Assembly (NCBI GenBank): GCA_036268055.1
Contig: DATAUW010000012.1
Coordinates: 1 to 64,000, forward strand
From: Verrucomicrobiia bacterium
GTDB taxonomy: Bacteria > Verrucomicrobiota > Verrucomicrobiia > Limisphaerales > Pedosphaeraceae
DNA length: 64,000 nucleotides
Direction: 5' to 3'
Below, piece after piece: positions 1 through 64,000 of the stretch. Position 1 is the stretch's first letter. The number at the start of each line of letters is the position of its first letter. The notes under the pieces were generated by a model. That model worked only from the letters and a program-made list of their open reading frames with translations. It had not been told where the DNA came from and ran no database searches. Both the position numbers and the translations under genes were made by a program.

Positions 1-1
1 T

Positions 2-20
2 AATAGACCGCCGCTACAGG
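2..20. repeat. Half copy of the TCATAGACC intergenic repeat
   Basis: The window opens inside a short element reading ATAGACCGCCGCTACAG. The same string recurs next to the glycosyltransferase gene near 15.7 kb. It belongs to the TCATAGACC repeat family also found at 41.18, 48.64, 48.73, 54.08 and 54.16 kb. The rest of the first 195 bases shows no gene or clear regulatory site. Confidence 0.6.
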
Positions 21-195
21 TGGAAATATTTCACGCTTCAGGAACTTTCCGCTTTTTTCCAATTGGTGTTTGTTCCATGTTCAATCCGTGGCTATGAATT
101 TTTTCGCCGCGTCTCGGCGTCTTCCGCCAGGAATTGCGTTGGAATGAAGTTTACTACGGCGCCAAGTTCTGAAAATAATTCACGAACCAAAAATC

Positions 196-1197
196 ATGAA
201 AACAAAATCTCTCAAGTTCGCATTTGCATCGCTGTGCCTCGCCGTGTTGCTGCCGGGGTGCGGGCAAAAGAATGATCAGGCCTCGGTGCCGTCCAGCAGC
301 GCTGCTCCGGCGGCGGGGAAAAAATTGAAGCTCGCCTTTGTATCGAACAGTGCCGCGGAGTTCTGGACGATTGCCCGAAGCGGTTGCAACGATGCGGCGG
401 CTGAATTGGGAAATGTGGAGGTGGATTTTCGCATTCCTTCCGCGGCGACGGCGGCGGAGCAACAGCAGATCCTGGACGATTTGCTGGCGCGCGGTGAAGA
501 TGGAATTGCGTTGAGCCCGGTGGACCCGAAAAACCAGACCGAGTTGCTGAACAAGGTGGCGAGCCAGGCGTTGCTCGTGACGGCGGACAGCGACGCGCCC
601 GACAGCAAGCGCGTGTGCTACATCGGCACGGACAACACCGCCGCCGGCACGGAAGCGGGCAAGTTGATCAAAGAAGCATTGCCGCAGGGTGGAAAAATAA
701 TGTTGTTCGTCGGCACGCTCGACGCCCAAAACGCGAAGGACCGTTCGCAGGGAATTCGCGATGCGCTGGCCGGTTCGGGTATCACGATTATTGATGTGCG
801 CACCGACGATGCCGATACCGTGCGCGCGCAAAAGAATGCCGAGGACACGCTGGTGAAATATCCCGACGTGGCCTGCCTGGTGGGATTGTGGAGTTACAAT
901 GGCCCGGCGATTTTGAACGCGGTCAAAGGCGCGGGAAAAAGCGGCCAGGTAAAAATCGTGTGCTTCGATTCGGACGCGCAAACGCTCGCGGGCGTCGCGG
1001 CGGGAGATATATATGGAACCGTCGTGCAACAGCCGTACGAATTCGGCAAGCAAGCCATTACGCGCATGGCGAAAAGTCTGCGCGGAGATAAAGACGCCTT
1101 CCCGGCGGGTGGAAAATTAATCATCCCCACGATCAGCATCAAGAAAGACAATGTCGCCGACTTTCAGGCGAAGATGCAGAAGCTGTTGGGGAAGTGA
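196..1197 (+). CDS. Sugar ABC transporter substrate-binding lipoprotein (RbsB-like)
   Basis: This is a periplasmic binding protein of the LacI/ribose-binding type that would capture a sugar and deliver it to the membrane permease encoded downstream. The N-terminus is a lipoprotein signal with a lipobox ending LLPGC, so Cys22 should be the lipidated residue. The mature part shows the family pattern: a first lobe beginning KLKLAFVSNSAAEFW, a QQQILDDLLARGEDGIALSPVD stretch broken across the hinge region, and a second lobe with CLVGLWSYNGPAIL and KIVCFDSD. Its 333 residues are normal for the family. The permease gene follows 137 bases later, but no ATPase gene lies between, so either it is upstream of the window or the system shares one. 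The ligand cannot be read from sequence. Confidence 0.9.
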   Translation: MKTKSLKFAFASLCLAVLLPGCGQKNDQASVPSSSAAPAAGKKLKLAFVSNSAAEFWTIARSGCNDAAAELGNVEVDFRIPSAATAAEQQQILDDLLARGEDGIALSPVDPKNQTELLNKVASQALLVTADSDAPDSKRVCYIGTDNTAAGTEAGKLIKEALPQGGKIMLFVGTLDAQNAKDRSQGIRDALAGSGITIIDVRTDDADTVRAQKNAEDTLVKYPDVACLVGLWSYNGPAILNAVKGAGKSGQVKIVCFDSDAQTLAGVAAGDIYGTVVQQPYEFGKQAITRMAKSLRGDKDAFPAGGKLIIPTISIKKDNVADFQAKMQKLLGK

Positions 1198-1202
1198 GCG
1201 AG

Positions 1203-1310
1203 TTTAAACCGCGGAGGCGCGGAGACGCGGAGTTCGGAAAAAGAGAGCGCGGGATTTTTCCGAATAAGTTTTTCTTGTTTCCTCCGCGCCTCGCGCCTCC
1301 GTGGTTAAAT
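1203..1310. repeat. Inverted doublet of the CCGCGGAGGCGCGGAG repeat
   Basis: Two roughly 30-base copies lie in opposite orientation between the binding-protein and permease genes: one at 1203-1232 (AAACCGCGGAGGCGCGGAG then ACGCGGAG) and its inverse at 1281-1310, with about 48 bases between. RNA from this spacer could form a long imperfect stem. Single copies occur at 38815-38844 and 42717-42747. The position inside a transporter operon could lower or stabilise expression on one side, which is inference. Confidence 0.75.
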
Positions 1311-1334
1311 ACTGATTTGAAAATCGAGAAGTGA

Positions 1335-2279
1335 ATGAAAAAAGAGCTGGGTATTTTTATTTTGCTGGTGGTGTTGTGCGGCGTGACGGCCGGGATGAAT
1401 CCGCGATTTTTGTCGGCGGCGAATTTGTCCAACATGGCGAACATCATCGGCATGTTCGGCATTTTCAGCATCGGCACGGGCCTGGTGATCATTACCGGCG
1501 GGATTGATCTTTCAGTCGGCTCGATGGTGGCGTTGCTGGGCGTGTTGCTCTCGATGGCGTTGGTGGAATGGCATTGGGCGTGGCCGGTCGCAGCGGGGTT
1601 TGTTATTTTGGTGGCAATCATCCTCGGAAGCCTGCACGGATTTTTGATCACGCGGTTCAACATGCAGCCGTTCATCGTGACCTTGTGCGGGTTGCTCATC
1701 TATCGCGGTGCAGCACGGTTTATCGCGCATGATTCGACGAAAGGTTTTGACGGGACAGGTTTTGAAACTTTGCACGACCTTGCGCATGGAAAATTATTTG
1801 GCGTGCCCGCGCCGTTCATTATGCTGCTGGCTGTCGCGGTCATCATGTGGCTGGTGCTGCATCGTTCCGTGTATGGGCGTTATCTGATGGCGGTCGGCGG
1901 CAATGAAGTCGCGGCGCGGTTCTCGGGCATCAACACGCGCTGGGTCATCGCGAGCAGTTATATCATCGCGGGATTGCTGACGGGCGTATCGAGCGTGCTC
2001 TTCGCGTTTTATTCGATGTCCGTAGCGCCGTCGAACGCGGGAAATTTTTATGAACTTTACGGCATCGCGGCGGCGGTGCTCGGCGGGTGCAGCTTGCTCG
2101 GCGGTGAAGGCTCGATCATCGGCATCGTCATCGGCACGGCGCTGCTGCAAGTGCTACAAAACCTGGTGAACCTGCTGGGCATTGATAGCTCGCTCAACTT
2201 CGCGGTGATGGGTGCGGTGGTGTTGCTCGGCGTATTGACGGATCAGGTGGTCAAGGCGCGGGCCGCGCGGCGGGGGTAG
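1335..2279 (+). CDS. Sugar ABC transporter permease (RbsC-like)
   Basis: This is an inner-membrane permease of the ribose/xylose/galactose class (BPD_transp_2 family). It is hydrophobic throughout, with about eight to ten membrane segments. Diagnostic stretches are GTGLVIITGGIDLSVGSM near residue 50, MQPFIVTLCG near 115, GRYLMAVGGNEVAARFSGI near 180, and the AAVLGGCSLLGGEGSIIG cytoplasmic loop near 245 that docks with the ATPase in this family. The 314-residue length is typical. It should work with the binding lipoprotein just upstream, and the missing ATPase is needed for transport. The start ATG is followed at once by MKKELGIFILL, a reasonable first helix. Confidence 0.92.
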   Translation: MKKELGIFILLVVLCGVTAGMNPRFLSAANLSNMANIIGMFGIFSIGTGLVIITGGIDLSVGSMVALLGVLLSMALVEWHWAWPVAAGFVILVAIILGSLHGFLITRFNMQPFIVTLCGLLIYRGAARFIAHDSTKGFDGTGFETLHDLAHGKLFGVPAPFIMLLAVAVIMWLVLHRSVYGRYLMAVGGNEVAARFSGINTRWVIASSYIIAGLLTGVSSVLFAFYSMSVAPSNAGNFYELYGIAAAVLGGCSLLGGEGSIIGIVIGTALLQVLQNLVNLLGIDSSLNFAVMGAVVLLGVLTDQVVKARAARRG

Positions 2280-2600
2280 GAAAAGTTTTCAATTCAGGTT
2301 TCAAGTTTTCAGTCCGGAGGCGGAGTTTGGAAAGCGCGTGGATCTTTTTCCGAACTAAAAATTTCAAACTGAACACTTGGAACTTTCCCTGGGCACATGA
2401 GTTGCTTTGTAGGAGTCGTTCGCGATAGGGCGATTTTAAGGCGACTGGATGGTCACGAAGTTGAGCGGGGCGCGAACTAAAGCCTTAATTGGCAGATATT
2501 TATTTAAAACTTGAGCGGATTTTCGTTCGCAGGGCGTTTCGTGCCTTGGGTGAATCCGAGTCAGGAAACTGTCAACTTATGTGGCATTGAAGCGCGAAAC
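2280..2600. other. 321-base gap before the signalling operon, with repeat fragments
   Basis: No gene is seen here. Two copies of the TTTCAAGTTTTCAG-type dispersed repeat lie at about 2286-2312 and 2361-2388 in opposite orientation. The rest should hold the promoter of the HEAT-repeat operon, but no convincing -35/-10 pair was identified. An in-frame TTG at 2511 could extend the next gene by 30 codons. Confidence 0.5.
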
Positions 2601-4025
2601 ATGTTGTGGTGGAAATTACATCGGCTGAAGTCCAAGGACGCGAAAACACGCCGGCGCACCATTGAAGAAATGGTCGCAAGCGAGGATTCTTCAGTCGTTG
2701 AACCCATTCTCGAAGCGTTGCAGGATGAGGAGCCGGAGGTGCGCATCGCCGCCGCGAAGGGTCTCGGAACTCTCTCCGACGAACGCGCGGTCAAGCCGCT
2801 CATCGCTTCTTTGCGCGATCGCAATCCCGAGGTTCGCGCGGCGGCCATCACGTCGCTTCGGCAACTCGGCGATCCACGCGCGATCAACGGCATCGTTTCC
2901 ACGTTGGAAGATGGCGACCACAGTGTGCGCTGGCAGGCGGCGGGCGCGTTGAACACTTTGGGTTGGCGTCCCGGCAATAACACCGAAATCATGTTGCGCT
3001 CGGTGGCGATGGGCCAGCATGAGAATGCGGCCACCGCCGGTCCGGCTGCGGTGGAAATTTTGGCGAAGGCTTTGCAGGACCCGACCTCTCCGCGACGCCA
3101 CGCCGCGGCCTCCGCTCTCGGCAAGACCGGCGATCCGCGCGCGGTGAAGCATTTGGAAATTGCCTTGCGTGACGAAGACAGTCATGTGCGCGTGGCGGCG
3201 GTCGAGGCACTTTCGCAACTGGGCAATCTTCAATCCGGTTCGGCGCTGCTCACGCTGCTGCGCGACCGCAATCATCTCGTGCGTTCGGCGGCCGTCGAAG
3301 CGCTTGGCCGCATGGGCGATGCGCGCGTCGTCGAAGCCATCGCCGACGGTTTGTTGCACGACGAATCGTGGGACGTCCGTAAACTTTCCGTTGAAACGCT
3401 GGGCCGAATTCGCGACGAGCGCGCCACACAGTTGTTATGGAAAGCGCTCAAGGATGCCGACCATGACGTGCGGCAAACAGCGGCGCATTCGCTGGGGCAA
3501 ATTCCCGATTCGCGCAGCATCGGGCCGCTCGTGCTCGCATTGAAGGATGAAAACAGCGCCGTGCGGCAGGCGGCGAAGGGCGCGCTGCGGCAGATTGACC
3601 GGCAATGGGAAATTTCCCCAGGCGCGCAAAGCGTGATGGCTGAACTCGAGGCCGCCGTCAACGACAAGGAATATTGGGTGGCGCAATCCGCCGCCGACAC
3701 GCTCGCGAAAATCAACGACGTGCGCCAGAAATTGCTGGATGCCGACGCCGTGATTGACCCGATGAAACAACGGCTCGCCCAGGGCGCGGCGATTCTTGCG
3801 GACACGTTGAATGATTTTGATCGCGATCTTCGCCAGGCGTCGGCGGAGGCGCTGGGACGGCTCAATGATTTTGCCGCCATCCCGCCGCTGGTGGCCGCGC
3901 TGGAAGATTCCGACATGTGGGTCGGTCGCGCAGCGGCGTTTGCGCTGAATCATTTGAACTGGGTTCCCGCGCCTGAAGATGTGCAACGCATCGAACGATT
4001 AAAATCCCTCATGCTTCGCCACTGA
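2601..4025 (+). CDS. HEAT-repeat scaffold protein
   Basis: The protein is built almost entirely of HEAT/PBS-lyase-type repeats with a period of about 31 residues. Repeating units look like DERAVKPLIASLRD, NPEVRAAAITSLRQLG and DPRAINGIVSTLED, about a dozen in all, giving a curved alpha-solenoid normally used for protein binding. It has no signal peptide, so it is likely cytoplasmic. The start was set at the ATG giving MLWWKLHRLKSKD. An upstream in-frame TTG would add 30 residues that do not look like HEAT sequence. Its stop codon overlaps the start of the next gene (TGATG), so translation is probably coupled. Neighbours are a receiver protein, a roadblock-like protein and a phosphotransferase-like protein, so it is probably a scaffold or regulator in that signalling set. 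The partner is unknown. Confidence 0.9.
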   Translation: MLWWKLHRLKSKDAKTRRRTIEEMVASEDSSVVEPILEALQDEEPEVRIAAAKGLGTLSDERAVKPLIASLRDRNPEVRAAAITSLRQLGDPRAINGIVSTLEDGDHSVRWQAAGALNTLGWRPGNNTEIMLRSVAMGQHENAATAGPAAVEILAKALQDPTSPRRHAAASALGKTGDPRAVKHLEIALRDEDSHVRVAAVEALSQLGNLQSGSALLTLLRDRNHLVRSAAVEALGRMGDARVVEAIADGLLHDESWDVRKLSVETLGRIRDERATQLLWKALKDADHDVRQTAAHSLGQIPDSRSIGPLVLALKDENSAVRQAAKGALRQIDRQWEISPGAQSVMAELEAAVNDKEYWVAQSAADTLAKINDVRQKLLDADAVIDPMKQRLAQGAAILADTLNDFDRDLRQASAEALGRLNDFAAIPPLVAALEDSDMWVGRAAAFALNHLNWVPAPEDVQRIERLKSLMLRH

Positions 4026-5173
4026 TGTCCCTCTCACCCGCCAACGTAAAAAAAGTTTTGTTCGTGGACGACAATCTCCAGTTCCTGGAGATGATCGAGC
4101 GGCTCATGGGCAACTGGAGCCAGGGCGAATGGCAAATTTTTCTCGCGCAAAATGCCGGCAAGGCGCTGATCATTTTACAGGAGCAGGCGATTGACCTGGC
4201 CGTGATTGATGTGCAAATGCCCGTGGTGGACGGCATTCAATTTCTCGCGCTCATCAATCGCAAATATCCCGCGGTGCAGAAAGTCACCTTGAGCGCGTAC
4301 GCCGATGATGCCTCGCGCGCTGCTTGCCTGGCCCATGGCGCGGAATTGTTTCTGGAAAAACCGCGCGATCCGTCCGACTTGGAAATTATTTTCGCGACGT
4401 TGCGCGAACTGGCGCGGCACAAGCCGACCATCAGTGGTTTTCGCGGCGTGTTGCGGCAAGTCAGCTTGCAGGACGTGATCCAGATGGAATGTTTGAATCG
4501 CAATTCCTCCATCTTGCAGGTCAACGCCGGGCAATGGCAGGGCGAAATTTTCATCAAGGACGGCTCGATCATCCACGCGCACGCGGGCGACCGGAATGGC
4601 GAAGCGGGCTTGAACAAAATCCTTGGGCTCAAGGGCGGCGAGTTCAATCTGCGTCCCTTCACCGAGCCGCCGATCCAGACGATTGATGGCTCATGGGAAT
4701 TTCTTTTGATGGAAGCTGCCCGCGCGCGCGACGAGGAAAGCGAAAACGAAATTCCCGAGGCGCCGCCGAGCGTGGCCGACCTTCCGCCCGCGCCGGCCAT
4801 CATGCCCAAGCCCGCGCCGCCGCTGCGTCCGCCGGTCAACGTCGTTGCACCCGCGAAACCGATTGTGCCGTCCGCGCCCGTGGTTTCATTGCCCGCGCCG
4901 GCGGAGAATCGTCCCGCCCGCATTGACGAGATGGTGGTTTGTTCGGCCCGCGGCGAAGTGCTTTACGAATGGCAATGCGCGAATGCCGGCGACCGCGTGA
5001 GTTTTCTCGAATTTCTTTCGCGTAAATCGCTGCAACTCGGAGAGGGCCTGGGCCTCGGCGTATTCGACCGGCTCGAAATCGAAGGCGATAGCTCGCGCGT
5101 CGTAGCGCAACTTAAAAAAGATCGCGGCGTCTTCGTGCGTGCCACGAAAACCGCGCCGCGCAGCATCGAATAA
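4025..5173 (+). CDS. Response regulator: receiver, DUF4388 and roadblock-like domains
   Basis: Residues 1-125 are a complete CheY-like receiver: acidic pair Asp15/Asp16, phospho-acceptor Asp62 in LAVIDVQMP, hydroxyl residue Ser90 and Lys112 in FLEKP. Residues about 135-240 match the DUF4388 (PatA-type) domain, with SGFRGVLRQVSLQDVIQM and GEIFIKDGSIIHAHAG. A proline/alanine-rich linker of about 55 residues follows. The last 90 residues (IDEMVVCSARGEVLYEWQC onward) look like a roadblock/LC7-type alpha/beta domain. There is no DNA-binding domain, so output is probably by protein contact. The gene overlaps the HEAT gene by one base and is seven bases from the next gene, fitting one operon. DUF4388 receivers are common in gliding and polarity signalling, but the role here is inferred only. 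Confidence 0.88.
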   Translation: MSLSPANVKKVLFVDDNLQFLEMIERLMGNWSQGEWQIFLAQNAGKALIILQEQAIDLAVIDVQMPVVDGIQFLALINRKYPAVQKVTLSAYADDASRAACLAHGAELFLEKPRDPSDLEIIFATLRELARHKPTISGFRGVLRQVSLQDVIQMECLNRNSSILQVNAGQWQGEIFIKDGSIIHAHAGDRNGEAGLNKILGLKGGEFNLRPFTEPPIQTIDGSWEFLLMEAARARDEESENEIPEAPPSVADLPPAPAIMPKPAPPLRPPVNVVAPAKPIVPSAPVVSLPAPAENRPARIDEMVVCSARGEVLYEWQCANAGDRVSFLEFLSRKSLQLGEGLGLGVFDRLEIEGDSSRVVAQLKKDRGVFVRATKTAPRSIE

Positions 5174-5180
5174 TTTTTCC

Positions 5181-5537
5181 ATGCAAGAACAAGTTCACAA
5201 CTGGCTCAGCGAAAAAACGAAGATCTCCGGCGTGCTCGCCTGCGGCATCCGCGCGCCCGACCGCAAAACCTTCACGCGCAGCCTGACGCCGCAGTTCACG
5301 CAAATGGCGCTCGAAAATGCCTGCCGCTGCCTGAGCGATACCTTTCAAGTGCTGGGCTCAAATCGTTTTCCCGTCCGCCTCGTGCGCTGGGTTTATGAGA
5401 ATTATTTTTTCTACGGTTTCATGCGGCCCGATGGCCATTGCTTCGCGCTGCTGACGCGCCGCAACGCCGCCCAACCCGCGCTGCAACAACACGATCTTGA
5501 AACCATCGTCAGTGAATTCCACGCGCTCGAAACCTGA
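5181..5537 (+). CDS. Small roadblock/LC7-like protein
   Basis: A 118-residue cytoplasmic protein beginning MQEQVHNWLSEKTKISG. The pattern of an N-terminal helix, a strand with GVLACGIRAPD, a helix with LENACRCLSDTFQVL, and strands ending VYENYFFYGFMRPDGHCFALL fits a single roadblock/LC7 (MglB-like) domain, a fold that dimerises and often regulates small GTPases. The assignment is from pattern only and is not certain. The start was chosen at the ATG seven bases after the preceding stop codon. It sits between the receiver protein, whose C-terminus also looks roadblock-like, and a phosphotransferase-like protein. A hetero-interaction with that C-terminal domain is a reasonable guess. Confidence 0.65.
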   Translation: MQEQVHNWLSEKTKISGVLACGIRAPDRKTFTRSLTPQFTQMALENACRCLSDTFQVLGSNRFPVRLVRWVYENYFFYGFMRPDGHCFALLTRRNAAQPALQQHDLETIVSEFHALET

Positions 5538-5555
5538 CGGACGAATCCATTTGCT

Positions 5556-6251
5556 ATGAACGAAACCCAACCTTCGGTGACGCCGCTGTCCTCGCTGGAA
5601 ATTTCCGGCGCGATTTGCGCGCGGGTGATCCATGACCTGACGAACCTGCTCGCGGGCATCCTCGGCAATGCCGAATACGCGCAGAGCGCGGACGCGAACC
5701 CGGCCAATTTGCAGAAGGCGCTTCAGGCGATCACGGTGTCGGCGAATTCCGCCGGGAAACTGCTCGGCCAATGTTTGCCGTTGCAGCATATCATTTCGCG
5801 CTCGGCGTTTCCGTATCCCGTGACGGAACTGGCGGCGGACCTTGCCGAGGCGGCCTGCCTCGCGCCCGGCTGGCACGTCAATGCGCCGCCGCCGCTCGCG
5901 GGTGATGTTTCAGTTCAACCGCGCTGGCTCACCGCCGCCATCTGGCAACTCGCGCGCGAGGCGGAAGTCACTTCGGGCGAAATTGATTTCATCTGCGGAC
6001 CGGCGGTTTTTCCCGTCGTGTGGTCGGGCGCTGGCGCTAGCGGGCAGCCTAAACAACTTTTTCAGATCACCTTGAGTTACCGCTCGGACCATCAGCTTCT
6101 GCAAAACAACGTGCCGGTGAGTCCGGAAAAATTTGCGCTCCTCGCGGCGCAGGAAATCATCCGCCGTTCCAAAGGCCAGATCCACTCGCGCCCCAAACCT
6201 CCCGGACGCCAGGAAATTTCGATTCTGATTCCAGTGGCGCAAGGTTTTTGA
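5556..6251 (+). CDS. ChpT-like histidine phosphotransferase / kinase-derived protein
   Basis: Residues 20-75 resemble a histidine-kinase dimerisation helix pair with an H-box: VIHDLTNLLAGILGNAEY, placing the candidate phospho-histidine at His26. The C-terminal 150 residues have the size of an ATPase-like lobe but lack clear N, G1 or G2 boxes. This is the layout of ChpT-type phosphotransferases, which pass phosphate between receivers using a dead ATPase fold. There is no membrane or sensor domain. As last gene of the HEAT/receiver/roadblock set, it is the natural phosphate partner for the receiver's Asp62. It could instead be a degenerate kinase. No sensor kinase is nearby. Confidence 0.7.
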   Translation: MNETQPSVTPLSSLEISGAICARVIHDLTNLLAGILGNAEYAQSADANPANLQKALQAITVSANSAGKLLGQCLPLQHIISRSAFPYPVTELAADLAEAACLAPGWHVNAPPPLAGDVSVQPRWLTAAIWQLAREAEVTSGEIDFICGPAVFPVVWSGAGASGQPKQLFQITLSYRSDHQLLQNNVPVSPEKFALLAAQEIIRRSKGQIHSRPKPPGRQEISILIPVAQGF

Positions 6252-6338
6252 GAGCGCGAAAGAGCGCCCGCCAAGTCCCACAGAGCCAACAAATATTTTA
6301 CAGCCCGGCAGGGCGGAGTTGCCGCTCCGCCGTCCGAA

Positions 6339-6418
6339 GTCCCGCAGGGACGGCAGATATTAGCCCAGCAATTTATTGCTGGGTTTTAAGTTATCTCCAA
6401 TCAAGTCCCGTAAGGGAC
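6339..6418. repeat. Cluster of three short perfect hairpins
   Basis: Three palindromes follow each other: GTCCCGCAGGGAC (6339-6351), CCCAGCAATTTATTGCTGGG (6364-6383) and GTCCCGTAAGGGAC (6405-6418). A related CCTGCGGGACTT string lies near 6481. The cluster fills most of the gap between two convergent genes and lacks the T-run of an intrinsic terminator on either side. A similar cluster lies at 43.73-43.79 kb. It may end transcription from both sides, which is inference. Confidence 0.75.
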
Positions 6419-6515
6419 GAAAGAAATTCCCGTAATCATTCCGGCTCACGCACTAAAATATTCGTTCGCTTCTTTCGTTCCTGCGGGACTTCGGCCACGC
6501 GACGGAAAGAATGGA

Positions 6516-7151
6516 TTAAGCGAGGAGGGAGTCCGCGAATAAGGATTCAATAGTCGCGGGAATGGTGGCGGAAAAACCGTTGAGAATTTGATTCGATTCC
6601 GTTTGTGAAAGTGCGAGCGTGCGCGCGGCGGAATCAATGAAGCCGCGGGTGATTTGATTGGCGTAAGCGCAGAGTCCCTGGCGCAACGGCAGGGAAAAAA
6701 CGGAAAGCGTCAAACCATAGACGAGTGTGTGCCAGCCATTGGCTTCGCCTTGCTCGACGGCGGCGAGGTAACGCTGCACGAGGCGATGGTCACGCAACGG
6801 ACGAAGCCGCAGCAACTGATTTTGCCCGGCGCGCCGACTCGCGTGCGAGAAATTTTGGAGGAGCGATTCGCCGGCGATCTGGCGGTCGTAGGCGATCAGT
6901 TCGCGGAGTTCGTTGCGCGCGGCGTGGTTAAAGGCGCGTTGAATCGCGGGAAGTTCGAGCGGCCGCAAAATTTTCGCATGATAATTTTGCAGGAAGGATT
7001 GCAGGTCCGCCGCGGCGTGGAGTTGAGAAAGTGAGGCGAGCGCGTCCGTGAGCGAAGCCAGGCCATCCGTCGAGCCAAGCTGCTCGATCAGCGGCGCGAG
7101 GTCACCGAGTAATTCCGCCGTTGCCGGCGCGATTTGAGTTTGATGCGACAT
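6516..7151 (-). CDS. Orphan UreF-like urease accessory protein
   Basis: The 211 residues follow the UreF pattern: an N-terminal part ending DLQSFLQNYHAKILRP, a middle with LPAIQRAFNHAARNE and FSHASRRAGQNQLLRL, the conserved GEANGWHTLVYGL block near residue 135, and the tail YANQITRGFIDSAARTLALSQ. UreF helps load nickel and CO2 into apo-urease with UreD, UreG and UreH. No urease structural gene or other accessory gene lies within this window. It may serve a urease elsewhere or have taken another job. The match is by pattern recognition only. The gene is isolated, transcribed towards the hairpin cluster, and has a 243-base gap upstream with nothing recognisable. Confidence 0.6.
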   Translation of the reverse strand: MSHQTQIAPATAELLGDLAPLIEQLGSTDGLASLTDALASLSQLHAAADLQSFLQNYHAKILRPLELPAIQRAFNHAARNELRELIAYDRQIAGESLLQNFSHASRRAGQNQLLRLRPLRDHRLVQRYLAAVEQGEANGWHTLVYGLTLSVFSLPLRQGLCAYANQITRGFIDSAARTLALSQTESNQILNGFSATIPATIESLFADSLLA

Positions 7152-7394
7152 GTTTTACGGCTAAATCTTTTCCCGCATTTATCACCCTTTAACGCTGCCC
7201 CGCTTCATGCCGGAATGCCAGCAGTAAAAATGCCAACGGAGGGATTAATAGCTTGCTTTTAATGGATTTTTGCGGCTATTCTGCGGTGCATCCTCTCGCC
7301 GAATTTCTCCAATGCAGATCGGTGATTTTATCCTGTGAAGATTTTCGGCCGCTCACTTTTTGACGTGGCTGACTTCGGCGTTCCGCTCAATAAA

Positions 7395-8093
7395 TTACGG
7401 CTCGATTTTTTGCGAACGCAACACCGGCAAATGCGTCAGCGCGTAGAGCATCAGATAGCCGAGCAGCACGAAGGTGGCAAAAAGCGCGGGGAATAGAACG
7501 AAGGCGGGATTGGCGCGCGGGTGCGCGGCGAGGCGGCCGATGGAATAGCAAAGGCCAATCGGGTGCACGACGACATCCCAACTGTTCCAGCGGAGGACGC
7601 GCCCCAGGTAAATTCCAAAACCGCTGGCAGCCGCCGTGGCGACGATGAAGAGCCAGCTTGCCGCGCGGCCGAGACGTTCGGCCACGATGGATTGCATGAG
7701 ATAAAGCGAAATGAAACCGACCAAAAATCCGGTGAACGCAAACAACAGCACGAGGCACAAGTCCGCCCAGAACGCGCCGCCAAAACGTGATCGGACGTGA
7801 ATCAGATCTGTGAAGATATACGGTGCATTCGGAAAAAAGAGCAGCCACAACGACGCGAAACTAAAAAATTTCCACGAGCGCCAGCCGCCGCGCTGATGAT
7901 GCCGGTGTGCGACGCTCGCGAACAATAACGGCAGCCAGGCGAGGAACAAATTCCAAGGCAGATACAAATAATCCCAATCATGAGACCAACGGATCCGGCA
8001 CGCGGTGAGCGCCGCGCCGGCAAAGGAAACTAGCAGCAGCGCCATCAATGGCACCGCCGGGATGGGTGATGAAAGTGACCTCCGATCATTCAT
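7395..8093 (-). CDS. DUF1361 family integral membrane protein
   Basis: A 232-residue polytopic membrane protein with about seven hydrophobic segments. The combination LPWNLFLAWLPLLFA near residue 45 and FFPNAPYIFTDLIHV near residue 90 is characteristic of DUF1361 proteins, whose function is not known. It is the third of three same-strand genes after ispH and the ferritin-like gene, separated from the latter by 41 bases, so it may be co-transcribed with them. No signal peptide separate from the first helix is apparent. Confidence 0.8.
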   Translation of the reverse strand: MNDRRSLSSPIPAVPLMALLLVSFAGAALTACRIRWSHDWDYLYLPWNLFLAWLPLLFASVAHRHHQRGGWRSWKFFSFASLWLLFFPNAPYIFTDLIHVRSRFGGAFWADLCLVLLFAFTGFLVGFISLYLMQSIVAERLGRAASWLFIVATAAASGFGIYLGRVLRWNSWDVVVHPIGLCYSIGRLAAHPRANPAFVLFPALFATFVLLGYLMLYALTHLPVLRSQKIEP

Positions 8094-8134
8094 AAAATCA
8101 AACTAACAGAGAAGAAAAATTTCGCACGTATTTT

Positions 8135-8860
8135 TTAGATCGCGGGGCGGGCGAACACGGGCGTTGGCGCATAGCTGAAAATAGCGGCGGAAACTTCGTC
8201 GAAGATCAAGCCGCAGTCCCACCAGAATTTCGCGGATGAAACGCCCGCCGCGCGGAGGAGTCCGCGATGGTCCCACATGACGACGAGACAGGACGCGCGA
8301 AAAAGCATTCGCCAAATCGCGCGGTGCAGCACGCGCGAGAGAATGGACATTTCAGCCAAGGCGCGGTGCAGGAATTCGACGTGGAAGGCCACGTGCCCTT
8401 CTTCATCATGCATGATCTGGGCGCATACGGCGCGGATGACGGCGTCGGTCGCGCCATCATGGGCGGCGCGGAAAAATCGTTTCGCGATCATCTCGGGCAT
8501 GAGGAGCACGAGCAATTCCTGGTTCAAGCCGAACAGTCGGCGCAGCAAAATAAAACAGGCGTCGCTCCAATGATGCGTCAGCAGACGCGCGCCGAGGCGG
8601 CGAAGAATTTCCGCCATGAGCCGCGCGTGCTCTTGTTCCTCCTTGATGAATAAATCAATGCTCGCGATGTAAACGGGGTCGTTGGTGGTGGCGGCTTGTT
8701 TGCGCAGGTGGCGGCCTTCGCCCGATTCACCGACCTGAAAGCGCTGAAGCGAATGGATAAGTGGCGCGCGGGCGGCGGGCTCGACGTTGACGCCGCGTTC
8801 CCACGGAATGTCGAGGCGATGCTCGCGATTGTGTTCAAAATATTTCAGCCACTTTTTCAT
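8135..8860 (-). CDS. Ferritin-like diiron protein
   Basis: A helical cytoplasmic protein of 241 residues with two carboxylate/histidine motifs typical of diiron four-helix bundles: KEEQEHARL near residue 75 and MHDEEGHVAFH near residue 155. Such pairs bind two iron ions in ferritin-like oxidases and hydroxylases. A lone N-terminal motif WLKYFEHNREHR precedes the bundle. The start codon overlaps the ispH stop by four bases (ATGA), so both are almost certainly translated from one message. IspH is an oxygen-sensitive iron-sulphur enzyme, so an oxygen- or iron-handling partner would fit, but no substrate can be named. Confidence 0.78.
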   Translation of the reverse strand: MKKWLKYFEHNREHRLDIPWERGVNVEPAARAPLIHSLQRFQVGESGEGRHLRKQAATTNDPVYIASIDLFIKEEQEHARLMAEILRRLGARLLTHHWSDACFILLRRLFGLNQELLVLLMPEMIAKRFFRAAHDGATDAVIRAVCAQIMHDEEGHVAFHVEFLHRALAEMSILSRVLHRAIWRMLFRASCLVVMWDHRGLLRAAGVSSAKFWWDCGLIFDEVSAAIFSYAPTPVFARPAI

Positions 8861-9735
8861 AAGATGGTTTCAAGTTGTGGTGGATTTTTCGTGAGGACTT
8901 GGGCAGAGAAATTTTTCAGCCACTGTTCGACTTCATCCACGGTCGCATCCGGTGTGGAAGTGCCCGCGGTGAGGCCGGCAAGCTGCGCATCCGTGAACCA
9001 TTCCGCACGGAGATCGTGCGCGTTTTTCACATGGTGGACACGCAAGCAATAACGGCGGCAAGTAGCGACAAGTTCGCGGGTGTTATTGCTTTGCGCGCCG
9101 CCGATGACGATGACGACCTCGCATCGGCGCGCGAGTTCGACGGCGGCGTTTTGGCGTTGCTTGGTGGGGCGGCAAACAGTGTCAATGAACCGCACTTCGG
9201 AATCAGGAAAACGCTCGCGAATTTGCGCGACAAGTTTCTCGACTTTGTTCTGCGGTTGGGTGGTTTGCGCGGCGACGCCGAGGCGCGGATGCTCACCAAG
9301 TTTTGCGAGATCGTTTTCGTCGAGAATTACATCGAAGTTATCCAGATCACCGGTGAGACCGCGCACTTCGACGTGGTCGCGCTGGCCAATGATCACCGGG
9401 TGGAAGCCGCTGGCCGCGAGTTGCAGGATGGCATCGTGGGCGAATCGGACGAGCGGGCAAGTGGCTTCGAGCACGTTCAAACCGCGGCGATGCAATCGTT
9501 CAACCGCGCGTTGCGAGGCTCCGTGAGCGGTGATGAGAACATTTGCGGTCGCGATGTCCTCGTCGAACGATTGGAGACGAACACCTTGCGCGCGCAAATC
9601 GGCGAGGACGGTTTCATTGTGGACGAGATCACCGAGAATGGTCAGCGGCGCGGCGGCGTTTTCGCGCAGGGCAAGCGCAATGGCATCGCGCACCCCAAAA
9701 CACATTCCGAGATGTTCAGCTTTAATAACTCGCAT
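8857..9735 (-). CDS. ispH: 4-hydroxy-3-methylbut-2-enyl diphosphate reductase
   Basis: This is the last enzyme of the MEP isoprenoid pathway, making IPP and DMAPP from HMBPP with an iron-sulphur cluster. The three cluster cysteines are Cys12 (LGMCFGV), Cys93 (EATCPLV) and Cys188 (DTVCRPT). Active-site blocks are VHNETV, ITAHGAS, HVEVRGL, AAQTTQP, GGAQSNNT and GTSTPD. The length of 292 is usual. The order is ispH, ferritin-like gene, DUF1361 gene. A TATAAT string on the coding strand lies at 9738-9743, only two bases before the ATG, and a 17-bp palindrome covers the promoter spacer. The true start could therefore be leaderless or slightly downstream. Confidence 0.95.
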   Translation of the reverse strand: MRVIKAEHLGMCFGVRDAIALALRENAAAPLTILGDLVHNETVLADLRAQGVRLQSFDEDIATANVLITAHGASQRAVERLHRRGLNVLEATCPLVRFAHDAILQLAASGFHPVIIGQRDHVEVRGLTGDLDNFDVILDENDLAKLGEHPRLGVAAQTTQPQNKVEKLVAQIRERFPDSEVRFIDTVCRPTKQRQNAAVELARRCEVVIVIGGAQSNNTRELVATCRRYCLRVHHVKNAHDLRAEWFTDAQLAGLTAGTSTPDATVDEVEQWLKNFSAQVLTKNPPQLETIL

Positions 9736-9742
9736 ACATTAT

Positions 9743-9759
9743 ACTTTGTATCACAAAGT
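9743..9759. promoter_or_regulatory. Palindromic operator in the ispH promoter
   Basis: A perfect ACTTTGT-ATC-ACAAAGT palindrome lies eight bases before the ispH start and overlaps a TATAAT string (9738-9743, minus strand). An element with identical arms and spacing lies before the neighbouring regulator operon. It probably binds the winged-helix regulator encoded just upstream. Confidence 0.7.
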
Positions 9760-9791
9760 AACAGACCAGCCGGTTTGATTTTCGTTCAAAA

Positions 9792-10103
9792 TCATTTCGA
9801 GGGCTTGTTTTGCTTGACGATTTTTTCGAGGAGATTGATGTAGGCGGTGAAGGCTTTGTGGCCTTCGGAAGTGAGCGAGCAGGTGGTGAGCGGGCGCTTA
9901 TTTTGATACGACTTTGCCACGGAGATATAACCGGCTTCCTGCAAGGTGCGGATGTGCGTGGTGAGGTTGCCGTCGGTCATGGAGAGCGTGTCACGCAACT
10001 CGGTGAAGGACAGTTCCGGTGACGCGGCAAGCAGCGACATGATGCCGAGGCGGCCTTGCTCGTGGATGATCCGATCAAGATTGAGAAACGGTTCGAGATT
10101 CAC
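9792..10103 (-). CDS. Winged-helix transcriptional regulator
   Basis: A 103-residue single-domain winged-helix protein of the small MarR/ArsR-like class (HTH_27 type). The recognisable parts are LDRIIHEQGRLGIMSLL, ELSFTELRDTLSMTDGNLTTHIRTL as helix-turn-helix in two pieces, and the wing AGYISVAKSYQNKRPLTTCSLT. It lacks a sensor domain. Its start overlaps the stop of the membrane-protein gene by four bases, so the two form an operon. Identical 17-bp palindromes lie before this operon and before ispH, suggesting autoregulation plus control of ispH. In related pairs the membrane partner modulates the regulator, which here is inference. Confidence 0.88.
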   Translation of the reverse strand: MNLEPFLNLDRIIHEQGRLGIMSLLAASPELSFTELRDTLSMTDGNLTTHIRTLQEAGYISVAKSYQNKRPLTTCSLTSEGHKAFTAYINLLEKIVKQNKPSK

Positions 10104-10732
10104 GCTGCGCTCTTCCGCGGTTCGGTGAAGTATAAATAAATACCGCAGGCAAGATGGGTTGCGCCGAAAATAACGCCCATGAAAAAATGAGATGAAATAT
10201 TAGTCCCACTTGATTGAGTAATGAGAAAATGAATGAACAAAAGCAAGCCTTCGCCGAGAAAACCCCAGCCCAGCAAACGAATTCCACGCGGCATAAAGAA
10301 CCCCGCCGAATGCAGGGCGAGTCCGTAGAGGACGGTCCAAATCAGGACGACCGGTTCCGCAATTTCTTCCGAATCCGAAGTTGAGGCAGTGGCCAAGGTG
10401 GTTAATCCCACGATCAACCCAACGAGTAACGCGGGTGCCATGGCTTGCGCCACACGCCGCGTGGGCGGCGACCAAAATTTTTCGCCGTGCCGCGATGCCT
10501 GGCGTCGCACAAGCAAGAGAGAGCCGGCCAGCGCAAACACACCGACGAGCATCCAATAAAGAGAGAAATAACTGAGATTCTCGAGTTTGAGCAAGCGGCC
10601 CACAACGGCGGCAATAATGCCGACGCCGCCGACGAAGGTGGAAATTGGAGCGAGCGCGCGGCGATAAAGCGCCGAGCGTTCCATGAGGGTGCGAATTGTT
10701 TCGAGGTTTTGGGCAGCCCAATTTGTTTCCAT
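10100..10732 (-). CDS. Six-segment membrane protein paired with the regulator
   Basis: A 210-residue protein with about six membrane helices, starting from an amphipathic cytoplasmic N-terminus (WAAQNLETIRTLMERSALYR). A short charged loop LLVRRQASRHGEKFW lies near residue 75. I do not recognise the family with certainty. Similar proteins occur upstream of small winged-helix regulators. The gene is first in its operon, and a 17-bp palindrome starts seven bases before its ATG, with a TTGACA -35 box further upstream. A role as signal input or anti-regulator for the winged-helix protein is plausible. Confidence 0.75.
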   Translation of the reverse strand: METNWAAQNLETIRTLMERSALYRRALAPISTFVGGVGIIAAVVGRLLKLENLSYFSLYWMLVGVFALAGSLLLVRRQASRHGEKFWSPPTRRVAQAMAPALLVGLIVGLTTLATASTSDSEEIAEPVVLIWTVLYGLALHSAGFFMPRGIRLLGWGFLGEGLLLFIHFLITQSSGTNISSHFFMGVIFGATHLACGIYLYFTEPRKSAA

Positions 10733-10738
10733 GAGGAC

Positions 10739-10766
10739 ACTTTGTAAGACAAAGTAGTTTTGTCAA
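10739..10766 (-). promoter_or_regulatory. Promoter and palindromic operator of the regulator operon
   Basis: A perfect -35 hexamer TTGACA lies on the minus strand (10761-10766). Immediately downstream is the palindrome ACTTTGT-AAG-ACAAAGT (10739-10755), placed where the -10 region should be and seven bases from the start codon. Arms and three-base spacing are identical to the ispH element; only the spacer differs. This suits a repressor site. Confidence 0.75.
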
Positions 10767-10963
10767 GGCAGGACTTTGGATGCGGGTTTTCAGTTTCAAG
10801 TGCCAAGTTTCAGTGAGGAATGGCGGAGATAACACGAAAGCTGATTTTTGGGGTTAATGAGAAGTGATGGGTGAGCGGGTGGGCATTGAACTTTCACGTT
10901 TTTCGATTGCGGTTGACGGGAGCTTGCATCTGGGCGAGTTTGGCGGCGAAAGGAACGTGACCC

Positions 10964-11398
10964 ATGAATGGAATCTTTTTGCTGCCAATCTTTTTCGGGG
11001 TTGTATTTTTTGCGCTGTTCGCCGGCATATTCGTATTCATTGTTTACAGCACAGCGAAAACACGCGCGTTCAAGCGTCTTCATGAATTGCGGCGCGCGGA
11101 ATATTTGACGGCGTTTGATCCGAATGATCCCGAGAACTTGCATCATCCGGGCAACGCAATGAACCACGGTCATGGCCAGCATCATCCTGGCCTGGTGGTG
11201 GTTGATGTTTCCGCACCGGATTTATCTTCGCCACCGCATCAATCGCATCAGCCGCATCACCATCATCATTCGCCCGATTTTTCGCACTCGCATCATCCAC
11301 ATCATCACCAAGACATGCCGCCCGCCGCGCCGCCGCCAAGTTTTGATGGCGGAGGGCATCATCACGGCGGGGACATGGGTGGCGGGCATCATCATTGA
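10964..11398 (+). CDS. Small membrane protein with a histidine-rich tail
   Basis: A single strong membrane segment (IFLLPIFFGVVFFALFAGIF in part) is followed by a short basic stretch and then about 80 residues dominated by histidine, with runs such as PHHHHHSP and GGGHHHGGD. Histidine-rich tails usually bind Zn, Ni, Co or Cu. The N-out or N-in topology is not certain. The DNA tail is rich in CAT codons and looks repeat-expanded. The stop TGA overlaps a possible TTG start of the next gene. I do not know a named family. Possible roles are metal storage or a metal sink at the membrane. Confidence 0.7.
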   Translation: MNGIFLLPIFFGVVFFALFAGIFVFIVYSTAKTRAFKRLHELRRAEYLTAFDPNDPENLHHPGNAMNHGHGQHHPGLVVVDVSAPDLSSPPHQSHQPHHHHHSPDFSHSHHPHHHQDMPPAAPPPSFDGGGHHHGGDMGGGHHH

Positions 11399-11415
11399 TT
11401 GCGCGAAAGCGGTTC

Positions 11416-11970
11416 ATGAAAATTGTGGCTAGCGGAAATTCCATGTGCTTGCGAGTGGCGCGGGCGGAAGACGTGCCCGCGCTGGAAGAATTGATTCCGA
11501 TTTCCGTGCGGGCATTGCAAGCGGCGTATTATTCAAAGGAGCAGATGGACGCGGCCATCGGGCCGATCTTCGGCGTGGATCAGCAACTCATCGCGGACGG
11601 AACTTATTTTATCGTCGAGGACGCGGGGGAAGTCATCGGTTGCGGTGGTTGGAGCAAGCGCAAATCTCTTTGCGGAAGCGGACCCGCTGGTGAAAGTACG
11701 GCGACGGAATTGAGTTCCGTTCACGACGCGGCGCGGGTACGCGCGTTTTTTGTGCACCCAAATTGGGCGCGACGCGGCGTGGGAAGCTTGATTATGAAAG
11801 CGTGTGAAAGCGCAATCAGGGCGGCGGGTTTTCGGCGGGTGGAAATTTTAGCGACGCTGGCGGGCGAGCCATTGTATGCGTCGTTCGGTTACGTCGTGGC
11901 GGACCGGTATGAGCTTAAATTATCCAATGGGCTTGCCCTGCCGGTCGTAAGCATGGCGAAGAAATTTTAA
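11416..11970 (+). CDS. GNAT family N-acetyltransferase
   Basis: An acetyl-CoA-dependent transferase of the GNAT fold. The N-terminal strand-helix reads CLRVARAEDVPALEELI, and the acetyl-CoA-binding turn lies in VHPNWARRGVGSLIM, a clear R-x-x-G-x-G/A pattern. The last strands read RVEILATLAGEPLYASFGY. Possible starts are TTG 11395, ATG 11416 and ATG 11443. The last begins at the domain edge, and 11416 is used here. The gene follows the His-rich protein with little or no gap, so the two may be co-transcribed. The substrate is not predictable. Confidence 0.85.
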   Translation: MKIVASGNSMCLRVARAEDVPALEELIPISVRALQAAYYSKEQMDAAIGPIFGVDQQLIADGTYFIVEDAGEVIGCGGWSKRKSLCGSGPAGESTATELSSVHDAARVRAFFVHPNWARRGVGSLIMKACESAIRAAGFRRVEILATLAGEPLYASFGYVVADRYELKLSNGLALPVVSMAKKF

Positions 11971-12386
11971 TATCCCGAGGGCGCGGGAAATTGCTGCCAA
12001 TCCTTGGCCACGCCATTGACGAACACCACTTGTGCGCGCACGTAAGTGATCGGGGTATAGGAGTCATACATGCGAAAGCGTCCCCAGGAACGCGTGTCCT
12101 GAATATAGCTGCCTTGATAAATCCAAGTGACAGATTCGCCGGCAGAATTGCCACCGGAAAGAACCTGGCTGGGTTTGCCCCATGCGATCATCACGCCGTC
12201 CATGCTCATTCCGACCTTGACCTGACCGGCATCAACCGCGGCGCGCATCTCGGGAGTGAGAGCATCGTAAGCGGCAGGACGGGCTTGTTTGCGCGCGGCG
12301 ATGGTATTTTGCGTGGCGCAACCGGCGGCAAACAAGGACGCGACCGCGAGCAGCACGGAAATTTTCAAGTGAAGAAAGCGTTGCAT
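11967..12386 (-). CDS. Small lipoprotein with OmpA/BamE-like assembly fold features
   Basis: The 139-residue protein begins MQRFLHLKISVLLAVASLF and has a lipobox AAGC at about residue 23. The mature part contains MRAAVDAGQVKVGMSMDGVMIAWGKP, here split over two phrases: a V-K-V-G-M-S helix-turn and W-G-K-P. This resembles the SmpA/BamE-type lipoprotein motif in which a helix precedes a G-x-P turn. That family link is tentative. It is convergent with the acetyltransferase gene, overlapping by four bases at the 3' ends. An upstream TTG could add five residues, but the ATG places the signal peptide correctly. Confidence 0.7.
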   Translation of the reverse strand: MQRFLHLKISVLLAVASLFAAGCATQNTIAARKQARPAAYDALTPEMRAAVDAGQVKVGMSMDGVMIAWGKPSQVLSGGNSAGESVTWIYQGSYIQDTRSWGRFRMYDSYTPITYVRAQVVFVNGVAKDWQQFPAPSGY

Positions 12387-12480
12387 AAAAGCGTCAATCA
12401 ATAATCACGTTGGACACGCTTTGAGCTTAGTCCGATAAACCCTTGCTGTAAAGTGAGGCAAACGCTAGAGTCGAAAATAT

Positions 12481-13011
12481 ATGAAATGGCTAGTTTACGC
12501 ACTGATGACGGTTGTCGCCTGGGGGTTGTATGGCATTTTTCTTCATAGCGGCCAGGTGGGAATGGCAGATAAAAACAACGCGCTTTATAAATCATTTTTG
12601 TTCGTCGGGCTGGCGTATTTTTTGACGGCGGTGCTCGCGCCGCTGGCGATGTTGAAGGCCAATGGTGCGACGTGGGTTTTCCCAATGCAAGGGATGAAGT
12701 GGTCGCTCTTGGCGGGAATCGTCGGCGCGGTGGGGGCATTTTGCGTGCTGCTGGCGTTTGCGAACGGCGGCAAACCGGGCGTGGTGATGTCCATCGTGTT
12801 CGGCGGCGCGCCCATTATTAATGCGATCGTGGCAATCGGGATGAATCCGCCGGAAGATGGCTGGGGCGCGATTCCGTTTCAATTTTACGTCGGTATCTTG
12901 CTGGTGGCAGTGGGCGCGGTGATGGTGACTTATTACAAACCCGCGATGGCGCGCCATGCGCCGGTTCCGGTTGCGGCGCAAAGCCCGATAACTCCGGCGA
13001 AAGCCGATTGA
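12481..13011 (+). CDS. Half-size DMT-type membrane protein
   Basis: A 176-residue hydrophobic protein with about five membrane segments: MKWLVYALMTVVAWGLYGIF, FVGLAYFLTAVLAPLAML, WSLLAGIVGAVGAFCVLLAF, MSIVFGGAPIINAIVAIGM and FYVGILLVAVGAVMVTYY. The GGxP turn between segments is typical of the EamA/drug-metabolite-transporter repeat, of which this would be one half. Such half-size proteins act as homodimers. The substrate is unknown. The C-terminal tail is proline/alanine-rich and soluble. The next gene starts five bases after its stop, so they are probably one operon with the ligase. Confidence 0.75.
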   Translation: MKWLVYALMTVVAWGLYGIFLHSGQVGMADKNNALYKSFLFVGLAYFLTAVLAPLAMLKANGATWVFPMQGMKWSLLAGIVGAVGAFCVLLAFANGGKPGVVMSIVFGGAPIINAIVAIGMNPPEDGWGAIPFQFYVGILLVAVGAVMVTYYKPAMARHAPVPVAAQSPITPAKAD

Positions 13012-13015
13012 CCGC

Positions 13016-14302
13016 GTGGCCGGCGGTCTTCATCCCGCGCGTGCGGAAATCCGGGCCGGCCAGCTTGAGGAACTTCGCTCGCTCGTGGCGGAATTATTTC
13101 CGGGCAATTCCTTTTACGCGAAAAAATTAAATGCGGTGGGCGTGACCTTCGACGTCGCATCGCTGGAAGATTTTTCCCAGCGCTTTCCCTTCACCACCAA
13201 GTCCGAACTCGTCGAAGATCAACTCGCCCATCCGCCGTATGGCACGGGGTTGACTTATCCGCTGAGCCATTACACACGATTTCACCAGACGAGCGGCACG
13301 ATGGGCACGCCGTTGCGCTGGCTGGACACGGCGGATAGCTGGGAGTGGATGCTTGAGAGTTGGGGAGAAGTTTTTCGCGCGGCGGGAGTGACGGCGAGCG
13401 ACCGGATTTATTTTGCGTTCACGTTCGGGCCGTTCATTGGGTTTTGGATGGCGTTCGAGGCGGGCTCGCGGCTGGGGGCGTTATGTTTGCCGGGCGGGGG
13501 ATTGAGCAGTGCGGCGCGGCTGCGAATGATCGTGGACAATCAGGCGACGGTTTTGTGCTGCACGCCGACTTATGCGATCCGCCTGGCGGAAGTCGCGGCG
13601 GAAGAAAAAATTGACCTGAGCCGCAGCAAAGTCAAAACGATCATCGTCGCGGGCGAGCCGGGCGGAAGCCTGCCTTCGGTGCGGGGACGAATGGAAAAAT
13701 TGTGGAACGGCGCGCGGGTGTTCGATCATCACGGGATGACGGAGGTTGGGCCGGTGACGTTTGAATGCCCGCAGCGACCGGGAGTTTTGCACGTCATCGA
13801 GAAAGCGTATTACGCGGAGATCATCGAGCCGGGCACGGGAAAAGCGGCGGCGCCGGGCACGGCGGGGGAATTGGTTTTGACGACGTTGGGACGGACGGGC
13901 TCGCCGCTGCTGCGGTATCGAACGGGCGATTTGGTAAAGGCGGATGCGCAGCCTTGTGTATGCGGACGAAATGATCTGGCGTTGGTCGGCGGGATTTTGG
14001 GCCGCACGGATGACATGGTGGTGGTGCGGGGGGTGAATGTGTATCCGAGCGCGATGGAGGAGATCATTCGCGCGACGGATGGCGTGCTGGAATATCGCGT
14101 GCATGTGAGCACGGTGCAGGCATTGACGGAATTAAGTTTGGAAATCGAGCCGCGGCTGGATTGCGCGGACACGGCGGATTTGAAGCAGCGATTGGAAAAA
14201 TATTTTCAGACCAATCTTGCGTTGCGGATTCCGGTGAGGACGGTGGCGAGCGGGTCATTGCCGCGATTTGAAATGAAGGCGCGGCGGTGGGTGCGGGACT
14301 GA
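13016..14302 (+). CDS. Phenylacetate-CoA ligase-like adenylate-forming enzyme
   Basis: This ANL-superfamily enzyme of the PaaK branch would activate a carboxylic acid as acyl-AMP and then transfer it to CoA or another thiol. Visible motifs are HQTSGTMGTPLRW (phosphate-binding loop) near residue 91, IVAGEPGGS near 220, FDHHGMTEVGP (A5) near 241, YRTGDLV near 301 and ILGRTDDMVVVRGVNVYPS near 324, ending with PRFEMKARRWV. Its 428 residues match PaaK-type ligases. The start is a GTG five bases after the preceding stop. The acid substrate is unknown. It lies 3.3 kb from the chorismate-lyase/halogenase operon on the other strand, so an aromatic substrate is possible but unproven. Confidence 0.85.
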   Translation: MAGGLHPARAEIRAGQLEELRSLVAELFPGNSFYAKKLNAVGVTFDVASLEDFSQRFPFTTKSELVEDQLAHPPYGTGLTYPLSHYTRFHQTSGTMGTPLRWLDTADSWEWMLESWGEVFRAAGVTASDRIYFAFTFGPFIGFWMAFEAGSRLGALCLPGGGLSSAARLRMIVDNQATVLCCTPTYAIRLAEVAAEEKIDLSRSKVKTIIVAGEPGGSLPSVRGRMEKLWNGARVFDHHGMTEVGPVTFECPQRPGVLHVIEKAYYAEIIEPGTGKAAAPGTAGELVLTTLGRTGSPLLRYRTGDLVKADAQPCVCGRNDLALVGGILGRTDDMVVVRGVNVYPSAMEEIIRATDGVLEYRVHVSTVQALTELSLEIEPRLDCADTADLKQRLEKYFQTNLALRIPVRTVASGSLPRFEMKARRWVRD

Positions 14303-14306
14303 TGGA

Positions 14307-14330
14307 AGTGCGGAATGCGGAGTGCGGAGG
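14307..14330. repeat. GTGCGGAATGCGGAGTGCGG repeat copy
   Basis: A copy of the GCGGAGTGCGGAAT dispersed repeat lies just after the ligase gene. Other copies occur between genes at 40086-40117 and 41271-41317, and inside the TPR membrane-protein gene at 22092-22140 and 22640-22672. Confidence 0.7.
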
Positions 14331-14385
14331 GTGGAATTGATGAGGCAGCGGCGGGGGTTTTGAGCGTAGGAGATGGGGTTACGGG

Positions 14386-15690
14386 TTAATAGGTTAAGGC
14401 TCCTCGCGTGGTTGTGACTTCTTCATAGGCGCGCAGGACTTCGGCGGCCATGAATTCTGAATTGAATTTTTCAAGCACGGCTTTGCGGCCGGTCGCGCCG
14501 AGTTCGCGGGCGCGCGTGGAATCAAGGAGCAGCGGTTCGAGGGCATCAGCCAGGGCGCAGGGATCGCCGGGTTCGCACAAAACACCGCCACCAGTGGCTT
14601 CGATGAGTTCGGGAAATGCGGCGTGGCGCGGTTGCACGATGGGCACGCCGCTCGCCAGCGCTTCGATGACGTAAAGGCCGAAGGCTTCACCATAAAGCGC
14701 GGGCACGGAAAAAACCGATAGTGAACGGAAGAACGCGAGCTTCTCTTCGCGACTGACGTTGGGGGAAAATTCGACGTCGTCCAAAAAAACTTTTGCGCGG
14801 AGACGATCGCGCAGGGAATTGACGAAGGGTTGATCCGCCGGGCCGCAACCGCCGCCGATTTTCAATTTGAGATTGGGGATGCGATGGCGCTCTTTCAAAA
14901 TGATGAAGGCTTCGACGAGTGTATCCAAACCTTTCTCGCGGCACATGCGCGCGAAAAAACCGAGCGTGGGATTCGCGGGCGCGGGCGCGGCTTCGTAGCC
15001 GCTGAGATTGATGCCATCGTGAATGACGCGCACGCGGCTCGCGGGCAGGCGGAGGCGCTCGCTCATGCGGTCGCCGAAATAACGCGAGGGCGGGATGAAC
15101 AGGTCAATGTCTTTGCAACGCCCGGCGAGGGTTTGCCAGGTGAGCGCGCGATGAGAATCGGGAAGCGCGTCGAGAAAATAATCTTCGCCCTGCAACACAC
15201 ACGCGATGGGCGCGCCGAGTTCGGATTTGAGGCGGCGAGCCATGCCGGCTAGCAGGGCGTTGGAGAGGCAAATGATGTCGGGCCGGGGTTGCGTTTTGAG
15301 AAAGGCGATGAGTTGTTCGAGCTCGCGCGCTTGATGGCCTTGCTCGCCGCGAATCATGGAGAGTGTGAGGTCGCCGAGATCGGTAGCGCGGGTTTTGGCG
15401 GCGCGACCAGCGGCAAATTTCAGCAATGCGGGCGAATTAAAAAGGTTGTGAAGCCACGCGGGCGCGTTGCGAAAGAGCGCGGATTTTTGTTCGAGATAAA
15501 CGGTGATGCCGTTGAAAAAAATGGGCAGGCCGCGCGTTTCATCGGCTTCATCGAGCGTGAGCGGGAGATAGAGGGGAATCATCGTCACGTCGTGGCCGCG
15601 GCGGCGGAGCGAGTGGACGAGGGCGTTATCGCGGAAACAATTTCCGCAATACATGGCCCCGGCGCCGGGAGTGATCTGGACGATGTTCAT
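14386..15690 (-). CDS. GT4-type glycosyltransferase
   Basis: A cytoplasmic retaining glycosyltransferase of the GT-B fold. The N-terminal domain begins MNIVQITPGAGAMYCGNC. The C-terminal nucleotide-sugar domain has PTLGFFARMCREKGLDTLVEA in two parts, FSPNVSREEKLAFFRS, and the E-x7-E motif in GEAFGLYVIEALASGVPIV. The 434-residue length is normal. It has no membrane segment. Donor and acceptor cannot be read from sequence. It lies just downstream of the three-gene halogenase-like operon on the same strand with a 67-base gap carrying a palindromic repeat, so it may or may not belong to that unit. Confidence 0.87.
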   Translation of the reverse strand: MNIVQITPGAGAMYCGNCFRDNALVHSLRRRGHDVTMIPLYLPLTLDEADETRGLPIFFNGITVYLEQKSALFRNAPAWLHNLFNSPALLKFAAGRAAKTRATDLGDLTLSMIRGEQGHQARELEQLIAFLKTQPRPDIICLSNALLAGMARRLKSELGAPIACVLQGEDYFLDALPDSHRALTWQTLAGRCKDIDLFIPPSRYFGDRMSERLRLPASRVRVIHDGINLSGYEAAPAPANPTLGFFARMCREKGLDTLVEAFIILKERHRIPNLKLKIGGGCGPADQPFVNSLRDRLRAKVFLDDVEFSPNVSREEKLAFFRSLSVFSVPALYGEAFGLYVIEALASGVPIVQPRHAAFPELIEATGGGVLCEPGDPCALADALEPLLLDSTRARELGATGRKAVLEKFNSEFMAAEVLRAYEEVTTTRGALTY

Positions 15691-15703
15691 TATGCGCGCG
15701 TCC

Positions 15704-15727
15704 GGCGGTCATAGACCGCCGCTACAG
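15704..15727. repeat. Palindromic GGCGGTC-ATA-GACCGCC element
   Basis: A perfect seven-base-pair hairpin with a three-base loop, followed by GCTACAG. It lies between the glycosyltransferase start and the halogenase-like stop. It is a full copy of the TCATAGACC repeat family, whose first half opens this window. Confidence 0.75.
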
Positions 15728-15757
15728 TTTATGAAGTCATCGGCCTGTGCCCGTCAA

Positions 15758-17038
15758 TTAAGCTTTCGCCAGTTCTTCGGAATGCGTCAGCGGCTGGCCA
15801 ACGGGGAGATCGTCGGGGAGCGGGACGAATTCGGAAACCCATTTCCACAGTTGGCTGAAATCCTTGTTCACGTCGCCGGAGAGGCAATCGGTGATTTCGC
15901 CGGCGGCGTCGGGATATTTTTTGATGACTCTGCCGAAGGAAAAATCGGGATTATAAAATGCGTAAACCAATTTGCGCATGTTTTCGACACCCTGACGTAA
16001 AGTCGCCGCGTAATTGGAAAAGATTTCCGGCGAAAAATCCTGCGTGACGAATGCCTGATGAACGGCATCCGCCGCCATGACACCGCTCTTGAGCGCGAGC
16101 ATGACGCCGGACGAAAACACGGGATCGAGAAACGCAAAAGCGTCGCCGACGAGGAGCAAGCCTTCCGTGGCGCAATGTTTGGCGTGGTACGAATATTCGC
16201 TGGTGAGATAATAATTTCCGGTGGATAGGCCGTGCGAGAGATGTTCCTTGATCCAAAGATTTTCCTCGATCTCGCGTTTGAAAATTTCCTCGGGCGCTTT
16301 CACGCCGCCGCGCGTCAGATATTTTCCTTCCGCCACGACGCCGACGCTGATCATGTCGTTGTGCTGCGGAATATACCAGAACCAGCCTTTTTCAGGAACG
16401 TAGGCCACAGTCGTCGCGCCTTCGTCAACGCCGGCATCGCGTTTCGCGCCTTTATAGTAAGTCCACACCGCGATCTTGTTGAGGTAAGGATCGGGGACGC
16501 GCCAACCGTTGCGCACGGTGGAAAAAGCTTCTTTGCCCGAACAATCGAGCGTGATGGTAGCATGATAATCCTTCGTCTCGCCGTCTTTGCTGACGGTGCG
16601 AACGCCAATGACGCGCTCGCCATCGCGCAGCAATTCCTTCACGGTGATTTCCTCTTTGACCTCAGTGCCCTTGGCGCGCGTATTGTCGAGCAGCATCTGG
16701 TCGAACTCGGAGCGTAGCACCTGCCAGGTTTGCGCGATGCTTTCGCGGTCGTAACGGTTGAAAAAATAAAATGGCAAACTCGCGCGACCCGAGGGTGAGA
16801 CGAATTGGACGCTGTATTTTTTAACGAACGCAGATTTTTTCATGCGGCCGATGAGGCCAAGGCGTTCCAGCGGCTGGTAAGTGAAAGGCAGCAGCGATTC
16901 GCCGATGTGATAGCGCGGAAATTTTTCGCGTTCCAGCAGGAGCACGCGATGGCCTTGTTCAGAAAGCAACGCGGAAGCGGAAGAACCGGCGGGACCACCG
17001 CCGATCACGATGACGTCGTAGCTATTTTTAGGTTTCAT
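15758..17038 (-). CDS. Flavin-dependent halogenase-like oxidoreductase
   Basis: An FAD monooxygenase-fold protein of 426 residues. The dinucleotide site is VIVIGGGPAGSSAS (residues 10-21), and a second FAD motif is LLVGDAFAFLDPVFSSG near 300. It carries the halogenase signature W-x-W-x-I-P at 219-224 (GWFWYIP), and lysines at 73-74 in FVKKY stand where phenolic halogenases have their catalytic lysine. It could be a halogenase, or a geranylgeranyl-reductase-like oxidoreductase that kept these motifs. It is last in an operon after a chorismate-lyase-like protein and a HemN-like radical SAM protein, with start and preceding stop directly adjacent. A phenolic substrate from chorismate would fit. 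No flavin reductase is nearby. Confidence 0.8.
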   Translation of the reverse strand: MKPKNSYDVIVIGGGPAGSSASALLSEQGHRVLLLEREKFPRYHIGESLLPFTYQPLERLGLIGRMKKSAFVKKYSVQFVSPSGRASLPFYFFNRYDRESIAQTWQVLRSEFDQMLLDNTRAKGTEVKEEITVKELLRDGERVIGVRTVSKDGETKDYHATITLDCSGKEAFSTVRNGWRVPDPYLNKIAVWTYYKGAKRDAGVDEGATTVAYVPEKGWFWYIPQHNDMISVGVVAEGKYLTRGGVKAPEEIFKREIEENLWIKEHLSHGLSTGNYYLTSEYSYHAKHCATEGLLLVGDAFAFLDPVFSSGVMLALKSGVMAADAVHQAFVTQDFSPEIFSNYAATLRQGVENMRKLVYAFYNPDFSFGRVIKKYPDAAGEITDCLSGDVNKDFSQLWKWVSEFVPLPDDLPVGQPLTHSEELAKA

Positions 17039-17626
17039 TTATTTTTCAAGATGAGTGGGGAGAATTTCGACGATTTCCGCGAGTGATTGTTGCTCAGGAT
17101 TATAAAGCGTGTTGCGGCGGCCAAAGAGCACCTGAGCGCCAGTGAGTTCGAGAACCTGGTTGATCAATTTGTCCGAGGCGAGACGCAGGTAGGCGCGCGG
17201 GCGGCTGGTGTGGGGAATTTTATATTTGTGCAGGATGTGGCCGAGCGGCAGGCGCTCGGTGAGAATTTGTTCGCGAGCCTCGGGCGTGAAGCGGTCGAGA
17301 TTGATTTTGATGGCGCCAAATTCAACGGGCTGATTCTTGCGGTCGAGGCGGAGGACGACTTCACGGAAATAGGCGTCGTCCTTGCGGCGGCGGCCGAGCA
17401 CTTGGAGATGAATGGCCGAGCGATGAAATTTTTCGAGCGTCGGCGTCATATCGTGCTGATGAACCAGCAGGGAGCGATACGGCTCGGGCATGGCGTGGCC
17501 GTCAATCTCGGTGAGCGGCGGAAGCGTCTGCCCGGCGGCGGCATAAAATTCATCGAGCGGATGGACGACAGAACCGGAGCGCGGCTCCGGCACGACGGTG
17601 AAAATTTTTTCAGGCATAGCGGACAT
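17039..17626 (-). CDS. Chorismate-lyase-like protein (UbiC/DUF98 type)
   Basis: The 195-residue protein follows the UbiC/chorismate-lyase pattern. The block AYFREVVLRLD holds Arg88, matching the substrate Arg of UbiC. The C-terminal GRRNTLYNPEQQSLAEIVEIL region, quoted here only in outline, holds Glu187 at the position of the catalytic Glu. Preceding blocks DMTPTLEKFHRSAIHLQVL and EFGAIKINLDRF fit the family. UbiC splits chorismate to 4-hydroxybenzoate and pyruvate. Whether this relative does so is not shown. Two ATG starts lie three codons apart, and both overlap the end of the radical SAM gene. It touches the halogenase-like gene. No other ubiquinone genes are present, arguing against a quinone role. 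Confidence 0.75.
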   Translation of the reverse strand: MSAMPEKIFTVVPEPRSGSVVHPLDEFYAAAGQTLPPLTEIDGHAMPEPYRSLLVHQHDMTPTLEKFHRSAIHLQVLGRRRKDDAYFREVVLRLDRKNQPVEFGAIKINLDRFTPEAREQILTERLPLGHILHKYKIPHTSRPRAYLRLASDKLINQVLELTGAQVLFGRRNTLYNPEQQSLAEIVEILPTHLEK

Positions 17627-18956
17627 TTTTGTGCTGGGGCAGGAAAAATTCGTGGAGCAAGCGGTCCACCTGGAGCAGGCCTTCGCGATTCAGGCGGATG
17701 GCATCGCCGTCAATGGTGAGGAAGCCCCAGTCTTTCAAAGTTTGGAGCGGCACGGCGAAGCGTTCGGCGGGATCGGGTCCGAATTTCTTTTTGAAATAAT
17801 CGCGGCTAAGGTGGCCGAGCTTGAGTTGGAGGACAAATTCACGGATGAGACGCTCATCATCGTTCGGCGTGAGCGCGCGGTGAATGGGCAATTCGCCGGC
17901 CTGAACGCGCGCGACGTAGGGATCGAAGTCGTGATGGTTCTGATAATGCGTGCCGTTGATGTGGCCGAACGACGCGACGCCGAGCGAGAGCAGATCCGCG
18001 CCCGCCCACAGACGATCGCGATAAATAAATTTGGTGCGCTGGGGATTTTTGACGGCGGTGTAGGCGCTGGTGATCGTGTAGCCGACTTTTTCGAGTTCGT
18101 TGAAGGCGTAGTTGACCCAACCGCGCTTCGTTTCCCAATCCGCCACGGGCGCGACGAGTTTGCCCTCGGCTTTCATCTGTTTATAGATGGTGGTGTTGTA
18201 AGGAATTTCCATTTCGTAAATCGTGACGCTGTCCGGCGACATGGCGATAGTTTTGCGGATGCAATCCTGCCAGTTGGCTTCAGTCTCCTCGACCATGCCG
18301 GCGATGAGATCAATATTGATTTGCGGAAAATCCAGTTCGCGCGCGTAACCGTAAGCACGGGCGATTTCCTTGCTGTGATGCGCGCGGCCATTGATTTCGA
18401 GAATATGATCGTCGAAATTTTCCACGCCCAAACTGAGGCGCGTGACGCCGAGTTCGCGAATGGCTTTCAACTTATGATCGGTCAGCGTGCCGGGTTCGGC
18501 TTCAAAGGCGACTTCTTCAATATCATCCCATGGCAGGAGCGCTTTCATGCCGCCAAAAAGATGTTTGAGCTGGTCAACCGAAAGATACGAAGGCGTGCCG
18601 CCGCCAAAATAAACGAAGTTCGGTTTGCGGCCGCGAATGGCGGGCTTGTTGGCGTAGATGGCGAGTTCCTTCAGCGTGGCGTCAATGTAAGCCTTGATCG
18701 CGGCGGAATCTTTATCGGTGTAAACGCGAAAGTAACAGAAGTGACAACGCTTGCGGCAAAAAGGAATGTGCAGATAGATACCGAGCGGGTTGCCGGGACG
18801 CGACGGGCGTTCCAGCGCGGCATAGAGATCGCCAACATCTTCCTGTTTCCAGAACGAAAACGGTGGGTAATTGGAGACGAAATAATTGCCGACGGTGGTT
18901 TGTTTTTCCAGCGGCGGAGCGGTGACGGGCGGCGGTGTGGGAGTGGTGGTGCTCAT
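17610..18956 (-). CDS. HemN-like radical SAM protein
   Basis: A 448-residue protein of the coproporphyrinogen-III-oxidase-like radical SAM family. The iron-sulphur cysteines are Cys67, Cys71 and Cys74 in IPFCRKRCHFCYF. Further family blocks are VYFGGGTPSYL, EAEPGTLT, LSLGVENFDD and the C-terminal HemN-type winged helix (LQTLKDWGFLTIDGDAI). True HemN decarboxylates coproporphyrinogen, but many relatives act as methylases, cyclopropanases or C-C bond formers. The company of a chorismate-lyase-like and a halogenase-like gene, with overlapping reading frames, argues for a biosynthetic role rather than haem synthesis. The N-terminus has a threonine/proline-rich extension of about 15 residues. Confidence 0.87.
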   Translation of the reverse strand: MSTTTPTPPPVTAPPLEKQTTVGNYFVSNYPPFSFWKQEDVGDLYAALERPSRPGNPLGIYLHIPFCRKRCHFCYFRVYTDKDSAAIKAYIDATLKELAIYANKPAIRGRKPNFVYFGGGTPSYLSVDQLKHLFGGMKALLPWDDIEEVAFEAEPGTLTDHKLKAIRELGVTRLSLGVENFDDHILEINGRAHHSKEIARAYGYARELDFPQINIDLIAGMVEETEANWQDCIRKTIAMSPDSVTIYEMEIPYNTTIYKQMKAEGKLVAPVADWETKRGWVNYAFNELEKVGYTITSAYTAVKNPQRTKFIYRDRLWAGADLLSLGVASFGHINGTHYQNHHDFDPYVARVQAGELPIHRALTPNDDERLIREFVLQLKLGHLSRDYFKKKFGPDPAERFAVPLQTLKDWGFLTIDGDAIRLNREGLLQVDRLLHEFFLPQHKNVRYA

Positions 18957-18965
18957 GGTAAAATA

Positions 18966-20105
18966 TCAGTTGGACGACACGGGAGTTGATTTCGATTCAC
19001 TGGCGGCGCCGAAAGCGTAGATGTTGCCGTCATCAGAGCCGATGATGAGTTTGCCGTCAGCGATGGCGGGCGAACTGCCGACGGCCTGGCCGATTTCGTA
19101 AGACCAAAGTTCTTTGCCATCGGCGATTGACACGATGTAGAGGCGGCCATCGTCGGAACCGACGGTGACTTTATCGCCGCAGACGACGGGTGAACTGTCC
19201 ACTTTGCCGCGCGTGGCGAAGGACCAGATATTCGAGCCGTTGGCGCGGTTCACGCAGTGCAGTTGTTTGTCGCGTCCGCCAAAAAATACGCGTTCACCCG
19301 TCACTGCGGGCGAGGAAAAATAGGGAAAATCGCGGTCGTGAAAGGCCCAGATTTTTTTCCCAGTGGCGAGGTCAATACATTGGAACTCGTTTTCGTAATG
19401 GCCGAAGTAAGCGCGGTCATCCACCAGCGCGAGCGAGCCGGCCACGTAAGCGCCGGCTTCGATTTGCTTGAGTTCCGTGCCGTTCGTCAAGCTGATGACG
19501 TGCAACATGGCGTCACACCCGCCGAACGCGGTGATGCCCGCGGCAACGGCGGGGGAGCCATTGATGTAATTGCCGCTTTCGTAAGTCCACACGGGTTTGC
19601 CGGTCGCGCGATTGACGCAGTGCAACTTGAAATCGTAACTGCCGACGAGGACGCAATTCGTTCCGTTAGACGTAACGTAATTGGGCGCGCCGAGGATTTT
19701 ATCGCCGGTCTCGTATTTCCACGCGAGCGCGCCGGTCTTGGCGTCGAGGGCGTAAAGCATGTCATCGGCGGAACCGGCGAAGACTTTGCCTTCGAGCACG
19801 AGCGGGGAGGAATCAACCGGACCGCGTGTGGTGTAGGCCCAGGATTTGTGGCCGTCGGCGAGATTGAGGCAGTAGATATTGCTGTCGCCCGAGCCGATGA
19901 AAACCTGGTGATTGACGATGGCGGCGGAGGAACGAACGGGCCCAGCGGTTTTGAAAGTCCAGAGCAGTTGCGGATGATCAGGCAGCGAGCCGGGAGCGAC
20001 GCCGTTAAGAGCGGGACCGCCACGGAACATCGGCCAGTCCCCGGCAGCCTGGGCGGCCAGAGCAGTCAAAATCAGAAGCCCGGCAACTGGATAAACCACA
20101 TTCAC
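18966..20105 (-). CDS. Secreted PQQ-type beta-propeller protein
   Basis: An N-terminal signal peptide (VVYPVAGLLILTALAAQAAG) leads into about seven or eight blades with the PQQ-like pattern of small-residue strands and a closing W: QLLWTFKT, KSWAYTT, ALAWKYET, PVWTYES, KIWAFHD, NIWSFAT, ELWSYEI. The blade phrase G-S-x-D-x-x-I/L-Y recurs. Proteins of this type occur in Verrucomicrobiota and Planctomycetota as extracytoplasmic scaffolds, and the catalytic residues of PQQ dehydrogenases are not evident. It starts just nine bases upstream of the radical SAM gene on the same strand, so it may be first in that operon. Its link to the pathway is unknown. Confidence 0.85.
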   Translation of the reverse strand: MNVVYPVAGLLILTALAAQAAGDWPMFRGGPALNGVAPGSLPDHPQLLWTFKTAGPVRSSAAIVNHQVFIGSGDSNIYCLNLADGHKSWAYTTRGPVDSSPLVLEGKVFAGSADDMLYALDAKTGALAWKYETGDKILGAPNYVTSNGTNCVLVGSYDFKLHCVNRATGKPVWTYESGNYINGSPAVAAGITAFGGCDAMLHVISLTNGTELKQIEAGAYVAGSLALVDDRAYFGHYENEFQCIDLATGKKIWAFHDRDFPYFSSPAVTGERVFFGGRDKQLHCVNRANGSNIWSFATRGKVDSSPVVCGDKVTVGSDDGRLYIVSIADGKELWSYEIGQAVGSSPAIADGKLIIGSDDGNIYAFGAASESKSTPVSSN

Positions 20106-20223
20106 ACAACGGCTTGATTGAACGCGGAGTGAATATGGCGGAGAAAAAGGCGGTTGGCAACAGGATAATACTTATACGTATTATTGAGGGTATTTAAATA
20201 ACTGTGGGAAGGTAAGTCAGGGC

Positions 20224-20256
20224 GGAAAACGAAACGGACGGCTGTTTGGCCGTCCG
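20224..20256 (-). terminator. Rho-independent terminator of the pseudopilin-like gene
   Basis: On the minus strand an eight-base-pair stem CGGACGGC/GCCGTCCG with a six-base loop is followed by TTTCGTTTTCC. It sits 29 bases after the stop of the pseudopilin-like gene. Confidence 0.75.
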
Positions 20257-20284
20257 CGTGTAAAAGGAGTTGGAGAATTTGAGA

Positions 20285-21205
20285 CTACGGATTGATGTCG
20301 CGATTCGGATTCCACCAGATGTCGGGGTTAAGCAGTTCATTTCGACTATCTGGGGTGGGATGGCTGTTATAGACGTAATCATATCTGAAATGAGCTGAAT
20401 GGCCGTCAAGAAAAGCGATATTTCCGCCAATCGAATGACGTTGGGAAAAGTAAGTCCAACGCACGGAGGGCATCAACCCATTTGCATCCGCATTGCCGCC
20501 GTTAGCGGTAGTATAAGCTTCGGTTTCTGGATTGGTCGCCTGTTCGGTTATCATGACCTGAGCTGAGGGGAAACGAATGTCTCCCATTTTTGGCATTGCC
20601 GGATAAGTAAAGTCATTGCCAATGACACCGTTTTTAATGCCGCTTTTGAGTTTGAGATCCAGATCAAACGCATAAGAGAAAAATCCGAATGAGGCCCCGG
20701 TAGGAAGCCAGTTGGCGGCGTTCTTGGGAGCGGTAGCGGTAGGGCAGAGCCAGATCTTTCCAATTCCATTACCGGGGTAAGGATACTTCAGTGCAGGGTT
20801 GGCGCCGGGTTGTTGATTATAAGCCTGCAATGTCTTATCTGCGACGTTCGGGGGCAACACGTTATACCAGGCATAGGGATCAAAAGGGGTGCCGGCATTG
20901 AAGGTTGCGCTTTGGCCCAAGGCCCCGGCAGAGCTGGTGTAGCAGGAATAACTGCCCGAGAGATCGGTTCCGTCCCGGGGCATGCTATCGCCGCTATCAC
21001 TGGCATAGACCTGTTCCGCGATTCCCCATTGGTGGAGATTATTAAGGCAAGAAATGCCCTGGGCCTTCGCCTTGGCTTTTGCAAGAGCGGGCAAAAGCAA
21101 ACCGGCAAGAATGGCGATGATGGCGATGACGACGAGGAGTTCGATCAACGTGAATCCACTCGGATTTTTTTTGGCGGAACTCGAAATGGATTTGGATGAC
21201 TTCAT
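20285..21205 (-). CDS. Pseudopilin-like secreted protein with H-x9-DG tail
   Basis: A type IV pilin/type II secretion-like N-terminus: a short basic leader ending in G, then [20 protein letters not shown] with the conserved Glu at +5 of the cleaved form. The rest is a large extracytoplasmic domain with [18 protein letters not shown] and the terminal signature [12 protein letters not shown], an exact H-x9-DG. This layout is typical of the many pseudopilin-like proteins of Verrucomicrobiota and Planctomycetota, whose function is not settled. The ATG was chosen because it places the prepilin leader correctly; an upstream in-frame start would add 49 residues of unlikely sequence. A 266-base gap lies before the divergent TPR gene. 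Confidence 0.9.
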
Positions 21206-21471
21206 GGTTTGCTTTTGGATTTTCAACTCGCCGACCGGGTTAGGCCTGAATGGAAGTTGATAGTAATTCGTAAGACGATTAACGCAAGAAATATCTTGTA
21301 TTTCTCGTGTAAAAAAACGGTGAAATTGTGGTGTCGTTTGCATGTCACTCAATTAGTCACTATACGTATTAATTTCGCCGAGTTTCACTGGCGCTTTTCG
21401 CTCAAGGTGTGCAAAAAATTTACGCCGGATTTGCCATTGAATTGGATGGGCATATCACACCATTCTGAGGG

Positions 21472-23799
21472 ATGCGCGAGCGCATTTATTCCCGGCGATT
21501 TGTGGCCGTGGTGGGCATGGTCTTGAGCCTGAGCACATTGGTGCTCTATCTGCCCGCGTTGCGCCATAGTTTCGTCGAGTACGACGACCAGCAATATGTC
21601 ACGGAGAATCCCCATGTGCAGGCTGGCTTGACGTGGAGCGGGGTGAAGTGGGCGTTTGGGTTTCATGCGAGCAACTGGCATCCGCTGACGTGGCTTTCGC
21701 ACATGCTGGACTGCCAAATCTATGGCGGAAACGCGGGGGGGCATCATTTGACGAATGTGCTGCTGCACGCGGCGAGCACGCTTTTTTTGTTTTTGGCGTT
21801 GAACCGGTTGACAGGCAAATTGTGGCGCGCGGCGGCGGTGGCGGCGTTGTTCGCATGGCATCCGCTTCATGTGGAGTCGGTGGCGTGGATCGCGGAGCGA
21901 AAGGATGTTTTGTGCGGATTTTTCTGGATGCTCACTCTATACGCTTACGTAATATATTTGGAGAAGAAATCCGTCTTTAGATACGTGATGGTGGTTGTGA
22001 TGTTTGTGCTGGCGTTGATGGCAAAACCGATGGCGGTGACGCTGCCGTTTGTGCTGTTACTCATTGATGTTTGGAAGGACCAGTTAGCAGGAGTGCGGAG
22101 CGAATTAAATGCGGAGCGCAGAGTGCGGAGTGCGGAATTAGGGGATTGGGGATGGTGGAGTTGGGTAGTTGTGGAAAAAATGCCGCTGTTTTTGCTTTCG
22201 GTTGTGGGGTGTTGGTTGACGATGGGGGCGCAGCGGGACGCGATTGTTTCGACGGGAGGGTTGCCGATTGGGGAGCGGGTGGCCCATACGGCACTGGCTT
22301 ACTGGCATTATTTAATCGCGACGTTTTGGCCGTGGCCGATGGCGGTTTATTATCCGTATGACGCGGGGAGATCATTTGTGCCGGCGATTGTGGCGGGGAT
22401 GGGTTTGGTGGGGATTACGGTTCTTATATGTTTGGCAGTGATGAAAAATGGGGCTCGCGGGTACGCTCGCCCTCTCGGGAAAAGTAAAGCCTACCTATTG
22501 GTGGGGTGGTTGTGGTTTTTGGGGACGTTGGTTCCGGTGATTGGATTGGTGCAGGTGGGGGATCAGGCGTGGGCGGATCGTTATACGTATCTGCCGTTGG
22601 TGGGGATTTTTATCGCGGTAGTATGGGGAATTGGAGAGTTCAGTGCGCAGTGTGGGGTGCGGAGTGCGAAATGGGGAATTGCGGCGTTGGTGGGTGCGGG
22701 GATGATGGTGGCGACTTCGGTGCAGCTGACTTATTGGCGTAATACGACGGCGCTTTTCGAGCATGCTTACAAAGTAACTCATCAAAATTACATGGCGCTT
22801 ACGGTTTTGGGCAGCGTGCTCGCGAGTGAGGGGAAATTGGATGCGGCCATCGCGGATTATCGGCAGGCAATAAAATATAAGCCGGGTTTTCCCGAGGCGT
22901 ATTTTTTTCTCGGCAATGCGCTGGAACAACAAGGGCACACGGAGGAGGCGATTGCCGATTATCGAGTCGCGCTGTGGTTCAAGCCGGTCACGGAGCAGGC
23001 GCATATTTTTCTGGGGATGATCCTTGGGAAACAAAATAAATATGACGAGGCGGCGGTGGAATATAGCGCGGCGCTGGCGGCCAATTCTGATTCGGCGATT
23101 GCGCATAATAACCTGGCGCGCATTTTACATACGCAAGGCAAGCTGGACGAGGCGATCGAACATTATCTCGCCGCGCTGGCGATTGATCCTAAGCTCACGC
23201 TCGCGCAAAATAATCTCGGCATTTTACTGCTGCAAAAGGGCCGCACGGATGAAGGCGTCCAGCATTTGCGCGAGGCGTTGCGGTTGAAGCCCGGCGATGC
23301 GGAGACGGAATATAACCTCGCGCTGGCGCTCAATCAGCAAAGTCAATGGAGCGAGGCGGCAGAACTTTTTGCGCGGGTGGTGACTAACACATCGCAGGAT
23401 CCGAATGCGCATTACGCCTACGGTGTGGCGCTGTATCATTTGCAAAAAACGCGCGAGGCGATAGCGCAATACGCGTCGGCGCTGTTGATCAAACAGGATT
23501 TTGCGGATGCGCTGGACGGGCTTTCGTGGATTTTGGCGACGGCCTCGAACGCGGATTTTCGCAACGGCGAACAGGCGGTAAAAATGGCGCAGCGGGCGTG
23601 TGAATTAACCAAACACAAAAATCCCGGGAAGCTCAAGACGCTGGCGGCCGCGCAAGGCGAGACGGGGAAGTTCGATGAGGCGGTGAAGTCAGCGCGCGCG
23701 GCGATGGATCTGGCGCGGGCGGCGAATAACCCGGAGTTAGTAAGTGAGTGTCAAAAGATGCTGGAGCAATTTCAGGCGGGCAAGCCGTGGAGGGGTTAG
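21472..23799 (+). CDS. Multi-membrane TPR protein (TMTC/GT39-like) with repeat-derived insertions
   Basis: The N-terminal half is polytopic and carries the signatures of the TPR-containing mannosyltransferase-like group: FVEYDDQQYVTENPHV near residue 35, SNWHPLTWLSHMLDC near 67, and FAWHPLHVESVAWIAERKDVL near 128. The acidic D-D pair is the usual catalytic candidate. The C-terminal 330 residues hold about eight tetratricopeptide repeats (GKLDAAIADYRQAIKYKPG, GHTEEAIADYRVALWFKP and so on). Three linkers between membrane segments, near residues 207-224, 326-337 and 390-402, are encoded by copies of dispersed DNA repeats kept in frame. It is likely an inner-membrane transferase acting on secreted glycoproteins, which is inference. 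Confidence 0.85.
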   Translation: MRERIYSRRFVAVVGMVLSLSTLVLYLPALRHSFVEYDDQQYVTENPHVQAGLTWSGVKWAFGFHASNWHPLTWLSHMLDCQIYGGNAGGHHLTNVLLHAASTLFLFLALNRLTGKLWRAAAVAALFAWHPLHVESVAWIAERKDVLCGFFWMLTLYAYVIYLEKKSVFRYVMVVVMFVLALMAKPMAVTLPFVLLLIDVWKDQLAGVRSELNAERRVRSAELGDWGWWSWVVVEKMPLFLLSVVGCWLTMGAQRDAIVSTGGLPIGERVAHTALAYWHYLIATFWPWPMAVYYPYDAGRSFVPAIVAGMGLVGITVLICLAVMKNGARGYARPLGKSKAYLLVGWLWFLGTLVPVIGLVQVGDQAWADRYTYLPLVGIFIAVVWGIGEFSAQCGVRSAKWGIAALVGAGMMVATSVQLTYWRNTTALFEHAYKVTHQNYMALTVLGSVLASEGKLDAAIADYRQAIKYKPGFPEAYFFLGNALEQQGHTEEAIADYRVALWFKPVTEQAHIFLGMILGKQNKYDEAAVEYSAALAANSDSAIAHNNLARILHTQGKLDEAIEHYLAALAIDPKLTLAQNNLGILLLQKGRTDEGVQHLREALRLKPGDAETEYNLALALNQQSQWSEAAELFARVVTNTSQDPNAHYAYGVALYHLQKTREAIAQYASALLIKQDFADALDGLSWILATASNADFRNGEQAVKMAQRACELTKHKNPGKLKTLAAAQGETGKFDEAVKSARAAMDLARAANNPELVSECQKMLEQFQAGKPWRG
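22092..22140. repeat. GCGGAGTGCGGAAT repeat inside a coding region
   Basis: Several overlapping units of the intergenic repeat are read in frame as RSELNAERRVRSAEL in a loop of the TPR membrane protein. The DNA closely matches copies between genes near 14.3, 40.1 and 41.28 kb. Confidence 0.75.
22449..22479. repeat. GGGCGAGCGTAC-CCGCGAGCC repeat inside a coding region
   Basis: Read on the minus strand, this segment matches the intergenic element after dnaE at 53139-53166. Here it is translated as ARGYARPLGK within the TPR membrane protein. Confidence 0.65.
22640..22672. repeat. Second GCGGAGTGCG copy inside the TPR gene
   Basis: The DNA GTGCGGAGTGCGAAATGG encodes QCGVRSAKW-like residues between two membrane segments. 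It resembles the copy about 550 bases upstream and the intergenic copies. Confidence 0.65.
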
Positions 23800-23885
23800 T
23801 CAAAATGCAAGAATACTGGAAGGCGTTTGATTTACATTAAATTTAAAAAAAAGGGCTCCTGACAAACGCGCAATCCTTTACACGA

Positions 23886-24869
23886 CTACGCCGAAACAAA
23901 CCGTGACCGGTTGTTTTCCAAAAGTGGCGGCGCAAACTGAGCAATCTCGAGGTTGATCAAGCCGACCGAATGGCTATGTCTATATTCTTGCGGAGTCGTG
24001 CTGAACTCGCGGCGAAAGGAGGCGATGAAATGGCTGGTGGTTTTGAAACCCAATTCAAAGCTGATTTCCTTGATGGAAAGGGCCGAGTCGCCCAGCAAAT
24101 CAAGACCGCGTTCCAATAGCATCCGGTTATAAAAATTCGCCGGGGTGTTGTTCGTAGAGGCCAGAAACAAACGCGTAAAACGCTCTTCGCTGATCCCCAA
24201 AATACCGCACAAGTGTTGCAGGCGAAAAAGTTCCTTGCGGCAGCGGCGCATGAAATCATAGGCGCGAAAAAAATCGCGCTGGCTCAGACGCTGGGTGAAA
24301 TTCGCCGCGATTTGTCTTATCTGCGGACGCGGCCAGGAACGAAAGGCTTCGACCAATAAACGCATCGCCAGATGTTCTAGGGCGATTTTGTAGCCCGATT
24401 TGCGGCCAGCCAGTTCGCGGCGGATTTCTGACGCGCAACCGTGAATCGTATTGTTAATCATTTTCCCGTGAAAGGCGGGACACGCATCGGCATTGACTTC
24501 GGGAAGTTGAAAGTTGGGCGCGAGGTCCGTCAGCAGGCGGTGATCGAAAGCCACGCAGGCCGCTTCACAAGGTTGCGAGAGGCGGCTGGAAAAGCGAATG
24601 GAGTGCGCAACCCCGCCGTTGACCATCACTGCCTCTCCGGTGCCGGCGACAACCGTCTCGCCGAAATGATTTAGGGTCAGCGCGCCTTGCAGACATATAA
24701 AAACAACATACTCCGCATGGACGTGCGCGGGATAAGCATTGTCCGCTTCGATGGAAAAACTGAGGTTTTGAACGCCCAGACGATTGTCCGCGCGCGACCA
24801 AAATGCGCCGCCGGAACTTTCGTTCGATTTTGTGATACTGAGCTTTCGGTTATGAGGTTCGCCAGACAT
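23886..24869 (-). CDS. AraC-family transcriptional regulator
   Basis: The N-terminal half looks like a cupin sensor domain (AYPAHVHAEYVVFICLQG and GTGEAVMVNGGVAHSIRF), typical of sugar-responsive AraC proteins. The last 100 residues carry the two helix-turn-helix motifs: LCGILGISEERFTRLF and LSIKEISFELGFKTTSHFIASF, followed by FSTTPQEYR. It would bind a sugar and activate nearby genes. The pseudopilin-like gene and the large secreted protein lie on one side and the TPR gene on the other, so glycan-related targets are likely. The 250-base gap upstream has no clear operator, though GAGTAA-TTGA-GTTACTC at about 24887-24902 is a near palindrome that could be one. Confidence 0.9.
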   Translation of the reverse strand: MSGEPHNRKLSITKSNESSGGAFWSRADNRLGVQNLSFSIEADNAYPAHVHAEYVVFICLQGALTLNHFGETVVAGTGEAVMVNGGVAHSIRFSSRLSQPCEAACVAFDHRLLTDLAPNFQLPEVNADACPAFHGKMINNTIHGCASEIRRELAGRKSGYKIALEHLAMRLLVEAFRSWPRPQIRQIAANFTQRLSQRDFFRAYDFMRRCRKELFRLQHLCGILGISEERFTRLFLASTNNTPANFYNRMLLERGLDLLGDSALSIKEISFELGFKTTSHFIASFRREFSTTPQEYRHSHSVGLINLEIAQFAPPLLENNRSRFVSA

Positions 24870-25119
24870 CGGGACTTTGAGGCTAAGTGAGTAATTGAGT
24901 TACTCAGGACTGTGAATACGTTGTAACTACTCTACTGAGTGAAATATTTTTGGATACGGTTTTAATGTTACAAAATGGAAACGGGGGAGAAAAACCATCT
25001 CTCCCCGGCTTTTCCCCCCGCGAGCGGCGGAAAGGGAGAAGAATCTAGTGCGCGAATCTGAAAGCAAGTCGCGAGCTTTGGGTGGTTGTACGATTTCGCA
25101 CGGCGAAACAGGCAACGCG

Positions 25120-25965
25120 TCAGGGAACGGGTGGAACGCTGTTTCCGTCCTGGCTGGTATTGAGGACATCCAAATAATTATAGATGGGAATCCACGAGGC
25201 GTGGCCGTCGCAGAAGCCCATGCAAGTGCCCGCAGCGCCGTGGTTATTGCCGGGATCCGGCCAGTTATTGTTGGGATTCGTGGCGTCGGCTCCGCCACCG
25301 TTATCATCACCGTCCAAAAACAAGTTCACCTGGGACGGTCCGGGGCGCATGCCGAGTTTGGCTTTGAAATTCGTTAGGGTGTAAACTTGAAGCGACTGTT
25401 CGGTTTTCTTGACGGTCTTGCCGTCGGCATCGTAAGTCCCGAATATCTCGTAACTCGTGCCGGTGGTGTGGCCTTTATTTTGCGCGTTGTTCGTCAGGTC
25501 AATCAAGACCGATTTTCCGTTCGGACCGGTCTCGGTCGTCACCGGGGACGCGGAGCGAATAAAGTTTTGGGTTGAAGGGCAATCGAAGCTTCCGCCCGCA
25601 CTCCCATTCGCGATGGTAGAAATATAATTTGGATAAAGCCAGCTGGCATCGTCATCGGAGCCGGTGCGATCACTGCTGGCGGTGAGGTTCTTGAGTTCGC
25701 CAGAAACCCAGGTGGGCGCGGTCAGATTTCCATTGAAGTCCGACGCATACATCATACTGCCCAGCATCAACTGTTTGAGATTATTGACGCAGCCGATCCG
25801 ATGGGCGCGTTCCTTGGCCCGGGCCAACGCCGGCAGGAGCAGTGACGCAAGAATGGCAATGATCGCAATTACAACCAGTAACTCGATGAGAGTAAATCCC
25901 GCGGGCTGGCTGCGGCGGTTTTTTTGAGTCATCACAAGGGCCGGGTCTTTCATTAAAATATTCAT
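25120..25965 (-). CDS. Pseudopilin-like secreted protein, second copy
   Basis: The same architecture as the protein near 20.3-21.2 kb: a leader with basic residues, [20 protein letters not shown] in the mature start, [18 protein letters not shown], and a C-terminal [15 protein letters not shown]. The tail histidine is ten rather than nine residues before DG, a small departure from H-x9-DG. Possible starts are ATG 25965, 25953 and 25932. The first is used because its upstream bases fit a leader best. It lies 250 bases before the AraC gene on the same strand, and the big secreted protein diverges on its other side, which suggests a shared control region. Confidence 0.87.
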
Positions 25966-26352
25966 TTCAAATTCAGGAAGGTTTCGGGGTTGAGAAACCA
26001 AGGCCAAACTTTGCTTGGAACGCAAAGGCGCATCAAGGCGGGCGCGTGTTCAATTCCAGTCGAATTACTTTTGCCGTTCGATTTTCTGACGACCAATTTC
26101 ACGGAAACGTAACGTGACGGAATCGCCTTTGCTGCCAGCAAGTTTCGCGAGGGTGATTATTTATCCGGATTTTGGCAGTCGTGTGGCGGCATGGTTACGG
26201 TTTCGTAAAATCAATCTTCAAAAATTTGCGCGCGGAGAAAAAAGAAACTGGAAACGAACACTGCGTTCCATTGTTGACGAAAGGGCCGCCGCCTTAGGCT
26301 TGGGGTTCACGGTCCGGAAAAGAACGATCAACGACAATCAACTTTGAAAACT
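25966..26352. other. 387-base divergent intergenic region
   Basis: This gap separates the pseudopilin-like gene and the large secreted protein, so both promoters should lie here. Direct reading shows a TTTTCGTAAAATCAATC stretch and several A/T-rich patches but no convincing -35/-10 pair, palindrome or riboswitch. No gene is seen. Confidence 0.45.
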
Positions 26353-29300
26353 ATGACTCATCACAGATACCAGCGGAATGATTGGAGGCCTCGAAATTCA
26401 GCGGCGGCGAAAATTAAAACCATTATCGCGTCCCTCGCGCTGGCCACTACGAGCTGGTTTGCGGCCCAGGCGACGCCAGTTCTTCACGGCATTTCCGCGG
26501 CCAATATCAGCGTGCAGCAAAATGATACGAGTAACAATGCAGTCTCGGTTACGCTGACTACGCCGGTTGCGATCAACGATTTTCAAGTCATCAATAACAC
26601 CCAAACCAGCCGCGCGGATTATTTCGTAAAGATCGGCGCGAGCGCCACGGACGACGTGGCCAACGGCATCCTGATCAGTTCCATCACCGATAATGGCCGC
26701 GATAACGGCGAAGGAGATGGCACCAACTGGGGCACGTCCGCCATTGATAGCAATGCTTCCGGAAGCCCGGGATCTTCCGGGCAGTTTTGGATTCCAGTTT
26801 TCGGCACCACGGACGATACGAATTATCCGGAGTATAACTTCGACGTGGCCGGCGCGTATTTCCCTTACTCGAACGGCTGGTATGGCGGTTGGATCGTCAA
26901 TGCCACGGGCGTCAATAACGGTGTCACGGCGACCCTTGCGTCCGATAAACTTTATGCCAACCCGAACATGGTATTGGGCACGGACGTGATTCCCACAGGC
27001 GGCGGAAAAGTCACCGTGAACCTGCTGCGATTTGGTTTGGATTCGCGGACGAACGCGCTGTTGTTGTGCTGCGGTGGCAAGAACGAAGAAAATTTTGCCG
27101 ATTCCCAGCCGAACGCCGACGGCACCTGGACGGTCACCTGCCGCGATGACGCGACGGGCAGCGCCGAGGGAGACCCGGTGGCTTTCGTGTGCGTGCCGAT
27201 CACGAATCATTTGGTCGTGTCCGGCCGGTTCTTCGGTGATGCGAGCCTCGGTTTGCACAGTTCAGCATTCAGTGTGACGAATCCGGCCGCGGGAGTTTAT
27301 CATCTCACCATTCCCGGAGTAACTCCCGGCCACGGTGTGCTGATCATTTCGGGAGAAGAAGGCGGCTCGGTCAACGGAGATAATATTGTCAGTTACCAGG
27401 CGACCGCCGACGGCTGGGACATCCAGACTCGCGACGTAGGCGCCGGCAATAAGAAACCGAATCTGCAATCATTACCCGCGAGCGACGCAGTGGTTTCATT
27501 TGTGTATATCCCCGCACCAACGGCGGGATTCACCGTCACGCCCACTAATGGTTTGGCGACGACCGAAGGCGGTGTCGCGGCGACTTTCTCCGTGGTTTTG
27601 GATGCGCCTCCGAGTGCGGAAGTGGATGTCAATTTTGCTTCGAGCGCACCCGCGGCGGGCATGCTTTCCGTCAGCACGCTTGCGTTTAACGCGTCGAACT
27701 GGAATGTGCCGCAAACCGTTACGGTCACCGGTCTCGATAATGCTTCGACCAATATCGAGCCGTATTCGATCGTTTTTTCGCCAGCCACCAGCACGGACAC
27801 TAATTACAACGGCGTGCAAGCGCCGAGTGTTTCTCTCATTAATGTGCCCAACGGCCAGCCGGGAATCTTCCTGGTTCCGACGCAAGGACTTGTCACAACT
27901 GGTTCCGGCGGCACGGCGACTTTTGAGGTCATCCTGAACGTCCAGCCGGCCAACGACGTGAGCATCGGTTTCTCTTCGAGTGATTTGACGCAGGGAACCG
28001 TTTCACCCAGTTTGATCACCTTTAATAGTGTTAATTGGAGCACGCCCCAGGTTGTCACCGTCACTGGCGTGGACGATGAAATTGAAGATGGCGACATCGC
28101 TTACCAAATCATCGGCGCGCCGGCGGTCAGCACGGACACGAATTACAACGGCCTCGCTGTGGGCAATGTCAGTGTGTTGAACCAGGAGAATGACGTCGCG
28201 AATTTGGTGCTGAGCTTCAGCGGCTCAATCAAAGTAACTGAAGGCGGCACGACTAATTTCACGGTCGCGCTCTCCGTGAAGCCGCTTAGCAATGTAACTG
28301 TGACTTACTCATCGAGTGACACGACGGACGGAACCGTTTCGCCTTCGATATTGACGTTCACTCCCGATAATTGGAACGTGCCGCAAACCGTTACGTTGAG
28401 CGGCTTGAATGATCCCGCGCTCAGTGGCAACGCGAGTTATACCATTAGCACCGTCGTGAGTTCGACCAACCTGGGTTATTCGACGCTGGTGGTTCCCGAT
28501 ATTACTGCAACCACGATCAAGGCGGTTGGCTTGCCTTCCGGCCCGACGGTCTATGGTCTGGGAATGCCTCCGGTGGGCGTGGATGGTTTGGCCACGGTCA
28601 ATCAGGCGATTGATTTCAGCGGCGCAACTTTCACGTTCGCACTGACGGTTCATTCGGATTCGACTGATATATTGAGCGTTCGCAATGATGTGGCCAACGG
28701 CGGCCAAATCAGCGTTTCGGGAAATACGATCAGCTACGGCGGCACCGCGATCGGTTCGTTCAGCGGCGGTTCAGCAGGCACGCCATTGGTGCTGACGATT
28801 CAAAGCGGCGCGGCGGCGAATGCGGTGCAGGCGTTGGTGGAGGTCGTGACCTTTGCTAGCACGACAACCAACAACTTCGCGACGCGCACGCTTCAAGTCA
28901 CTTTGAATTACGGAGCGGGCAGCGTCAGCACCGTTAGTAAGAGCATCCGAGTCGGCCAGTTGCGAGTGACGCAATACCAGGACGGCGCGGATTATGGCTA
29001 CGGAGTTTATGCCGATGAAGCGGACATCGAGATTTCTCAAGCTGTTCCCGGCACCGCCTATCCGGCAGGGTCGAATCCCGCGAACGGAATCTTTGTGCAA
29101 CTCAACAGCAGTTCCAGCGACCACCAGGTTTTGTTGCGGTTCGATAATTTGATCGGCACCAACGCGAATCAAATTCCGCCGGGCTCGATCATCGTCTGTG
29201 CGGACCTGAACCTGAACATCGTCAACTCCGGTGATGGTTTTGCGCTGAACCGGATGTTGATCCCGTGGGACGCGACCAACTCCACCTGGGGTTCTTTCTC

Positions 29301-30486
29301 GGATCAAGTTGGAGATGGCGGCGTCGGCGTGGTGGCGGATGATTTCACCGCGAAGGCGACGAACTACTCGCAGTTGGGAATGTTCACGGAATCTGCGGGA
29401 CCCAATGGCGGCACGGTGTTCACCACGACCACCACGGGCGCGGGGAATGTCACCATCGGAGTGACGCCGGACGTGCAGGCGTGGGCCAATGGCGAGACGA
29501 ACAACGGCTGGGTTTGCGATGCCGAAGGCGTTCTAGATGCCGCAGGCAATCAGCCGTGGAATAACCTCACCGACGGCACGGGATTTTCGCCGTCGGAAGA
29601 TCCGACGGTGGCAAATCATCCGCGCTTGCGCGTGTATTGGCTGCCGGCTGGAACTTTGGGCACGAGCTTCCGCTACGGTGTCAATGGCTACACCAACGTG
29701 TCGGATTGCGAGATCGTCCAAAGCTCGCCGAATGCGAGCACGGCGCGTGGCATTGAATTATTTAGCGACGGCGCGGATCAAGGCCAGTTGGATGCCACCG
29801 AATCGCTGATTCAATTCGGCAATATCGTCGGCACGGGCGCGGGCCAGATTCCTGCCAACGCGCACATTGAAGTGGCCATGCTGAATCTCGCGAGCTTGAA
29901 TTCATCGGCGGCGGTCGGCGATGGCGGTGAATTCTACGCGATGCTGCAACCGTGGCAAGATACTACTACGACCTGGAATCAATGGGGAGCTAACGGCATC
30001 CAGACCGACGGAGTTGAAGCCGCGGTGACGCCGACCGCGACAGCGGGTTCGCCATTGCTGGTTCCCAATGAGCAGGGTGGTTATCACGCGTTTGAAGTGA
30101 CTGCCGATGTGCAGAATTGGGCGAACGGCACGCTGCCGAATTACGGCTGGGGAATCCTTCCGTGGCCGAAGGGAAGCGATGGCTGGGGCATTGACACGTC
30201 GGAGTCGGCCAGTGAAGCGAGCCGTCCGCAGCTCGTGGTTTATTACACGCTGGTCAACAGCGGGCCGGCGCAGCCGAAACTTCTGCCACTCACGGTTTCC
30301 TCCACGCAAGTGCAGGTGAAGTTCAGCGGCACGATCGGGACGACCTATAGTGTCTGGCGAACCGGTTCGTTGGGCGGCACGTGGAGCATGATCGGCACGG
30401 CGCTGGTGGGTTCGGATGGCACGGCGACGTTCATGGATAACGCACCGTTGCCGACCGCGGCGTATTATCGCTTGTCGAATCCGTAA
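26353..30486 (+). CDS. Large secreted protein with Calx-beta-like repeats and two DNRLRE-like domains
   Basis: A 1377-residue exported protein. A signal peptide ends near residue 40 (TIIASLALATTSWFAAQATP). An N-terminal region of about 350 residues is rich in Asn, Gly and Thr. Three repeats follow between about 390 and 720, each ending in the phrase W-N/S-x-P-Q-T/V-V-T-V-T/S-G, as in cell-surface Calx-beta/cadherin-like modules. Two related DNRLRE-like domains follow (LLRFDNLIGTNANQIPPGS and LIQFGNIVGTGAGQIPANA), then a short C-terminal beta domain. It is likely an outer-surface or extracellular matrix protein binding glycans or calcium. No enzyme motif was found. A TTG three codons upstream is less likely as start. 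A strong terminator follows. Confidence 0.85.
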   Translation: MTHHRYQRNDWRPRNSAAAKIKTIIASLALATTSWFAAQATPVLHGISAANISVQQNDTSNNAVSVTLTTPVAINDFQVINNTQTSRADYFVKIGASATDDVANGILISSITDNGRDNGEGDGTNWGTSAIDSNASGSPGSSGQFWIPVFGTTDDTNYPEYNFDVAGAYFPYSNGWYGGWIVNATGVNNGVTATLASDKLYANPNMVLGTDVIPTGGGKVTVNLLRFGLDSRTNALLLCCGGKNEENFADSQPNADGTWTVTCRDDATGSAEGDPVAFVCVPITNHLVVSGRFFGDASLGLHSSAFSVTNPAAGVYHLTIPGVTPGHGVLIISGEEGGSVNGDNIVSYQATADGWDIQTRDVGAGNKKPNLQSLPASDAVVSFVYIPAPTAGFTVTPTNGLATTEGGVAATFSVVLDAPPSAEVDVNFASSAPAAGMLSVSTLAFNASNWNVPQTVTVTGLDNASTNIEPYSIVFSPATSTDTNYNGVQAPSVSLINVPNGQPGIFLVPTQGLVTTGSGGTATFEVILNVQPANDVSIGFSSSDLTQGTVSPSLITFNSVNWSTPQVVTVTGVDDEIEDGDIAYQIIGAPAVSTDTNYNGLAVGNVSVLNQENDVANLVLSFSGSIKVTEGGTTNFTVALSVKPLSNVTVTYSSSDTTDGTVSPSILTFTPDNWNVPQTVTLSGLNDPALSGNASYTISTVVSSTNLGYSTLVVPDITATTIKAVGLPSGPTVYGLGMPPVGVDGLATVNQAIDFSGATFTFALTVHSDSTDILSVRNDVANGGQISVSGNTISYGGTAIGSFSGGSAGTPLVLTIQSGAAANAVQALVEVVTFASTTTNNFATRTLQVTLNYGAGSVSTVSKSIRVGQLRVTQYQDGADYGYGVYADEADIEISQAVPGTAYPAGSNPANGIFVQLNSSSSDHQVLLRFDNLIGTNANQIPPGSIIVCADLNLNIVNSGDGFALNRMLIPWDATNSTWGSFSDQVGDGGVGVVADDFTAKATNYSQLGMFTESAGPNGGTVFTTTTTGAGNVTIGVTPDVQAWANGETNNGWVCDAEGVLDAAGNQPWNNLTDGTGFSPSEDPTVANHPRLRVYWLPAGTLGTSFRYGVNGYTNVSDCEIVQSSPNASTARGIELFSDGADQGQLDATESLIQFGNIVGTGAGQIPANAHIEVAMLNLASLNSSAAVGDGGEFYAMLQPWQDTTTTWNQWGANGIQTDGVEAAVTPTATAGSPLLVPNEQGGYHAFEVTADVQNWANGTLPNYGWGILPWPKGSDGWGIDTSESASEASRPQLVVYYTLVNSGPAQPKLLPLTVSSTQVQVKFSGTIGTTYSVWRTGSLGGTWSMIGTALVGSDGTATFMDNAPLPTAAYYRLSNP

Positions 30487-30508
30487 TTAGTTAAGATGAA
30501 ATCAGCGC

Positions 30509-30546
30509 ACCGGCGCGGGCGAAAGCTCGCGCCGGTTTTATTTTTG
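30509..30546 (+). terminator. Rho-independent terminator of the large secreted protein
   Basis: A GC-rich stem ACCGGCGCG...CGCGCCGGT with a GAAA-containing loop is followed by TTTATTTTT, about 20 bases after the stop codon. Confidence 0.85.
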
Positions 30547-30685
30547 GTAAAAAAAATTTCACGCCAATCCGCTCGTTAATTTTTCTCAAGGCGTCGTTGA
30601 GCGCCCGTTTCCAAATACAACTGCCCGCTTTCATTTTCGCTTGCGGCTTTGGTGGACAGCGGCCAATCTCCGGCTCTATCCACCT

Positions 30686-32269
30686 ATGAATATAAGCAAA
30701 TTTTCATGCGTTATTCTAGCTATACTCATTTCCATTCCCTCACAATTAATTGCCGCCAATGAATCCTCCACGCCCAATGCCGGCCCGCTAGCTTTCAAAA
30801 CTACCAGCACGGGAGACCTTTCCTTCAATACAGGAGTGGTGAAAGGAACACTGGCGAAAGACGGGCTCGGAGAGGGATTGAAATCAATCACGTTTGTTGA
30901 AGGCAATGTCGCAATAGATGAGAACCACGGCTTGCTATGTCCGTATCGCTTTCTGACCCCACAGCGCCGCTATGGTTTTGGATCGTGGGAATGGCCGCGA
31001 ACCGGCAAGGTGCTGTCAAACGGCGCGGCACAACTGCTATGGGGCAGCGCGCCGGATCGGCCATTTGCTTTCTCCATTGTTTATCGCTGGCAAAGCGCCG
31101 ACACGCTTGATTGCACCGTCTTTTTTGCTCCGCAAACCAACCTCAATCAATTCGAGCTGTTCCTCGGCTCTTATTTCGACAAGTTCACGATTGGAAAAGC
31201 ATACGTTCAAAGCGCGAGCGATGGCTTGCCCGGCTTGCAGGAAGCAACCAGCAACAAAGGTGAAATACAATTATTTCCCGGCAGCCAACAGGTATTGCCG
31301 ATAATCAATGACGGACGGTGGAAATTTCCGCCTTTTCCAATGAATTTTGCGATCAAAGCTCCGCTTGCGAGTCCTTTGGGCATGAGAACCCAACCGGGAA
31401 GCGGCGTGAGTGTTATCTTCATGTCGCCGCCAGAAGATTGTTTTGCATTGTCCATGTGGACGAAGGGTTGGTCGCAGTGCGGATATTATCTTAGCCTCTT
31501 CGGCAAAGACATGAAGCCACGCCAGACCGAGGTGGCACATGCGCGACTTGTCTTCGGCAAAAACTTCACCGATTCACAGACCCTGGAGAAATACACCGCC
31601 TATCTCAAAGACCGACAGAACAACCACGATGACGCGTTGCTGACTTCGTCCGAAACGGCGGCGATGCAACAGGTGTTCACCGCGCCGCCCTCCGAAGTCA
31701 ACGCCGTCAAACCGCCGGCGTGGCTTTCTTCCGAGATGCCAAAACCAGATGCCAATGGCTGGATTCAGTTGTTCGACGGAAAACATTTATTTGGATGCAC
31801 GCCGTTGAGCGCGGATTTGGAGGCGCGAAAAATTGATCTTCAAGACGGTGCGCTGCGATTGGATTCAACGGCCCTCAGATTTAATGTGAATTGCAGCGAC
31901 GTTGATATCCGCGCCCGTATTAAGAAGGTCAGCGGGACCAGCAATATTGACATTCGCTGGACCAAGGACGCGAACGGTTGGAACGGTTATGCAAACTGGT
32001 TCAGCGGAGAAGATTCTTTCAACGCGGGCAAGAACCAGGAGAAAAAGTGGAAGGGACTGATTAACACTCATGGCCCGAAGAAATACGACGGTTTCTTTGA
32101 AATGGAAGTTACGGCAATCGGCGACACACTCACGCTCAGGGCGGATGGTCAAACGATCGGCAGCGCGCAGGATAATTCCATCGCCAGCGGAAGCTTTGGC
32201 ATCCTCGGAGCAAAAGGAACGACTCTGGTGGAACGCCTGGAAGTTCGCATCCTCGATAAGAAGCCGTGA
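30686..32269 (+). CDS. Secreted protein with C-terminal DUF1080-type domain
   Basis: A signal peptide (MNISKFSCVILAILISIPS...) ends near residue 23. Residues 24-350 form a domain I cannot name; it mentions aromatic-rich strands such as YGFGSWEWPRTGKVL and resembles sugar-binding beta-sandwich proteins. Residues about 355-525 fit the DUF1080/3-keto-disaccharide hydrolase-like jelly roll: WIQLFDGKHLFGCTPLS, DIRARIKKVSGTSNIDIRW and GTTLVERLEVRIL. That fold often binds or cuts glycans. The ATG giving the signal peptide was chosen; an upstream TTG adds 15 unlikely residues. It converges with the GH127 gene, whose C-terminus carries a related jelly roll. Confidence 0.82.
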   Translation: MNISKFSCVILAILISIPSQLIAANESSTPNAGPLAFKTTSTGDLSFNTGVVKGTLAKDGLGEGLKSITFVEGNVAIDENHGLLCPYRFLTPQRRYGFGSWEWPRTGKVLSNGAAQLLWGSAPDRPFAFSIVYRWQSADTLDCTVFFAPQTNLNQFELFLGSYFDKFTIGKAYVQSASDGLPGLQEATSNKGEIQLFPGSQQVLPIINDGRWKFPPFPMNFAIKAPLASPLGMRTQPGSGVSVIFMSPPEDCFALSMWTKGWSQCGYYLSLFGKDMKPRQTEVAHARLVFGKNFTDSQTLEKYTAYLKDRQNNHDDALLTSSETAAMQQVFTAPPSEVNAVKPPAWLSSEMPKPDANGWIQLFDGKHLFGCTPLSADLEARKIDLQDGALRLDSTALRFNVNCSDVDIRARIKKVSGTSNIDIRWTKDANGWNGYANWFSGEDSFNAGKNQEKKWKGLINTHGPKKYDGFFEMEVTAIGDTLTLRADGQTIGSAQDNSIASGSFGILGAKGTTLVERLEVRILDKKP

Positions 32270-32327
32270 GTCCGGAATCCCAGAGCGATTTCCCAAAGAA
32301 TGTCTAAAGAAGATTTGAGCCTACGCT

Positions 32328-34883
32328 CTAATTCGCGCCGGGTGTTAGTTCGTTGACGCGCAGGTTGGCGAAGCTGGAGAGCGAGCGGTTGCCGTCGGCG
32401 CAGTAATCGCGCACGCCGACCATGCCGGTGGAGGCATCGGTGTTTTCAGCGGCAATGGCGGGGGTTTTTGAATGGTTGAGGTAGATGCGGATTTTTGGGC
32501 CCTGCGCTTCGATTTTTAGATGGTGAAATTTATTCGCGGCCAGTGGCATGGGGACGTGGATGATCGGGTGCCAGGAGTTGCTGGCGTAACCGAATTCCAA
32601 CTGATTGTGTTCCGCGTTGATGCCGGCATAGTAGCCGCAATAGGCGTCGGGGCCGATGTCGGGCTTGCTGGCGCGAAAGATCAAGCCGGCGTCGCCGGCC
32701 GGGCCGACTGAGATGTCGGCTTCGTAAGTGAAGTTAGTGAAGGCGGTCGCCAGGGCGAGGGCTTTGGCGCCGTTCGCGGAGCCGGGCACGGTGCTCATGG
32801 CTTGGTTGCGGACCACCCAGTTTCCTCCGAACACCGTCCAGCGGCGGGGCCAGGTGGAATCGAAATTTTCTGTGAAGGCGCCGACAGCAGGATGGGGCGA
32901 ACCGAGATAAGGAAACCAGCTTATGCGCAAATGTTGGGCGCCGAAGGGAACGAGCGTCACGGTGGTTAGTTCGTTGGTTGAAGCGACTGGGCTTGCGGGT
33001 GGCTCGAATGCCTGGTCGCCGCGCCAGCCGATGGTCCAGTCGGGAATTTGGCGCGCGTGGGCGAGCAAGGCAACGGAGGGTTGCGCTGGATCGAATGGAT
33101 TTGGTGGCGGGGGAGAATTGCTGACGGTGAGCGATGCGGCGGGATTCGCCGGATTTAATTCCAGCGCGTAGTTCCACGGGGTCGTGGGGCGAATTTCGAA
33201 TTCATCAAAACCCATTTTGTGGGCGTCGGGCGTGCGGACTTCCCATTCTTCGCCGATGCGCAGGGAATAGATGAGCGGGCCGCGGCTGACGGCGACGGAG
33301 TGGCCGGGGCCGGGTGTGGTCTGGATGGGCATAGGGAAATTCAACACGACGATGTCGCCGTCGGACCAGGTGCGTTGGAGGCGGAGGAAGGTGGCGGGTT
33401 TGAGTGCGCCCTGATTGCCGCCATTGATGGTGATGGAGGCGTTGGTGCACCAACCGGGAATGCGAAGTTCCAGCGGGAAATCAACCGAGCCAGTGAGCGT
33501 CATGCGCAGGCGGACTTGTTCTTCAAATGGATAGGCGGTGTCTTCGGTGATTTGAATTTGATGGCCGTTCGCCAAGGTGTTGACAACGGTGGGCGCGTAA
33601 ACCAGCGCGGCCAAACCACCGTCGGCGGTGGCGGCCCAGGAATTTTGAACGAGCTTCGGCCAGCCCATGTGGAAGTTGTAGCGGCAGCAGGGATAGCCGG
33701 AGTCGGGCCCGGGCAGCGTGCCGTTGGCGTAGTCCTGGTTGAAACCGTGGCCGCCATGGATGGCGATGACGTTGTTGGGAACGGTATAATATTGGAGGCC
33801 TTTGATTTCGTTCGCGAGCGCGGCGGGCAGGGCGTTGAAGGAAATGGTTTCCAATCGGTCGGCCAATTTGGGATTGCCCGAGATGCCGACGGAAGTTTCC
33901 AGACTCAACATGGCTTCGACGATGGAACATAACTCGACCCCTTGCACGGTGGCATTGCCGGAGAGGAATTCGGTTCCGCTATTGATGTCGCAGGGCAGGG
34001 CGTTTTCGCGCATGAGATGATCCAGCCCGAGGGAGAGCGCGCGCAGGTCGCTGGGCTTTTTCGAGAGTTGATAATAGACGGCGGGAAACTTGAGCGCCTG
34101 CTCGACGTTGACGTTGTGCTTGGGTTGAAAATCCGTGCCGTAGAGGTCGAAGCTGTTGCTGGTGAAAATTCCGATCCAGTCGTAAGACTGTTTGCGCAAC
34201 AGTTCGGCGAGCGCGAGGAGATTGGTGTCTCCATTGCGATTGTAGAGCCAGAGGGCGACGTCTATTTCATCGCCGGCGCGGGCCTTGCCCCATTCCTTGA
34301 GCGGATTGGCCGGGAGGTTATCGAGCATGTAATGAAAGTAATTGCTTAGGACGAGGGGCACGCGGGTGTCGCCAGTCGCTTCGTAGTAATCCCGCAGCGC
34401 ATAAGTCGCGACCATGCGCGGCCACCAATCGCCGTTTGCGCCGGGTCCGATGTAGCCGTAAGTCCGCTGATGATCCAGCAACCAGTCCATCCATTTTTGC
34501 GCTTTTTGTTTTAGGCCCGGGTCATCCAGGACATAGGCGAGCGCGACGAGGCCTTTGAAATAATAAGGGCCGCGTTCCCAATTCTCGCCTTTGCCGCCGA
34601 GCCACGCGCTGTTGGTGCCGAGGTCGTTGGCGTAAAGGGTTTCAGCGTTGCCGGTGAGGCCGTCGCGTTGCAGTTGGCATTGGGTGAGCAGCCAGCCGAG
34701 TGGGTGAACGCTTCCGAGCGGAAGCGCGGTGAAAGGAGTTTTGAGCAACGGCGAGCGATTGCTTACGACCGGAGTCGGCGGAAGATTCGTGGGGAATGCA
34801 GCGGCGGGCGCGGGTGGCTGACTGCGGGCAACCAGAGAAAATCCGGCGGCCCAAATCATCAGCCCTGCCAATAGCGCGCGCAT
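32328..34883 (-). CDS. GH127-family secreted glycosidase (beta-L-arabinofuranosidase type)
   Basis: An exported 851-residue protein: signal peptide MRALLAGLMIWAAGFSLV, then the DUF1680/GH127 alpha/alpha barrel. The metal and nucleophile residues known for GH127 are all present: Glu317 and Cys319 in GVELCSI, and Cys399-Cys400 in GYPCCRYNFHMGWP, one of which is the catalytic Cys. A beta-sandwich follows (LELRIPGWC), and the last 180 residues form a jelly roll of DUF1080/LamG type. GH127 enzymes mostly release beta-L-arabinofuranose from plant glycans; other specificities exist. The gene begins three bases after the stop of the DUF4965 gene, so both form an operon. Confidence 0.9.
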   Translation of the reverse strand: MRALLAGLMIWAAGFSLVARSQPPAPAAAFPTNLPPTPVVSNRSPLLKTPFTALPLGSVHPLGWLLTQCQLQRDGLTGNAETLYANDLGTNSAWLGGKGENWERGPYYFKGLVALAYVLDDPGLKQKAQKWMDWLLDHQRTYGYIGPGANGDWWPRMVATYALRDYYEATGDTRVPLVLSNYFHYMLDNLPANPLKEWGKARAGDEIDVALWLYNRNGDTNLLALAELLRKQSYDWIGIFTSNSFDLYGTDFQPKHNVNVEQALKFPAVYYQLSKKPSDLRALSLGLDHLMRENALPCDINSGTEFLSGNATVQGVELCSIVEAMLSLETSVGISGNPKLADRLETISFNALPAALANEIKGLQYYTVPNNVIAIHGGHGFNQDYANGTLPGPDSGYPCCRYNFHMGWPKLVQNSWAATADGGLAALVYAPTVVNTLANGHQIQITEDTAYPFEEQVRLRMTLTGSVDFPLELRIPGWCTNASITINGGNQGALKPATFLRLQRTWSDGDIVVLNFPMPIQTTPGPGHSVAVSRGPLIYSLRIGEEWEVRTPDAHKMGFDEFEIRPTTPWNYALELNPANPAASLTVSNSPPPPNPFDPAQPSVALLAHARQIPDWTIGWRGDQAFEPPASPVASTNELTTVTLVPFGAQHLRISWFPYLGSPHPAVGAFTENFDSTWPRRWTVFGGNWVVRNQAMSTVPGSANGAKALALATAFTNFTYEADISVGPAGDAGLIFRASKPDIGPDAYCGYYAGINAEHNQLEFGYASNSWHPIIHVPMPLAANKFHHLKIEAQGPKIRIYLNHSKTPAIAAENTDASTGMVGVRDYCADGNRSLSSFANLRVNELTPGAN

Positions 34884-34885
34884 GC

Positions 34886-37465
34886 CTATTTGGCCCGGAC
34901 GACCTCCACTAAACCAAGGTCCACGTATTGGCCGCCGGTGGTTTGATGGCAATGGACGGCGATCAAGTTCTTCCCGGGTCTAAGAGCGGCACGGCCTTCG
35001 GGTGTCAGCGGAAACATATCATAGCCGCTCACAAAGCCTCCGGCCTGAAGGGCGAGAACGCCGTTGATGTAAACCTCGGCATCCTCGTCGTGATGAAGCC
35101 ACGCCTGGACATCATTGAAATCCGTGGCGGTCAAATCCACTTCGCGGCGAAGCCAGATGTCCGAAGTGTTCCACGTCGTGCCGACGATCGCGCCCGGTGT
35201 GCCGGACGTGCCGAAACCGCTCTGGCCATGTTTCCAATTTGAATCGTCGAAGCCGGGTTGCTGCCAGTTATTGCCCGGACGGTCGGTGGTATAATCCCAC
35301 ATCGCTTTGTGTTTGTCTGCGGCATTGAGAACCATTTTGATTTCCGGCGCTTTCGGCATGGCGGCCCAACCGGAAGCTTTGGTCTTATCGCGCCCGGCAT
35401 ATTTGTGCCACACCGCTTTGTCGTAAAGCATTTCGAGGAACACGCCGCCGACGACGGGGCGGGCGGTGAACCCAACCTTGCGCGCGGTTTTAGTTTGATA
35501 CCAATCGGTCATGGGCGCGCGGTCGGGAGTGGCGTTCAGGAAAGCAATGATCGGGGCGACCAACGCTTCAAAGTCGTCGCGATTTTGCGTGAGCGTCGCG
35601 GTCCAGGTGATCCAATCCAGCTTGGTATAAGTTTCGCGGTTGTCCAGCGGGAGGCCGTATTGGTTTTGTATCTTGCGATAAAAAGCCATTTCCTTTTGCG
35701 CGACTTCGGCGGGAAATAAATTCAAGCCAAGGATGCGGTCCCAAACCAAATTATATTTCTGGCTCCAGGTGTTGGGCCGGTCAAACGCGAGGCGGAAATG
35801 ATCGCCTTCAGCCGCCTCTTTTACCCAGCGCTCGGCAAAGCCGCGGGCGAGTTTCATGTATTCCTCGGACTTCTGTTTGTCGCCACGCATTTCACAAAGC
35901 TTGGCAAAAGAGCCGAGGCCGCAAATGGCTTTGGCGCTCAAATTCACATTGTGCGCGAGATGGCCGGCGAAGTCATCCGTGCAAAGCTGGTTCTCGGGAT
36001 CGAAACCCTTTTCTTTCAGATACTCGGCCCATTGTTCGAGTTGTTTCCAATAAAGTCCGGCGAAGTCCGCGTTGCCGTCCATTTGCGCGACCGCGCCGAA
36101 GAGACACAGTAGATTGCCGCTTTCCTCGACCGGCATCTGATTGTTCACGCCGCGCTCGCCATCGCCATAAACCTGGCCGTTGGCTTGAGGATACGTGCCG
36201 AGATCGTGAGGGGCGAAAGGAAATTTCCAGCGGTCGCTCGCGGCGTAATTCATGAACGGCACGATGAAGGATTTGGCGAGGCTGGGGCCGAACAAAAGGA
36301 ACTGCGGGGACATCGGATAAAAAACATCCGAAGTGCTGATGCAGCCATTGGAATGGTTCTCCTTGCAGAATTGCAAAGGCTGGCCGTTGTCGTCGGCCAC
36401 GAACATGCCGGCGGCAAAACATTGGCGATAGGCGAGCGCGGCGAGTTGCGCATAATTTTCTCCGCCCGCGTTACGCAAATCGCCCATCAATTCGGTGTCG
36501 AATTTGACGCAGCGTTTTTTCAAGTCTTCGTAATCCTTCGCGGACTTGGTGAGCAGGGCGGACGCGTCATCGCCATTGCGCCGCCAATAGGGGCGCAGGT
36601 TTTTCTTCATGTATTGAATCGAATAAAGGTCGTCGTAAGCGAGCATCAGCCAGCAGGAGACGGGCTTGGCGCGCACGGAGCCGAGCTTGGTTGCGAAAGC
36701 AATGACGGTGTCGTTTTTTCCATCGCTTTGAAGAACCGACGCTTCACCGGGATTTCCATTCGCGACGAAACCGGCGCGAGCGGCAGCGGCGGGGGCGACG
36801 TTGGACAGGGTCTTTTTATTCTTCTCCATCGCAACATAAAAATAACCCCAGTCAATGCGGACGTCGTCACCCTTCCGGCGCAGGATGGGTTGCTCGACCG
36901 TGCCGACGCGCCAGGCGGTGAGGCCGGAAGTGGTGGCGGATTGAAACGTCACCGGCTGATTCGGTTCATTGACGGCGATTTCAGAACGGGCATCGAAATA
37001 AATTTCCACTTCGTGCGACTTTTGGTCTTTTGATTGCGCTTCCCACGACACATAAGTGACCGGGCGCGAGAGAACATTCAGATCGTCCGGCAGTGCGGCC
37101 GTCATGAAGGTGAGGGTGAGGTGGATGGTTTCGTTTTCGAATTCGTAAATGGTGCGCGTGGGGAGGACTTGCAAGCTGGTTTGCGCCAGCGCGGGCACAT
37201 CGGCCGGCTGACCGCCCATGAGGCGAAACGATTTTCCGTCAATCCGCGCGAGGCTGGTGAGACGCTGGGCTTTGCCGGTCCAGTGGGTGGTGTCGGTATC
37301 GGTCAGTTTGTCAGCGGGCGACCAAATGCTGAAGTAAGGATTGCAGGCGACGAGCGGGACCGACGGCGGACGCAATGGTTCGGATTGCGCCGCGAGGGAA
37401 AAGTGAAGCGACCATAATATCAGGAATACCGTCCACATCGCGGGCCGAAGAAGTAGTTTTTTCAT
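34886..37465 (-). CDS. Secreted DUF4965/DUF5127 protein (glutaminase-A-like)
   Basis: An 859-residue protein exported by a signal peptide (MKKLLLRPAMWTVFLILWSL). It follows the GtaA-like layout: an N-terminal DUF5127-like part starting SVPLVACNPYFSIWSPADKL, a DUF4965 part with YAQLAALAYRQCFAAGMF and the helical barrel phrases ENHSNGCISTSDVFYPMSP and FPFAPHDLGTYPQANGQVY, and a DUF1793-type part near NLVWDRILGLNLFP. The last 150 residues are a galactose-binding-like beta domain ending in VYINGVLALQAGG and LIAVHCHQTTGGQYVD. Family members are called glutaminases from fungi, but many bacterial ones are probably glycosidases. It is first in the operon with the GH127 gene. Confidence 0.87.
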   Translation of the reverse strand: MKKLLLRPAMWTVFLILWSLHFSLAAQSEPLRPPSVPLVACNPYFSIWSPADKLTDTDTTHWTGKAQRLTSLARIDGKSFRLMGGQPADVPALAQTSLQVLPTRTIYEFENETIHLTLTFMTAALPDDLNVLSRPVTYVSWEAQSKDQKSHEVEIYFDARSEIAVNEPNQPVTFQSATTSGLTAWRVGTVEQPILRRKGDDVRIDWGYFYVAMEKNKKTLSNVAPAAAARAGFVANGNPGEASVLQSDGKNDTVIAFATKLGSVRAKPVSCWLMLAYDDLYSIQYMKKNLRPYWRRNGDDASALLTKSAKDYEDLKKRCVKFDTELMGDLRNAGGENYAQLAALAYRQCFAAGMFVADDNGQPLQFCKENHSNGCISTSDVFYPMSPQFLLFGPSLAKSFIVPFMNYAASDRWKFPFAPHDLGTYPQANGQVYGDGERGVNNQMPVEESGNLLCLFGAVAQMDGNADFAGLYWKQLEQWAEYLKEKGFDPENQLCTDDFAGHLAHNVNLSAKAICGLGSFAKLCEMRGDKQKSEEYMKLARGFAERWVKEAAEGDHFRLAFDRPNTWSQKYNLVWDRILGLNLFPAEVAQKEMAFYRKIQNQYGLPLDNRETYTKLDWITWTATLTQNRDDFEALVAPIIAFLNATPDRAPMTDWYQTKTARKVGFTARPVVGGVFLEMLYDKAVWHKYAGRDKTKASGWAAMPKAPEIKMVLNAADKHKAMWDYTTDRPGNNWQQPGFDDSNWKHGQSGFGTSGTPGAIVGTTWNTSDIWLRREVDLTATDFNDVQAWLHHDEDAEVYINGVLALQAGGFVSGYDMFPLTPEGRAALRPGKNLIAVHCHQTTGGQYVDLGLVEVVRAK

Positions 37466-37784
37466 ATAAGCGCCCCCACCATGTATAGCATGGGACGACG
37501 AAAGGCGATTAGCATTGTATGTGAACATCTCAGAAATATAGACCAGCGACCCGGTGTGTCATGTGGCATGAATTGGCCACTTTGTTCAGTTTGAACGGTT
37601 GGTGTGCTGAGGACGCATCTCATTATTTTGAGTGAGCTTGTATCGGTTTCTCGGACAGGTTGGGATAAGGTGTGGCAAGCCCCCCACCAACCCAGAAAAA
37701 AAATATCCCCAACCGCACCCACCACCACCTCGCTGAAAACTTGAAACTTGAAAACCGAAAACTTTCTACATTTCCAACACTAAA
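37466..37784. other. 319-base gap with a dispersed repeat and the skew boundary
   Basis: No gene is seen. The promoter for the DUF4965/GH127 operon should lie near 37.5 kb, but no clear motif is visible. A copy of the CTGAAAACTTGAAACTTG repeat lies at 37734-37764. The plus strand changes abruptly from G-rich to C-rich at about 37680: by hand count, the 60 bases before have 20 G and 8 C, and the 60 after have 4 G and 29 C. Confidence 0.6.
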
Positions 37785-38720
37785 TCACGCCCCCTCCGCC
37801 CGGCACAACCCATCCATCGTCCCCCTTACATCCTCCAACGTCCCCACCATCACAAACATCCGGCACGAATAATCCCCCGGCGCAATCCCCTTCGCGTCAT
37901 TAATCCGAAACACACAATTCCACTTCGTCACCTTCGCCCAATCAAACCGAAACCGCCCGTACGTCCGTTTCGGCAACTTCGCATCCGGCGGCGAATAAAT
38001 CCCCATCGCATAAGCCCCGTCCTTCGTCGAAAAAACCAGCGGCAAAACATCTTCCCGCAAATCCTTGCTCACCGAAATCAACTTCCGCGACCCCAAATCA
38101 AACACCCAAAAATCGTCAAACTCAATCGGCATATAACCCGTCAACGCCTCAAAAACCCCATGCACATGCCGCTCATCCTTCGGCAACGTAAACGTCACCC
38201 GATACTCCAGCGCATGCGGAAAGTTCGTCACCCCGATCCTCACCCGCTTCGACAACAAATGATTTGAAAGCGCCGTCGTATTCTTCGCCAAATTCCCCTC
38301 CGACTTCTCCCCCGGCAACAACCAAAACGCCATTTGATTCGTCGTCACCAACTCCGCCCCCGCCGCGTGCAGATACAACAACCGGCTCGTCGAAGATGGC
38401 CCCGCGCTATCATCCCGCGAGCCCCCCTCCGTCGGATTAAACGTCTCCCCCTTGATCTCCCCATCCACATCAAAATTCGAAGCCGACTGCAACTCCCGCC
38501 CATGATCCGTCGCATCAATAAACTCCTTCCCGCGCCAAACCACCGAACAAATCGCCCCCGCCGTCCGCGCTGAAGTCCGCACCACAATCTCCGACCCACC
38601 CGCCATCCCCCGAATCACCCCATCCCCATTCGGCAACCCCAACGACTCCTCCGGCTTTGCATCCAGCACCCCCAGCGGACTCAATCCCAACACAACTAGC
38701 AAAATAAACAAGCGCTTCAT
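37785..38720 (-). CDS. Secreted protein of unknown function
   Basis: A signal peptide (MKRLFILLVVLGLSPLGVLDA) is followed by about 290 residues of mainly beta character. Phrases such as IVVRTSARTAGAICSVVWRGKEFID, quoted only in part, VTFTLPKDERHVHGVFEAL and IEFDDFWVFDLGSRKLISV look like a carbohydrate-active or mutarotase-like beta-sandwich, but I cannot name the family. There is no lipobox. The start ATG was set at the signal peptide; the longer frame upstream runs through dispersed repeats and is not believable. The gene sits alone between the glycosidase operon and a divergent radical SAM gene. It is probably related to the glycan genes by context only. Confidence 0.75.
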   Translation of the reverse strand: MKRLFILLVVLGLSPLGVLDAKPEESLGLPNGDGVIRGMAGGSEIVVRTSARTAGAICSVVWRGKEFIDATDHGRELQSASNFDVDGEIKGETFNPTEGGSRDDSAGPSSTSRLLYLHAAGAELVTTNQMAFWLLPGEKSEGNLAKNTTALSNHLLSKRVRIGVTNFPHALEYRVTFTLPKDERHVHGVFEALTGYMPIEFDDFWVFDLGSRKLISVSKDLREDVLPLVFSTKDGAYAMGIYSPPDAKLPKRTYGRFRFDWAKVTKWNCVFRINDAKGIAPGDYSCRMFVMVGTLEDVRGTMDGLCRAEGA

Positions 38721-38814
38721 AAACAAGTTAGAGAATAAAAAAACTCTAAATCCTCCACCGAAAACTTGAAACCGAAAACCTCGCCCTTCCCGAATAGTGG
38801 CCGTCCACAAGGAC

Positions 38815-38844
38815 CTCCGCGCCTCCGCGCCTCCGCAGTTAAAA
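38815..38844. repeat. CCTCCGCGCCTCCGC repeat, single copy
   Basis: This is one unit of the repeat seen as an inverted pair at 1203-1310. Copies of the AAACTTGAAAC repeat flank it at about 38761-38781 and 38866-38880, so three repeats fill most of the gap before the radical SAM gene. Confidence 0.65.
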
Positions 38845-38904
38845 AAATCGCGAAAAATTTTCCAGAAAACTTGAAACTCCCTCCCCATCGGCGATGTTCC
38901 TTTC

Positions 38905-39969
38905 ATGCAACCGAAGTCCACACTCCTGCGCGGCCGCGGCGCCGGAGAAAACCCCGCCAACCGCTTCGAAAAAATTCACCTCGAACCCTTTGAAGACTAC
39001 GACCCCGCCGAAGACCCCGCCCCCCAAACCATTTTCCTCACCGACAACACCCAAACCGCCATCACCTACAACAACAGCCCCGACGTCGGCTTCGATGCCA
39101 GCATCAACCCCTACCGCGGCTGCGAACATGGCTGCTCCTACTGCTACGCCCGGAACACCCACGAATACCTTGGCTTCAGCGCCGGCCTCGATTTCGAAAC
39201 CAAAATCATGGTCAAACCCCGCGCCGCCGAACTCCTCCGCGCCGAACTCAGCTCACCCAAATGGCAGCCCCAAGTCCTCGCCATGAGCGGCGTCACCGAC
39301 TGCTACCAACCCGCCGAACGCCGCTTCCAAATCACCCGCGCCTGCCTCGCCGTCCTCGCCGAATTTCGCAACCCCGTCGGCATCGTCACCAAAAACCACC
39401 TCGTCACCCGCGACCTCGACCACCTTCGTGAACTCGCCGCCCACGATTGCATCGCCGTCAACCTCTCCATCAACTCCCTCGACCGCGAACTCGCGCGACG
39501 CCTTGAACCCCGCGCCTCACTCCCCGCCCAGCGCCTCGCCGCCGTCGAAACCTTGGCCAACGCCGGCATCCCCGTCGGCATCATCATCGGCCCCGTCATC
39601 CCCGCCCTCAACGACCACGAAATCCCCGCCGTCCTCGCCGCCGCAAAAAACGCCGGCGCCCAATGGGCCGGCAAAGTCGTTCTGCGCCTCCCTTGGACCG
39701 TCCGCCCCGTCTTCGAACAATGGCTCAAGCGCACCTACCCTGAAAAAGAAGAAAAAATCCTCGGCCGCATCCGCGCCATCCGCGGCGGCCAGCTCAACGA
39801 CCCCCGCTTCGGCACCCGCATGCGTGGCGAAGGCATCTTCGCCGACCAAATCAGCCAAATCTTCCACGTCGCCCACCGCAAAGCAGGCTTCACCACTGAA
39901 GACCGCTTCCCCCTCACCACCCAAAACTTCCGCCGCCCCCAAGGCCCCCAAATGGAACTTGGCCTCTAA
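38905..39969 (+). CDS. PA0069-family radical SAM protein
   Basis: The 354 residues match the PA0069/Rv2578c group of radical SAM proteins, related to spore photoproduct lyase. The cluster cysteines lie in RGCEHGCSYCYARNTHE near residue 75, with Cys-x3-Cys-x2-Cys spacing. Conserved phrases are NPYRGC, MSGVTDCYQPAERRFQ, ITRACL, GIVTKNHLVTRD and RFGTRMRGEG. The substrate and reaction are not established. The gene is divergent from the unknown secreted protein and stands alone. Its coding strand is unusually C-rich with Ala/Leu/Ile codons ending in C, unlike plus-strand genes before 37.7 kb. Confidence 0.92.
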   Translation: MQPKSTLLRGRGAGENPANRFEKIHLEPFEDYDPAEDPAPQTIFLTDNTQTAITYNNSPDVGFDASINPYRGCEHGCSYCYARNTHEYLGFSAGLDFETKIMVKPRAAELLRAELSSPKWQPQVLAMSGVTDCYQPAERRFQITRACLAVLAEFRNPVGIVTKNHLVTRDLDHLRELAAHDCIAVNLSINSLDRELARRLEPRASLPAQRLAAVETLANAGIPVGIIIGPVIPALNDHEIPAVLAAAKNAGAQWAGKVVLRLPWTVRPVFEQWLKRTYPEKEEKILGRIRAIRGGQLNDPRFGTRMRGEGIFADQISQIFHVAHRKAGFTTEDRFPLTTQNFRRPQGPQMELGL

Positions 39970-40085
39970 TCTTAAGTAGGGCAGAGTTGTGGACGCCATC
40001 GGCAATGATGGCTGACGGATTATACCGCCCAGCACCCTTGCCCCCGTCCTTCCGAACTAAAAACTTGAAACTGAAAACTTCCCCC

Positions 40086-40117
40086 ATTCCGCGCTCCGCA
40101 CTCTAAACTCCGCACTG
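40086..40117. repeat. TCCGCACT repeat overlapping a gene end
   Basis: A copy of the GCGGAGTGCGGAAT family (here inverse) runs into the 3' end of the threonine aldolase gene and supplies the stop codon and last few codons (Q-C-G-V-stop). An AAACTTGAAACTGAAAACTT repeat lies just before it at 40055-40080. Confidence 0.7.
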
Positions 40118-41158
40118 GGCCAGCTCCTTCACATCCTTCACAAACGCATCCACGTCCTCCGCCGTCGTGTCCCAACTGCACATCAGCCGCGCGTCATCCG
40201 GGCTCACGTGCGTATAAAACTTCCACCCCTGCTCATGCAAACCCTTGATCATCGCCGTCGGCATCTTCGCGAACACCCCGTTCGTCTCGCACGGAAACGC
40301 GATGTTCACCCCCGGCACCTGACGCAACCCCGCCTCCAGCCGCTGCGCCATTTTATTCGCGTGCGCGGCGTGACGCAGCCATGCCCCGTCCTGCAACATC
40401 CCCACCCATGACGATGCCAAAAACCGCATCTTCGAAGCCAGTTGACCCGCCTGTTTGCAGCGATAATCAAACTCCTTCGCCAAATCCGGGTTGAAGAACA
40501 CCACCGCGTCACCCACCGCCATTCCATTCTTCGTCCCGCCAAAACACAACACATCCACCCCTGCCTTCCACGTGATCTCCTTCGGCGCCACGCCCAGCGA
40601 CGCCACCGCATTCGCGAACCGCGCGCCATCCATGTGCACGCGCAGGCTGAACCGCCGCGCCGCCTCCGCCAGTGCGCCCAATTCCGCCACCGAATACACC
40701 GTGCCCATCTCCGTCGCCTGCGTCAGGCTCAGCGCGCGCGGCTTCGGGTAATGCACATCCGTCCGCCGCATCACCATCGGCTCGACCGCCGGCGGATGGA
40801 TTTTTCCGCCCACGCCCGGAACCAGCAAAACCTTCGAGCCATTCGAGAAAAATTCCGGCGCGCCGCACTCCGCCGTCTCCACGTGCGCATGCTCGTGGCA
40901 TAAAATACTGTGATACGACTGGCAGAGCGAAGCCAGCGCCAGCGAATTCGCCGCCGTGCCGTTGAACACAAAAAACACCTCGCACTTCGTCTCGAACACA
41001 TCGCGGATCATGTCCGCCGCCTTGGCCGTCCACGCGTCATTGCCGTAACCCGGCGCATGCCCGCGATTGGACTCCGCCAGCGCCGCGAACGCCTCCGGAC
41101 AAATCCCCGAATTATTATCACTGGCAAACTGCCTCCGCGAATGCGTTTCCGATTTCAT
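40103..41158 (-). CDS. Low-specificity threonine aldolase / beta-eliminating lyase
   Basis: A PLP enzyme of fold type I that cleaves threonine or allo-threonine to glycine and acetaldehyde. Family motifs are FASDNNSGICPEAF at the start, GYGNDAWTAKA, FVFNGTAANSLALASL, HEHAHVETAECGAPEF, VHMDGARFANA and the PLP-lysine phrase DVLCFGGTKNGM. The length of 351 is normal. The last residues are encoded by a dispersed repeat, so the C-terminus may differ from relatives. It has no operon partner. The substrate could also be another beta-hydroxy amino acid. Confidence 0.92.
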   Translation of the reverse strand: MKSETHSRRQFASDNNSGICPEAFAALAESNRGHAPGYGNDAWTAKAADMIRDVFETKCEVFFVFNGTAANSLALASLCQSYHSILCHEHAHVETAECGAPEFFSNGSKVLLVPGVGGKIHPPAVEPMVMRRTDVHYPKPRALSLTQATEMGTVYSVAELGALAEAARRFSLRVHMDGARFANAVASLGVAPKEITWKAGVDVLCFGGTKNGMAVGDAVVFFNPDLAKEFDYRCKQAGQLASKMRFLASSWVGMLQDGAWLRHAAHANKMAQRLEAGLRQVPGVNIAFPCETNGVFAKMPTAMIKGLHEQGWKFYTHVSPDDARLMCSWDTTAEDVDAFVKDVKELAQCGV

Positions 41159-41180
41159 AAATATATTTCAGATCATTTCA

Positions 41181-41240
41181 GGTCATAGACCGCCGAACCT
41201 ATTAGCCACAGATGGAACACCGAAAAAACACGGATGATAT
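41181..41240. repeat. TCATAGACC copy followed by a CCACAGATGGAACAC repeat
   Basis: A GGTCATAGACCGCCG element (41181-41195) is followed by CCACAGATGGAACACCG and AAAACACGGAT (41206-41234). A diverged copy of the latter (CCACGGATGGAACCC...) lies at 43649-43680. Two further TTCCGCACTCCGCAC units lie at 41271-41285 and 41304-41317, the second touching the next stop codon. Confidence 0.65.
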
Positions 41241-41317
41241 TCAACCAATGCGTGACGCCGCCATTCCCTATTCCGCACTCCGCACAGTGGCCGTGCGCAA
41301 GCACCACTCCGCACTTC

Positions 41318-42643
41318 CTAAATTTCCACCACCTCATCCGCCTCCTGATGCCCGTACGGCTCGCGCGTCCAGATATACCGGAACATCAGCGTGCGCAAAA
41401 CCGCCGTCAAAGGAATCGCCAGCATCGCGCCGAGAAACCCGCCGAACAACGTCGTCCCCACCATCACCGCAATGATGATCGTCAGCGGATGCAACCCCGA
41501 CCGTTCCCCGATGATTCTCGGCGAGATGATAAAATCCTCGAGCAACTTCACCACCGCCGCGATGCCCAGCACCATCAGCGGATGCGCCCAATCCCCGAAC
41601 TGCATCCCCGCCACAATCAACGCGAACACCAAACTCGTGATCGTTCCCAAATACGGCACGATGCCCAGCACCCCCGCCACCACGCCGAGCAGCACCGCAT
41701 AATTCAATCCCAGCAAAAGATAACCCGCCGCCAGCAGCACGCCCACGCACAATGCCACCAGCACCTGCCCACGAAAAAACACGATCAAACATTCATTGAT
41801 CGCCTTCAGCACGAAAATCACCTCGTCCTTCGCCCTGCCTTCCTTGATCGGCAGATAATCCGTCCAATGCCGCGTGATCTCCTCCTTCTCCAGCAAAAAA
41901 TAAAACAGATACACCGGAACCAGCATCAGCCCGATCAAAAATTCCATCCACGTCGAAACTTTGCCCAGTTGCGCCGTGAACCAGCGCGCCGCAATCACCA
42001 TCGCGTGCGACAACGCCGGAATCATTTCATCGCCGCCGATCATTCCCGAATTGAACATCGGTTCTTCATTGTTGAGCGGCGACGGCGCGTTTGTGCCGAC
42101 GCTCACCTCATTCACCGAATTCGTCACCGCCGATGCCGGCAGGATTTCCGCGCTGTTGGTTGACGGCGGAATCCGTTTTGCCGGGCGCAAAGCCTCGCGC
42201 CAGGTTTCCGGCAGTTGTTGGCCGAGCGAGCCGTCGGCAAAATCACCGAGTTTCGCGCCGATCTTTTCCATATAGACCGGCGCCTCATGCACCAGCTTGC
42301 GGCTCTCGCGATTCAACCCCGGCAACGCCGAGGCCAGCACCGACAAAATCAACAGCGCGGCGAGGCCGAACACAAAAGTCACCGCCCACATCCGCGGCAT
42401 GTTCCGCCGGTGCTGAAGAAATTCCACCACCGGGTTCAGGATATAAGCCAGGATCAACGCCACCGCCATCGGAACCATCACCGCCGACAACCGATGCAGC
42501 ACAATGCTCACCCCCCAGACCAGCAATCCGAGCAACACCATCACCACCGCCACCGAAAACATCGTGAGCGAAAACCACAACACCCGCGCCTGCCTTTTCG
42601 TCGGCGGCGGAAAGCCCAAATTTGTTTTCTTAGGTTCGCTCAC
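41318..42643 (-). CDS. AI-2E family transporter / permease
   Basis: A 441-residue polytopic protein with about eight membrane segments. The first pair (LWFSLTMFSVAVVMVLLGLL and VMVPMAVALILAYILNPVV) flanks the P-V-V-E-F phrase typical of the AI-2E/PerM family. A long soluble region of about 110 residues follows, containing an acidic, serine-rich stretch not conserved in the family. Later segments have GVVAGVLGIVPYLGTITS and VMVGTTLFGGFLGAMLAIPL. Members export small molecules such as AI-2 or act as sodium/proton antiporters; the substrate is not predictable. It stands alone with repeats on the downstream side. Confidence 0.9.
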   Translation of the reverse strand: MSEPKKTNLGFPPPTKRQARVLWFSLTMFSVAVVMVLLGLLVWGVSIVLHRLSAVMVPMAVALILAYILNPVVEFLQHRRNMPRMWAVTFVFGLAALLILSVLASALPGLNRESRKLVHEAPVYMEKIGAKLGDFADGSLGQQLPETWREALRPAKRIPPSTNSAEILPASAVTNSVNEVSVGTNAPSPLNNEEPMFNSGMIGGDEMIPALSHAMVIAARWFTAQLGKVSTWMEFLIGLMLVPVYLFYFLLEKEEITRHWTDYLPIKEGRAKDEVIFVLKAINECLIVFFRGQVLVALCVGVLLAAGYLLLGLNYAVLLGVVAGVLGIVPYLGTITSLVFALIVAGMQFGDWAHPLMVLGIAAVVKLLEDFIISPRIIGERSGLHPLTIIIAVMVGTTLFGGFLGAMLAIPLTAVLRTLMFRYIWTREPYGHQEADEVVEI

Positions 42644-42716
42644 AAGTTAAATTTATTTGCCCAACCGTGCCTTATCTTAGAGGACTTATCCTATACGATT
42701 ATAATTACTATCAGTA

Positions 42717-42747
42717 CCTCCGCGTCTCCGCGCCTCCGCGGTTAAAA
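42717..42747. repeat. CCTCCGCGTCTCCGCGCC repeat, single copy
   Basis: One unit of the family seen as an inverted pair at 1203-1310. It ends seven bases before the proC stop codon, between proC and the AI-2E-type gene. Confidence 0.65.
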
Positions 42748-42753
42748 TCCAGC

Positions 42754-43566
42754 TCAACTCTGCCCGAGCTTCCTCGACTTCTCCGCCGCCGCCCGCACCG
42801 CGTTCATCAACGCCCCGCGCACCTTGCCCTTTTCCAATTCATGCAACCCCTCGATCGTCGTGCCGCCCGGACTCGTCACCATGTCCTTGAGCGCGCCCGG
42901 ATGCTGGCCCGTCTCCAAAACCATCCGCGCGCTGCCGAGCATCGTCTGGGCCGCCAGCTTCGTCGCGATGTCCCGCGGCAAACCCGACGCCACGCCGCCA
43001 TCGCTCAACGCCTCGATCATCAGATACGCATACGCCGGGCCGCTCCCGCTCAAACCCGTCACCGCGTCCAGCAGTGATTCCTTCACTGCAAACGCGATGC
43101 CCACCGCCGAAAAAAGTTTTTGCGCCAGCATGCCGTCCTCTGGCAGCGCCGCCTTGCCGAGCGCATAAGCCGTCGCCGAAGCGCCGATCAAGGCCGGCGT
43201 ATTCGGCATAACCCGGATCAGGCGCGCTTTCGGCAAGCCATGTTCCAGCTTCGCCAGCGGCACCCCCGCCGCGATGGAAATCAACAAATGTTTTTTTGAA
43301 AACGCGCCGCGAATTCCCGCCAGCACTGCTGCTACCTGGTCCGGCTTCGTCGCCAGCACCAGCACATTCGCGAACTTCACCACCTCGGCATTGCTCTTCG
43401 TGATCTTCGCGCCCACCTCGCGCCCGAACGCCGCGCCCGCCGCCTCCACCGGATCGCTCGCCATGATTTCATCCGGCGTCACCAACCCCGCATGGACAAA
43501 CCCGCGCGCCAGCGCCGTCGCCATCTTCCCCGCGCCCAAAAATCCGATGGTAATTTTCGCAGCCAT
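42754..43566 (-). CDS. proC: Pyrroline-5-carboxylate reductase
   Basis: The last enzyme of proline synthesis, reducing pyrroline-5-carboxylate with NAD(P)H. The Rossmann start is ITIGFLGAGKMATALARGF. Other family blocks are VLATKPDQVAAVL, IRVMPNTPALIGASATAY, and the C-terminal signature GLSGSGPAYAYLMIEALSDG with VTSPGGTTIEGLHELE. The 270-residue length is usual. The ATG giving MAAKITIGFLG was preferred; the longer form adds eleven residues. No other proline genes are next to it. Confidence 0.95.
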   Translation of the reverse strand: MAAKITIGFLGAGKMATALARGFVHAGLVTPDEIMASDPVEAAGAAFGREVGAKITKSNAEVVKFANVLVLATKPDQVAAVLAGIRGAFSKKHLLISIAAGVPLAKLEHGLPKARLIRVMPNTPALIGASATAYALGKAALPEDGMLAQKLFSAVGIAFAVKESLLDAVTGLSGSGPAYAYLMIEALSDGGVASGLPRDIATKLAAQTMLGSARMVLETGQHPGALKDMVTSPGGTTIEGLHELEKGKVRGALMNAVRAAAEKSRKLGQS

Positions 43567-43731
43567 GCCTCTTTCTAACACCCTTCCCGCCCAAAACAAA
43601 AGCCAAAACCATCCGCCCTAGCGAACCTATACCAAGCCAAATTGTGAGCCACGGATGGAACCCAAAACCGAATACCGATTAAATCACCCGCCTGTTCTAC
43701 CGCGCTCAAATCGCCCGCCGCTTCTCATTAA

Positions 43732-43791
43732 CCCCCAGATTCATCTGGGGGGATAACAACTATGACACACCCAAAACCGCTTCAGCGGTTT
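43732..43791. repeat. Two perfect hairpins upstream of pstS
   Basis: CCCCCAGATTCATCTGGGGG and AAACCGCTTCAGCGGTTT are separated by 22 bases. The second has a seven-base stem and TTCA loop. They resemble the hairpin cluster at 6.34-6.42 kb. No T-run follows on either strand, so they look like dispersed repeats more than terminators. Confidence 0.75.
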
Positions 43792-43839
43792 CCTCCCCCA
43801 CTGAAAACTTGAAACTTGAAACTGAAACTTTTTTCTTTC

Positions 43840-43857
43840 TTGTCACCCATTTGTAAC
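43840..43857 (+). promoter_or_regulatory. Pho-box-like site upstream of pstS
   Basis: Two direct repeats, TTGTCAC and TTGTAAC, are separated by four bases, giving the 11-base period of a PhoB/PhoP box. A third partial unit, CCGTAAC at 43873-43879, falls on the same phase two turns downstream. The site is 77 bases before the pstS start, a usual place for phosphate-starvation activation. Confidence 0.65.
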
Positions 43858-43933
43858 CATCCCGCCCTGCCTCCGTAACACCTTGCCTTTACCCTGAACT
43901 CGAAGTAAGTCGTAACTCAGATATTTAAACACG

Positions 43934-44806
43934 ATGCATAAGTTCATCAAAAACCTGGCCTTGATCGCGGCTCTTTTGTCCGTCGCCGTCTCCGCGCGCG
44001 CGGCCAATGTCACCGTCAAAGGCTCCGACACCCTCGTCATCCTCGCGCAAAAATGGGCCGAGGTTTACATGAGCGCCCATCCCGACGTCAAAATCCAGGT
44101 CACCGGCGGCGGTTCGGGCGTCGGTTTTGCCGCGTTGCAAAATCAGGGCACGGACATCGCCGATGCCTCGCGCCAAATCAAAGCCAGGGAAAAAGAAGCC
44201 TGCATCAAGGCCTTCGGCAAAGTTCCCCGCGAATACAAAGTCGCCATTGACGGCCTCAGCGTCTATGTCAACAACGCCAACCCCGTCAAAGACCTCACGC
44301 TCGCCCAACTTGAAAGCATCTTCACCGGCCAAACTCGGAATTGGAAAGACCTCGGCGGCCCCGATGCCCCCATCACCATTTACAGCCGCGAAAACAGTTC
44401 CGGCACTTACGAGTTTTTCAAGGAGCACGTGCTGAAAGGCAAAGACTTTTCCGCCAGCGCCCAGACCATGCCCGGCACCGCCGCGCTCCTTCAAGCCATC
44501 AACAAAGACCCCAACGGCATCGGTTACGGCGGCGCCGCTTATGGCGAAGGCGCCCGCGCTTTGGGCATCAAGGCCAATGCCTCGTCCCCCGCGATTTTGC
44601 CCACCGAGGAAACCGTCCTCAACCAGACCTATCCCATCTGGCGTTATCTGTATAATTATGTGAATCCCGCCCTGGACAAGGACGCCATCCACGCCTACCT
44701 GGATTGGATTCGCAGCCAGGACGGCCAAAAAATCGTAAAGGAAGTCGGCTATTATCCGCTGCCGGAAGCCTTGCTGTCCCGGCAGGGATTGGCCGCGCAA
44801 AAATGA
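43934..44806 (+). CDS. pstS: Phosphate-binding periplasmic protein
   Basis: The periplasmic receptor of the high-affinity phosphate transporter. A Sec signal (MHKFIKNLALIAALLSVAVSA) precedes VTVKGSDTLVILAQKWAE. Phosphate-binding phrases are GSDT, GGGSGVGFAAL, DIADASRQI and ENSSGTYEFF. The length of 290 fits the family. It is the first gene of the pst operon, behind a Pho-box-like site. A terminator-like hairpin follows, which would make this gene more abundant than the membrane and ATPase subunits, as needed for a binding protein. Confidence 0.95.
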   Translation: MHKFIKNLALIAALLSVAVSARAANVTVKGSDTLVILAQKWAEVYMSAHPDVKIQVTGGGSGVGFAALQNQGTDIADASRQIKAREKEACIKAFGKVPREYKVAIDGLSVYVNNANPVKDLTLAQLESIFTGQTRNWKDLGGPDAPITIYSRENSSGTYEFFKEHVLKGKDFSASAQTMPGTAALLQAINKDPNGIGYGGAAYGEGARALGIKANASSPAILPTEETVLNQTYPIWRYLYNYVNPALDKDAIHAYLDWIRSQDGQKIVKEVGYYPLPEALLSRQGLAAQK

Positions 44807-44855
44807 TTTAGTGTTGATAGTTACAGTTGGTAAGTTCCTGCTAGCATAGTGCGCG

Positions 44856-44903
44856 AGCGGGCGAGAGGTCAGATCGTTCGATCCTTCGCCCGCTTTTTAT
44901 TTT
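44856..44903 (+). terminator. Terminator/attenuator between pstS and pstC
   Basis: A nine-base-pair stem AGCGGGCGA/TCGCCCGCT encloses a smaller GATCG-TT-CGATC hairpin and is followed by TTTTTATTTT. The pstC start lies three bases after. It should stop most pstS transcripts and let a fraction through. Confidence 0.82.
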
Positions 44904-44906
44904 AAC

Positions 44907-46076
44907 ATGACGGACAAATCAAAACGCAGCATCGGCTGGATGGGCTTGCAACGCGGCCATCAGGCCCGCCCGCTTGAATGGCTTGTCGAAAAAGGCATCC
45001 TGCTCGTGTCCTTTTCGGCGATTGCGATGGTCTTTCTCATCTTCATTTTCGTCGCGCGCGAATCGCTGCCCATTTTTCTCGGCCAAATGAACAGCGCCTC
45101 CGTCCAGAAAGTCATTCCCGTCGCCGACATGGACAAACTCACTCCCGCGCAACTCCAGGATTACCTCGGCCTCACACCCAAACAATTCGCCGACATGGAT
45201 GACGATACCAAAAAAACCTTGATGGAGGTCAAGGTGGATGCCGCCGCCGAAGCTTCCAAGGACAAGGACGCCGCCATCAACACCACCTCATGGCGTTATC
45301 TCCTCAAGCCCTATCAATGGACCGGCTACGACAAACCCGTTTATATCTGGCAACCCGTTTCGGAAATCCAAAAATATAACATCATCTCCCTCGTCATCGG
45401 CAGCCTCAAGACCACCCTTGTCGCGCTGCTGTTCTCCATCCCGCTCGCGCTTGGCGCGGCCATCTACGTTTCGCAACTCACTTCGCCCCGCAAACGCGAA
45501 TTCCTCAAGCCCGCCATCGAACTCCTCGCGGGCATTCCCTCGGTCGTGCTCGGATTTTTCGCGCTCATCGTCATGGCCACCGTCCTGCAAAATATTTTCG
45601 GCTACCAATCGCGCCTGAACGCCTTCGTCGCCGGAATCGCGCTCGGCCTCGCGATCATCCCCGTGGTGTTCTCCATCGCCGAAGACGCCCTCACCAGTGT
45701 CCCGCGCAGCTACACGCAGGCCGCGCTCGCGTTGGGCTCCTCCAAATGGCAGGCCGCGTGGAAAATTGTTTTGCCCGCCGCGATTCCCGGGGTGTTCGCC
45801 GCGTTCATCCTTGGCTTCGGCCGCGCCATCGGCGAAACCATGATCGTGCTCATGGCCAGCGGCAACGCGAGCATCGTCTCCTGGAATATTTTCGACTCCA
45901 CCCGCACCATGACCGCCACCATCGCCGCCGAACTCGCCGAAACCGTTTTCGGCGGCCAGCATTACCGTATCCTGTTCATGCTCGGCGTGCTGCTGTTCGT
46001 CGTGACTTTCGTTTCCAACATGGTCGCCGAACTCGTCATCAACCGCCTCAAGCACAAACTCGAAGGCAAACGATGA
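44907..46076 (+). CDS. pstC: Phosphate ABC transporter permease subunit PstC
   Basis: The 389-residue inner-membrane subunit of the phosphate transporter. After the first helix (ILLVSFSAIAMVFLIFIFVA) there is a soluble insertion of about 80 residues rich in Asp, Lys and Ala (PAQLQDYLGLTPKQFADMDD), longer than in E. coli PstC. The core follows: IISLVIGSLKTTLVALLFSIP, AIELLAGIPSVVLGFFAL and the ATPase-docking phrase FGRAIGETMIVLMASG. Its stop overlaps the start of pstA (ATGA). Confidence 0.94.
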   Translation: MTDKSKRSIGWMGLQRGHQARPLEWLVEKGILLVSFSAIAMVFLIFIFVARESLPIFLGQMNSASVQKVIPVADMDKLTPAQLQDYLGLTPKQFADMDDDTKKTLMEVKVDAAAEASKDKDAAINTTSWRYLLKPYQWTGYDKPVYIWQPVSEIQKYNIISLVIGSLKTTLVALLFSIPLALGAAIYVSQLTSPRKREFLKPAIELLAGIPSVVLGFFALIVMATVLQNIFGYQSRLNAFVAGIALGLAIIPVVFSIAEDALTSVPRSYTQAALALGSSKWQAAWKIVLPAAIPGVFAAFILGFGRAIGETMIVLMASGNASIVSWNIFDSTRTMTATIAAELAETVFGGQHYRILFMLGVLLFVVTFVSNMVAELVINRLKHKLEGKR

Positions 46077-47041
46077 CCCCCATCGCTCCCTCTCCCCATC
46101 CGCGCTCAAGCCGCTCCTTCGAGAGCGAGCGCTTTGATTTCGTCTCCTTCTTTTTTACCGGCCTCACCGGCCTCGCAACCTTTCTCATCATCGCCACGCT
46201 CGCCGTGATCTTGATCAACGTCCTCGTGAACAGCGCCGGCGGCCTTTCGCTGCGTTTCATCTTTGCCGGCACGGAAAAAGACATGTTTGACGTCAATCAC
46301 GCCGGCGTCCTCCCCATGATCATCGGCACCTCCGCCCGCGTGCTGCTCATGACCATTTTCGTCATCCCCATCGGCGTGATCACCGCCGTGTATCTCACCG
46401 AATACGCCCACGCCTATTCCATTTACACCCGCATCATTCGCGGCGCAGTCAACAACCTCGCGGGCGTGCCCTCCATCGTGTTCGGCCTCTTCGGCCTCGG
46501 CTTCTTCATCAACTTCATCGGCCAGCACATGGACGCCATTTTGCACCCGCACAATCCCGAACCCATCTGGGGCAAGCCCGCGCTGATCTGGGCGTCGCTC
46601 ACGCTCGCCGTGATGACGCTTCCCGTCGTCATCATCGCCACCGAAGAATCGTTGCGCGCGATTCCGCAAGGCCTTCGCGAAGCCAGCCTCGCTCTCGGCG
46701 CGACCAAGCTCGAAACTATCATCCGCATCGTCGTGCCGCAGGCGCTTCCCGGCATCATGACTGGCGGCATCCTCGCCGTGAGCCGCGCCGCCGGCGAAGT
46801 CGCGCCTATCCTTTTCACCGGCGCGGCCTATTTCATGGCCGACCTGCCGCACTCACTCCACGACCAATTCATGGACCTCGGCTATCACGTTTTCATCCTC
46901 TCCACGCAATCCCCGAATGTTGACAAAACCAAGCCCATCCTTTACGCGACGGTGGTGGTGCTGTTATTTTTAACCTTTGCTTTGAACATCGTCGCTATCT
47001 TCATCCGCTCGCGGATGCGGAAAAAATTGCGCGCGTTATGA
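46073..47041 (+). CDS. pstA: Phosphate ABC transporter permease subunit PstA
   Basis: The partner permease of PstC, 322 residues. The N-terminal 35 residues are soluble, then [20 protein letters not shown] begins the membrane part. Key blocks are [50 protein letters not shown] and the docking phrase [18 protein letters not shown]. The ATG used here overlaps the pstC stop by four bases and the gene ends overlapping pstB by four, so the three genes are translationally coupled. A longer open frame upstream is a shadow of pstC. Confidence 0.95.
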
Positions 47042-47877
47042 CCGAAACTCCACGAATCGTTACTGCGCCGCCGGCTGCCACTCCGGCCGTCAATCCCCCG
47101 TCGCCCGCCACTGCCACCGCCGCGGCTCCTTACATCGAGACCGAAAAACTCTCGCTCTTCTACGGCCAATCGCAGGCGCTCAAGGAAATTTCCATTCAGA
47201 TTCGCGAAAAGCTCGTCACGGCGTTCATCGGCCCGTCCGGCTGCGGCAAATCCACATTGCTCCGCTGCTTCAACCGCATGAACGACCTCATTGATAACGT
47301 GCGCATTGATGGCCATATCCGCATCGCCGGGCACGACATCAACCATCGCCAGGTGGACGTCATCGAACTCCGCAAACGCGTCGGCATGGTGTTCCAGCGC
47401 TCCAATCCCTTTCCCAAATCCATCTACGAAAACATCGCCTACGCTTTGCGTTTGCAAGGTATCAAGAGCCGTTCCGAACTCGATGGCATCGTCGAGAACA
47501 GCCTGCGCGGCGCGGCGCTTTGGGACGAAATCAAGGATCGTCTCCACACCAGCGCGCTCGGTTTGTCCGGCGGCCAGCAACAACGCCTCTGCATCGCCCG
47601 CGCCATCGCCATCCGCCCGGAAATCATTTTGATGGATGAACCCGCGTCCGCGCTCGATCCCATCGCCACCGCCAAGGTCGAGGAATTGATCCTCGAATTG
47701 AAACGCGAATTCACCATCGTCATCGTCACCCACAACATGCAGCAGGCGACGCGTATCTCGGATTACACCGCGTTTTTTTACCTCGGCGAATTGATCGAAT
47801 ACGACCGCACCGCGCGCATCTTCACCAACCCCGCCCGCAAACAAACCGAGGATTATGTCACTGGCCGTTTCGGTTGA
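47038..47877 (+). CDS. pstB: Phosphate ABC transporter ATP-binding protein
   Basis: The cytoplasmic ATPase of the Pst system. It has a Pro/Ala-rich N-terminal extension of about 30 residues, then [14 protein letters not shown]. The ATP motifs are Walker [20 protein letters not shown], the phosphate-transporter phrase [20 protein letters not shown], the signature [16 protein letters not shown] and Walker [16 protein letters not shown], with the switch histidine in IVTHNMQQA. The size of 279 is a little long because of the extension. It overlaps pstA by four bases. Confidence 0.97.
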
Positions 47878-47916
47878 CAATCACATGGAAAAGCCGACAT
47901 TCATTATTGAAACGCC

Positions 47917-48594
47917 ATGACCATCCACTTTGAACACGAGCTGGTGGAGTTGAAGGAAAAGCTGCTGACGATGGCCAGCCATGCCGAGAGCGCCGTCACC
48001 CGCGCCATCAAGGCGCTCGTCGAACGCGATGACGAACTCGCCCGCCGCGTCATGGCCGATGATGTCATCGTGGATCAATTCGAGAAGGAGATTGATGAGA
48101 TGGCCATTCATCTTTTGTCCAAGGCGCCGCTCGCCAGCGACCTCCGGCTCATCACCGTCGCGATGAAAATTTCCCACGACCTTGAGCGCGTTTCCGACGA
48201 GGCCACCACCATCGCCCGCCGTTCGATCGAGTTGAGTCTGGAACCGCAACTCAAGCCCTACGTGGATCTCCCGCGCATGGCCAGCATGGCGCTGGAAATG
48301 TTGAAAGAAGCGCTCGATTCCTTCGTCAACCGCGAACCCGCCAAGGCCCGCTCCATCATCCCGCGCGACAAGGAAGTGGACCTGCTCAATAAACAACTTC
48401 ACCGCGAACTTTCCAGTTACATGGTCGAACGCCCAAGCACCATCACGCGCTGCCTGAACCTGATGGTCATCTCGAAAAGTTTGGAACGCGTCGCCGACCA
48501 CGCCGCGAACGTCGCCGAAGAAGTCGTCTATCTCTACGAAGCCCGCGACATCCGCCACAGCGGCCAGGCCCCCGCCACCGCGGCGACGAGTTAA
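47917..48594 (+). CDS. phoU: Phosphate transport regulator PhoU
   Basis: A 225-residue all-helical protein with two PhoU repeats. The first has IHFEHELVELKEKLLTMASH and EKEIDEMAIHLLSK; the second has LDSFVNREPAKARSIIPRD. The metal-binding phrases D-x-x-D and E-R-V-S/A-D-x-A occur twice (DLERVSDEATTIA and SLERVADHAANVAEEVV). PhoU holds back the PhoR kinase and Pst transport when phosphate is ample. It follows pstB by 39 bases. No phoB/phoR pair is in the window, so the two-component system must lie elsewhere. Confidence 0.95.
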   Translation: MTIHFEHELVELKEKLLTMASHAESAVTRAIKALVERDDELARRVMADDVIVDQFEKEIDEMAIHLLSKAPLASDLRLITVAMKISHDLERVSDEATTIARRSIELSLEPQLKPYVDLPRMASMALEMLKEALDSFVNREPAKARSIIPRDKEVDLLNKQLHRELSSYMVERPSTITRCLNLMVISKSLERVADHAANVAEEVVYLYEARDIRHSGQAPATAATS

Positions 48595-48639
48595 AGAAAA
48601 AAGCCGCAGCGTTTTTCGCAGCGGACTTCCCTTCCTAAT

Positions 48640-48749
48640 GGACCGCGGTCTATGACCCGCAGCATTGTTAAAAGAAGATTGCCGCGCAAGACTGGGCCGA
48701 GGCCGGTTTGACCTTATGCACCTGGCTGCGGGGCGTAGACCCGCGGTCC
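48640..48749. repeat. REPIN-like inverted repeat doublet
   Basis: Two arms in opposite orientation, GGACCGCGGTCTATGACCCG...(48640-48663) and its imperfect inverse (48725-48749), flank about 60 bases. A similar doublet with more diverged arms lies at 54076-54186. Single relatives occur at 2, 15.7 and 41.18 kb. Paired REP sequences of this size behave as REPINs in other bacteria. No RAYT transposase is in the window. Confidence 0.75.
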
Positions 48750-48826
48750 GTAGGGAAAGATTAAGCGTTGAAAAAATCTTCCCTCTGCATCATCATGGGC
48801 TCGTTCAGACAATCAACGGATTTCGC

Positions 48827-49114
48827 ATGATGAACACATTCTCAAGACACCAATTTGGCGCACTGATTCTTTTCGCCTGTTTCCTGAATCGCCTGGGAAT
48901 GGCCCTGTTCCGCGTAAAGCTCTACACCTTCAACAAATCCGTCCTGCTCAACACCGCTAACGGCCATTTTGACTACTCGTTTTCATGGTCTGCAACCGCA
49001 ACCTGGTCTCTGATGATTTTGACGGCGCTCACCATCATCGGCCTTTGGCTGCTGCTGATGCCCGCCCGCAAAAAACTGCCGCCAAAAATCCAGTCCCAAA
49101 CCAATCCGGATTAG
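48827..49114 (+). CDS. Small membrane protein, first of a tandem pair
   Basis: A 95-residue protein with two hydrophobic segments, one near residue 10 (FGALILFACFLNRLGMALF) and one near residue 60 (TWSLMILTALTIIGLWLLLM). It ends in a basic, Pro/Gln-rich tail KKLPPKIQSQ. The next gene encodes a protein of similar size and the same tail. The family is unknown. The frame continues upstream through the REPIN-like element, but the MM start fits a membrane protein best. Confidence 0.6.
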   Translation: MMNTFSRHQFGALILFACFLNRLGMALFRVKLYTFNKSVLLNTANGHFDYSFSWSATATWSLMILTALTIIGLWLLLMPARKKLPPKIQSQTNPD

Positions 49115-49135
49115 ATTTTTGAGACTTCAAACCGA

Positions 49136-49417
49136 ATGAAATTTTTGTCACGACGCCGTCTTGGCATTTTCATTATGGGTTTATCCATTTTGATTGGCCT
49201 GCTCTTATGGTTGTCGGGTGTTCAATTTTTTACCGTGTTGCGATCAGACGAGATAAATTCAGGAGCAACCAACACCGTTCCCGCACAGACATTCGCCCAT
49301 GCAGAAATAATTCGGATGCATTGGCCGATGAAAATCCTGCCATTATCCTTGCTTCTTGGTCTTGTTTTAACCGTTATACCTTCACGTAAAAATACTCCGC
49401 CAAAAATCCAATCGTAG
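49136..49417 (+). CDS. Small membrane protein, second of a tandem pair
   Basis: A 93-residue protein with a first membrane segment after a basic start (MKFLSRRRLGIFIMGLSILI) and a second near residue 70 (ILPLSLLLGLVLTVIP). The tail KNTPPKIQS nearly repeats that of the preceding protein, and both genes are 21 bases apart, so they are likely tandem paralogues. Between the segments is a short extracytoplasmic loop. The function is unknown. Confidence 0.6.
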   Translation: MKFLSRRRLGIFIMGLSILIGLLLWLSGVQFFTVLRSDEINSGATNTVPAQTFAHAEIIRMHWPMKILPLSLLLGLVLTVIPSRKNTPPKIQS

Positions 49418-49482
49418 CCGCGCGTTTATTTTCTCCGCGAAACCTTGCTTGCGCTTCCTCCGTCGCGCTTTAAAATGGAAAC

Positions 49483-52400
49483 ATGTCGCACGCTGACTTT
49501 GTCCATTTGCATTTGCACACCGAGTATTCGCTGCTCGATGGCGCCTGCCGCCTTGACCGGCTGATGGAGAAAGCCCACGAGTTGAAAATGCCATCGCTGG
49601 CCATCACCGACCACGGCGTGCTCTACGGCGCGATTGATTTTTACAAGGCCGCCCGCGAAAAAGGCATCAAGCCCATCATCGGCTGCGAAGTTTACGTCGC
49701 GCCCGGCAGCCGTCTCGAAAAGAAAAGTTCCAGCGGCGGTCGCGATGTTTATAACCATCTCGTCCTGCTCGCGAAGGACGAGGCTGGCTATAAAAACCTC
49801 ATCAAGCTCACCACCGCCGCGCATCTCGACGGTTATTATTACAAGCCGCGCATTGATAAGGAACTGCTCGCATCGCACAAGGAAGGCTTGATCGCTCTCT
49901 CCGGCTGTCTCGCGAGCGAAATTTCGACCTGGATCACGAAAGACCAACTCGACCGCGCCCGCGATTCTGTGGACTGGTTCAAGCAAACTCTCGGCGCGGA
50001 AAATTTTTATCTCGAGTTGCAGAACAACGGCATCCCCGAGCAGGTTAAAGTGAATGACCATCTCATTCTTTGGGCGAAGGAATTCGGCCTCAAACTCGTC
50101 GCGACGAATGACGTGCATTACATCGAGAAAGGCCATTCGCACGCGCACGATTGCCTCGTCTGCATCGGCACGCAAACCATGTTGAGCGATCCCAAGCGCA
50201 TGGGCGCCGGTTATCCCGCCGAGCAGCTTTACCTGCGCTCCGCCGAGGAAATGAAGGCGCGCTTCACGGACACGCCCGAGGCGATTCAAAACACGCTCGA
50301 GATCGCTGAGAAATGCAACGTCGAAATCGAGTTCAATAAATTGCATTACCCGGTTTTTCATCCGCCGGAACATTTCACGCGCGAAGGTTTTTTGCGCAAG
50401 CTGCTCGCCGAGGGACTCGAACGCCGCTATGGAATGGACGTCCTCGCCGAAGGCGAGAAATTCATCATCGAAAAAATCTCCGACGCGCGGCGCTTGCCGA
50501 CCTTCATTCCCACGCCCGAACAAAATCGCGAACCAAACACACCCATCACGGACTTGAACGATCCGGCGGTCGCGGCGGCGGTGAAGGTCGTGATTGATCG
50601 CCTCGACGTCGAACTCAAGGTCATCGAGAAGACCGGCTTCATCAGTTATTTTTTGATCGTCGGCGACTTCGTGCGCTACGGTCGCGATCACGGTATTTCC
50701 TGCGTGGCGCGCGGTTCCGCCGCCGGGTCCATCGTGACCTTCTTGCTGGAGATTTCCAACGTGGATCCGATTCGTTACGGCCTGCTCTTCGAGCGATTCC
50801 TGAATCCCGAGCGCGTGAATCCGCCGGATATTGATATTGATTTCGCCGATGATCGCCGCGCGGACGTGATCGAATACGTGCGCAAAAAATATGGCAACGA
50901 ATCCGTGGCGCAAATCGTCACCTTCGGCACGATGGGCGCGAAGTCCGTCGTGCGCGATGTCGGCCGCGTGATGGGCCTTGGCTACGGCGATTGCGACCGT
51001 CTCGCCAAGATGATTCCCACCGATTTGAAGATGGATTTGAACAAGGCGTTGAAACAATCGCCCGACCTCAAGACCGCGTTCGACACCGAGGAAGTCACCC
51101 GCGAATTGTTCGATACCGCCTTCATCCTCGAAGACCTCACGCGCAACGCCTCCGTCCACGCCGCGGGTGTCGTCATCGGCGACCAGCCGCTCGTGAATTT
51201 GCTTCCGCTCAAACAGGACGAGGACGGCACGCTCGTCACGCAGTACGCCATGAATCCCGTCGGCGAACTGGGCCTGCTCAAGATGGATTTTCTTGGGCTC
51301 AAAACGCTGACCGTCATTCGCAACACCTGTGAAATGGTCAAGGCCAGCAAAGGCATCGAAGTCCCGATTGATAATCTGCCGCTCGACGATGCCAAGACTT
51401 ACGACCTGCTCAACAAGGCGCAAACGCTCGGCATCTTCCAGTTGGAATCCAGCGGCATGCGCGATTTGTGCCGCAAGTTTCAGATCAGTTCGGTCGAACA
51501 TATCACGGCATTGATCGCGTTGTATCGCCCGGGGCCGATGGAGCTGATTCCCGAATTCATCAAGCGCCGCCACGGCGAGGTGAAGATCGAATACGAACAT
51601 CCCTTGCTCGAAGCGATTTGCCGCGAGACTTACGGCATCATGGTTTATCAGGAACAAGTCATGCAGGCGGCGCAGGTGCTGGCGGGCTACACGCTCGGCG
51701 GCGCGGATTTGCTTCGCCGCGCGATGGGCAAGAAAAAAGTCGAGGAAATGCAGAAGCAGCGCGAGACCTTCGTGAAGGGCGCTGCCAAGACGAATCAAAT
51801 TTCTGCCTCGAAGGCGAACCAGATTTTCGATTTGCTCGAAAAATTCGCCGGCTACGGCTTCAACAAATCGCACGCGGCGGCTTATGCGATCGTGGCATAT
51901 CAGACGGCGTATCTGAAGGCGAATTATCCCGTCGAATTCCTCAGCGCCATGATGACGAACGACATGAGCGACACCAAGAAGCTCGGCGAGTTCATCAACG
52001 AAGCGCGCGCAATGGGCATCGAAGTGTTGCCGCCGGACGTCAATGAAAGCCAGGTGGTCTTCGCGCCCGCGCGCGGCGGCAAAGTGATTCGTTTCGGCCT
52101 CGCCGCGATCAAAGGCGTCGGCGAAGTCGCGGTGTTGAGCATTCTCGCGGCGCGAAAGGAAGCCGGCGAGTTCCCCGCGCTCGCCGATATGTGCGAACGC
52201 GTGGACATCCGCACCGTGAACCGCCGCGTGCTGGAAGCCTTGATCAAATCGGGCGGTTGCGACGCCTTCAAGGAAACGCGCGCGACTTTGTTTGCGCAGA
52301 TAGACCGCGTCCTCGCGCGCGCGGCGGGAATTATTTCTGATCGCCAGCGCGGGCAAAGCTCGATGTTCGGCATGCTCGAGGAAAAAGCGGAAAAGCAGGA

Positions 52401-53133
52401 GACCTTCGCGAAGTTGCCAGAGTGGTCGCAACATGAATTGCTCGCCGCCGAAAAAGAGTTGCTTGGATTTTACGTGACCGGCCATCCGCTCACGCCGTTT
52501 GCGCCGCTGTTGAAAAAATATGCGCTCACCAACACCACCGGCCTCACTCAACTCCCGAATCGCGGTTTGACGCGCATCGGCGGATTAGTGTCGGCGGTGC
52601 AACAGGGCGTGTCAAAAAAGAGCAACAAGCCTTATGCGATGGTGACGCTCGAAGACCTCGAAGGCACGGTACAAATCCTGTGCATGAACGAGAATTACGA
52701 CAAATATCGCAGCCTGTTTGTGATGAACAAAGCCCTCCTCATCGTCGGCGAAGTGAACAACGGCGAAGACAAACCGAAAATCTTTCCGCAGGAAATCATG
52801 CCGCTTGAGGACGCGCCGCGCAAATATACGAAGCAAGTGCATTTCCGATTGCACACCGCTCATCTCCAACCGCAGCAAATGTTGAACCTGCAGGAGCTTG
52901 CCTCGGCTTACCCCGGCAAATGCCCGCTCTTTCTCTGCTTCATGCGCCCCGGCGGCGAAAGCATTTTTGTCGAGACGCACGAGAAATACTGCGTCGCGCC
53001 TTCGATGCAATTACAACAAGCCGCCGACGAGCGTTTCGGCGACGACACCTATTACGTCAAAGTGGACAGCGCCTTGCCCGAACGCGTCCAGCGCAAATGG
53101 GAAAAACGCGGCGGCGACAACGGCGACGAGTAA
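49483..53133 (+). CDS. dnaE: DNA polymerase III alpha subunit
   Basis: The replicative polymerase, 1216 residues, close to the usual 1150-1200. The PHP domain begins FVHLHLHTEYSLLDGAC with its metal histidines, continuing in ITDHGVLYGAIDF. The palm has the catalytic Asp phrase NPPDIDIDFADDRR, and the fingers and helix-hairpin region show YGFNKSHAAAYAIVAYQTAY. A C-terminal OB fold includes GLVSAVQQGVSKKSNKPYAM and VQILCMNENYD. There is no separate exonuclease domain, so proofreading is by another gene or by the PHP site. It stands alone with a repeat after it. Confidence 0.97.
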   Translation: MSHADFVHLHLHTEYSLLDGACRLDRLMEKAHELKMPSLAITDHGVLYGAIDFYKAAREKGIKPIIGCEVYVAPGSRLEKKSSSGGRDVYNHLVLLAKDEAGYKNLIKLTTAAHLDGYYYKPRIDKELLASHKEGLIALSGCLASEISTWITKDQLDRARDSVDWFKQTLGAENFYLELQNNGIPEQVKVNDHLILWAKEFGLKLVATNDVHYIEKGHSHAHDCLVCIGTQTMLSDPKRMGAGYPAEQLYLRSAEEMKARFTDTPEAIQNTLEIAEKCNVEIEFNKLHYPVFHPPEHFTREGFLRKLLAEGLERRYGMDVLAEGEKFIIEKISDARRLPTFIPTPEQNREPNTPITDLNDPAVAAAVKVVIDRLDVELKVIEKTGFISYFLIVGDFVRYGRDHGISCVARGSAAGSIVTFLLEISNVDPIRYGLLFERFLNPERVNPPDIDIDFADDRRADVIEYVRKKYGNESVAQIVTFGTMGAKSVVRDVGRVMGLGYGDCDRLAKMIPTDLKMDLNKALKQSPDLKTAFDTEEVTRELFDTAFILEDLTRNASVHAAGVVIGDQPLVNLLPLKQDEDGTLVTQYAMNPVGELGLLKMDFLGLKTLTVIRNTCEMVKASKGIEVPIDNLPLDDAKTYDLLNKAQTLGIFQLESSGMRDLCRKFQISSVEHITALIALYRPGPMELIPEFIKRRHGEVKIEYEHPLLEAICRETYGIMVYQEQVMQAAQVLAGYTLGGADLLRRAMGKKKVEEMQKQRETFVKGAAKTNQISASKANQIFDLLEKFAGYGFNKSHAAAYAIVAYQTAYLKANYPVEFLSAMMTNDMSDTKKLGEFINEARAMGIEVLPPDVNESQVVFAPARGGKVIRFGLAAIKGVGEVAVLSILAARKEAGEFPALADMCERVDIRTVNRRVLEALIKSGGCDAFKETRATLFAQIDRVLARAAGIISDRQRGQSSMFGMLEEKAEKQETFAKLPEWSQHELLAAEKELLGFYVTGHPLTPFAPLLKKYALTNTTGLTQLPNRGLTRIGGLVSAVQQGVSKKSNKPYAMVTLEDLEGTVQILCMNENYDKYRSLFVMNKALLIVGEVNNGEDKPKIFPQEIMPLEDAPRKYTKQVHFRLHTAHLQPQQMLNLQELASAYPGKCPLFLCFMRPGGESIFVETHEKYCVAPSMQLQQAADERFGDDTYYVKVDSALPERVQRKWEKRGGDNGDE

Positions 53134-53138
53134 TCAAA

Positions 53139-53166
53139 GGGAGGGCGGGCGTACTCGCGAGCCGTA
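53139..53166. repeat. GGGAGGGCGGGCGTACTCGCGAGCC element
   Basis: A repeat lying just past dnaE. The inverse of this string occurs inside the TPR membrane-protein gene at 22449-22479. Confidence 0.6.
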
Positions 53167-53232
53167 ACTATTTTTCAAGGCTGAACAATTTTAATTTGCC
53201 CGGCCCTTGGCAAAAAAGGAGGCGATTCTTCC

Positions 53233-54018
53233 TCAGTGAAAAATTTCCGCAAAAAATTGCTGCATGTCTGCCCATGAACGCCGATCGGCCTTCTCATTGT
53301 AAGCCGCGCCTTTTATTTTCATATCGTCAGCGTCCTTTTCCGTGAAGCTGTGGACCGCGCCGCCGTACAACACCATCTGCCAATCCACTCCGGCTTCGCG
53401 CATTTCATTTTGAAACGCGGCGACATCTTGCGGCGAACTAAACGGATCATCCGCGCCGTGAAGCACGAGCACCTTGCCCTTGATATTCTTTCCGTCCGCC
53501 GGGTTCCGTGAATCCAATCCGCCGTGGAAACTTACGATGCCCGCAAGGTCCGCGCCGCTACGCGCCAGTTCAATGGCCGTCGTGCCGCCGAAACAATAAC
53601 CGATAGCCGCGACGTGTTTGCTGTCCGTGAGATCATTCTTTTCGAGCACGTCGAGCGCCGCCTTCGCGCGTTCACGCAAAAGACCGCGATCACCCTTATA
53701 TTTCCCGGCCTGCTGGCCGGCTTCGGCGGTGTTTTTCGGGCGAATGCCTTTACCGTAAATATCCGCACAGAAAACCACATAGCCCATTTGCGCGAGCATC
53801 TCGGCGCGATGCTTTTCATAATCGGTCAGGCCCATCCATTGATGCACAACTAACACGCCGGGGCGTTTGCCCCTGGTGGAATCATCATAAGCGAGATAGC
53901 CTTCGAGCGTGGCAGCGCCGTCTTTATATTCGACATTCTCAGTGTGAACCGCGGCGTGGGCGCGCAGCACGCCGCCAAAAGTCAGGAATGCAATCAAGGT
54001 TGTGATTAAAATTTTCAT
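53233..54018 (-). CDS. Secreted dienelactone-hydrolase-family protein
   Basis: An alpha/beta hydrolase of the DLH type, exported by MKILITTLIAFLTFGGVLRA. The catalytic triad is Cys in GYCFGGTT, Asp in HGADDPFSS and His in GGAVHSF. Other phrases are VLVVHQWMGLTDYEK and ADIYGKGIRP. Dienelactone hydrolases open lactones in chloroaromatic breakdown, but secreted forms probably act on other esters. The start was placed at the signal peptide; a longer frame upstream is not convincing. It is convergent with dnaE. Confidence 0.9.
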   Translation of the reverse strand: MKILITTLIAFLTFGGVLRAHAAVHTENVEYKDGAATLEGYLAYDDSTRGKRPGVLVVHQWMGLTDYEKHRAEMLAQMGYVVFCADIYGKGIRPKNTAEAGQQAGKYKGDRGLLRERAKAALDVLEKNDLTDSKHVAAIGYCFGGTTAIELARSGADLAGIVSFHGGLDSRNPADGKNIKGKVLVLHGADDPFSSPQDVAAFQNEMREAGVDWQMVLYGGAVHSFTEKDADDMKIKGAAYNEKADRRSWADMQQFFAEIFH

Positions 54019-54075
54019 GGCAGCAACTATGGCACGCGCGCGACCAAAAATCCAGCGGGAGGAGTTCTTCCTTAC

Positions 54076-54186
54076 GGACCGCGAGCCTATGACTCGCAGC
54101 AACGTGCATAAAGTAATGCCGTTCTCGAATCAGCCTGACGCGACAATCTCAATCGTGAATTGCTGCGGGTCATAGACCCGCGGTTC
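54076..54186. repeat. REPIN-like inverted repeat doublet, second copy
   Basis: Arms at 54076-54103 (GGACCGCGAGCCTATGACTC and onward) and 54158-54186 (inverse, with GGGTCATAGACCCGCGG) flank about 55 bases. The organisation matches the doublet at 48640-48749. It lies between divergent esterase and convergent folP ends, outside any gene. Confidence 0.75.
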
Positions 54187-54197
54187 GAGAAGTATCC

Positions 54198-55094
54198 TTA
54201 GAAAATTTGCAGCGCATCCAACACCGCCTTGATGCGCGGGACTTCGTGCGTGCGATATAAATCCGTCTTCCCCAGCGCCGCCATCACCGCGAAAAACGGT
54301 TCCGCGCTGCGCACTTCTTCGCCAAAAAATTCAAAAGCATGCGGCAACGCGTGGCAGGTCGGAAAACCCAGTTGCCGGAGACGGAAGGTGTTTAAAAACG
54401 TCGTCAACTGATGGCGCACGCGCACGGCACTATCCTGAAGATTACGATAATAAAATCCCAGGCCCGGATCTATGAAGATTTTTTCGACGCCGTTGCGCGT
54501 GGCCAATTCGATCTGCCGGGCAAAATATTCCTCCAGCATCGCCGTGGGATCGGTGGTGAAATTGAAATCGCTGACGTCGCGCACATTTTTTCCCTGCACA
54601 TGGCAGATGATGACGGCGGCATCGTGCGCGGCCACCATGCGAAACAATTCTTCGCCACGCTCCACGCCAGTGAGATTCAACACACTCGCGCCCGCTTCAA
54701 GGCACGCGCGCGCCACTTCGACTTGATACGTCTCGACCGACACCAGCAAACCCGCCGCGCGCAAACCGCGAATCACTGGCAGCAGGCGGCTGTTCTGCAA
54801 ACCCTCATCCGCCCGCGCGGCGTGCGCCAGGCTCGATTCCGCGCCGACATCAATGATGCGCGCTCCTTGCGCCCCAAGCACGCGCCCGCGCTGCACCGCT
54901 GCTTCCGCGCTAAGGCAAACGCTCTCGCGATACCACGAATCCGGCGAAAGATTGATCACACCCATGATCGCCGGTTGCGAATTGAAAGTGAACGGCTTGC
55001 CCCCGATGGAAAATTCCTTCACGCGCGCGTGCGCGGCGGCGCGATGCTTCTCCAACAACTCGGCCAGATATTCGAGTTTCAACATCGTCGCCAT
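54198..55094 (-). CDS. folP: Dihydropteroate synthase (diverged)
   Basis: A TIM-barrel enzyme of folate synthesis that joins p-aminobenzoate to hydroxymethyl-dihydropterin pyrophosphate. Recognisable blocks are AIMGVINLSPDSWYRES, AQGARIIDVGAESS, EAGASVLNLTGVERG, EKIFIDPGLGFYYRN and the C-terminal RTHEVPRIKAVLDAL. Some usual residues differ: S-P-D-S-W for T-P-D-S-F and N-L-T-G for N-D-V, so it is a diverged member. The N-terminal extension of about 50 residues is unusual. Start ATGs lie at 55094 and 55085. It might instead be a DHPS-like enzyme of another pterin route. Confidence 0.8.
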   Translation of the reverse strand: MATMLKLEYLAELLEKHRAAAHARVKEFSIGGKPFTFNSQPAIMGVINLSPDSWYRESVCLSAEAAVQRGRVLGAQGARIIDVGAESSLAHAARADEGLQNSRLLPVIRGLRAAGLLVSVETYQVEVARACLEAGASVLNLTGVERGEELFRMVAAHDAAVIICHVQGKNVRDVSDFNFTTDPTAMLEEYFARQIELATRNGVEKIFIDPGLGFYYRNLQDSAVRVRHQLTTFLNTFRLRQLGFPTCHALPHAFEFFGEEVRSAEPFFAVMAALGKTDLYRTHEVPRIKAVLDALQIF

Positions 55095-55384
55095 CCTACT
55101 GACACCTTGTGTAATTGAAACCCCATTTTTGCGGATCAAATGTGAAGGTGCGCATCCTATCACTGTTCTTAAAATTCCAGCCAACCGTCCAAGCGGAGAC
55201 GACTGTCAGTCTTGTCCAGAGAAGCGCGCATCTCACGTGCAGTAGCCGGTGTTTCGTCAGCCACATCTTTTCCCTCCCTCTCAATCAATAATACCTAAAC
55301 GGTTCTGACGGGGAGGACGTCTGTCAAACTTTGGGCTTTGAAGTTGGCGGCGGCGCGAACATAGTTACGGTGGTTTTTCGCGCC

Positions 55385-56515
55385 ATGACCAAAACGGAAA
55401 AATTACTTTGCGAACTGATCGCGCTGCCGAGCGTGAACAATGCGCTTTTGCCCGCCGGACATCCGCGCGCGGGTGAACAACGCGTCGCCGATTTTCTCGC
55501 CGCGACGCTCGTATCCGCCGGTCTGGGTGTGGATTTGCAGGAAGTGTTTCCCGGTCGCAACAATTTGCTCGCGCGCCTTTCGCCTTCGGGAAAAGTTCGC
55601 CAGCGCATTCTGCTCGCGCCGCACATGGACACCGTGGACGCGGCGGACGCCAAACAACTTTCGCCGGAAAAAATCGGCGATCGCATTTGCGGACGCGGCG
55701 CTTGCGACACGAAAGGTTCCGTGGCGGCAATGGCAGGCGCGCTTTGTGAACTGGCCGGAAGCAATCGGCGTCCGCAAGCGACGGAAATTATTTTTGCGGG
55801 CCTGATAGATGAGGAAGTAGGGCAAGCCGGTTCGCGCGCGCTGGTGAAATCAAAATTAAAAGCGGATCTGGCCATCGTGGGCGAACCGACGCGGCTGGAA
55901 ATCATGACCGCGCACAAGGGGAACTTGTGGCTCAAGCTGGAAACGCACGGCCAAGCGGCGCACGGCGCGCGTCCCGACCTCGGCAAAAACGCAGTGCATG
56001 AAATGGCGCGTGTGGTGGATTTATTGGAAACGGATTACGCGGCGCAACTGCGCCAACGGCGGCACGCACTTCTTGGCCGCCCGACCATCAATGTCGGCAC
56101 GATTTCCGGCGGCGTGCAGGCGAATATCGTGCCCGACTATTGCGCCATCACGATTGATCGCCGGACGATTCCCGGCGAAACCGACGCGAGCGTGCTGCGC
56201 GAAATCAAGGCTCTCCTGAAAAAGAAACATTTGCGCGCCACCTTCGCAAACACCAAAGACGCTCCCTGTTTTCCAATGGAAACCGACACGCGTTTGCCGC
56301 TGGTGCGGGAATTCATGCGCAGCGTGGGCCAATCGCGCGCGCGGGGCGCGGATTATTTTTGCGATGCCTCGGTGCTCTCGCGCGGCGGCACGCCGAGTGT
56401 GGTGTTCGGCCCCGGCGACATCGCGCAGGCGCATACCGCGGATGAGTGGATTTCGGCAAAGTCGCTTGAACGCGCCCGCGAAATATTAGTCCATTTCTTG
56501 TCGGCGTTGCCGTGA
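55385..56515 (+). CDS. M20 family deacylase (ArgE/DapE-like)
   Basis: A zinc peptidase/deacylase of 376 residues. Metal and catalytic phrases are APHMDTVD, GRGACDTKGSVAAM, IFAGLIDEEVGQAGS, IVGEPTRLE and the last metal His in GPGDIAQAHTADEW. The lid domain lies around DLGKNAVHEMARVVDLLE. Relatives remove acetyl or succinyl groups in arginine or lysine synthesis, or act as carboxypeptidases, and specificity cannot be told. The ATG used is 18 codons into a longer frame that reads poorly. It may form an operon with the flippase gene 24 bases downstream. Confidence 0.88.
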   Translation: MTKTEKLLCELIALPSVNNALLPAGHPRAGEQRVADFLAATLVSAGLGVDLQEVFPGRNNLLARLSPSGKVRQRILLAPHMDTVDAADAKQLSPEKIGDRICGRGACDTKGSVAAMAGALCELAGSNRRPQATEIIFAGLIDEEVGQAGSRALVKSKLKADLAIVGEPTRLEIMTAHKGNLWLKLETHGQAAHGARPDLGKNAVHEMARVVDLLETDYAAQLRQRRHALLGRPTINVGTISGGVQANIVPDYCAITIDRRTIPGETDASVLREIKALLKKKHLRATFANTKDAPCFPMETDTRLPLVREFMRSVGQSRARGADYFCDASVLSRGGTPSVVFGPGDIAQAHTADEWISAKSLERAREILVHFLSALP

Positions 56516-56539
56516 AAGCGCGCTAATCTCATTACATTC

Positions 56540-57847
56540 ATGCCTGCTGAAGCCATCGAATCGAAAACCGCCGTCTCGCAAAACCACCAGGGCTCGTTCT
56601 TCCGTCAAAGCGGCTGGATGATGATCACGGCGGTGGGCGGCGGCGCGCTGATGTTCGCGGTGCAAATCATCGCGCGCGGATTTTTGAAGGACGACGAATA
56701 CAGCGCGTTCGTGGCCCTGATCCAGTTGACGAACTGGATGATGATTCCCTCGCTCGGTCTGCAAATGGTCTTCACGCAGCAAACCGCCGCGGCGCGAACC
56801 GAGCAGCAACGGCACGAACTCGTCGGCACCATGAAATCGGTTTTGCTGTGGACTTTTTGTCTGTGGCTGCTCATGGCCGTCATCGCGTTGGGCGGAATGA
56901 ATCATTGGGTGGAGGTGCTCAAGCTGAAGAACGCAACGTCGCTGGTACTGACTTTGCTGGTGGGATTCACAATGTTGTGGCAGCCAATATTTCAAGGGCT
57001 GCTGCAAGGGCGCCAAAACTTTTTTTGGCTGGGCTGGGTGGCGGTTTTTAATGGCGTGGGCCGATTGGTCATTGGTGGATTTATCGTGCTGGCATTGCAC
57101 GGGCAAGCCTCCGGGTTAATGACGGGCGTGCTGGCGGGTTTGGTCCTGGCGGTGGGCACAGGCGGGTGGCAAAACCTGGATTTGTGGCGGGAAACGAGCG
57201 CCAAATTCGACGTGGCCGGCTGGTTGAAACGGGTCGTGCCGCTGACCCTGGGTTTTGGCGCGAGCACATTTATTTTCAGCGCGGATGCGATCGCGGTGCA
57301 GGATTACCTCGGCGCGAATGGAGCGGCGGCGGATTATATGTTTGGCTCGACCTTGTGCCGCGCCATTGTCCTGTTCACCGCGCCGCTGGCGGCAGTCATG
57401 TTTCCCAAGCTGGTGCACAGCCGCGCGTCATCGCAAAAATCCGACCTGATGGGGCTGACCCTGCTCGTGACCGGCGGCCTGTGTGGCATTGCGGTGGCGG
57501 GATTATGGCTCGTGGGCCCGATCATATTTCATGTGCTGAAAAAAGATCCGAACGGCCTGATGCTTCCGCTCATGCCGATGTTCGCGCTCGGCATGGTTCC
57601 GCTGGGAATGGGAAATGTGCTGCTCTATAATTTAATGGCCCACTCGCGATTCAAGATCGTGCCGGCGACCGCCGCGCTGGCCATCGGCTATTGGTTCGCG
57701 CTGCAACATTTCCATGATTCATTCAAGATGGTCATCGAAACTTTTGATATTTTCACCGTTGTCTATCTTGGGATTTGCGCGTTGTTTAATTGGGTGCTGG
57801 ATAAAGACCCGGGCATCGCGGTGGAAACCATCGCGACCCAACCATAG
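56540..57847 (+). CDS. Polysaccharide flippase-like membrane protein
   Basis: A 435-residue protein with about twelve membrane segments and the Wzx/MATE-like pattern. The first helix pair starts WMMITAVGGGALMFAVQIIARGF with FLKDDEYSAFVALIQL, the R-G-F-L-K-D-x-E-Y phrase of the polysaccharide transporter group. A middle block reads PLTLGFGASTFIFSADAIAV and ANGAAADYMFGSTLCRAIV. It would flip lipid-linked sugars across the inner membrane. No glycosyltransferases adjoin it. Another export role is possible. Confidence 0.8.
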   Translation: MPAEAIESKTAVSQNHQGSFFRQSGWMMITAVGGGALMFAVQIIARGFLKDDEYSAFVALIQLTNWMMIPSLGLQMVFTQQTAAARTEQQRHELVGTMKSVLLWTFCLWLLMAVIALGGMNHWVEVLKLKNATSLVLTLLVGFTMLWQPIFQGLLQGRQNFFWLGWVAVFNGVGRLVIGGFIVLALHGQASGLMTGVLAGLVLAVGTGGWQNLDLWRETSAKFDVAGWLKRVVPLTLGFGASTFIFSADAIAVQDYLGANGAAADYMFGSTLCRAIVLFTAPLAAVMFPKLVHSRASSQKSDLMGLTLLVTGGLCGIAVAGLWLVGPIIFHVLKKDPNGLMLPLMPMFALGMVPLGMGNVLLYNLMAHSRFKIVPATAALAIGYWFALQHFHDSFKMVIETFDIFTVVYLGICALFNWVLDKDPGIAVETIATQP

Positions 57848-57874
57848 CCTCAACGCAAAAACTTCCCGCGCGTC

Positions 57875-58984
57875 CTATTTCAAATTCGCGGGATTCAGCG
57901 GCTTCAATTCCTTTGGCAAAAATATTCCGTCCTTGCGGATCAATTTATCGTCGAACCACACTTCGCCGCCGCCCCATTCCGGACGCTGGATGAGCACCAT
58001 GTCCCAATGCACCGCTGAACGATTTCCATTATCCACGTCCTCGTAAGCCTGGCCGGGCGTGAAATGCAGCGACCCCGCGATCTTTTCATCAAACAAAATA
58101 TCGCACATCGGGTTCAGGATATACGGATTGAAGCCCAATGAAAATTCGCCGACGTAACGCGCGCCGGCGTCCGTGTCCAAAATTTCGTTCAAGCGTTTCG
58201 TGTTATTCGACGTCGCTTTCATGATTTTGCCATCCTTGAATTCGAGGCGCACGTTCTCAAATTTCGACCCCGAATAAATCGTAGGCGCGTTGTAAGTGAT
58301 CACGCCATTCACCGAGTCTTTGATCGGGCAGGAAAACACTTCGCCGTCGGGAATGTTGCGGTCGCCCTTGCACATCTTCGCGCCGATGCCTTTGATGCTG
58401 AACTTGAGGTCCGTGCCTGGTCCCTTGAGATGCACGCGGTCGGTTTTTCCCATCAGCTTTTCCAGCGGCGCCATCGCGCGTGCCATCTTCGCGTAATCCA
58501 TCGTGCAAACGTCAAAATACAAATTCTCGAATGCCTCAGTGCTCATGCCCGCGCCCTGCGCCATGCTCGGCGTCGGCCAGCGCAATACGACCCAGCGCGT
58601 TTTGTTCACGCGATAATTCAGCACGGGGCGCATGATCTTGGAATACATCGCCAGCTTGTCCGCGGCCACGTCCGCCGTTTCGTTGGCGTTCGCGCTGCCG
58701 CGCACGGCGATGTAAGCATGCACTTTTTTCATGCGAAACATCTCCATGTCCCGCACCAGCGAGGCATGCGCCGAATCCGTGTCCTTCAAAATCTCGCGGC
58801 TGATGCGCGTGTGGCGCACTTCGATCAAGGGTGTCGCGCCCGTAGCGCGCACGGCGCGCATGAGCGCGATGGAAAATTCGTCCGGCACGTCAATCATGTC
58901 GAGCAGCACGCGCTCGCCTTTTTTGAGCCTGGTGGAATAACCGACGAGTAAGTTCGCCAATTTTGCGTAACGTGGATCAGTCAT
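57875..58984 (-). CDS. M29 family metallo-aminopeptidase
   Basis: A cytoplasmic aminopeptidase of the thermophilic AmpS/M29 family, 369 residues. The N-terminal domain has [18 protein letters not shown], and the C-terminal metal domain has [41 protein letters not shown] and [10 protein letters not shown], giving the expected Glu, Glu, His and His/Asp ligands. It releases N-terminal residues from peptides. It is convergent with the flippase gene, with a 27-base gap. Confidence 0.92.
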
Positions 58985-59159
58985 AGTTGGTTTTATAACT
59001 AACCATAGAACTCAAAAATGTCACCCTGCAAATTAGTGCCGTCCCGGCGAGGTTTCGGGGGCGCGGCCAATCTCCTCTATTTTGGGGAGAGACTAATTGC
59101 GCGAGTCCGGGTATTACTTGGGAAAGCCGATCCAAGCAATGCATCGAAAATCTATAATT

Positions 59160-60020
59160 ATGAAAAATAATCACTCAGTAAGCCGCCGTAAATTTTTGCA
59201 AACCGGAATAATAGTGTCGGGATTTCTCGCGGTAGCGAGTCCTTCACCCGTGTTTGCCGGGGCGACCAAGCCGGAGCGCGATCCGGACGATGGCTTGAAG
59301 TTGGGAATCGCGTCGTACACCTTTCGCAAATTCACGCTCGACCAGGCGATTGCGATGACCAAGCAAACCGGCCTGAAATATATCAATCTCAAAGACACGC
59401 ATCTCCCGCTCAATAGCAGCGCGGCGGATTGCGTGGCGGCGGCGGCGAAAATCAAAGCTGCGGGACTCACGCTGATGGGCGGGGGTGTCATTTATATGAA
59501 GAACGACGAACACCAAATCCGGCAGATCTTCGAATACGCGCGCAATGCGGGGATGCCGATGATTGTTTGCAGCCCGGAACCCGAGGCGCTGGACATCGTC
59601 GAAAATATGGTGAAGGAATTCAATTTACGCATCGCCATCCATAACCACGGCCCGTCGGACAAAAAATATCCGTCGCCCCTCGATGTATTGAAGATGGTGG
59701 AGCATCGCGACGCACGCATGGGCATCTGCATGGACGTTGGTCACACAGTCCGGCTCGGGCAGGACCCGGTGGAAGTGATTTCGCAAATCAAGGAACGCCT
59801 TTATGACTTTCACATCAAGGACATCAACCAGCCCAATGCCAAGGGCCGCGACATGGAAGTCGGCAAGGGCATCATTGATATTGTCGGAATCTTCAAGGAA
59901 TTCCTCGCGATGAAGTTTCCGGGTCATATCGGTTTGGAATACGAAGCCAACGGCGATGCGCCCCTGCCCGGCGTGATGGAATCGGTCGCCTACATGCACG
60001 GCGTCCTCGCGGCGGTCTAA
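59160..60020 (+). CDS. Tat-exported sugar isomerase/epimerase-like protein
   Basis: A xylose-isomerase-like TIM barrel (AP-endonuclease-2 superfamily) of 286 residues. The twin-arginine leader SRRKFLQTG sits at residues 8-16, followed by IIVSGFLAVASPSPVFA, so it should leave the cytoplasm folded with a metal. Family phrases are LKLGIASYTFRKFTLDQAI, MGGGVIYMKNDE, IAIHNHGPSDK, MGICMDVGHTVRLG and FHIKDINQPN. The His and Asp/Glu of these make the metal site. Members isomerise or epimerise sugars or inositols. It is the first of four same-strand secreted-protein genes. The ATG used lies 21 codons into a longer frame. Confidence 0.9.
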   Translation: MKNNHSVSRRKFLQTGIIVSGFLAVASPSPVFAGATKPERDPDDGLKLGIASYTFRKFTLDQAIAMTKQTGLKYINLKDTHLPLNSSAADCVAAAAKIKAAGLTLMGGGVIYMKNDEHQIRQIFEYARNAGMPMIVCSPEPEALDIVENMVKEFNLRIAIHNHGPSDKKYPSPLDVLKMVEHRDARMGICMDVGHTVRLGQDPVEVISQIKERLYDFHIKDINQPNAKGRDMEVGKGIIDIVGIFKEFLAMKFPGHIGLEYEANGDAPLPGVMESVAYMHGVLAAV

Positions 60021-60107
60021 ACTCGCGCATTTTGCCAGCCGCTATCGTATCCTCGCTTTCGGGGATAGTTGAAATTAATGCGGGGCGTTAGGATTGAGCG
60101 TCTCCTT

Positions 60108-61541
60108 ATGCACATATTTCAAAAGCTGCGGCTGATGCGTTCCAATGCGCGACGATTCTTCACGTTTATTTTCGCGAGCGGCTGCGGCTTGGGGATGGGG
60201 TTAACGGTCTCGGCGCAAAGCCCCGCGTCGAATGTCGTGCATGCCGTTGAATCCGCGCCCGCGCATAATGAACCCGCCGCCGGTGACGCCGAACCTTATG
60301 ATGCCAGCGCCGTGCTCGCGCCGTATCATGGCCCCGTGGTAAAGGGCGTGGATACGCAAACCCTCACCGGCAAAGTCATGTGTGGTTATCAAGGCTGGTT
60401 CGGCACGCCCAACGATGGCAGCGGCGACCGTAATTGGCGTCACTGGACGAAACATTTCGGGCCGCTTGGCGATGGCAATGCGAAAGTGGATTTGTGGCCG
60501 GACGTTTCCGAGTTGCCGCCCGGCGAGCGTTACGCGACGGATTTTAAATTGGCCGATGGACGCCCGGCGGACGTGTTCAGTTCGTTTCGCAGGCCGACGG
60601 TGCTGCGGCATTTCGAGTGGATGGAGCAGTATGGAATTGACGGCGTATTTGTGCAGCGATTCGTCAACGGCCTCAGAAACCCCGAAAGCCAGGAGCATTG
60701 CAATCAGGTGCTGGCCAACTGCCGCGAAGGCGCGAATACGCATGGCCGCGCGTACGCCGTGATGTATGACTTGAGCGGGCTGGACGAAGGCCGCATCCAC
60801 GAAGTCATGGATGATTGGCGGATGCTGCGCCGCAAGATGGCCATCACGGAAGACCCCGCGTATCTGCATCATCACGGCAAGCCGGTCGTCTCGGTATGGG
60901 GCGTGGGATTCAGTGATCGCCGCCGTTACACGCTGGATGAATGCAAGCAACTCGTCGAATTTTTAAAACAGGATGGCTGCACGGTGATGCTTGGTGTGCC
61001 CGCGCATTGGCGCAATCTGAACATGGACGCCATGAGCGATCCAAAATTGCTCGAAGTGATTGCGATGGCGGACATCGTGAGCCCGTGGACGGTCGGGCGA
61101 TACAAGAATTTGGAAGAGGCAGAGGATTATGCGGACAATTTGTTGAAACCCGATCAAGCCTGGTGCCGCCAGCGGAAGATTGATTTTCTGCCGGTGGTTT
61201 TCCCCGGGTTTAGCTGGCACAACATGTACACCTACGGGAAGTCCAACCAGATTCCCCGCCAGCGCGGGAATTTTTTGTGGAAACAATTTACCGATGCCAA
61301 GGAAGCCGGAGCTTCGATGGTCTATGTGGCGATGTTCGACGAAGTGGATGAGGGCACGGCGATCTTCAAGTGCGCCAACAATGTGCCGGTGGGAACGGAA
61401 TCCAAGTTCATCACGCTCGAAGGTTTGCCGAGTGATTATTACCTCAAGCTGGTCGGCTCGGGGACGAAACTTTTGCGTGGGGAACTTTCGGCGGAGGCGC
61501 AAAATAAAATGACGGAATCCATGTCGGGTTCCGTTCATTGA
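60108..61541 (+). CDS. GH71/99-like secreted glycosidase-type protein
   Basis: A 477-residue exported protein. The signal region is long and basic at first (MHIFQKLRLMRSNARRFFTF) and ends near AQSPAS. The catalytic barrel starts TGKVMCGYQGWFGTPNDGSG and has HFEWMEQYGIDGVFVQRF, AVMYDLSG, HHGKPVVSVWGVGF, MLGVPAHWRN, FLPVVFPGFSWHNM and MVYVAMFDEVDEGTAI. The last, with its Asp-Glu, and the Trp-rich barrel fit the GH71/GH99-like group of endo-mannanases and related uncharacterised proteins. The exact substrate is unknown. It follows the isomerase-like gene. Confidence 0.84.
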   Translation: MHIFQKLRLMRSNARRFFTFIFASGCGLGMGLTVSAQSPASNVVHAVESAPAHNEPAAGDAEPYDASAVLAPYHGPVVKGVDTQTLTGKVMCGYQGWFGTPNDGSGDRNWRHWTKHFGPLGDGNAKVDLWPDVSELPPGERYATDFKLADGRPADVFSSFRRPTVLRHFEWMEQYGIDGVFVQRFVNGLRNPESQEHCNQVLANCREGANTHGRAYAVMYDLSGLDEGRIHEVMDDWRMLRRKMAITEDPAYLHHHGKPVVSVWGVGFSDRRRYTLDECKQLVEFLKQDGCTVMLGVPAHWRNLNMDAMSDPKLLEVIAMADIVSPWTVGRYKNLEEAEDYADNLLKPDQAWCRQRKIDFLPVVFPGFSWHNMYTYGKSNQIPRQRGNFLWKQFTDAKEAGASMVYVAMFDEVDEGTAIFKCANNVPVGTESKFITLEGLPSDYYLKLVGSGTKLLRGELSAEAQNKMTESMSGSVH

Positions 61542-61612
61542 CGCAGCTTCTTCCGCGCTGAAGAACGCGCGGGAAAGCGGTGGGGAATTGTTGTACGCAA
61601 CCAATAAATATT

Positions 61613-63187
61613 ATGACGGAAGGAATGTCTCTGGTAACGCGGGCCGGTTTTCAAAAGGTGGCTAAATTTTACGCCGCGGGAATGATCGCGCTGGGCGTCG
61701 TGGGATTTATGCGAGTGGGCAACGCGGCGGACACGCCGGCGGCGTTCGAAACTTCATCGGCTTTCACCGGAGAAAAAACCTCGTGGCATGGCTTTGATCG
61801 CTATGACTTTTTGATGGACGAGCAAACGCTGGAGATCAAACCCATCAAGGCGCAGGACGATGAGAAGGACGGCATCCGCCATAATATTGACGGGCAGCGC
61901 CGCTGCATCGTCGTCGTGCCGAAAACGGCGGCGGCGGGCAATCCCTGGTCGTGGCGCGGCTGCTATTGGGACCATCAACCGCAAACCGAAGTGGAATTGT
62001 TGCACCGCGGTTTTCACATCGCCTACGTGGAGTCGAGCGCGACGTTGCGTCCCGGAAAGACGTGGGAAGCCTGGTACGATTTTCTCGTAAAACATGGGCT
62101 CGCGAAAAAACCGGCGTTCGTGGGCATGAGCCGCGGCGGGGAATTCTCCTACACCTGGGCGACGATGCATCCCGACGAAGCCGCGTGCATCTACGCGGAT
62201 AATCCCGGCGGCAGTTTTCAGATCATGACGAAGCTCGGCGAACTGGCGACCAACAACGTGCCGTTGATGCATGTGGTCGGCAGCATTGATCCATTGCGGG
62301 GCCGCGTGTCGGACCCGATGGAAAATATTTACCAGCAATTCGGCGGGCGCATCAGTGTGATGATGAAGGAAGGACGCGGGCATCATCCCCACAGCCTGCA
62401 CGATCCAAAACCCATCGCGGATTTTATTGAGACGAGTGTGAATGAAACGCTCGCAACGCCGCCTGAGTATACCGGTCACCGCTCGCGGCACAGTTTTTTT
62501 TACAGCATCGAAAACATGTATCGCGATTTTCCGAAAGAAGGCACTTACATCGCGTGTCGCGGCCCGGTGTTCACGAATTGTTATGACCGGTACGATTTTG
62601 AATTGCCCGGCGTGGAAGGCACGATTTGTGTCATCGCGCCAAAAACTTCCGCGGCGGGAATGCCCTGGGTTTTTCGCGCGGATTTCTTGCGGCGCGACGC
62701 GGCGGTGGACCTCGCCCTGCTCGCCAAGGGTTTTCACATCGTCACCGGGCCGGTTCCTTACAATTACGATGGGCCGCAAGTCGCGAACTGGAACATTGTT
62801 TATAAACATCTGACCGACGCAGGCTTTTCCAAAAAGCCGGTGATGGAAGGCGCGGGCGAAGCGGCGGGTGAAGTGTATGCGTGGGCGATTGAAAATCCCG
62901 ACAAAGTCTCCTGCATCTATGCCGCAAATCCGCAGATGCGCAGCAATCTCGCGAAGACCCAGCCGCTGGCGAACCTGGAACCGCTGGCGAAAGCCGGCGT
63001 GCCGGTGTTACACATTTGCGGCAGCCTGGACCCGTTTCTGGCGACCAATACGCGCGTGGCCGAAGAGCGTTACCAAAAGTTCGGCGGGCACATCAACGTC
63101 GTGATCGAAGACGGCGCTGGACATTATCCGCTGGAGCCGAAGGATCCGGGCGTGGCGGTGGATTTCATCACCCAACACGCGAACTGA
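61613..63187 (+). CDS. Tandem alpha/beta-hydrolase with degenerate second half
   Basis: A 524-residue exported protein made of two similar alpha/beta-hydrolase halves. In the first half the nucleophile is Ser173 (FVGMSRGGE), with Asp226 (GSIDPLR) and His257/258 (GRGHH). In the second half the elbow reads EGAGEAAGE, so the serine is replaced by Gly415, while Asp473 (GSLDPF) and His504 (GAGHYP) remain. The halves align through YDRYDFE/FDRYDF, PKTAAAGNPW/PKTSAAGMPW and the strand GFHI. The first half is probably the esterase, the second a dead binding or packing domain. It stands next to the GH71/99-like gene and is likely part of the same secreted set. Confidence 0.85.
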   Translation: MTEGMSLVTRAGFQKVAKFYAAGMIALGVVGFMRVGNAADTPAAFETSSAFTGEKTSWHGFDRYDFLMDEQTLEIKPIKAQDDEKDGIRHNIDGQRRCIVVVPKTAAAGNPWSWRGCYWDHQPQTEVELLHRGFHIAYVESSATLRPGKTWEAWYDFLVKHGLAKKPAFVGMSRGGEFSYTWATMHPDEAACIYADNPGGSFQIMTKLGELATNNVPLMHVVGSIDPLRGRVSDPMENIYQQFGGRISVMMKEGRGHHPHSLHDPKPIADFIETSVNETLATPPEYTGHRSRHSFFYSIENMYRDFPKEGTYIACRGPVFTNCYDRYDFELPGVEGTICVIAPKTSAAGMPWVFRADFLRRDAAVDLALLAKGFHIVTGPVPYNYDGPQVANWNIVYKHLTDAGFSKKPVMEGAGEAAGEVYAWAIENPDKVSCIYAANPQMRSNLAKTQPLANLEPLAKAGVPVLHICGSLDPFLATNTRVAEERYQKFGGHINVVIEDGAGHYPLEPKDPGVAVDFITQHAN

Positions 63188-63203
63188 TTCGCAAAAATAT
63201 TTT

Positions 63204-64000
63204 ATGAAAGATTCGTTTGTGAGTGGAGCGCGGATATCGGCGCGATCCATTGGAAAGTGGAAAATATTTTTTTGCGCAGCGATGCTCGCAGGCAGTTTTA
63301 TTTTAACGAGCATCACGGCGAGCGGCGAGGATATGAAATCACCGCCGGCAACCGCCCGTACCGGCGGTTACGCTTTTGACAAAACCATTTCGCGCGAGGT
63401 GTTGGAAAATTATCTGGCGCGTTCCATCACCATGCAGGGAATGTTGAATGGCCAGGGCGACCTGAAGGAAAATATTCGCATGCTCAAAGACATGGGCGCG
63501 AAATATATTGGCCGGAGCATTTGCCTGTGGGGCGGGGAAGCGAACCTGTTGAGCAACTTCACGCGCGCGAAGGAGCAAGTGCCGCTGGTGCATGCGGCGG
63601 ACCCGGACATTGTTCTCGAAGCGTGCATCTTTGAAATCGTGAGCCGCCAGGTAAAACAAGTGCCGGTTCCCGCGTGGGCGTTTGAGGCCTTTAACCTGCC
63701 GGTGGAAAAAAGAAATTTCCGCTACGAAGACATCATTTATCCCGAAGGCCAGGGCCGCAAATGGAACCAGAACGCGGCCGTGCCGGACGTCAGCAAGCCC
63801 GAGACGAAGCTATGGTTTTATTTCCTCGCTCGCTCCTATATTGATCTTGGTTTCGAGGGAATTCATTGGGGGCAGGTGGAGTTGATGGCAAAAAATGATC
63901 GCGGAAATGCAAGCTGGGAACAGGTCCTGACCATGACGCGGAATTACGCGACGGAACATGCGCGGCGCCACATGGTTTTGTGCAACGGCCACACGCCCAG
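63204..64000 (+). CDS. Secreted protein of unknown function, cut by the window end
   Basis: The reading frame runs open to the last base, so only the first 265 residues are seen. An N-terminal segment (KIFFCAAMLAGSFILTSITA) is a signal peptide or anchor. The rest has phrases such as NIRMLKDMGAKYIGRSICLW, WFYFLARSYIDLGFEGIHWG and VELMAKNDRG, consistent with a (beta/alpha)8 barrel of glycosidase type. I cannot name a family. It is sixteen bases after the tandem hydrolase, so probably in the same operon. Confidence 0.75.
   Translation, partial: MKDSFVSGARISARSIGKWKIFFCAAMLAGSFILTSITASGEDMKSPPATARTGGYAFDKTISREVLENYLARSITMQGMLNGQGDLKENIRMLKDMGAKYIGRSICLWGGEANLLSNFTRAKEQVPLVHAADPDIVLEACIFEIVSRQVKQVPVPAWAFEAFNLPVEKRNFRYEDIIYPEGQGRKWNQNAAVPDVSKPETKLWFYFLARSYIDLGFEGIHWGQVELMAKNDRGNASWEQVLTMTRNYATEHARRHMVLCNGHTP

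Follow-up and report, generated by a model that had tools for sequence, protein, structure and literature searches.

Detailed knowledge of MglA polarity systems comes mainly from Myxococcus, whose receiver protein RomR is not known to carry a PATAN domain or a roadblock-like tail. The genome analyzed here is that of a Verrucomicrobiia bacterium, from which a stretch of 64,000 nucleotides (the window) contains a cluster of four genes at positions 2601-6251. Like the MglA/MglB/MglC/RomR module of Myxococcus xanthus (PMC10329633, PMC9481161), this genome encodes an MglA GTPase (E 1e-61), an MglB-like roadblock protein, further roadblocks and a linked receiver protein, and type IV pilus ATPases are present as well. 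It differs in having a HEAT scaffold and a HisKA-like protein as additional components, in the module being an operon, and in a receiver protein that bears a PATAN domain and a roadblock-like tail. In cyanobacteria, PixE, PixG and LsiR (PMC7690835) likewise combine a CheY-like receiver with PATAN and have a proposed action on type IV pili, and PATAN regulators act on the pilus motors of Synechocystis (PMC7690835, PMC9090330); in the window, however, PATAN is followed by a tail of roadblock-like order and is accompanied by roadblock and HEAT genes. In the Streptomyces conservons CvnA-D, as described in passages of PMC4316618 and PMC13343842, a histidine-kinase-like protein, an MglB-type roadblock and a small GTPase act together. 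The window cluster was rejected as a conservon: its gene set differs, it does not join kinase, roadblock, CvnC and GTPase in one operon, no GTPase gene lies within the four-gene cluster, and no CvnC-type protein was identified.

Proximity between PATAN genes and some Group 1 and 5 mglA genes is mentioned in passages of PMC4316618 (citing Makarova et al. 2006), which also list the MglA of Verrucomicrobia as Group 5. This neighborhood link to MglA/MglB, which goes beyond the first-pass annotation of the window, is already published. The word HEAT has no occurrences in the main text of that paper, and in passages of its main text we saw neither a pairing of tail and roadblock, nor a fusion of HEAT with roadblock, nor a HisKA-like partner. 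Beyond this proximity, no description of the module was found in literature on DUF4388/roadblock, HEAT/MglA or Verrucomicrobia MglA.

Layout and domain content of the cluster

The features of the cluster are as follows.

2601..4025, + strand: gene for a HEAT-repeat scaffold, 474 aa, nine HEAT_2 stretches (E 2e-91)
4023..4027, + strand: TGATG stop/start overlap of genes 1 and 2, read from the sequence; the TGA of the HEAT gene overlaps the following ATG by a single base
4025..5173, + strand: receiver-DUF4388(PATAN)-linker-tail gene, 382 aa, phospho-acceptor Asp62
4055..4384, + strand: receiver domain, residues 11-120 (Pfam Response_reg, 68 bits)
4445..4738, + strand: DUF4388/PATAN domain (PF14332, 58-61 bits)
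4895..5170, + strand: C-terminal tail of the second gene, probable minimal roadblock core (low-confidence model, family, fusions)
5181..5537, + strand: gene for the 118-aa roadblock-fold protein (predicted fold)
5556..6251, + strand: gene for a HisKA-derived protein, 231 aa, invariant His26, without recognizable N, G1 or G2 box

The first-pass annotation had described four close or overlapped genes starting with a TGATG coupling, a complete receiver, a DUF4388 domain and neither kinase nor DNA-binding output, all of which was confirmed. Gaps of 7 nt (genes 2/3) and 18 nt (genes 3/4) make the remaining pairs closely spaced without overlap, and no kinase or DNA-binding gene was found within 2601-6251. 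The receiver carries the acidic pair (Asp15/16), the phospho-accepting Asp62, the Thr/Ser position (Ser90) and Lys112; D15, D16, D62 and K112 were kept in 48-50 of 50 mapped orthologues (Asp62 in 48). DUF4388 (PF14332), which we take to be the PATAN domain, scored 58.3 bits against a family cut-off of 25, and 61 bits in the genome search.

Two roadblock-like domains had also been proposed, and these fared differently. For the third gene the proposal stood by predicted fold: the AlphaFold2 model of the 118-aa protein (pLDDT 75, pTM 0.67) has the order helix-2 strands-helix-3 strands-helix and aligned with the roadblock 3kye (VIA Z 13.4, rmsd 2.4, 110 aligned residues) and with MglB 6hjm (Z 12.2, rmsd 2.6, 112 aligned), and the top Foldseek rows were mostly roadblocks. 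LAMTOR proteins were also among the VIA structural matches. Pfam and NCBIfam did not recognize the third gene, none of 40 relatives matched Pfam Robl_LC7 at E 1 or better, and its family profile found no relatives in PDB and no match when compared directly with the tail family or with MglB; a full-length hit to the roadblock end of the protein encoded in the mglA operon was weak, with a probability of 25%. Since sequence-model and profile comparisons fail, the roadblock call for the 118-aa protein rests on its predicted fold. For the tail of the second gene, what stood was a roadblock-like order (strand-strand-helix-three strands, with no end helices visible) in a model of pLDDT 47; the quality of the whole-protein model was too low for structure search. 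Its sequence family (A2, 37 sequences) reached Robl_LC7 weakly through a single member (E 0.11) and, in profile comparison, weakly matched the roadblock end of that same protein, with no relatives in a profile search of PDB. The tail is a candidate for a minimal roadblock core, with indirect support.

The fourth protein had been called ChpT-like with a dead ATPase lobe. It shares with the ChpT phosphotransferase of Caulobacter and Brucella a HisKA-type helix pair, a conserved His of the phospho-accepting type and a lobe without ATP-site motifs: His26 was invariant in nine aligned HisKA-like sequences, no N, G1 or G2 box was recognizable, and PDB kinase profiles aligned across the HisKA-like helices and weakly across the lobe. 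Its genetic context differs, however, and identity with ChpT was rejected on cut-offs (NCBIfam ChpT model, 13.9 bits versus 240; no PF10090 match), so that the HisKA derivation, conserved His and dead lobe stand and the ChpT assignment does not. The protein is probably a phosphotransfer or docking protein.

Distribution and genomic ties to mglA and mglB

Of 320 genomes belonging to the window's order, 83 were positive in profile searches with the 118-aa protein, and in 60 of 62 mapped loci its gene lay directly behind the tail or was fused to it; of the two loci without a visible tail, one is at a contig edge (L045) and the other lies behind a ketol-acid reductoisomerase gene (L046). Upstream of the receiver-DUF4388 gene, 53 of the 62 loci have a HEAT gene. 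Protein identities of 54-73% in other genera of the window's family, with the gene order repeated across many families, indicate that the cluster is more than chance and is not specific to one strain. A sample of the phylum gave no match outside the order (2 of 387, both within the order, with few candidates scored per genome). Natural fusions occurred in two forms, HEAT-tail-roadblock in seven genomes, all without the PATAN domain, and REC-DUF4388-tail-roadblock in six cases. Twelve of the 62 loci also carry a receiver-HDOD gene alongside the module, an addition in relatives that the first-pass annotation did not include. In one genome (G138), the module is immediately preceded by genes for a PAS histidine kinase and a lone receiver.

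The first-pass annotation had likened the cluster to polarity or GTPase-control systems and had suggested looking for a small GTPase elsewhere in the genome. Such a gene was found: mglA (C33:9940-10551; E 1e-61 against M. xanthus MglA) adjoins an MglB-like roadblock gene (C33:9453-9992; Robl_LC7, 33 bits) on a contig separate from that of the module. A divergent REC-DUF4388 paralogue stands beside this operon and recurred in 15 of 20 MglA loci inspected. The likeness was borne out by this GTPase operon, by gene linkage in relatives and by co-occurrence across genomes. In G005, from another family, Big725-mglA-mglB-HEAT-REC-DUF4388-tail-roadblock are contiguous on one strand, and the same order is repeated in another genus of that family (G063) across a contig break within mglB (codons 1-58 at one contig end, 62-157 at the other). 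In G073, Big725-mglA-mglB is directly preceded by two genes, one for a protein made up of signal peptide, LamG, TM and DUF4388-tail, the other for a relative of the 118-aa roadblock. The mglA operon of the window's genome is the same as in these relatives. Direct adjacency was limited to these three genomes from two families, with tens of genomes carrying both apart. Across 320 genomes, 78 had both module and MglA, 5 the module only, 60 MglA only and 177 neither (Fisher P = 7e-30; by family 26/1/17/18, P = 5e-5), a test in which relatedness is corrected only in part. The five module-bearing genomes (of 83) without an MglA match are drafts. The 60 genomes with MglA and no detected module indicate that MglA does not need the module.

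Proposed function and rival explanations

We consider it fairly likely that the four genes supply the genome's small GTPase switch of MglA/MglB type with an input module gated by phosphorylation. Support comes from the receiver, with its conserved chemistry, and the DUF4388 domain, the predicted roadblock, the His of the HisKA-like protein, the fusions, the operon linkage, the REC-DUF4388 paralogue beside mglA, the co-occurrence and the published PATAN precedents. The tail and the 118-aa roadblock may pair as a heterodimer that docks on the HEAT scaffold. Asp62 would be phosphorylated by a kinase encoded elsewhere, perhaps via His26 of the HisKA-like protein; this protein could also act as a phosphate drain. 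Phosphorylation would then free or hide a PATAN-roadblock surface, and the roadblock pair would bind MglB or MglA, comparable to MglC linking RomR to MglB in Myxococcus, and so bias where, or how long, MglA stays in its GTP state. As output, the placement or activity of type IV pili seems most likely.

Cyanobacterial proteins that combine PATAN and receiver bind PilB1, as PixE does in Synechocystis (PMC7690835, PMC9090330), and the window's genome has 13 matches to T2SSE-family ATPases. The phosphorylated receiver-PATAN protein might bind a type IV pilus motor ATPase directly and independently of MglA, with the roadblock and HEAT proteins merely holding the complex together. We regard this as unlikely: it does not account for the operon linkage to mglA-mglB or for the co-occurrence, and PATAN, the part expected to contact the motor, is missing from the seven HEAT-tail-roadblock fusions. 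Less probable still is a general two-component scaffold with no tie to a GTPase, in which roadblocks would be dimer adaptors, and the receiver-HDOD protein and the HisKA-like one would signal to a different output, for example gene expression or c-di-GMP. The receiver-HDOD genes, the kinase and receiver upstream in G138, and the use of roadblock folds as non-catalytic scaffolds (such as the LAMTOR proteins among the matches) favor such a scaffold, whereas the links to mglA-mglB in the genomes, and the REC-DUF4388 paralogue that recurs next to mglA, argue against it.

A separate question concerns the fourth gene only and is compatible with any of these readings. The HisKA-like gene was found in 9 of 62 mapped loci, six of them from the window's own family, and the chances seem to us evenly balanced that its product is a late accessory addition outside the core machine. 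Against this, it accompanies the module in three other families (G027, where it lies downstream of the receiver-HDOD gene, G034 and G116), and His26 is kept in all nine.

Returning to the input-module reading, the joining of the module to mglA/mglB genes in relatives suggests that it probably signals to cells the place or time at which to deploy the surface-motility machinery; the module probably acts in polarity or type IV pili. More tentatively, and with the odds against it, the cluster could represent a new class of small-GTPase regulator, in which a HEAT scaffold carries a dedicated roadblock heterodimer (in principle similar to LAMTOR/Ragulator) whose grip on MglA/MglB would be switched in some species by a phosphorylated receiver-PATAN protein and in others by a lectin-like domain that lies outside the cytoplasm and acts across the membrane. 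The module would provide a second, independently organized set of MglA-linked regulators, in Verrucomicrobiota. Its natural fusions predict which module proteins touch, and the long-noted, unexplained neighborhood of PATAN and MglA genes becomes directly testable.

Gene layout and recurrence of the module

The module comes from a Verrucomicrobiota draft genome, to which Pedosphaera-type MAGs are the closest named relatives, and comprises four genes in the window:

2601-4025, + strand: HEAT-repeat protein
4025-5173, + strand: receiver (REC)-DUF4388 (PATAN) protein with a conserved tail of 80-90 residues
5181-5537, + strand: 118-residue protein with no family match
5556-6251, + strand: 231-residue protein, weakly matching HisKA

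The first-pass annotation had described these genes as overlapped or closely spaced with a TGATG coupling, and this was borne out: genes 1 and 2 overlap by one base (TGATG), followed by gaps of 7 nt (genes 2 and 3) and 18 nt (genes 3 and 4). A UreF-like gene (6519-7154, - strand; 56.8 bits) adjoins the downstream end, with no other urease accessory genes noticed beside it. Elsewhere in the window, cumulative GC skew reaches its maximum at about 38000, and between 38 and 42 kb there is an abrupt shift to strongly negative GC skew with positive AT skew, for which tandem repeats do not account.

The same gene order, sought in other genomes of the order, recurs widely. Queried directly, the 118-residue protein was present in 53 of 196 genomes; a profile recovered it in 83 of 320 genomes and 42 of 118 genera. 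Across the 62 mapped loci on which gene-order counts rest, the tail was encoded directly 5′ of the 118-residue protein in 60 (fused to it in 14), and the HEAT gene lay upstream in 53 (fused in 7). A receiver-HDOD gene (HDOD by Pfam) accompanied the module in 12 of the 62 and a HisKA-like gene in 9. Single-chain HEAT-tail-roadblock proteins, with neither receiver nor DUF4388, occur in seven genomes, and REC-DUF4388-tail-roadblock proteins in six; these natural fusions predict that the parts they join are in contact. In one genome (G027, L073:5967-8515) the module is reordered as REC-DUF4388-tail, roadblock, REC-HDOD and HisKA-like protein, which suggests that the REC-HDOD and HisKA-like genes move as a pair. 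In another (G138:C17, L155:1757-4792), the genes just upstream of the module encode a PAS histidine kinase and a solitary receiver, and this kinase is a candidate cognate partner for the module within that lineage.

Predicted folds and putative phosphotransfer residues

Modeling of the 118-residue protein (AlphaFold2, four sequences; pLDDT 75) predicted the roadblock order of elements, helix-strand-strand-helix-three strands-helix. By VIA-align, the model resembled the roadblock 3kye (Z = 13.4, rmsd 2.4, 110 aligned), the Asgard roadblock 7yh1 (Z = 13.2), MglB (6hjm; Z = 12.2) and MglC (7ct3; Z = 10.3), and most of its top Foldseek rows were roadblocks or domains of that fold, for example those in Gtr/Rag proteins. 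The predicted fold agrees with the earlier reading of the third gene as roadblock-like. Because the Pfam roadblock model matched none of 40 relatives, the protein is, as modeled, a divergent roadblock fold without a detectable Robl_LC7 sequence.

The second gene had also been assigned a roadblock-like domain. In a poor full-length model (pLDDT 47), its tail runs strand-strand-helix-three strands, matching the order of a roadblock core but lacking the end helices. A REC-DUF4388 paralogue beside mglA carries a related but longer tail (profile match probability 29%) that seems to contain the end helices. Together, these observations are only suggestive of a roadblock-related tail. The receiver itself is well preserved, with the phospho-acceptor Asp62 retained in 48 and Lys112 in all 50 of the mapped orthologues; receivers of HDOD proteins and other stray matches are more degenerate.

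The fourth protein had been called ChpT-like with a dead ATPase lobe. An alignment of nine relatives supported part of this description, with His26 invariant (context H-D/E-L) and none of the ATP-site motifs recognisable, but the ChpT model scored far below its cut-off and identity with ChpT was rejected. In a profile search of the PDB, the matches were histidine kinases (E = 5e-6), with ZraS aligned over the full length at 3e-4 and ChpT itself at E = 0.9. The most fitting description is a phosphotransfer-type protein derived from HisKA.

Genomic association with MglA and MglB

The small GTPase that the first-pass annotation had proposed seeking elsewhere in the genome was found: a single MglA-type gene (C33:9940-10551; E = 1e-61 to Myxococcus xanthus MglA), followed by an MglB-like roadblock gene. 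Two further proteins figure at this and a related locus:

L075:10560-12734 (own genome, C33): Big725, a 725-residue proline-rich protein with a C-terminal roadblock, preceding mglA
L120:8987-11236 (G073:C107, another genome): membrane protein with a signal-peptide-like start, LamG/concanavalin-like domain, transmembrane helix, DUF4388 and conserved tail

Big725, which matches no Pfam family outside its roadblock, is kept directly upstream of mglA across the MglA loci read. A second REC-DUF4388 gene runs divergently at the own-genome operon, and a divergent gene of this kind is present at 15 of 20 MglA loci read. More tellingly, genome G005 encodes Big725-mglA-mglB-HEAT-REC-DUF4388-tail-roadblock in one uninterrupted run; G063 has the same order, broken only by a contig end within mglB; and in G073 a second version places the DUF4388-tail membrane protein, a possible outside-to-inside input to the GTPase, and a roadblock gene ahead of Big725-mglA-mglB. 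MglA was found in 78 of 83 genomes with the module versus 60 of 237 without it (Fisher test, P = 7e-30), and in family-level counts of 26 (both), 1 (module only), 17 (MglA only) and 18 (neither; P = 5e-5), all from draft genomes and with relatedness corrected only in part.

Proposed mechanism and output

Linkage of PATAN genes to mglA/mglB has been reported earlier (PMC4316618). No description of the HEAT/REC-PATAN-tail/roadblock/HisKA-like unit, of its fusions or of the lectin-type membrane version was found in the open-access literature searched. In Myxococcus, RomR, a receiver protein, is part of a complex with the roadblocks MglB and MglC that sets the sites of high GAP activity (PMC10329633). 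For the present module, we infer phosphotransfer, interaction with MglA/MglB and an output: His26 of the fourth protein would perhaps relay phosphate to the receiver, whose phosphorylation would throw the switch in the PATAN-tail unit. A pair made of the tail and the 118-residue roadblock, seated on the HEAT scaffold, would then have MglB or MglA as its target. PATAN-receivers of Synechocystis act on PilB1, a pilus ATPase (PMC7690835, PMC9090330). The own genome holds 13 T2SSE-type ATPase matches, and a pilus is therefore a possible output of the module.
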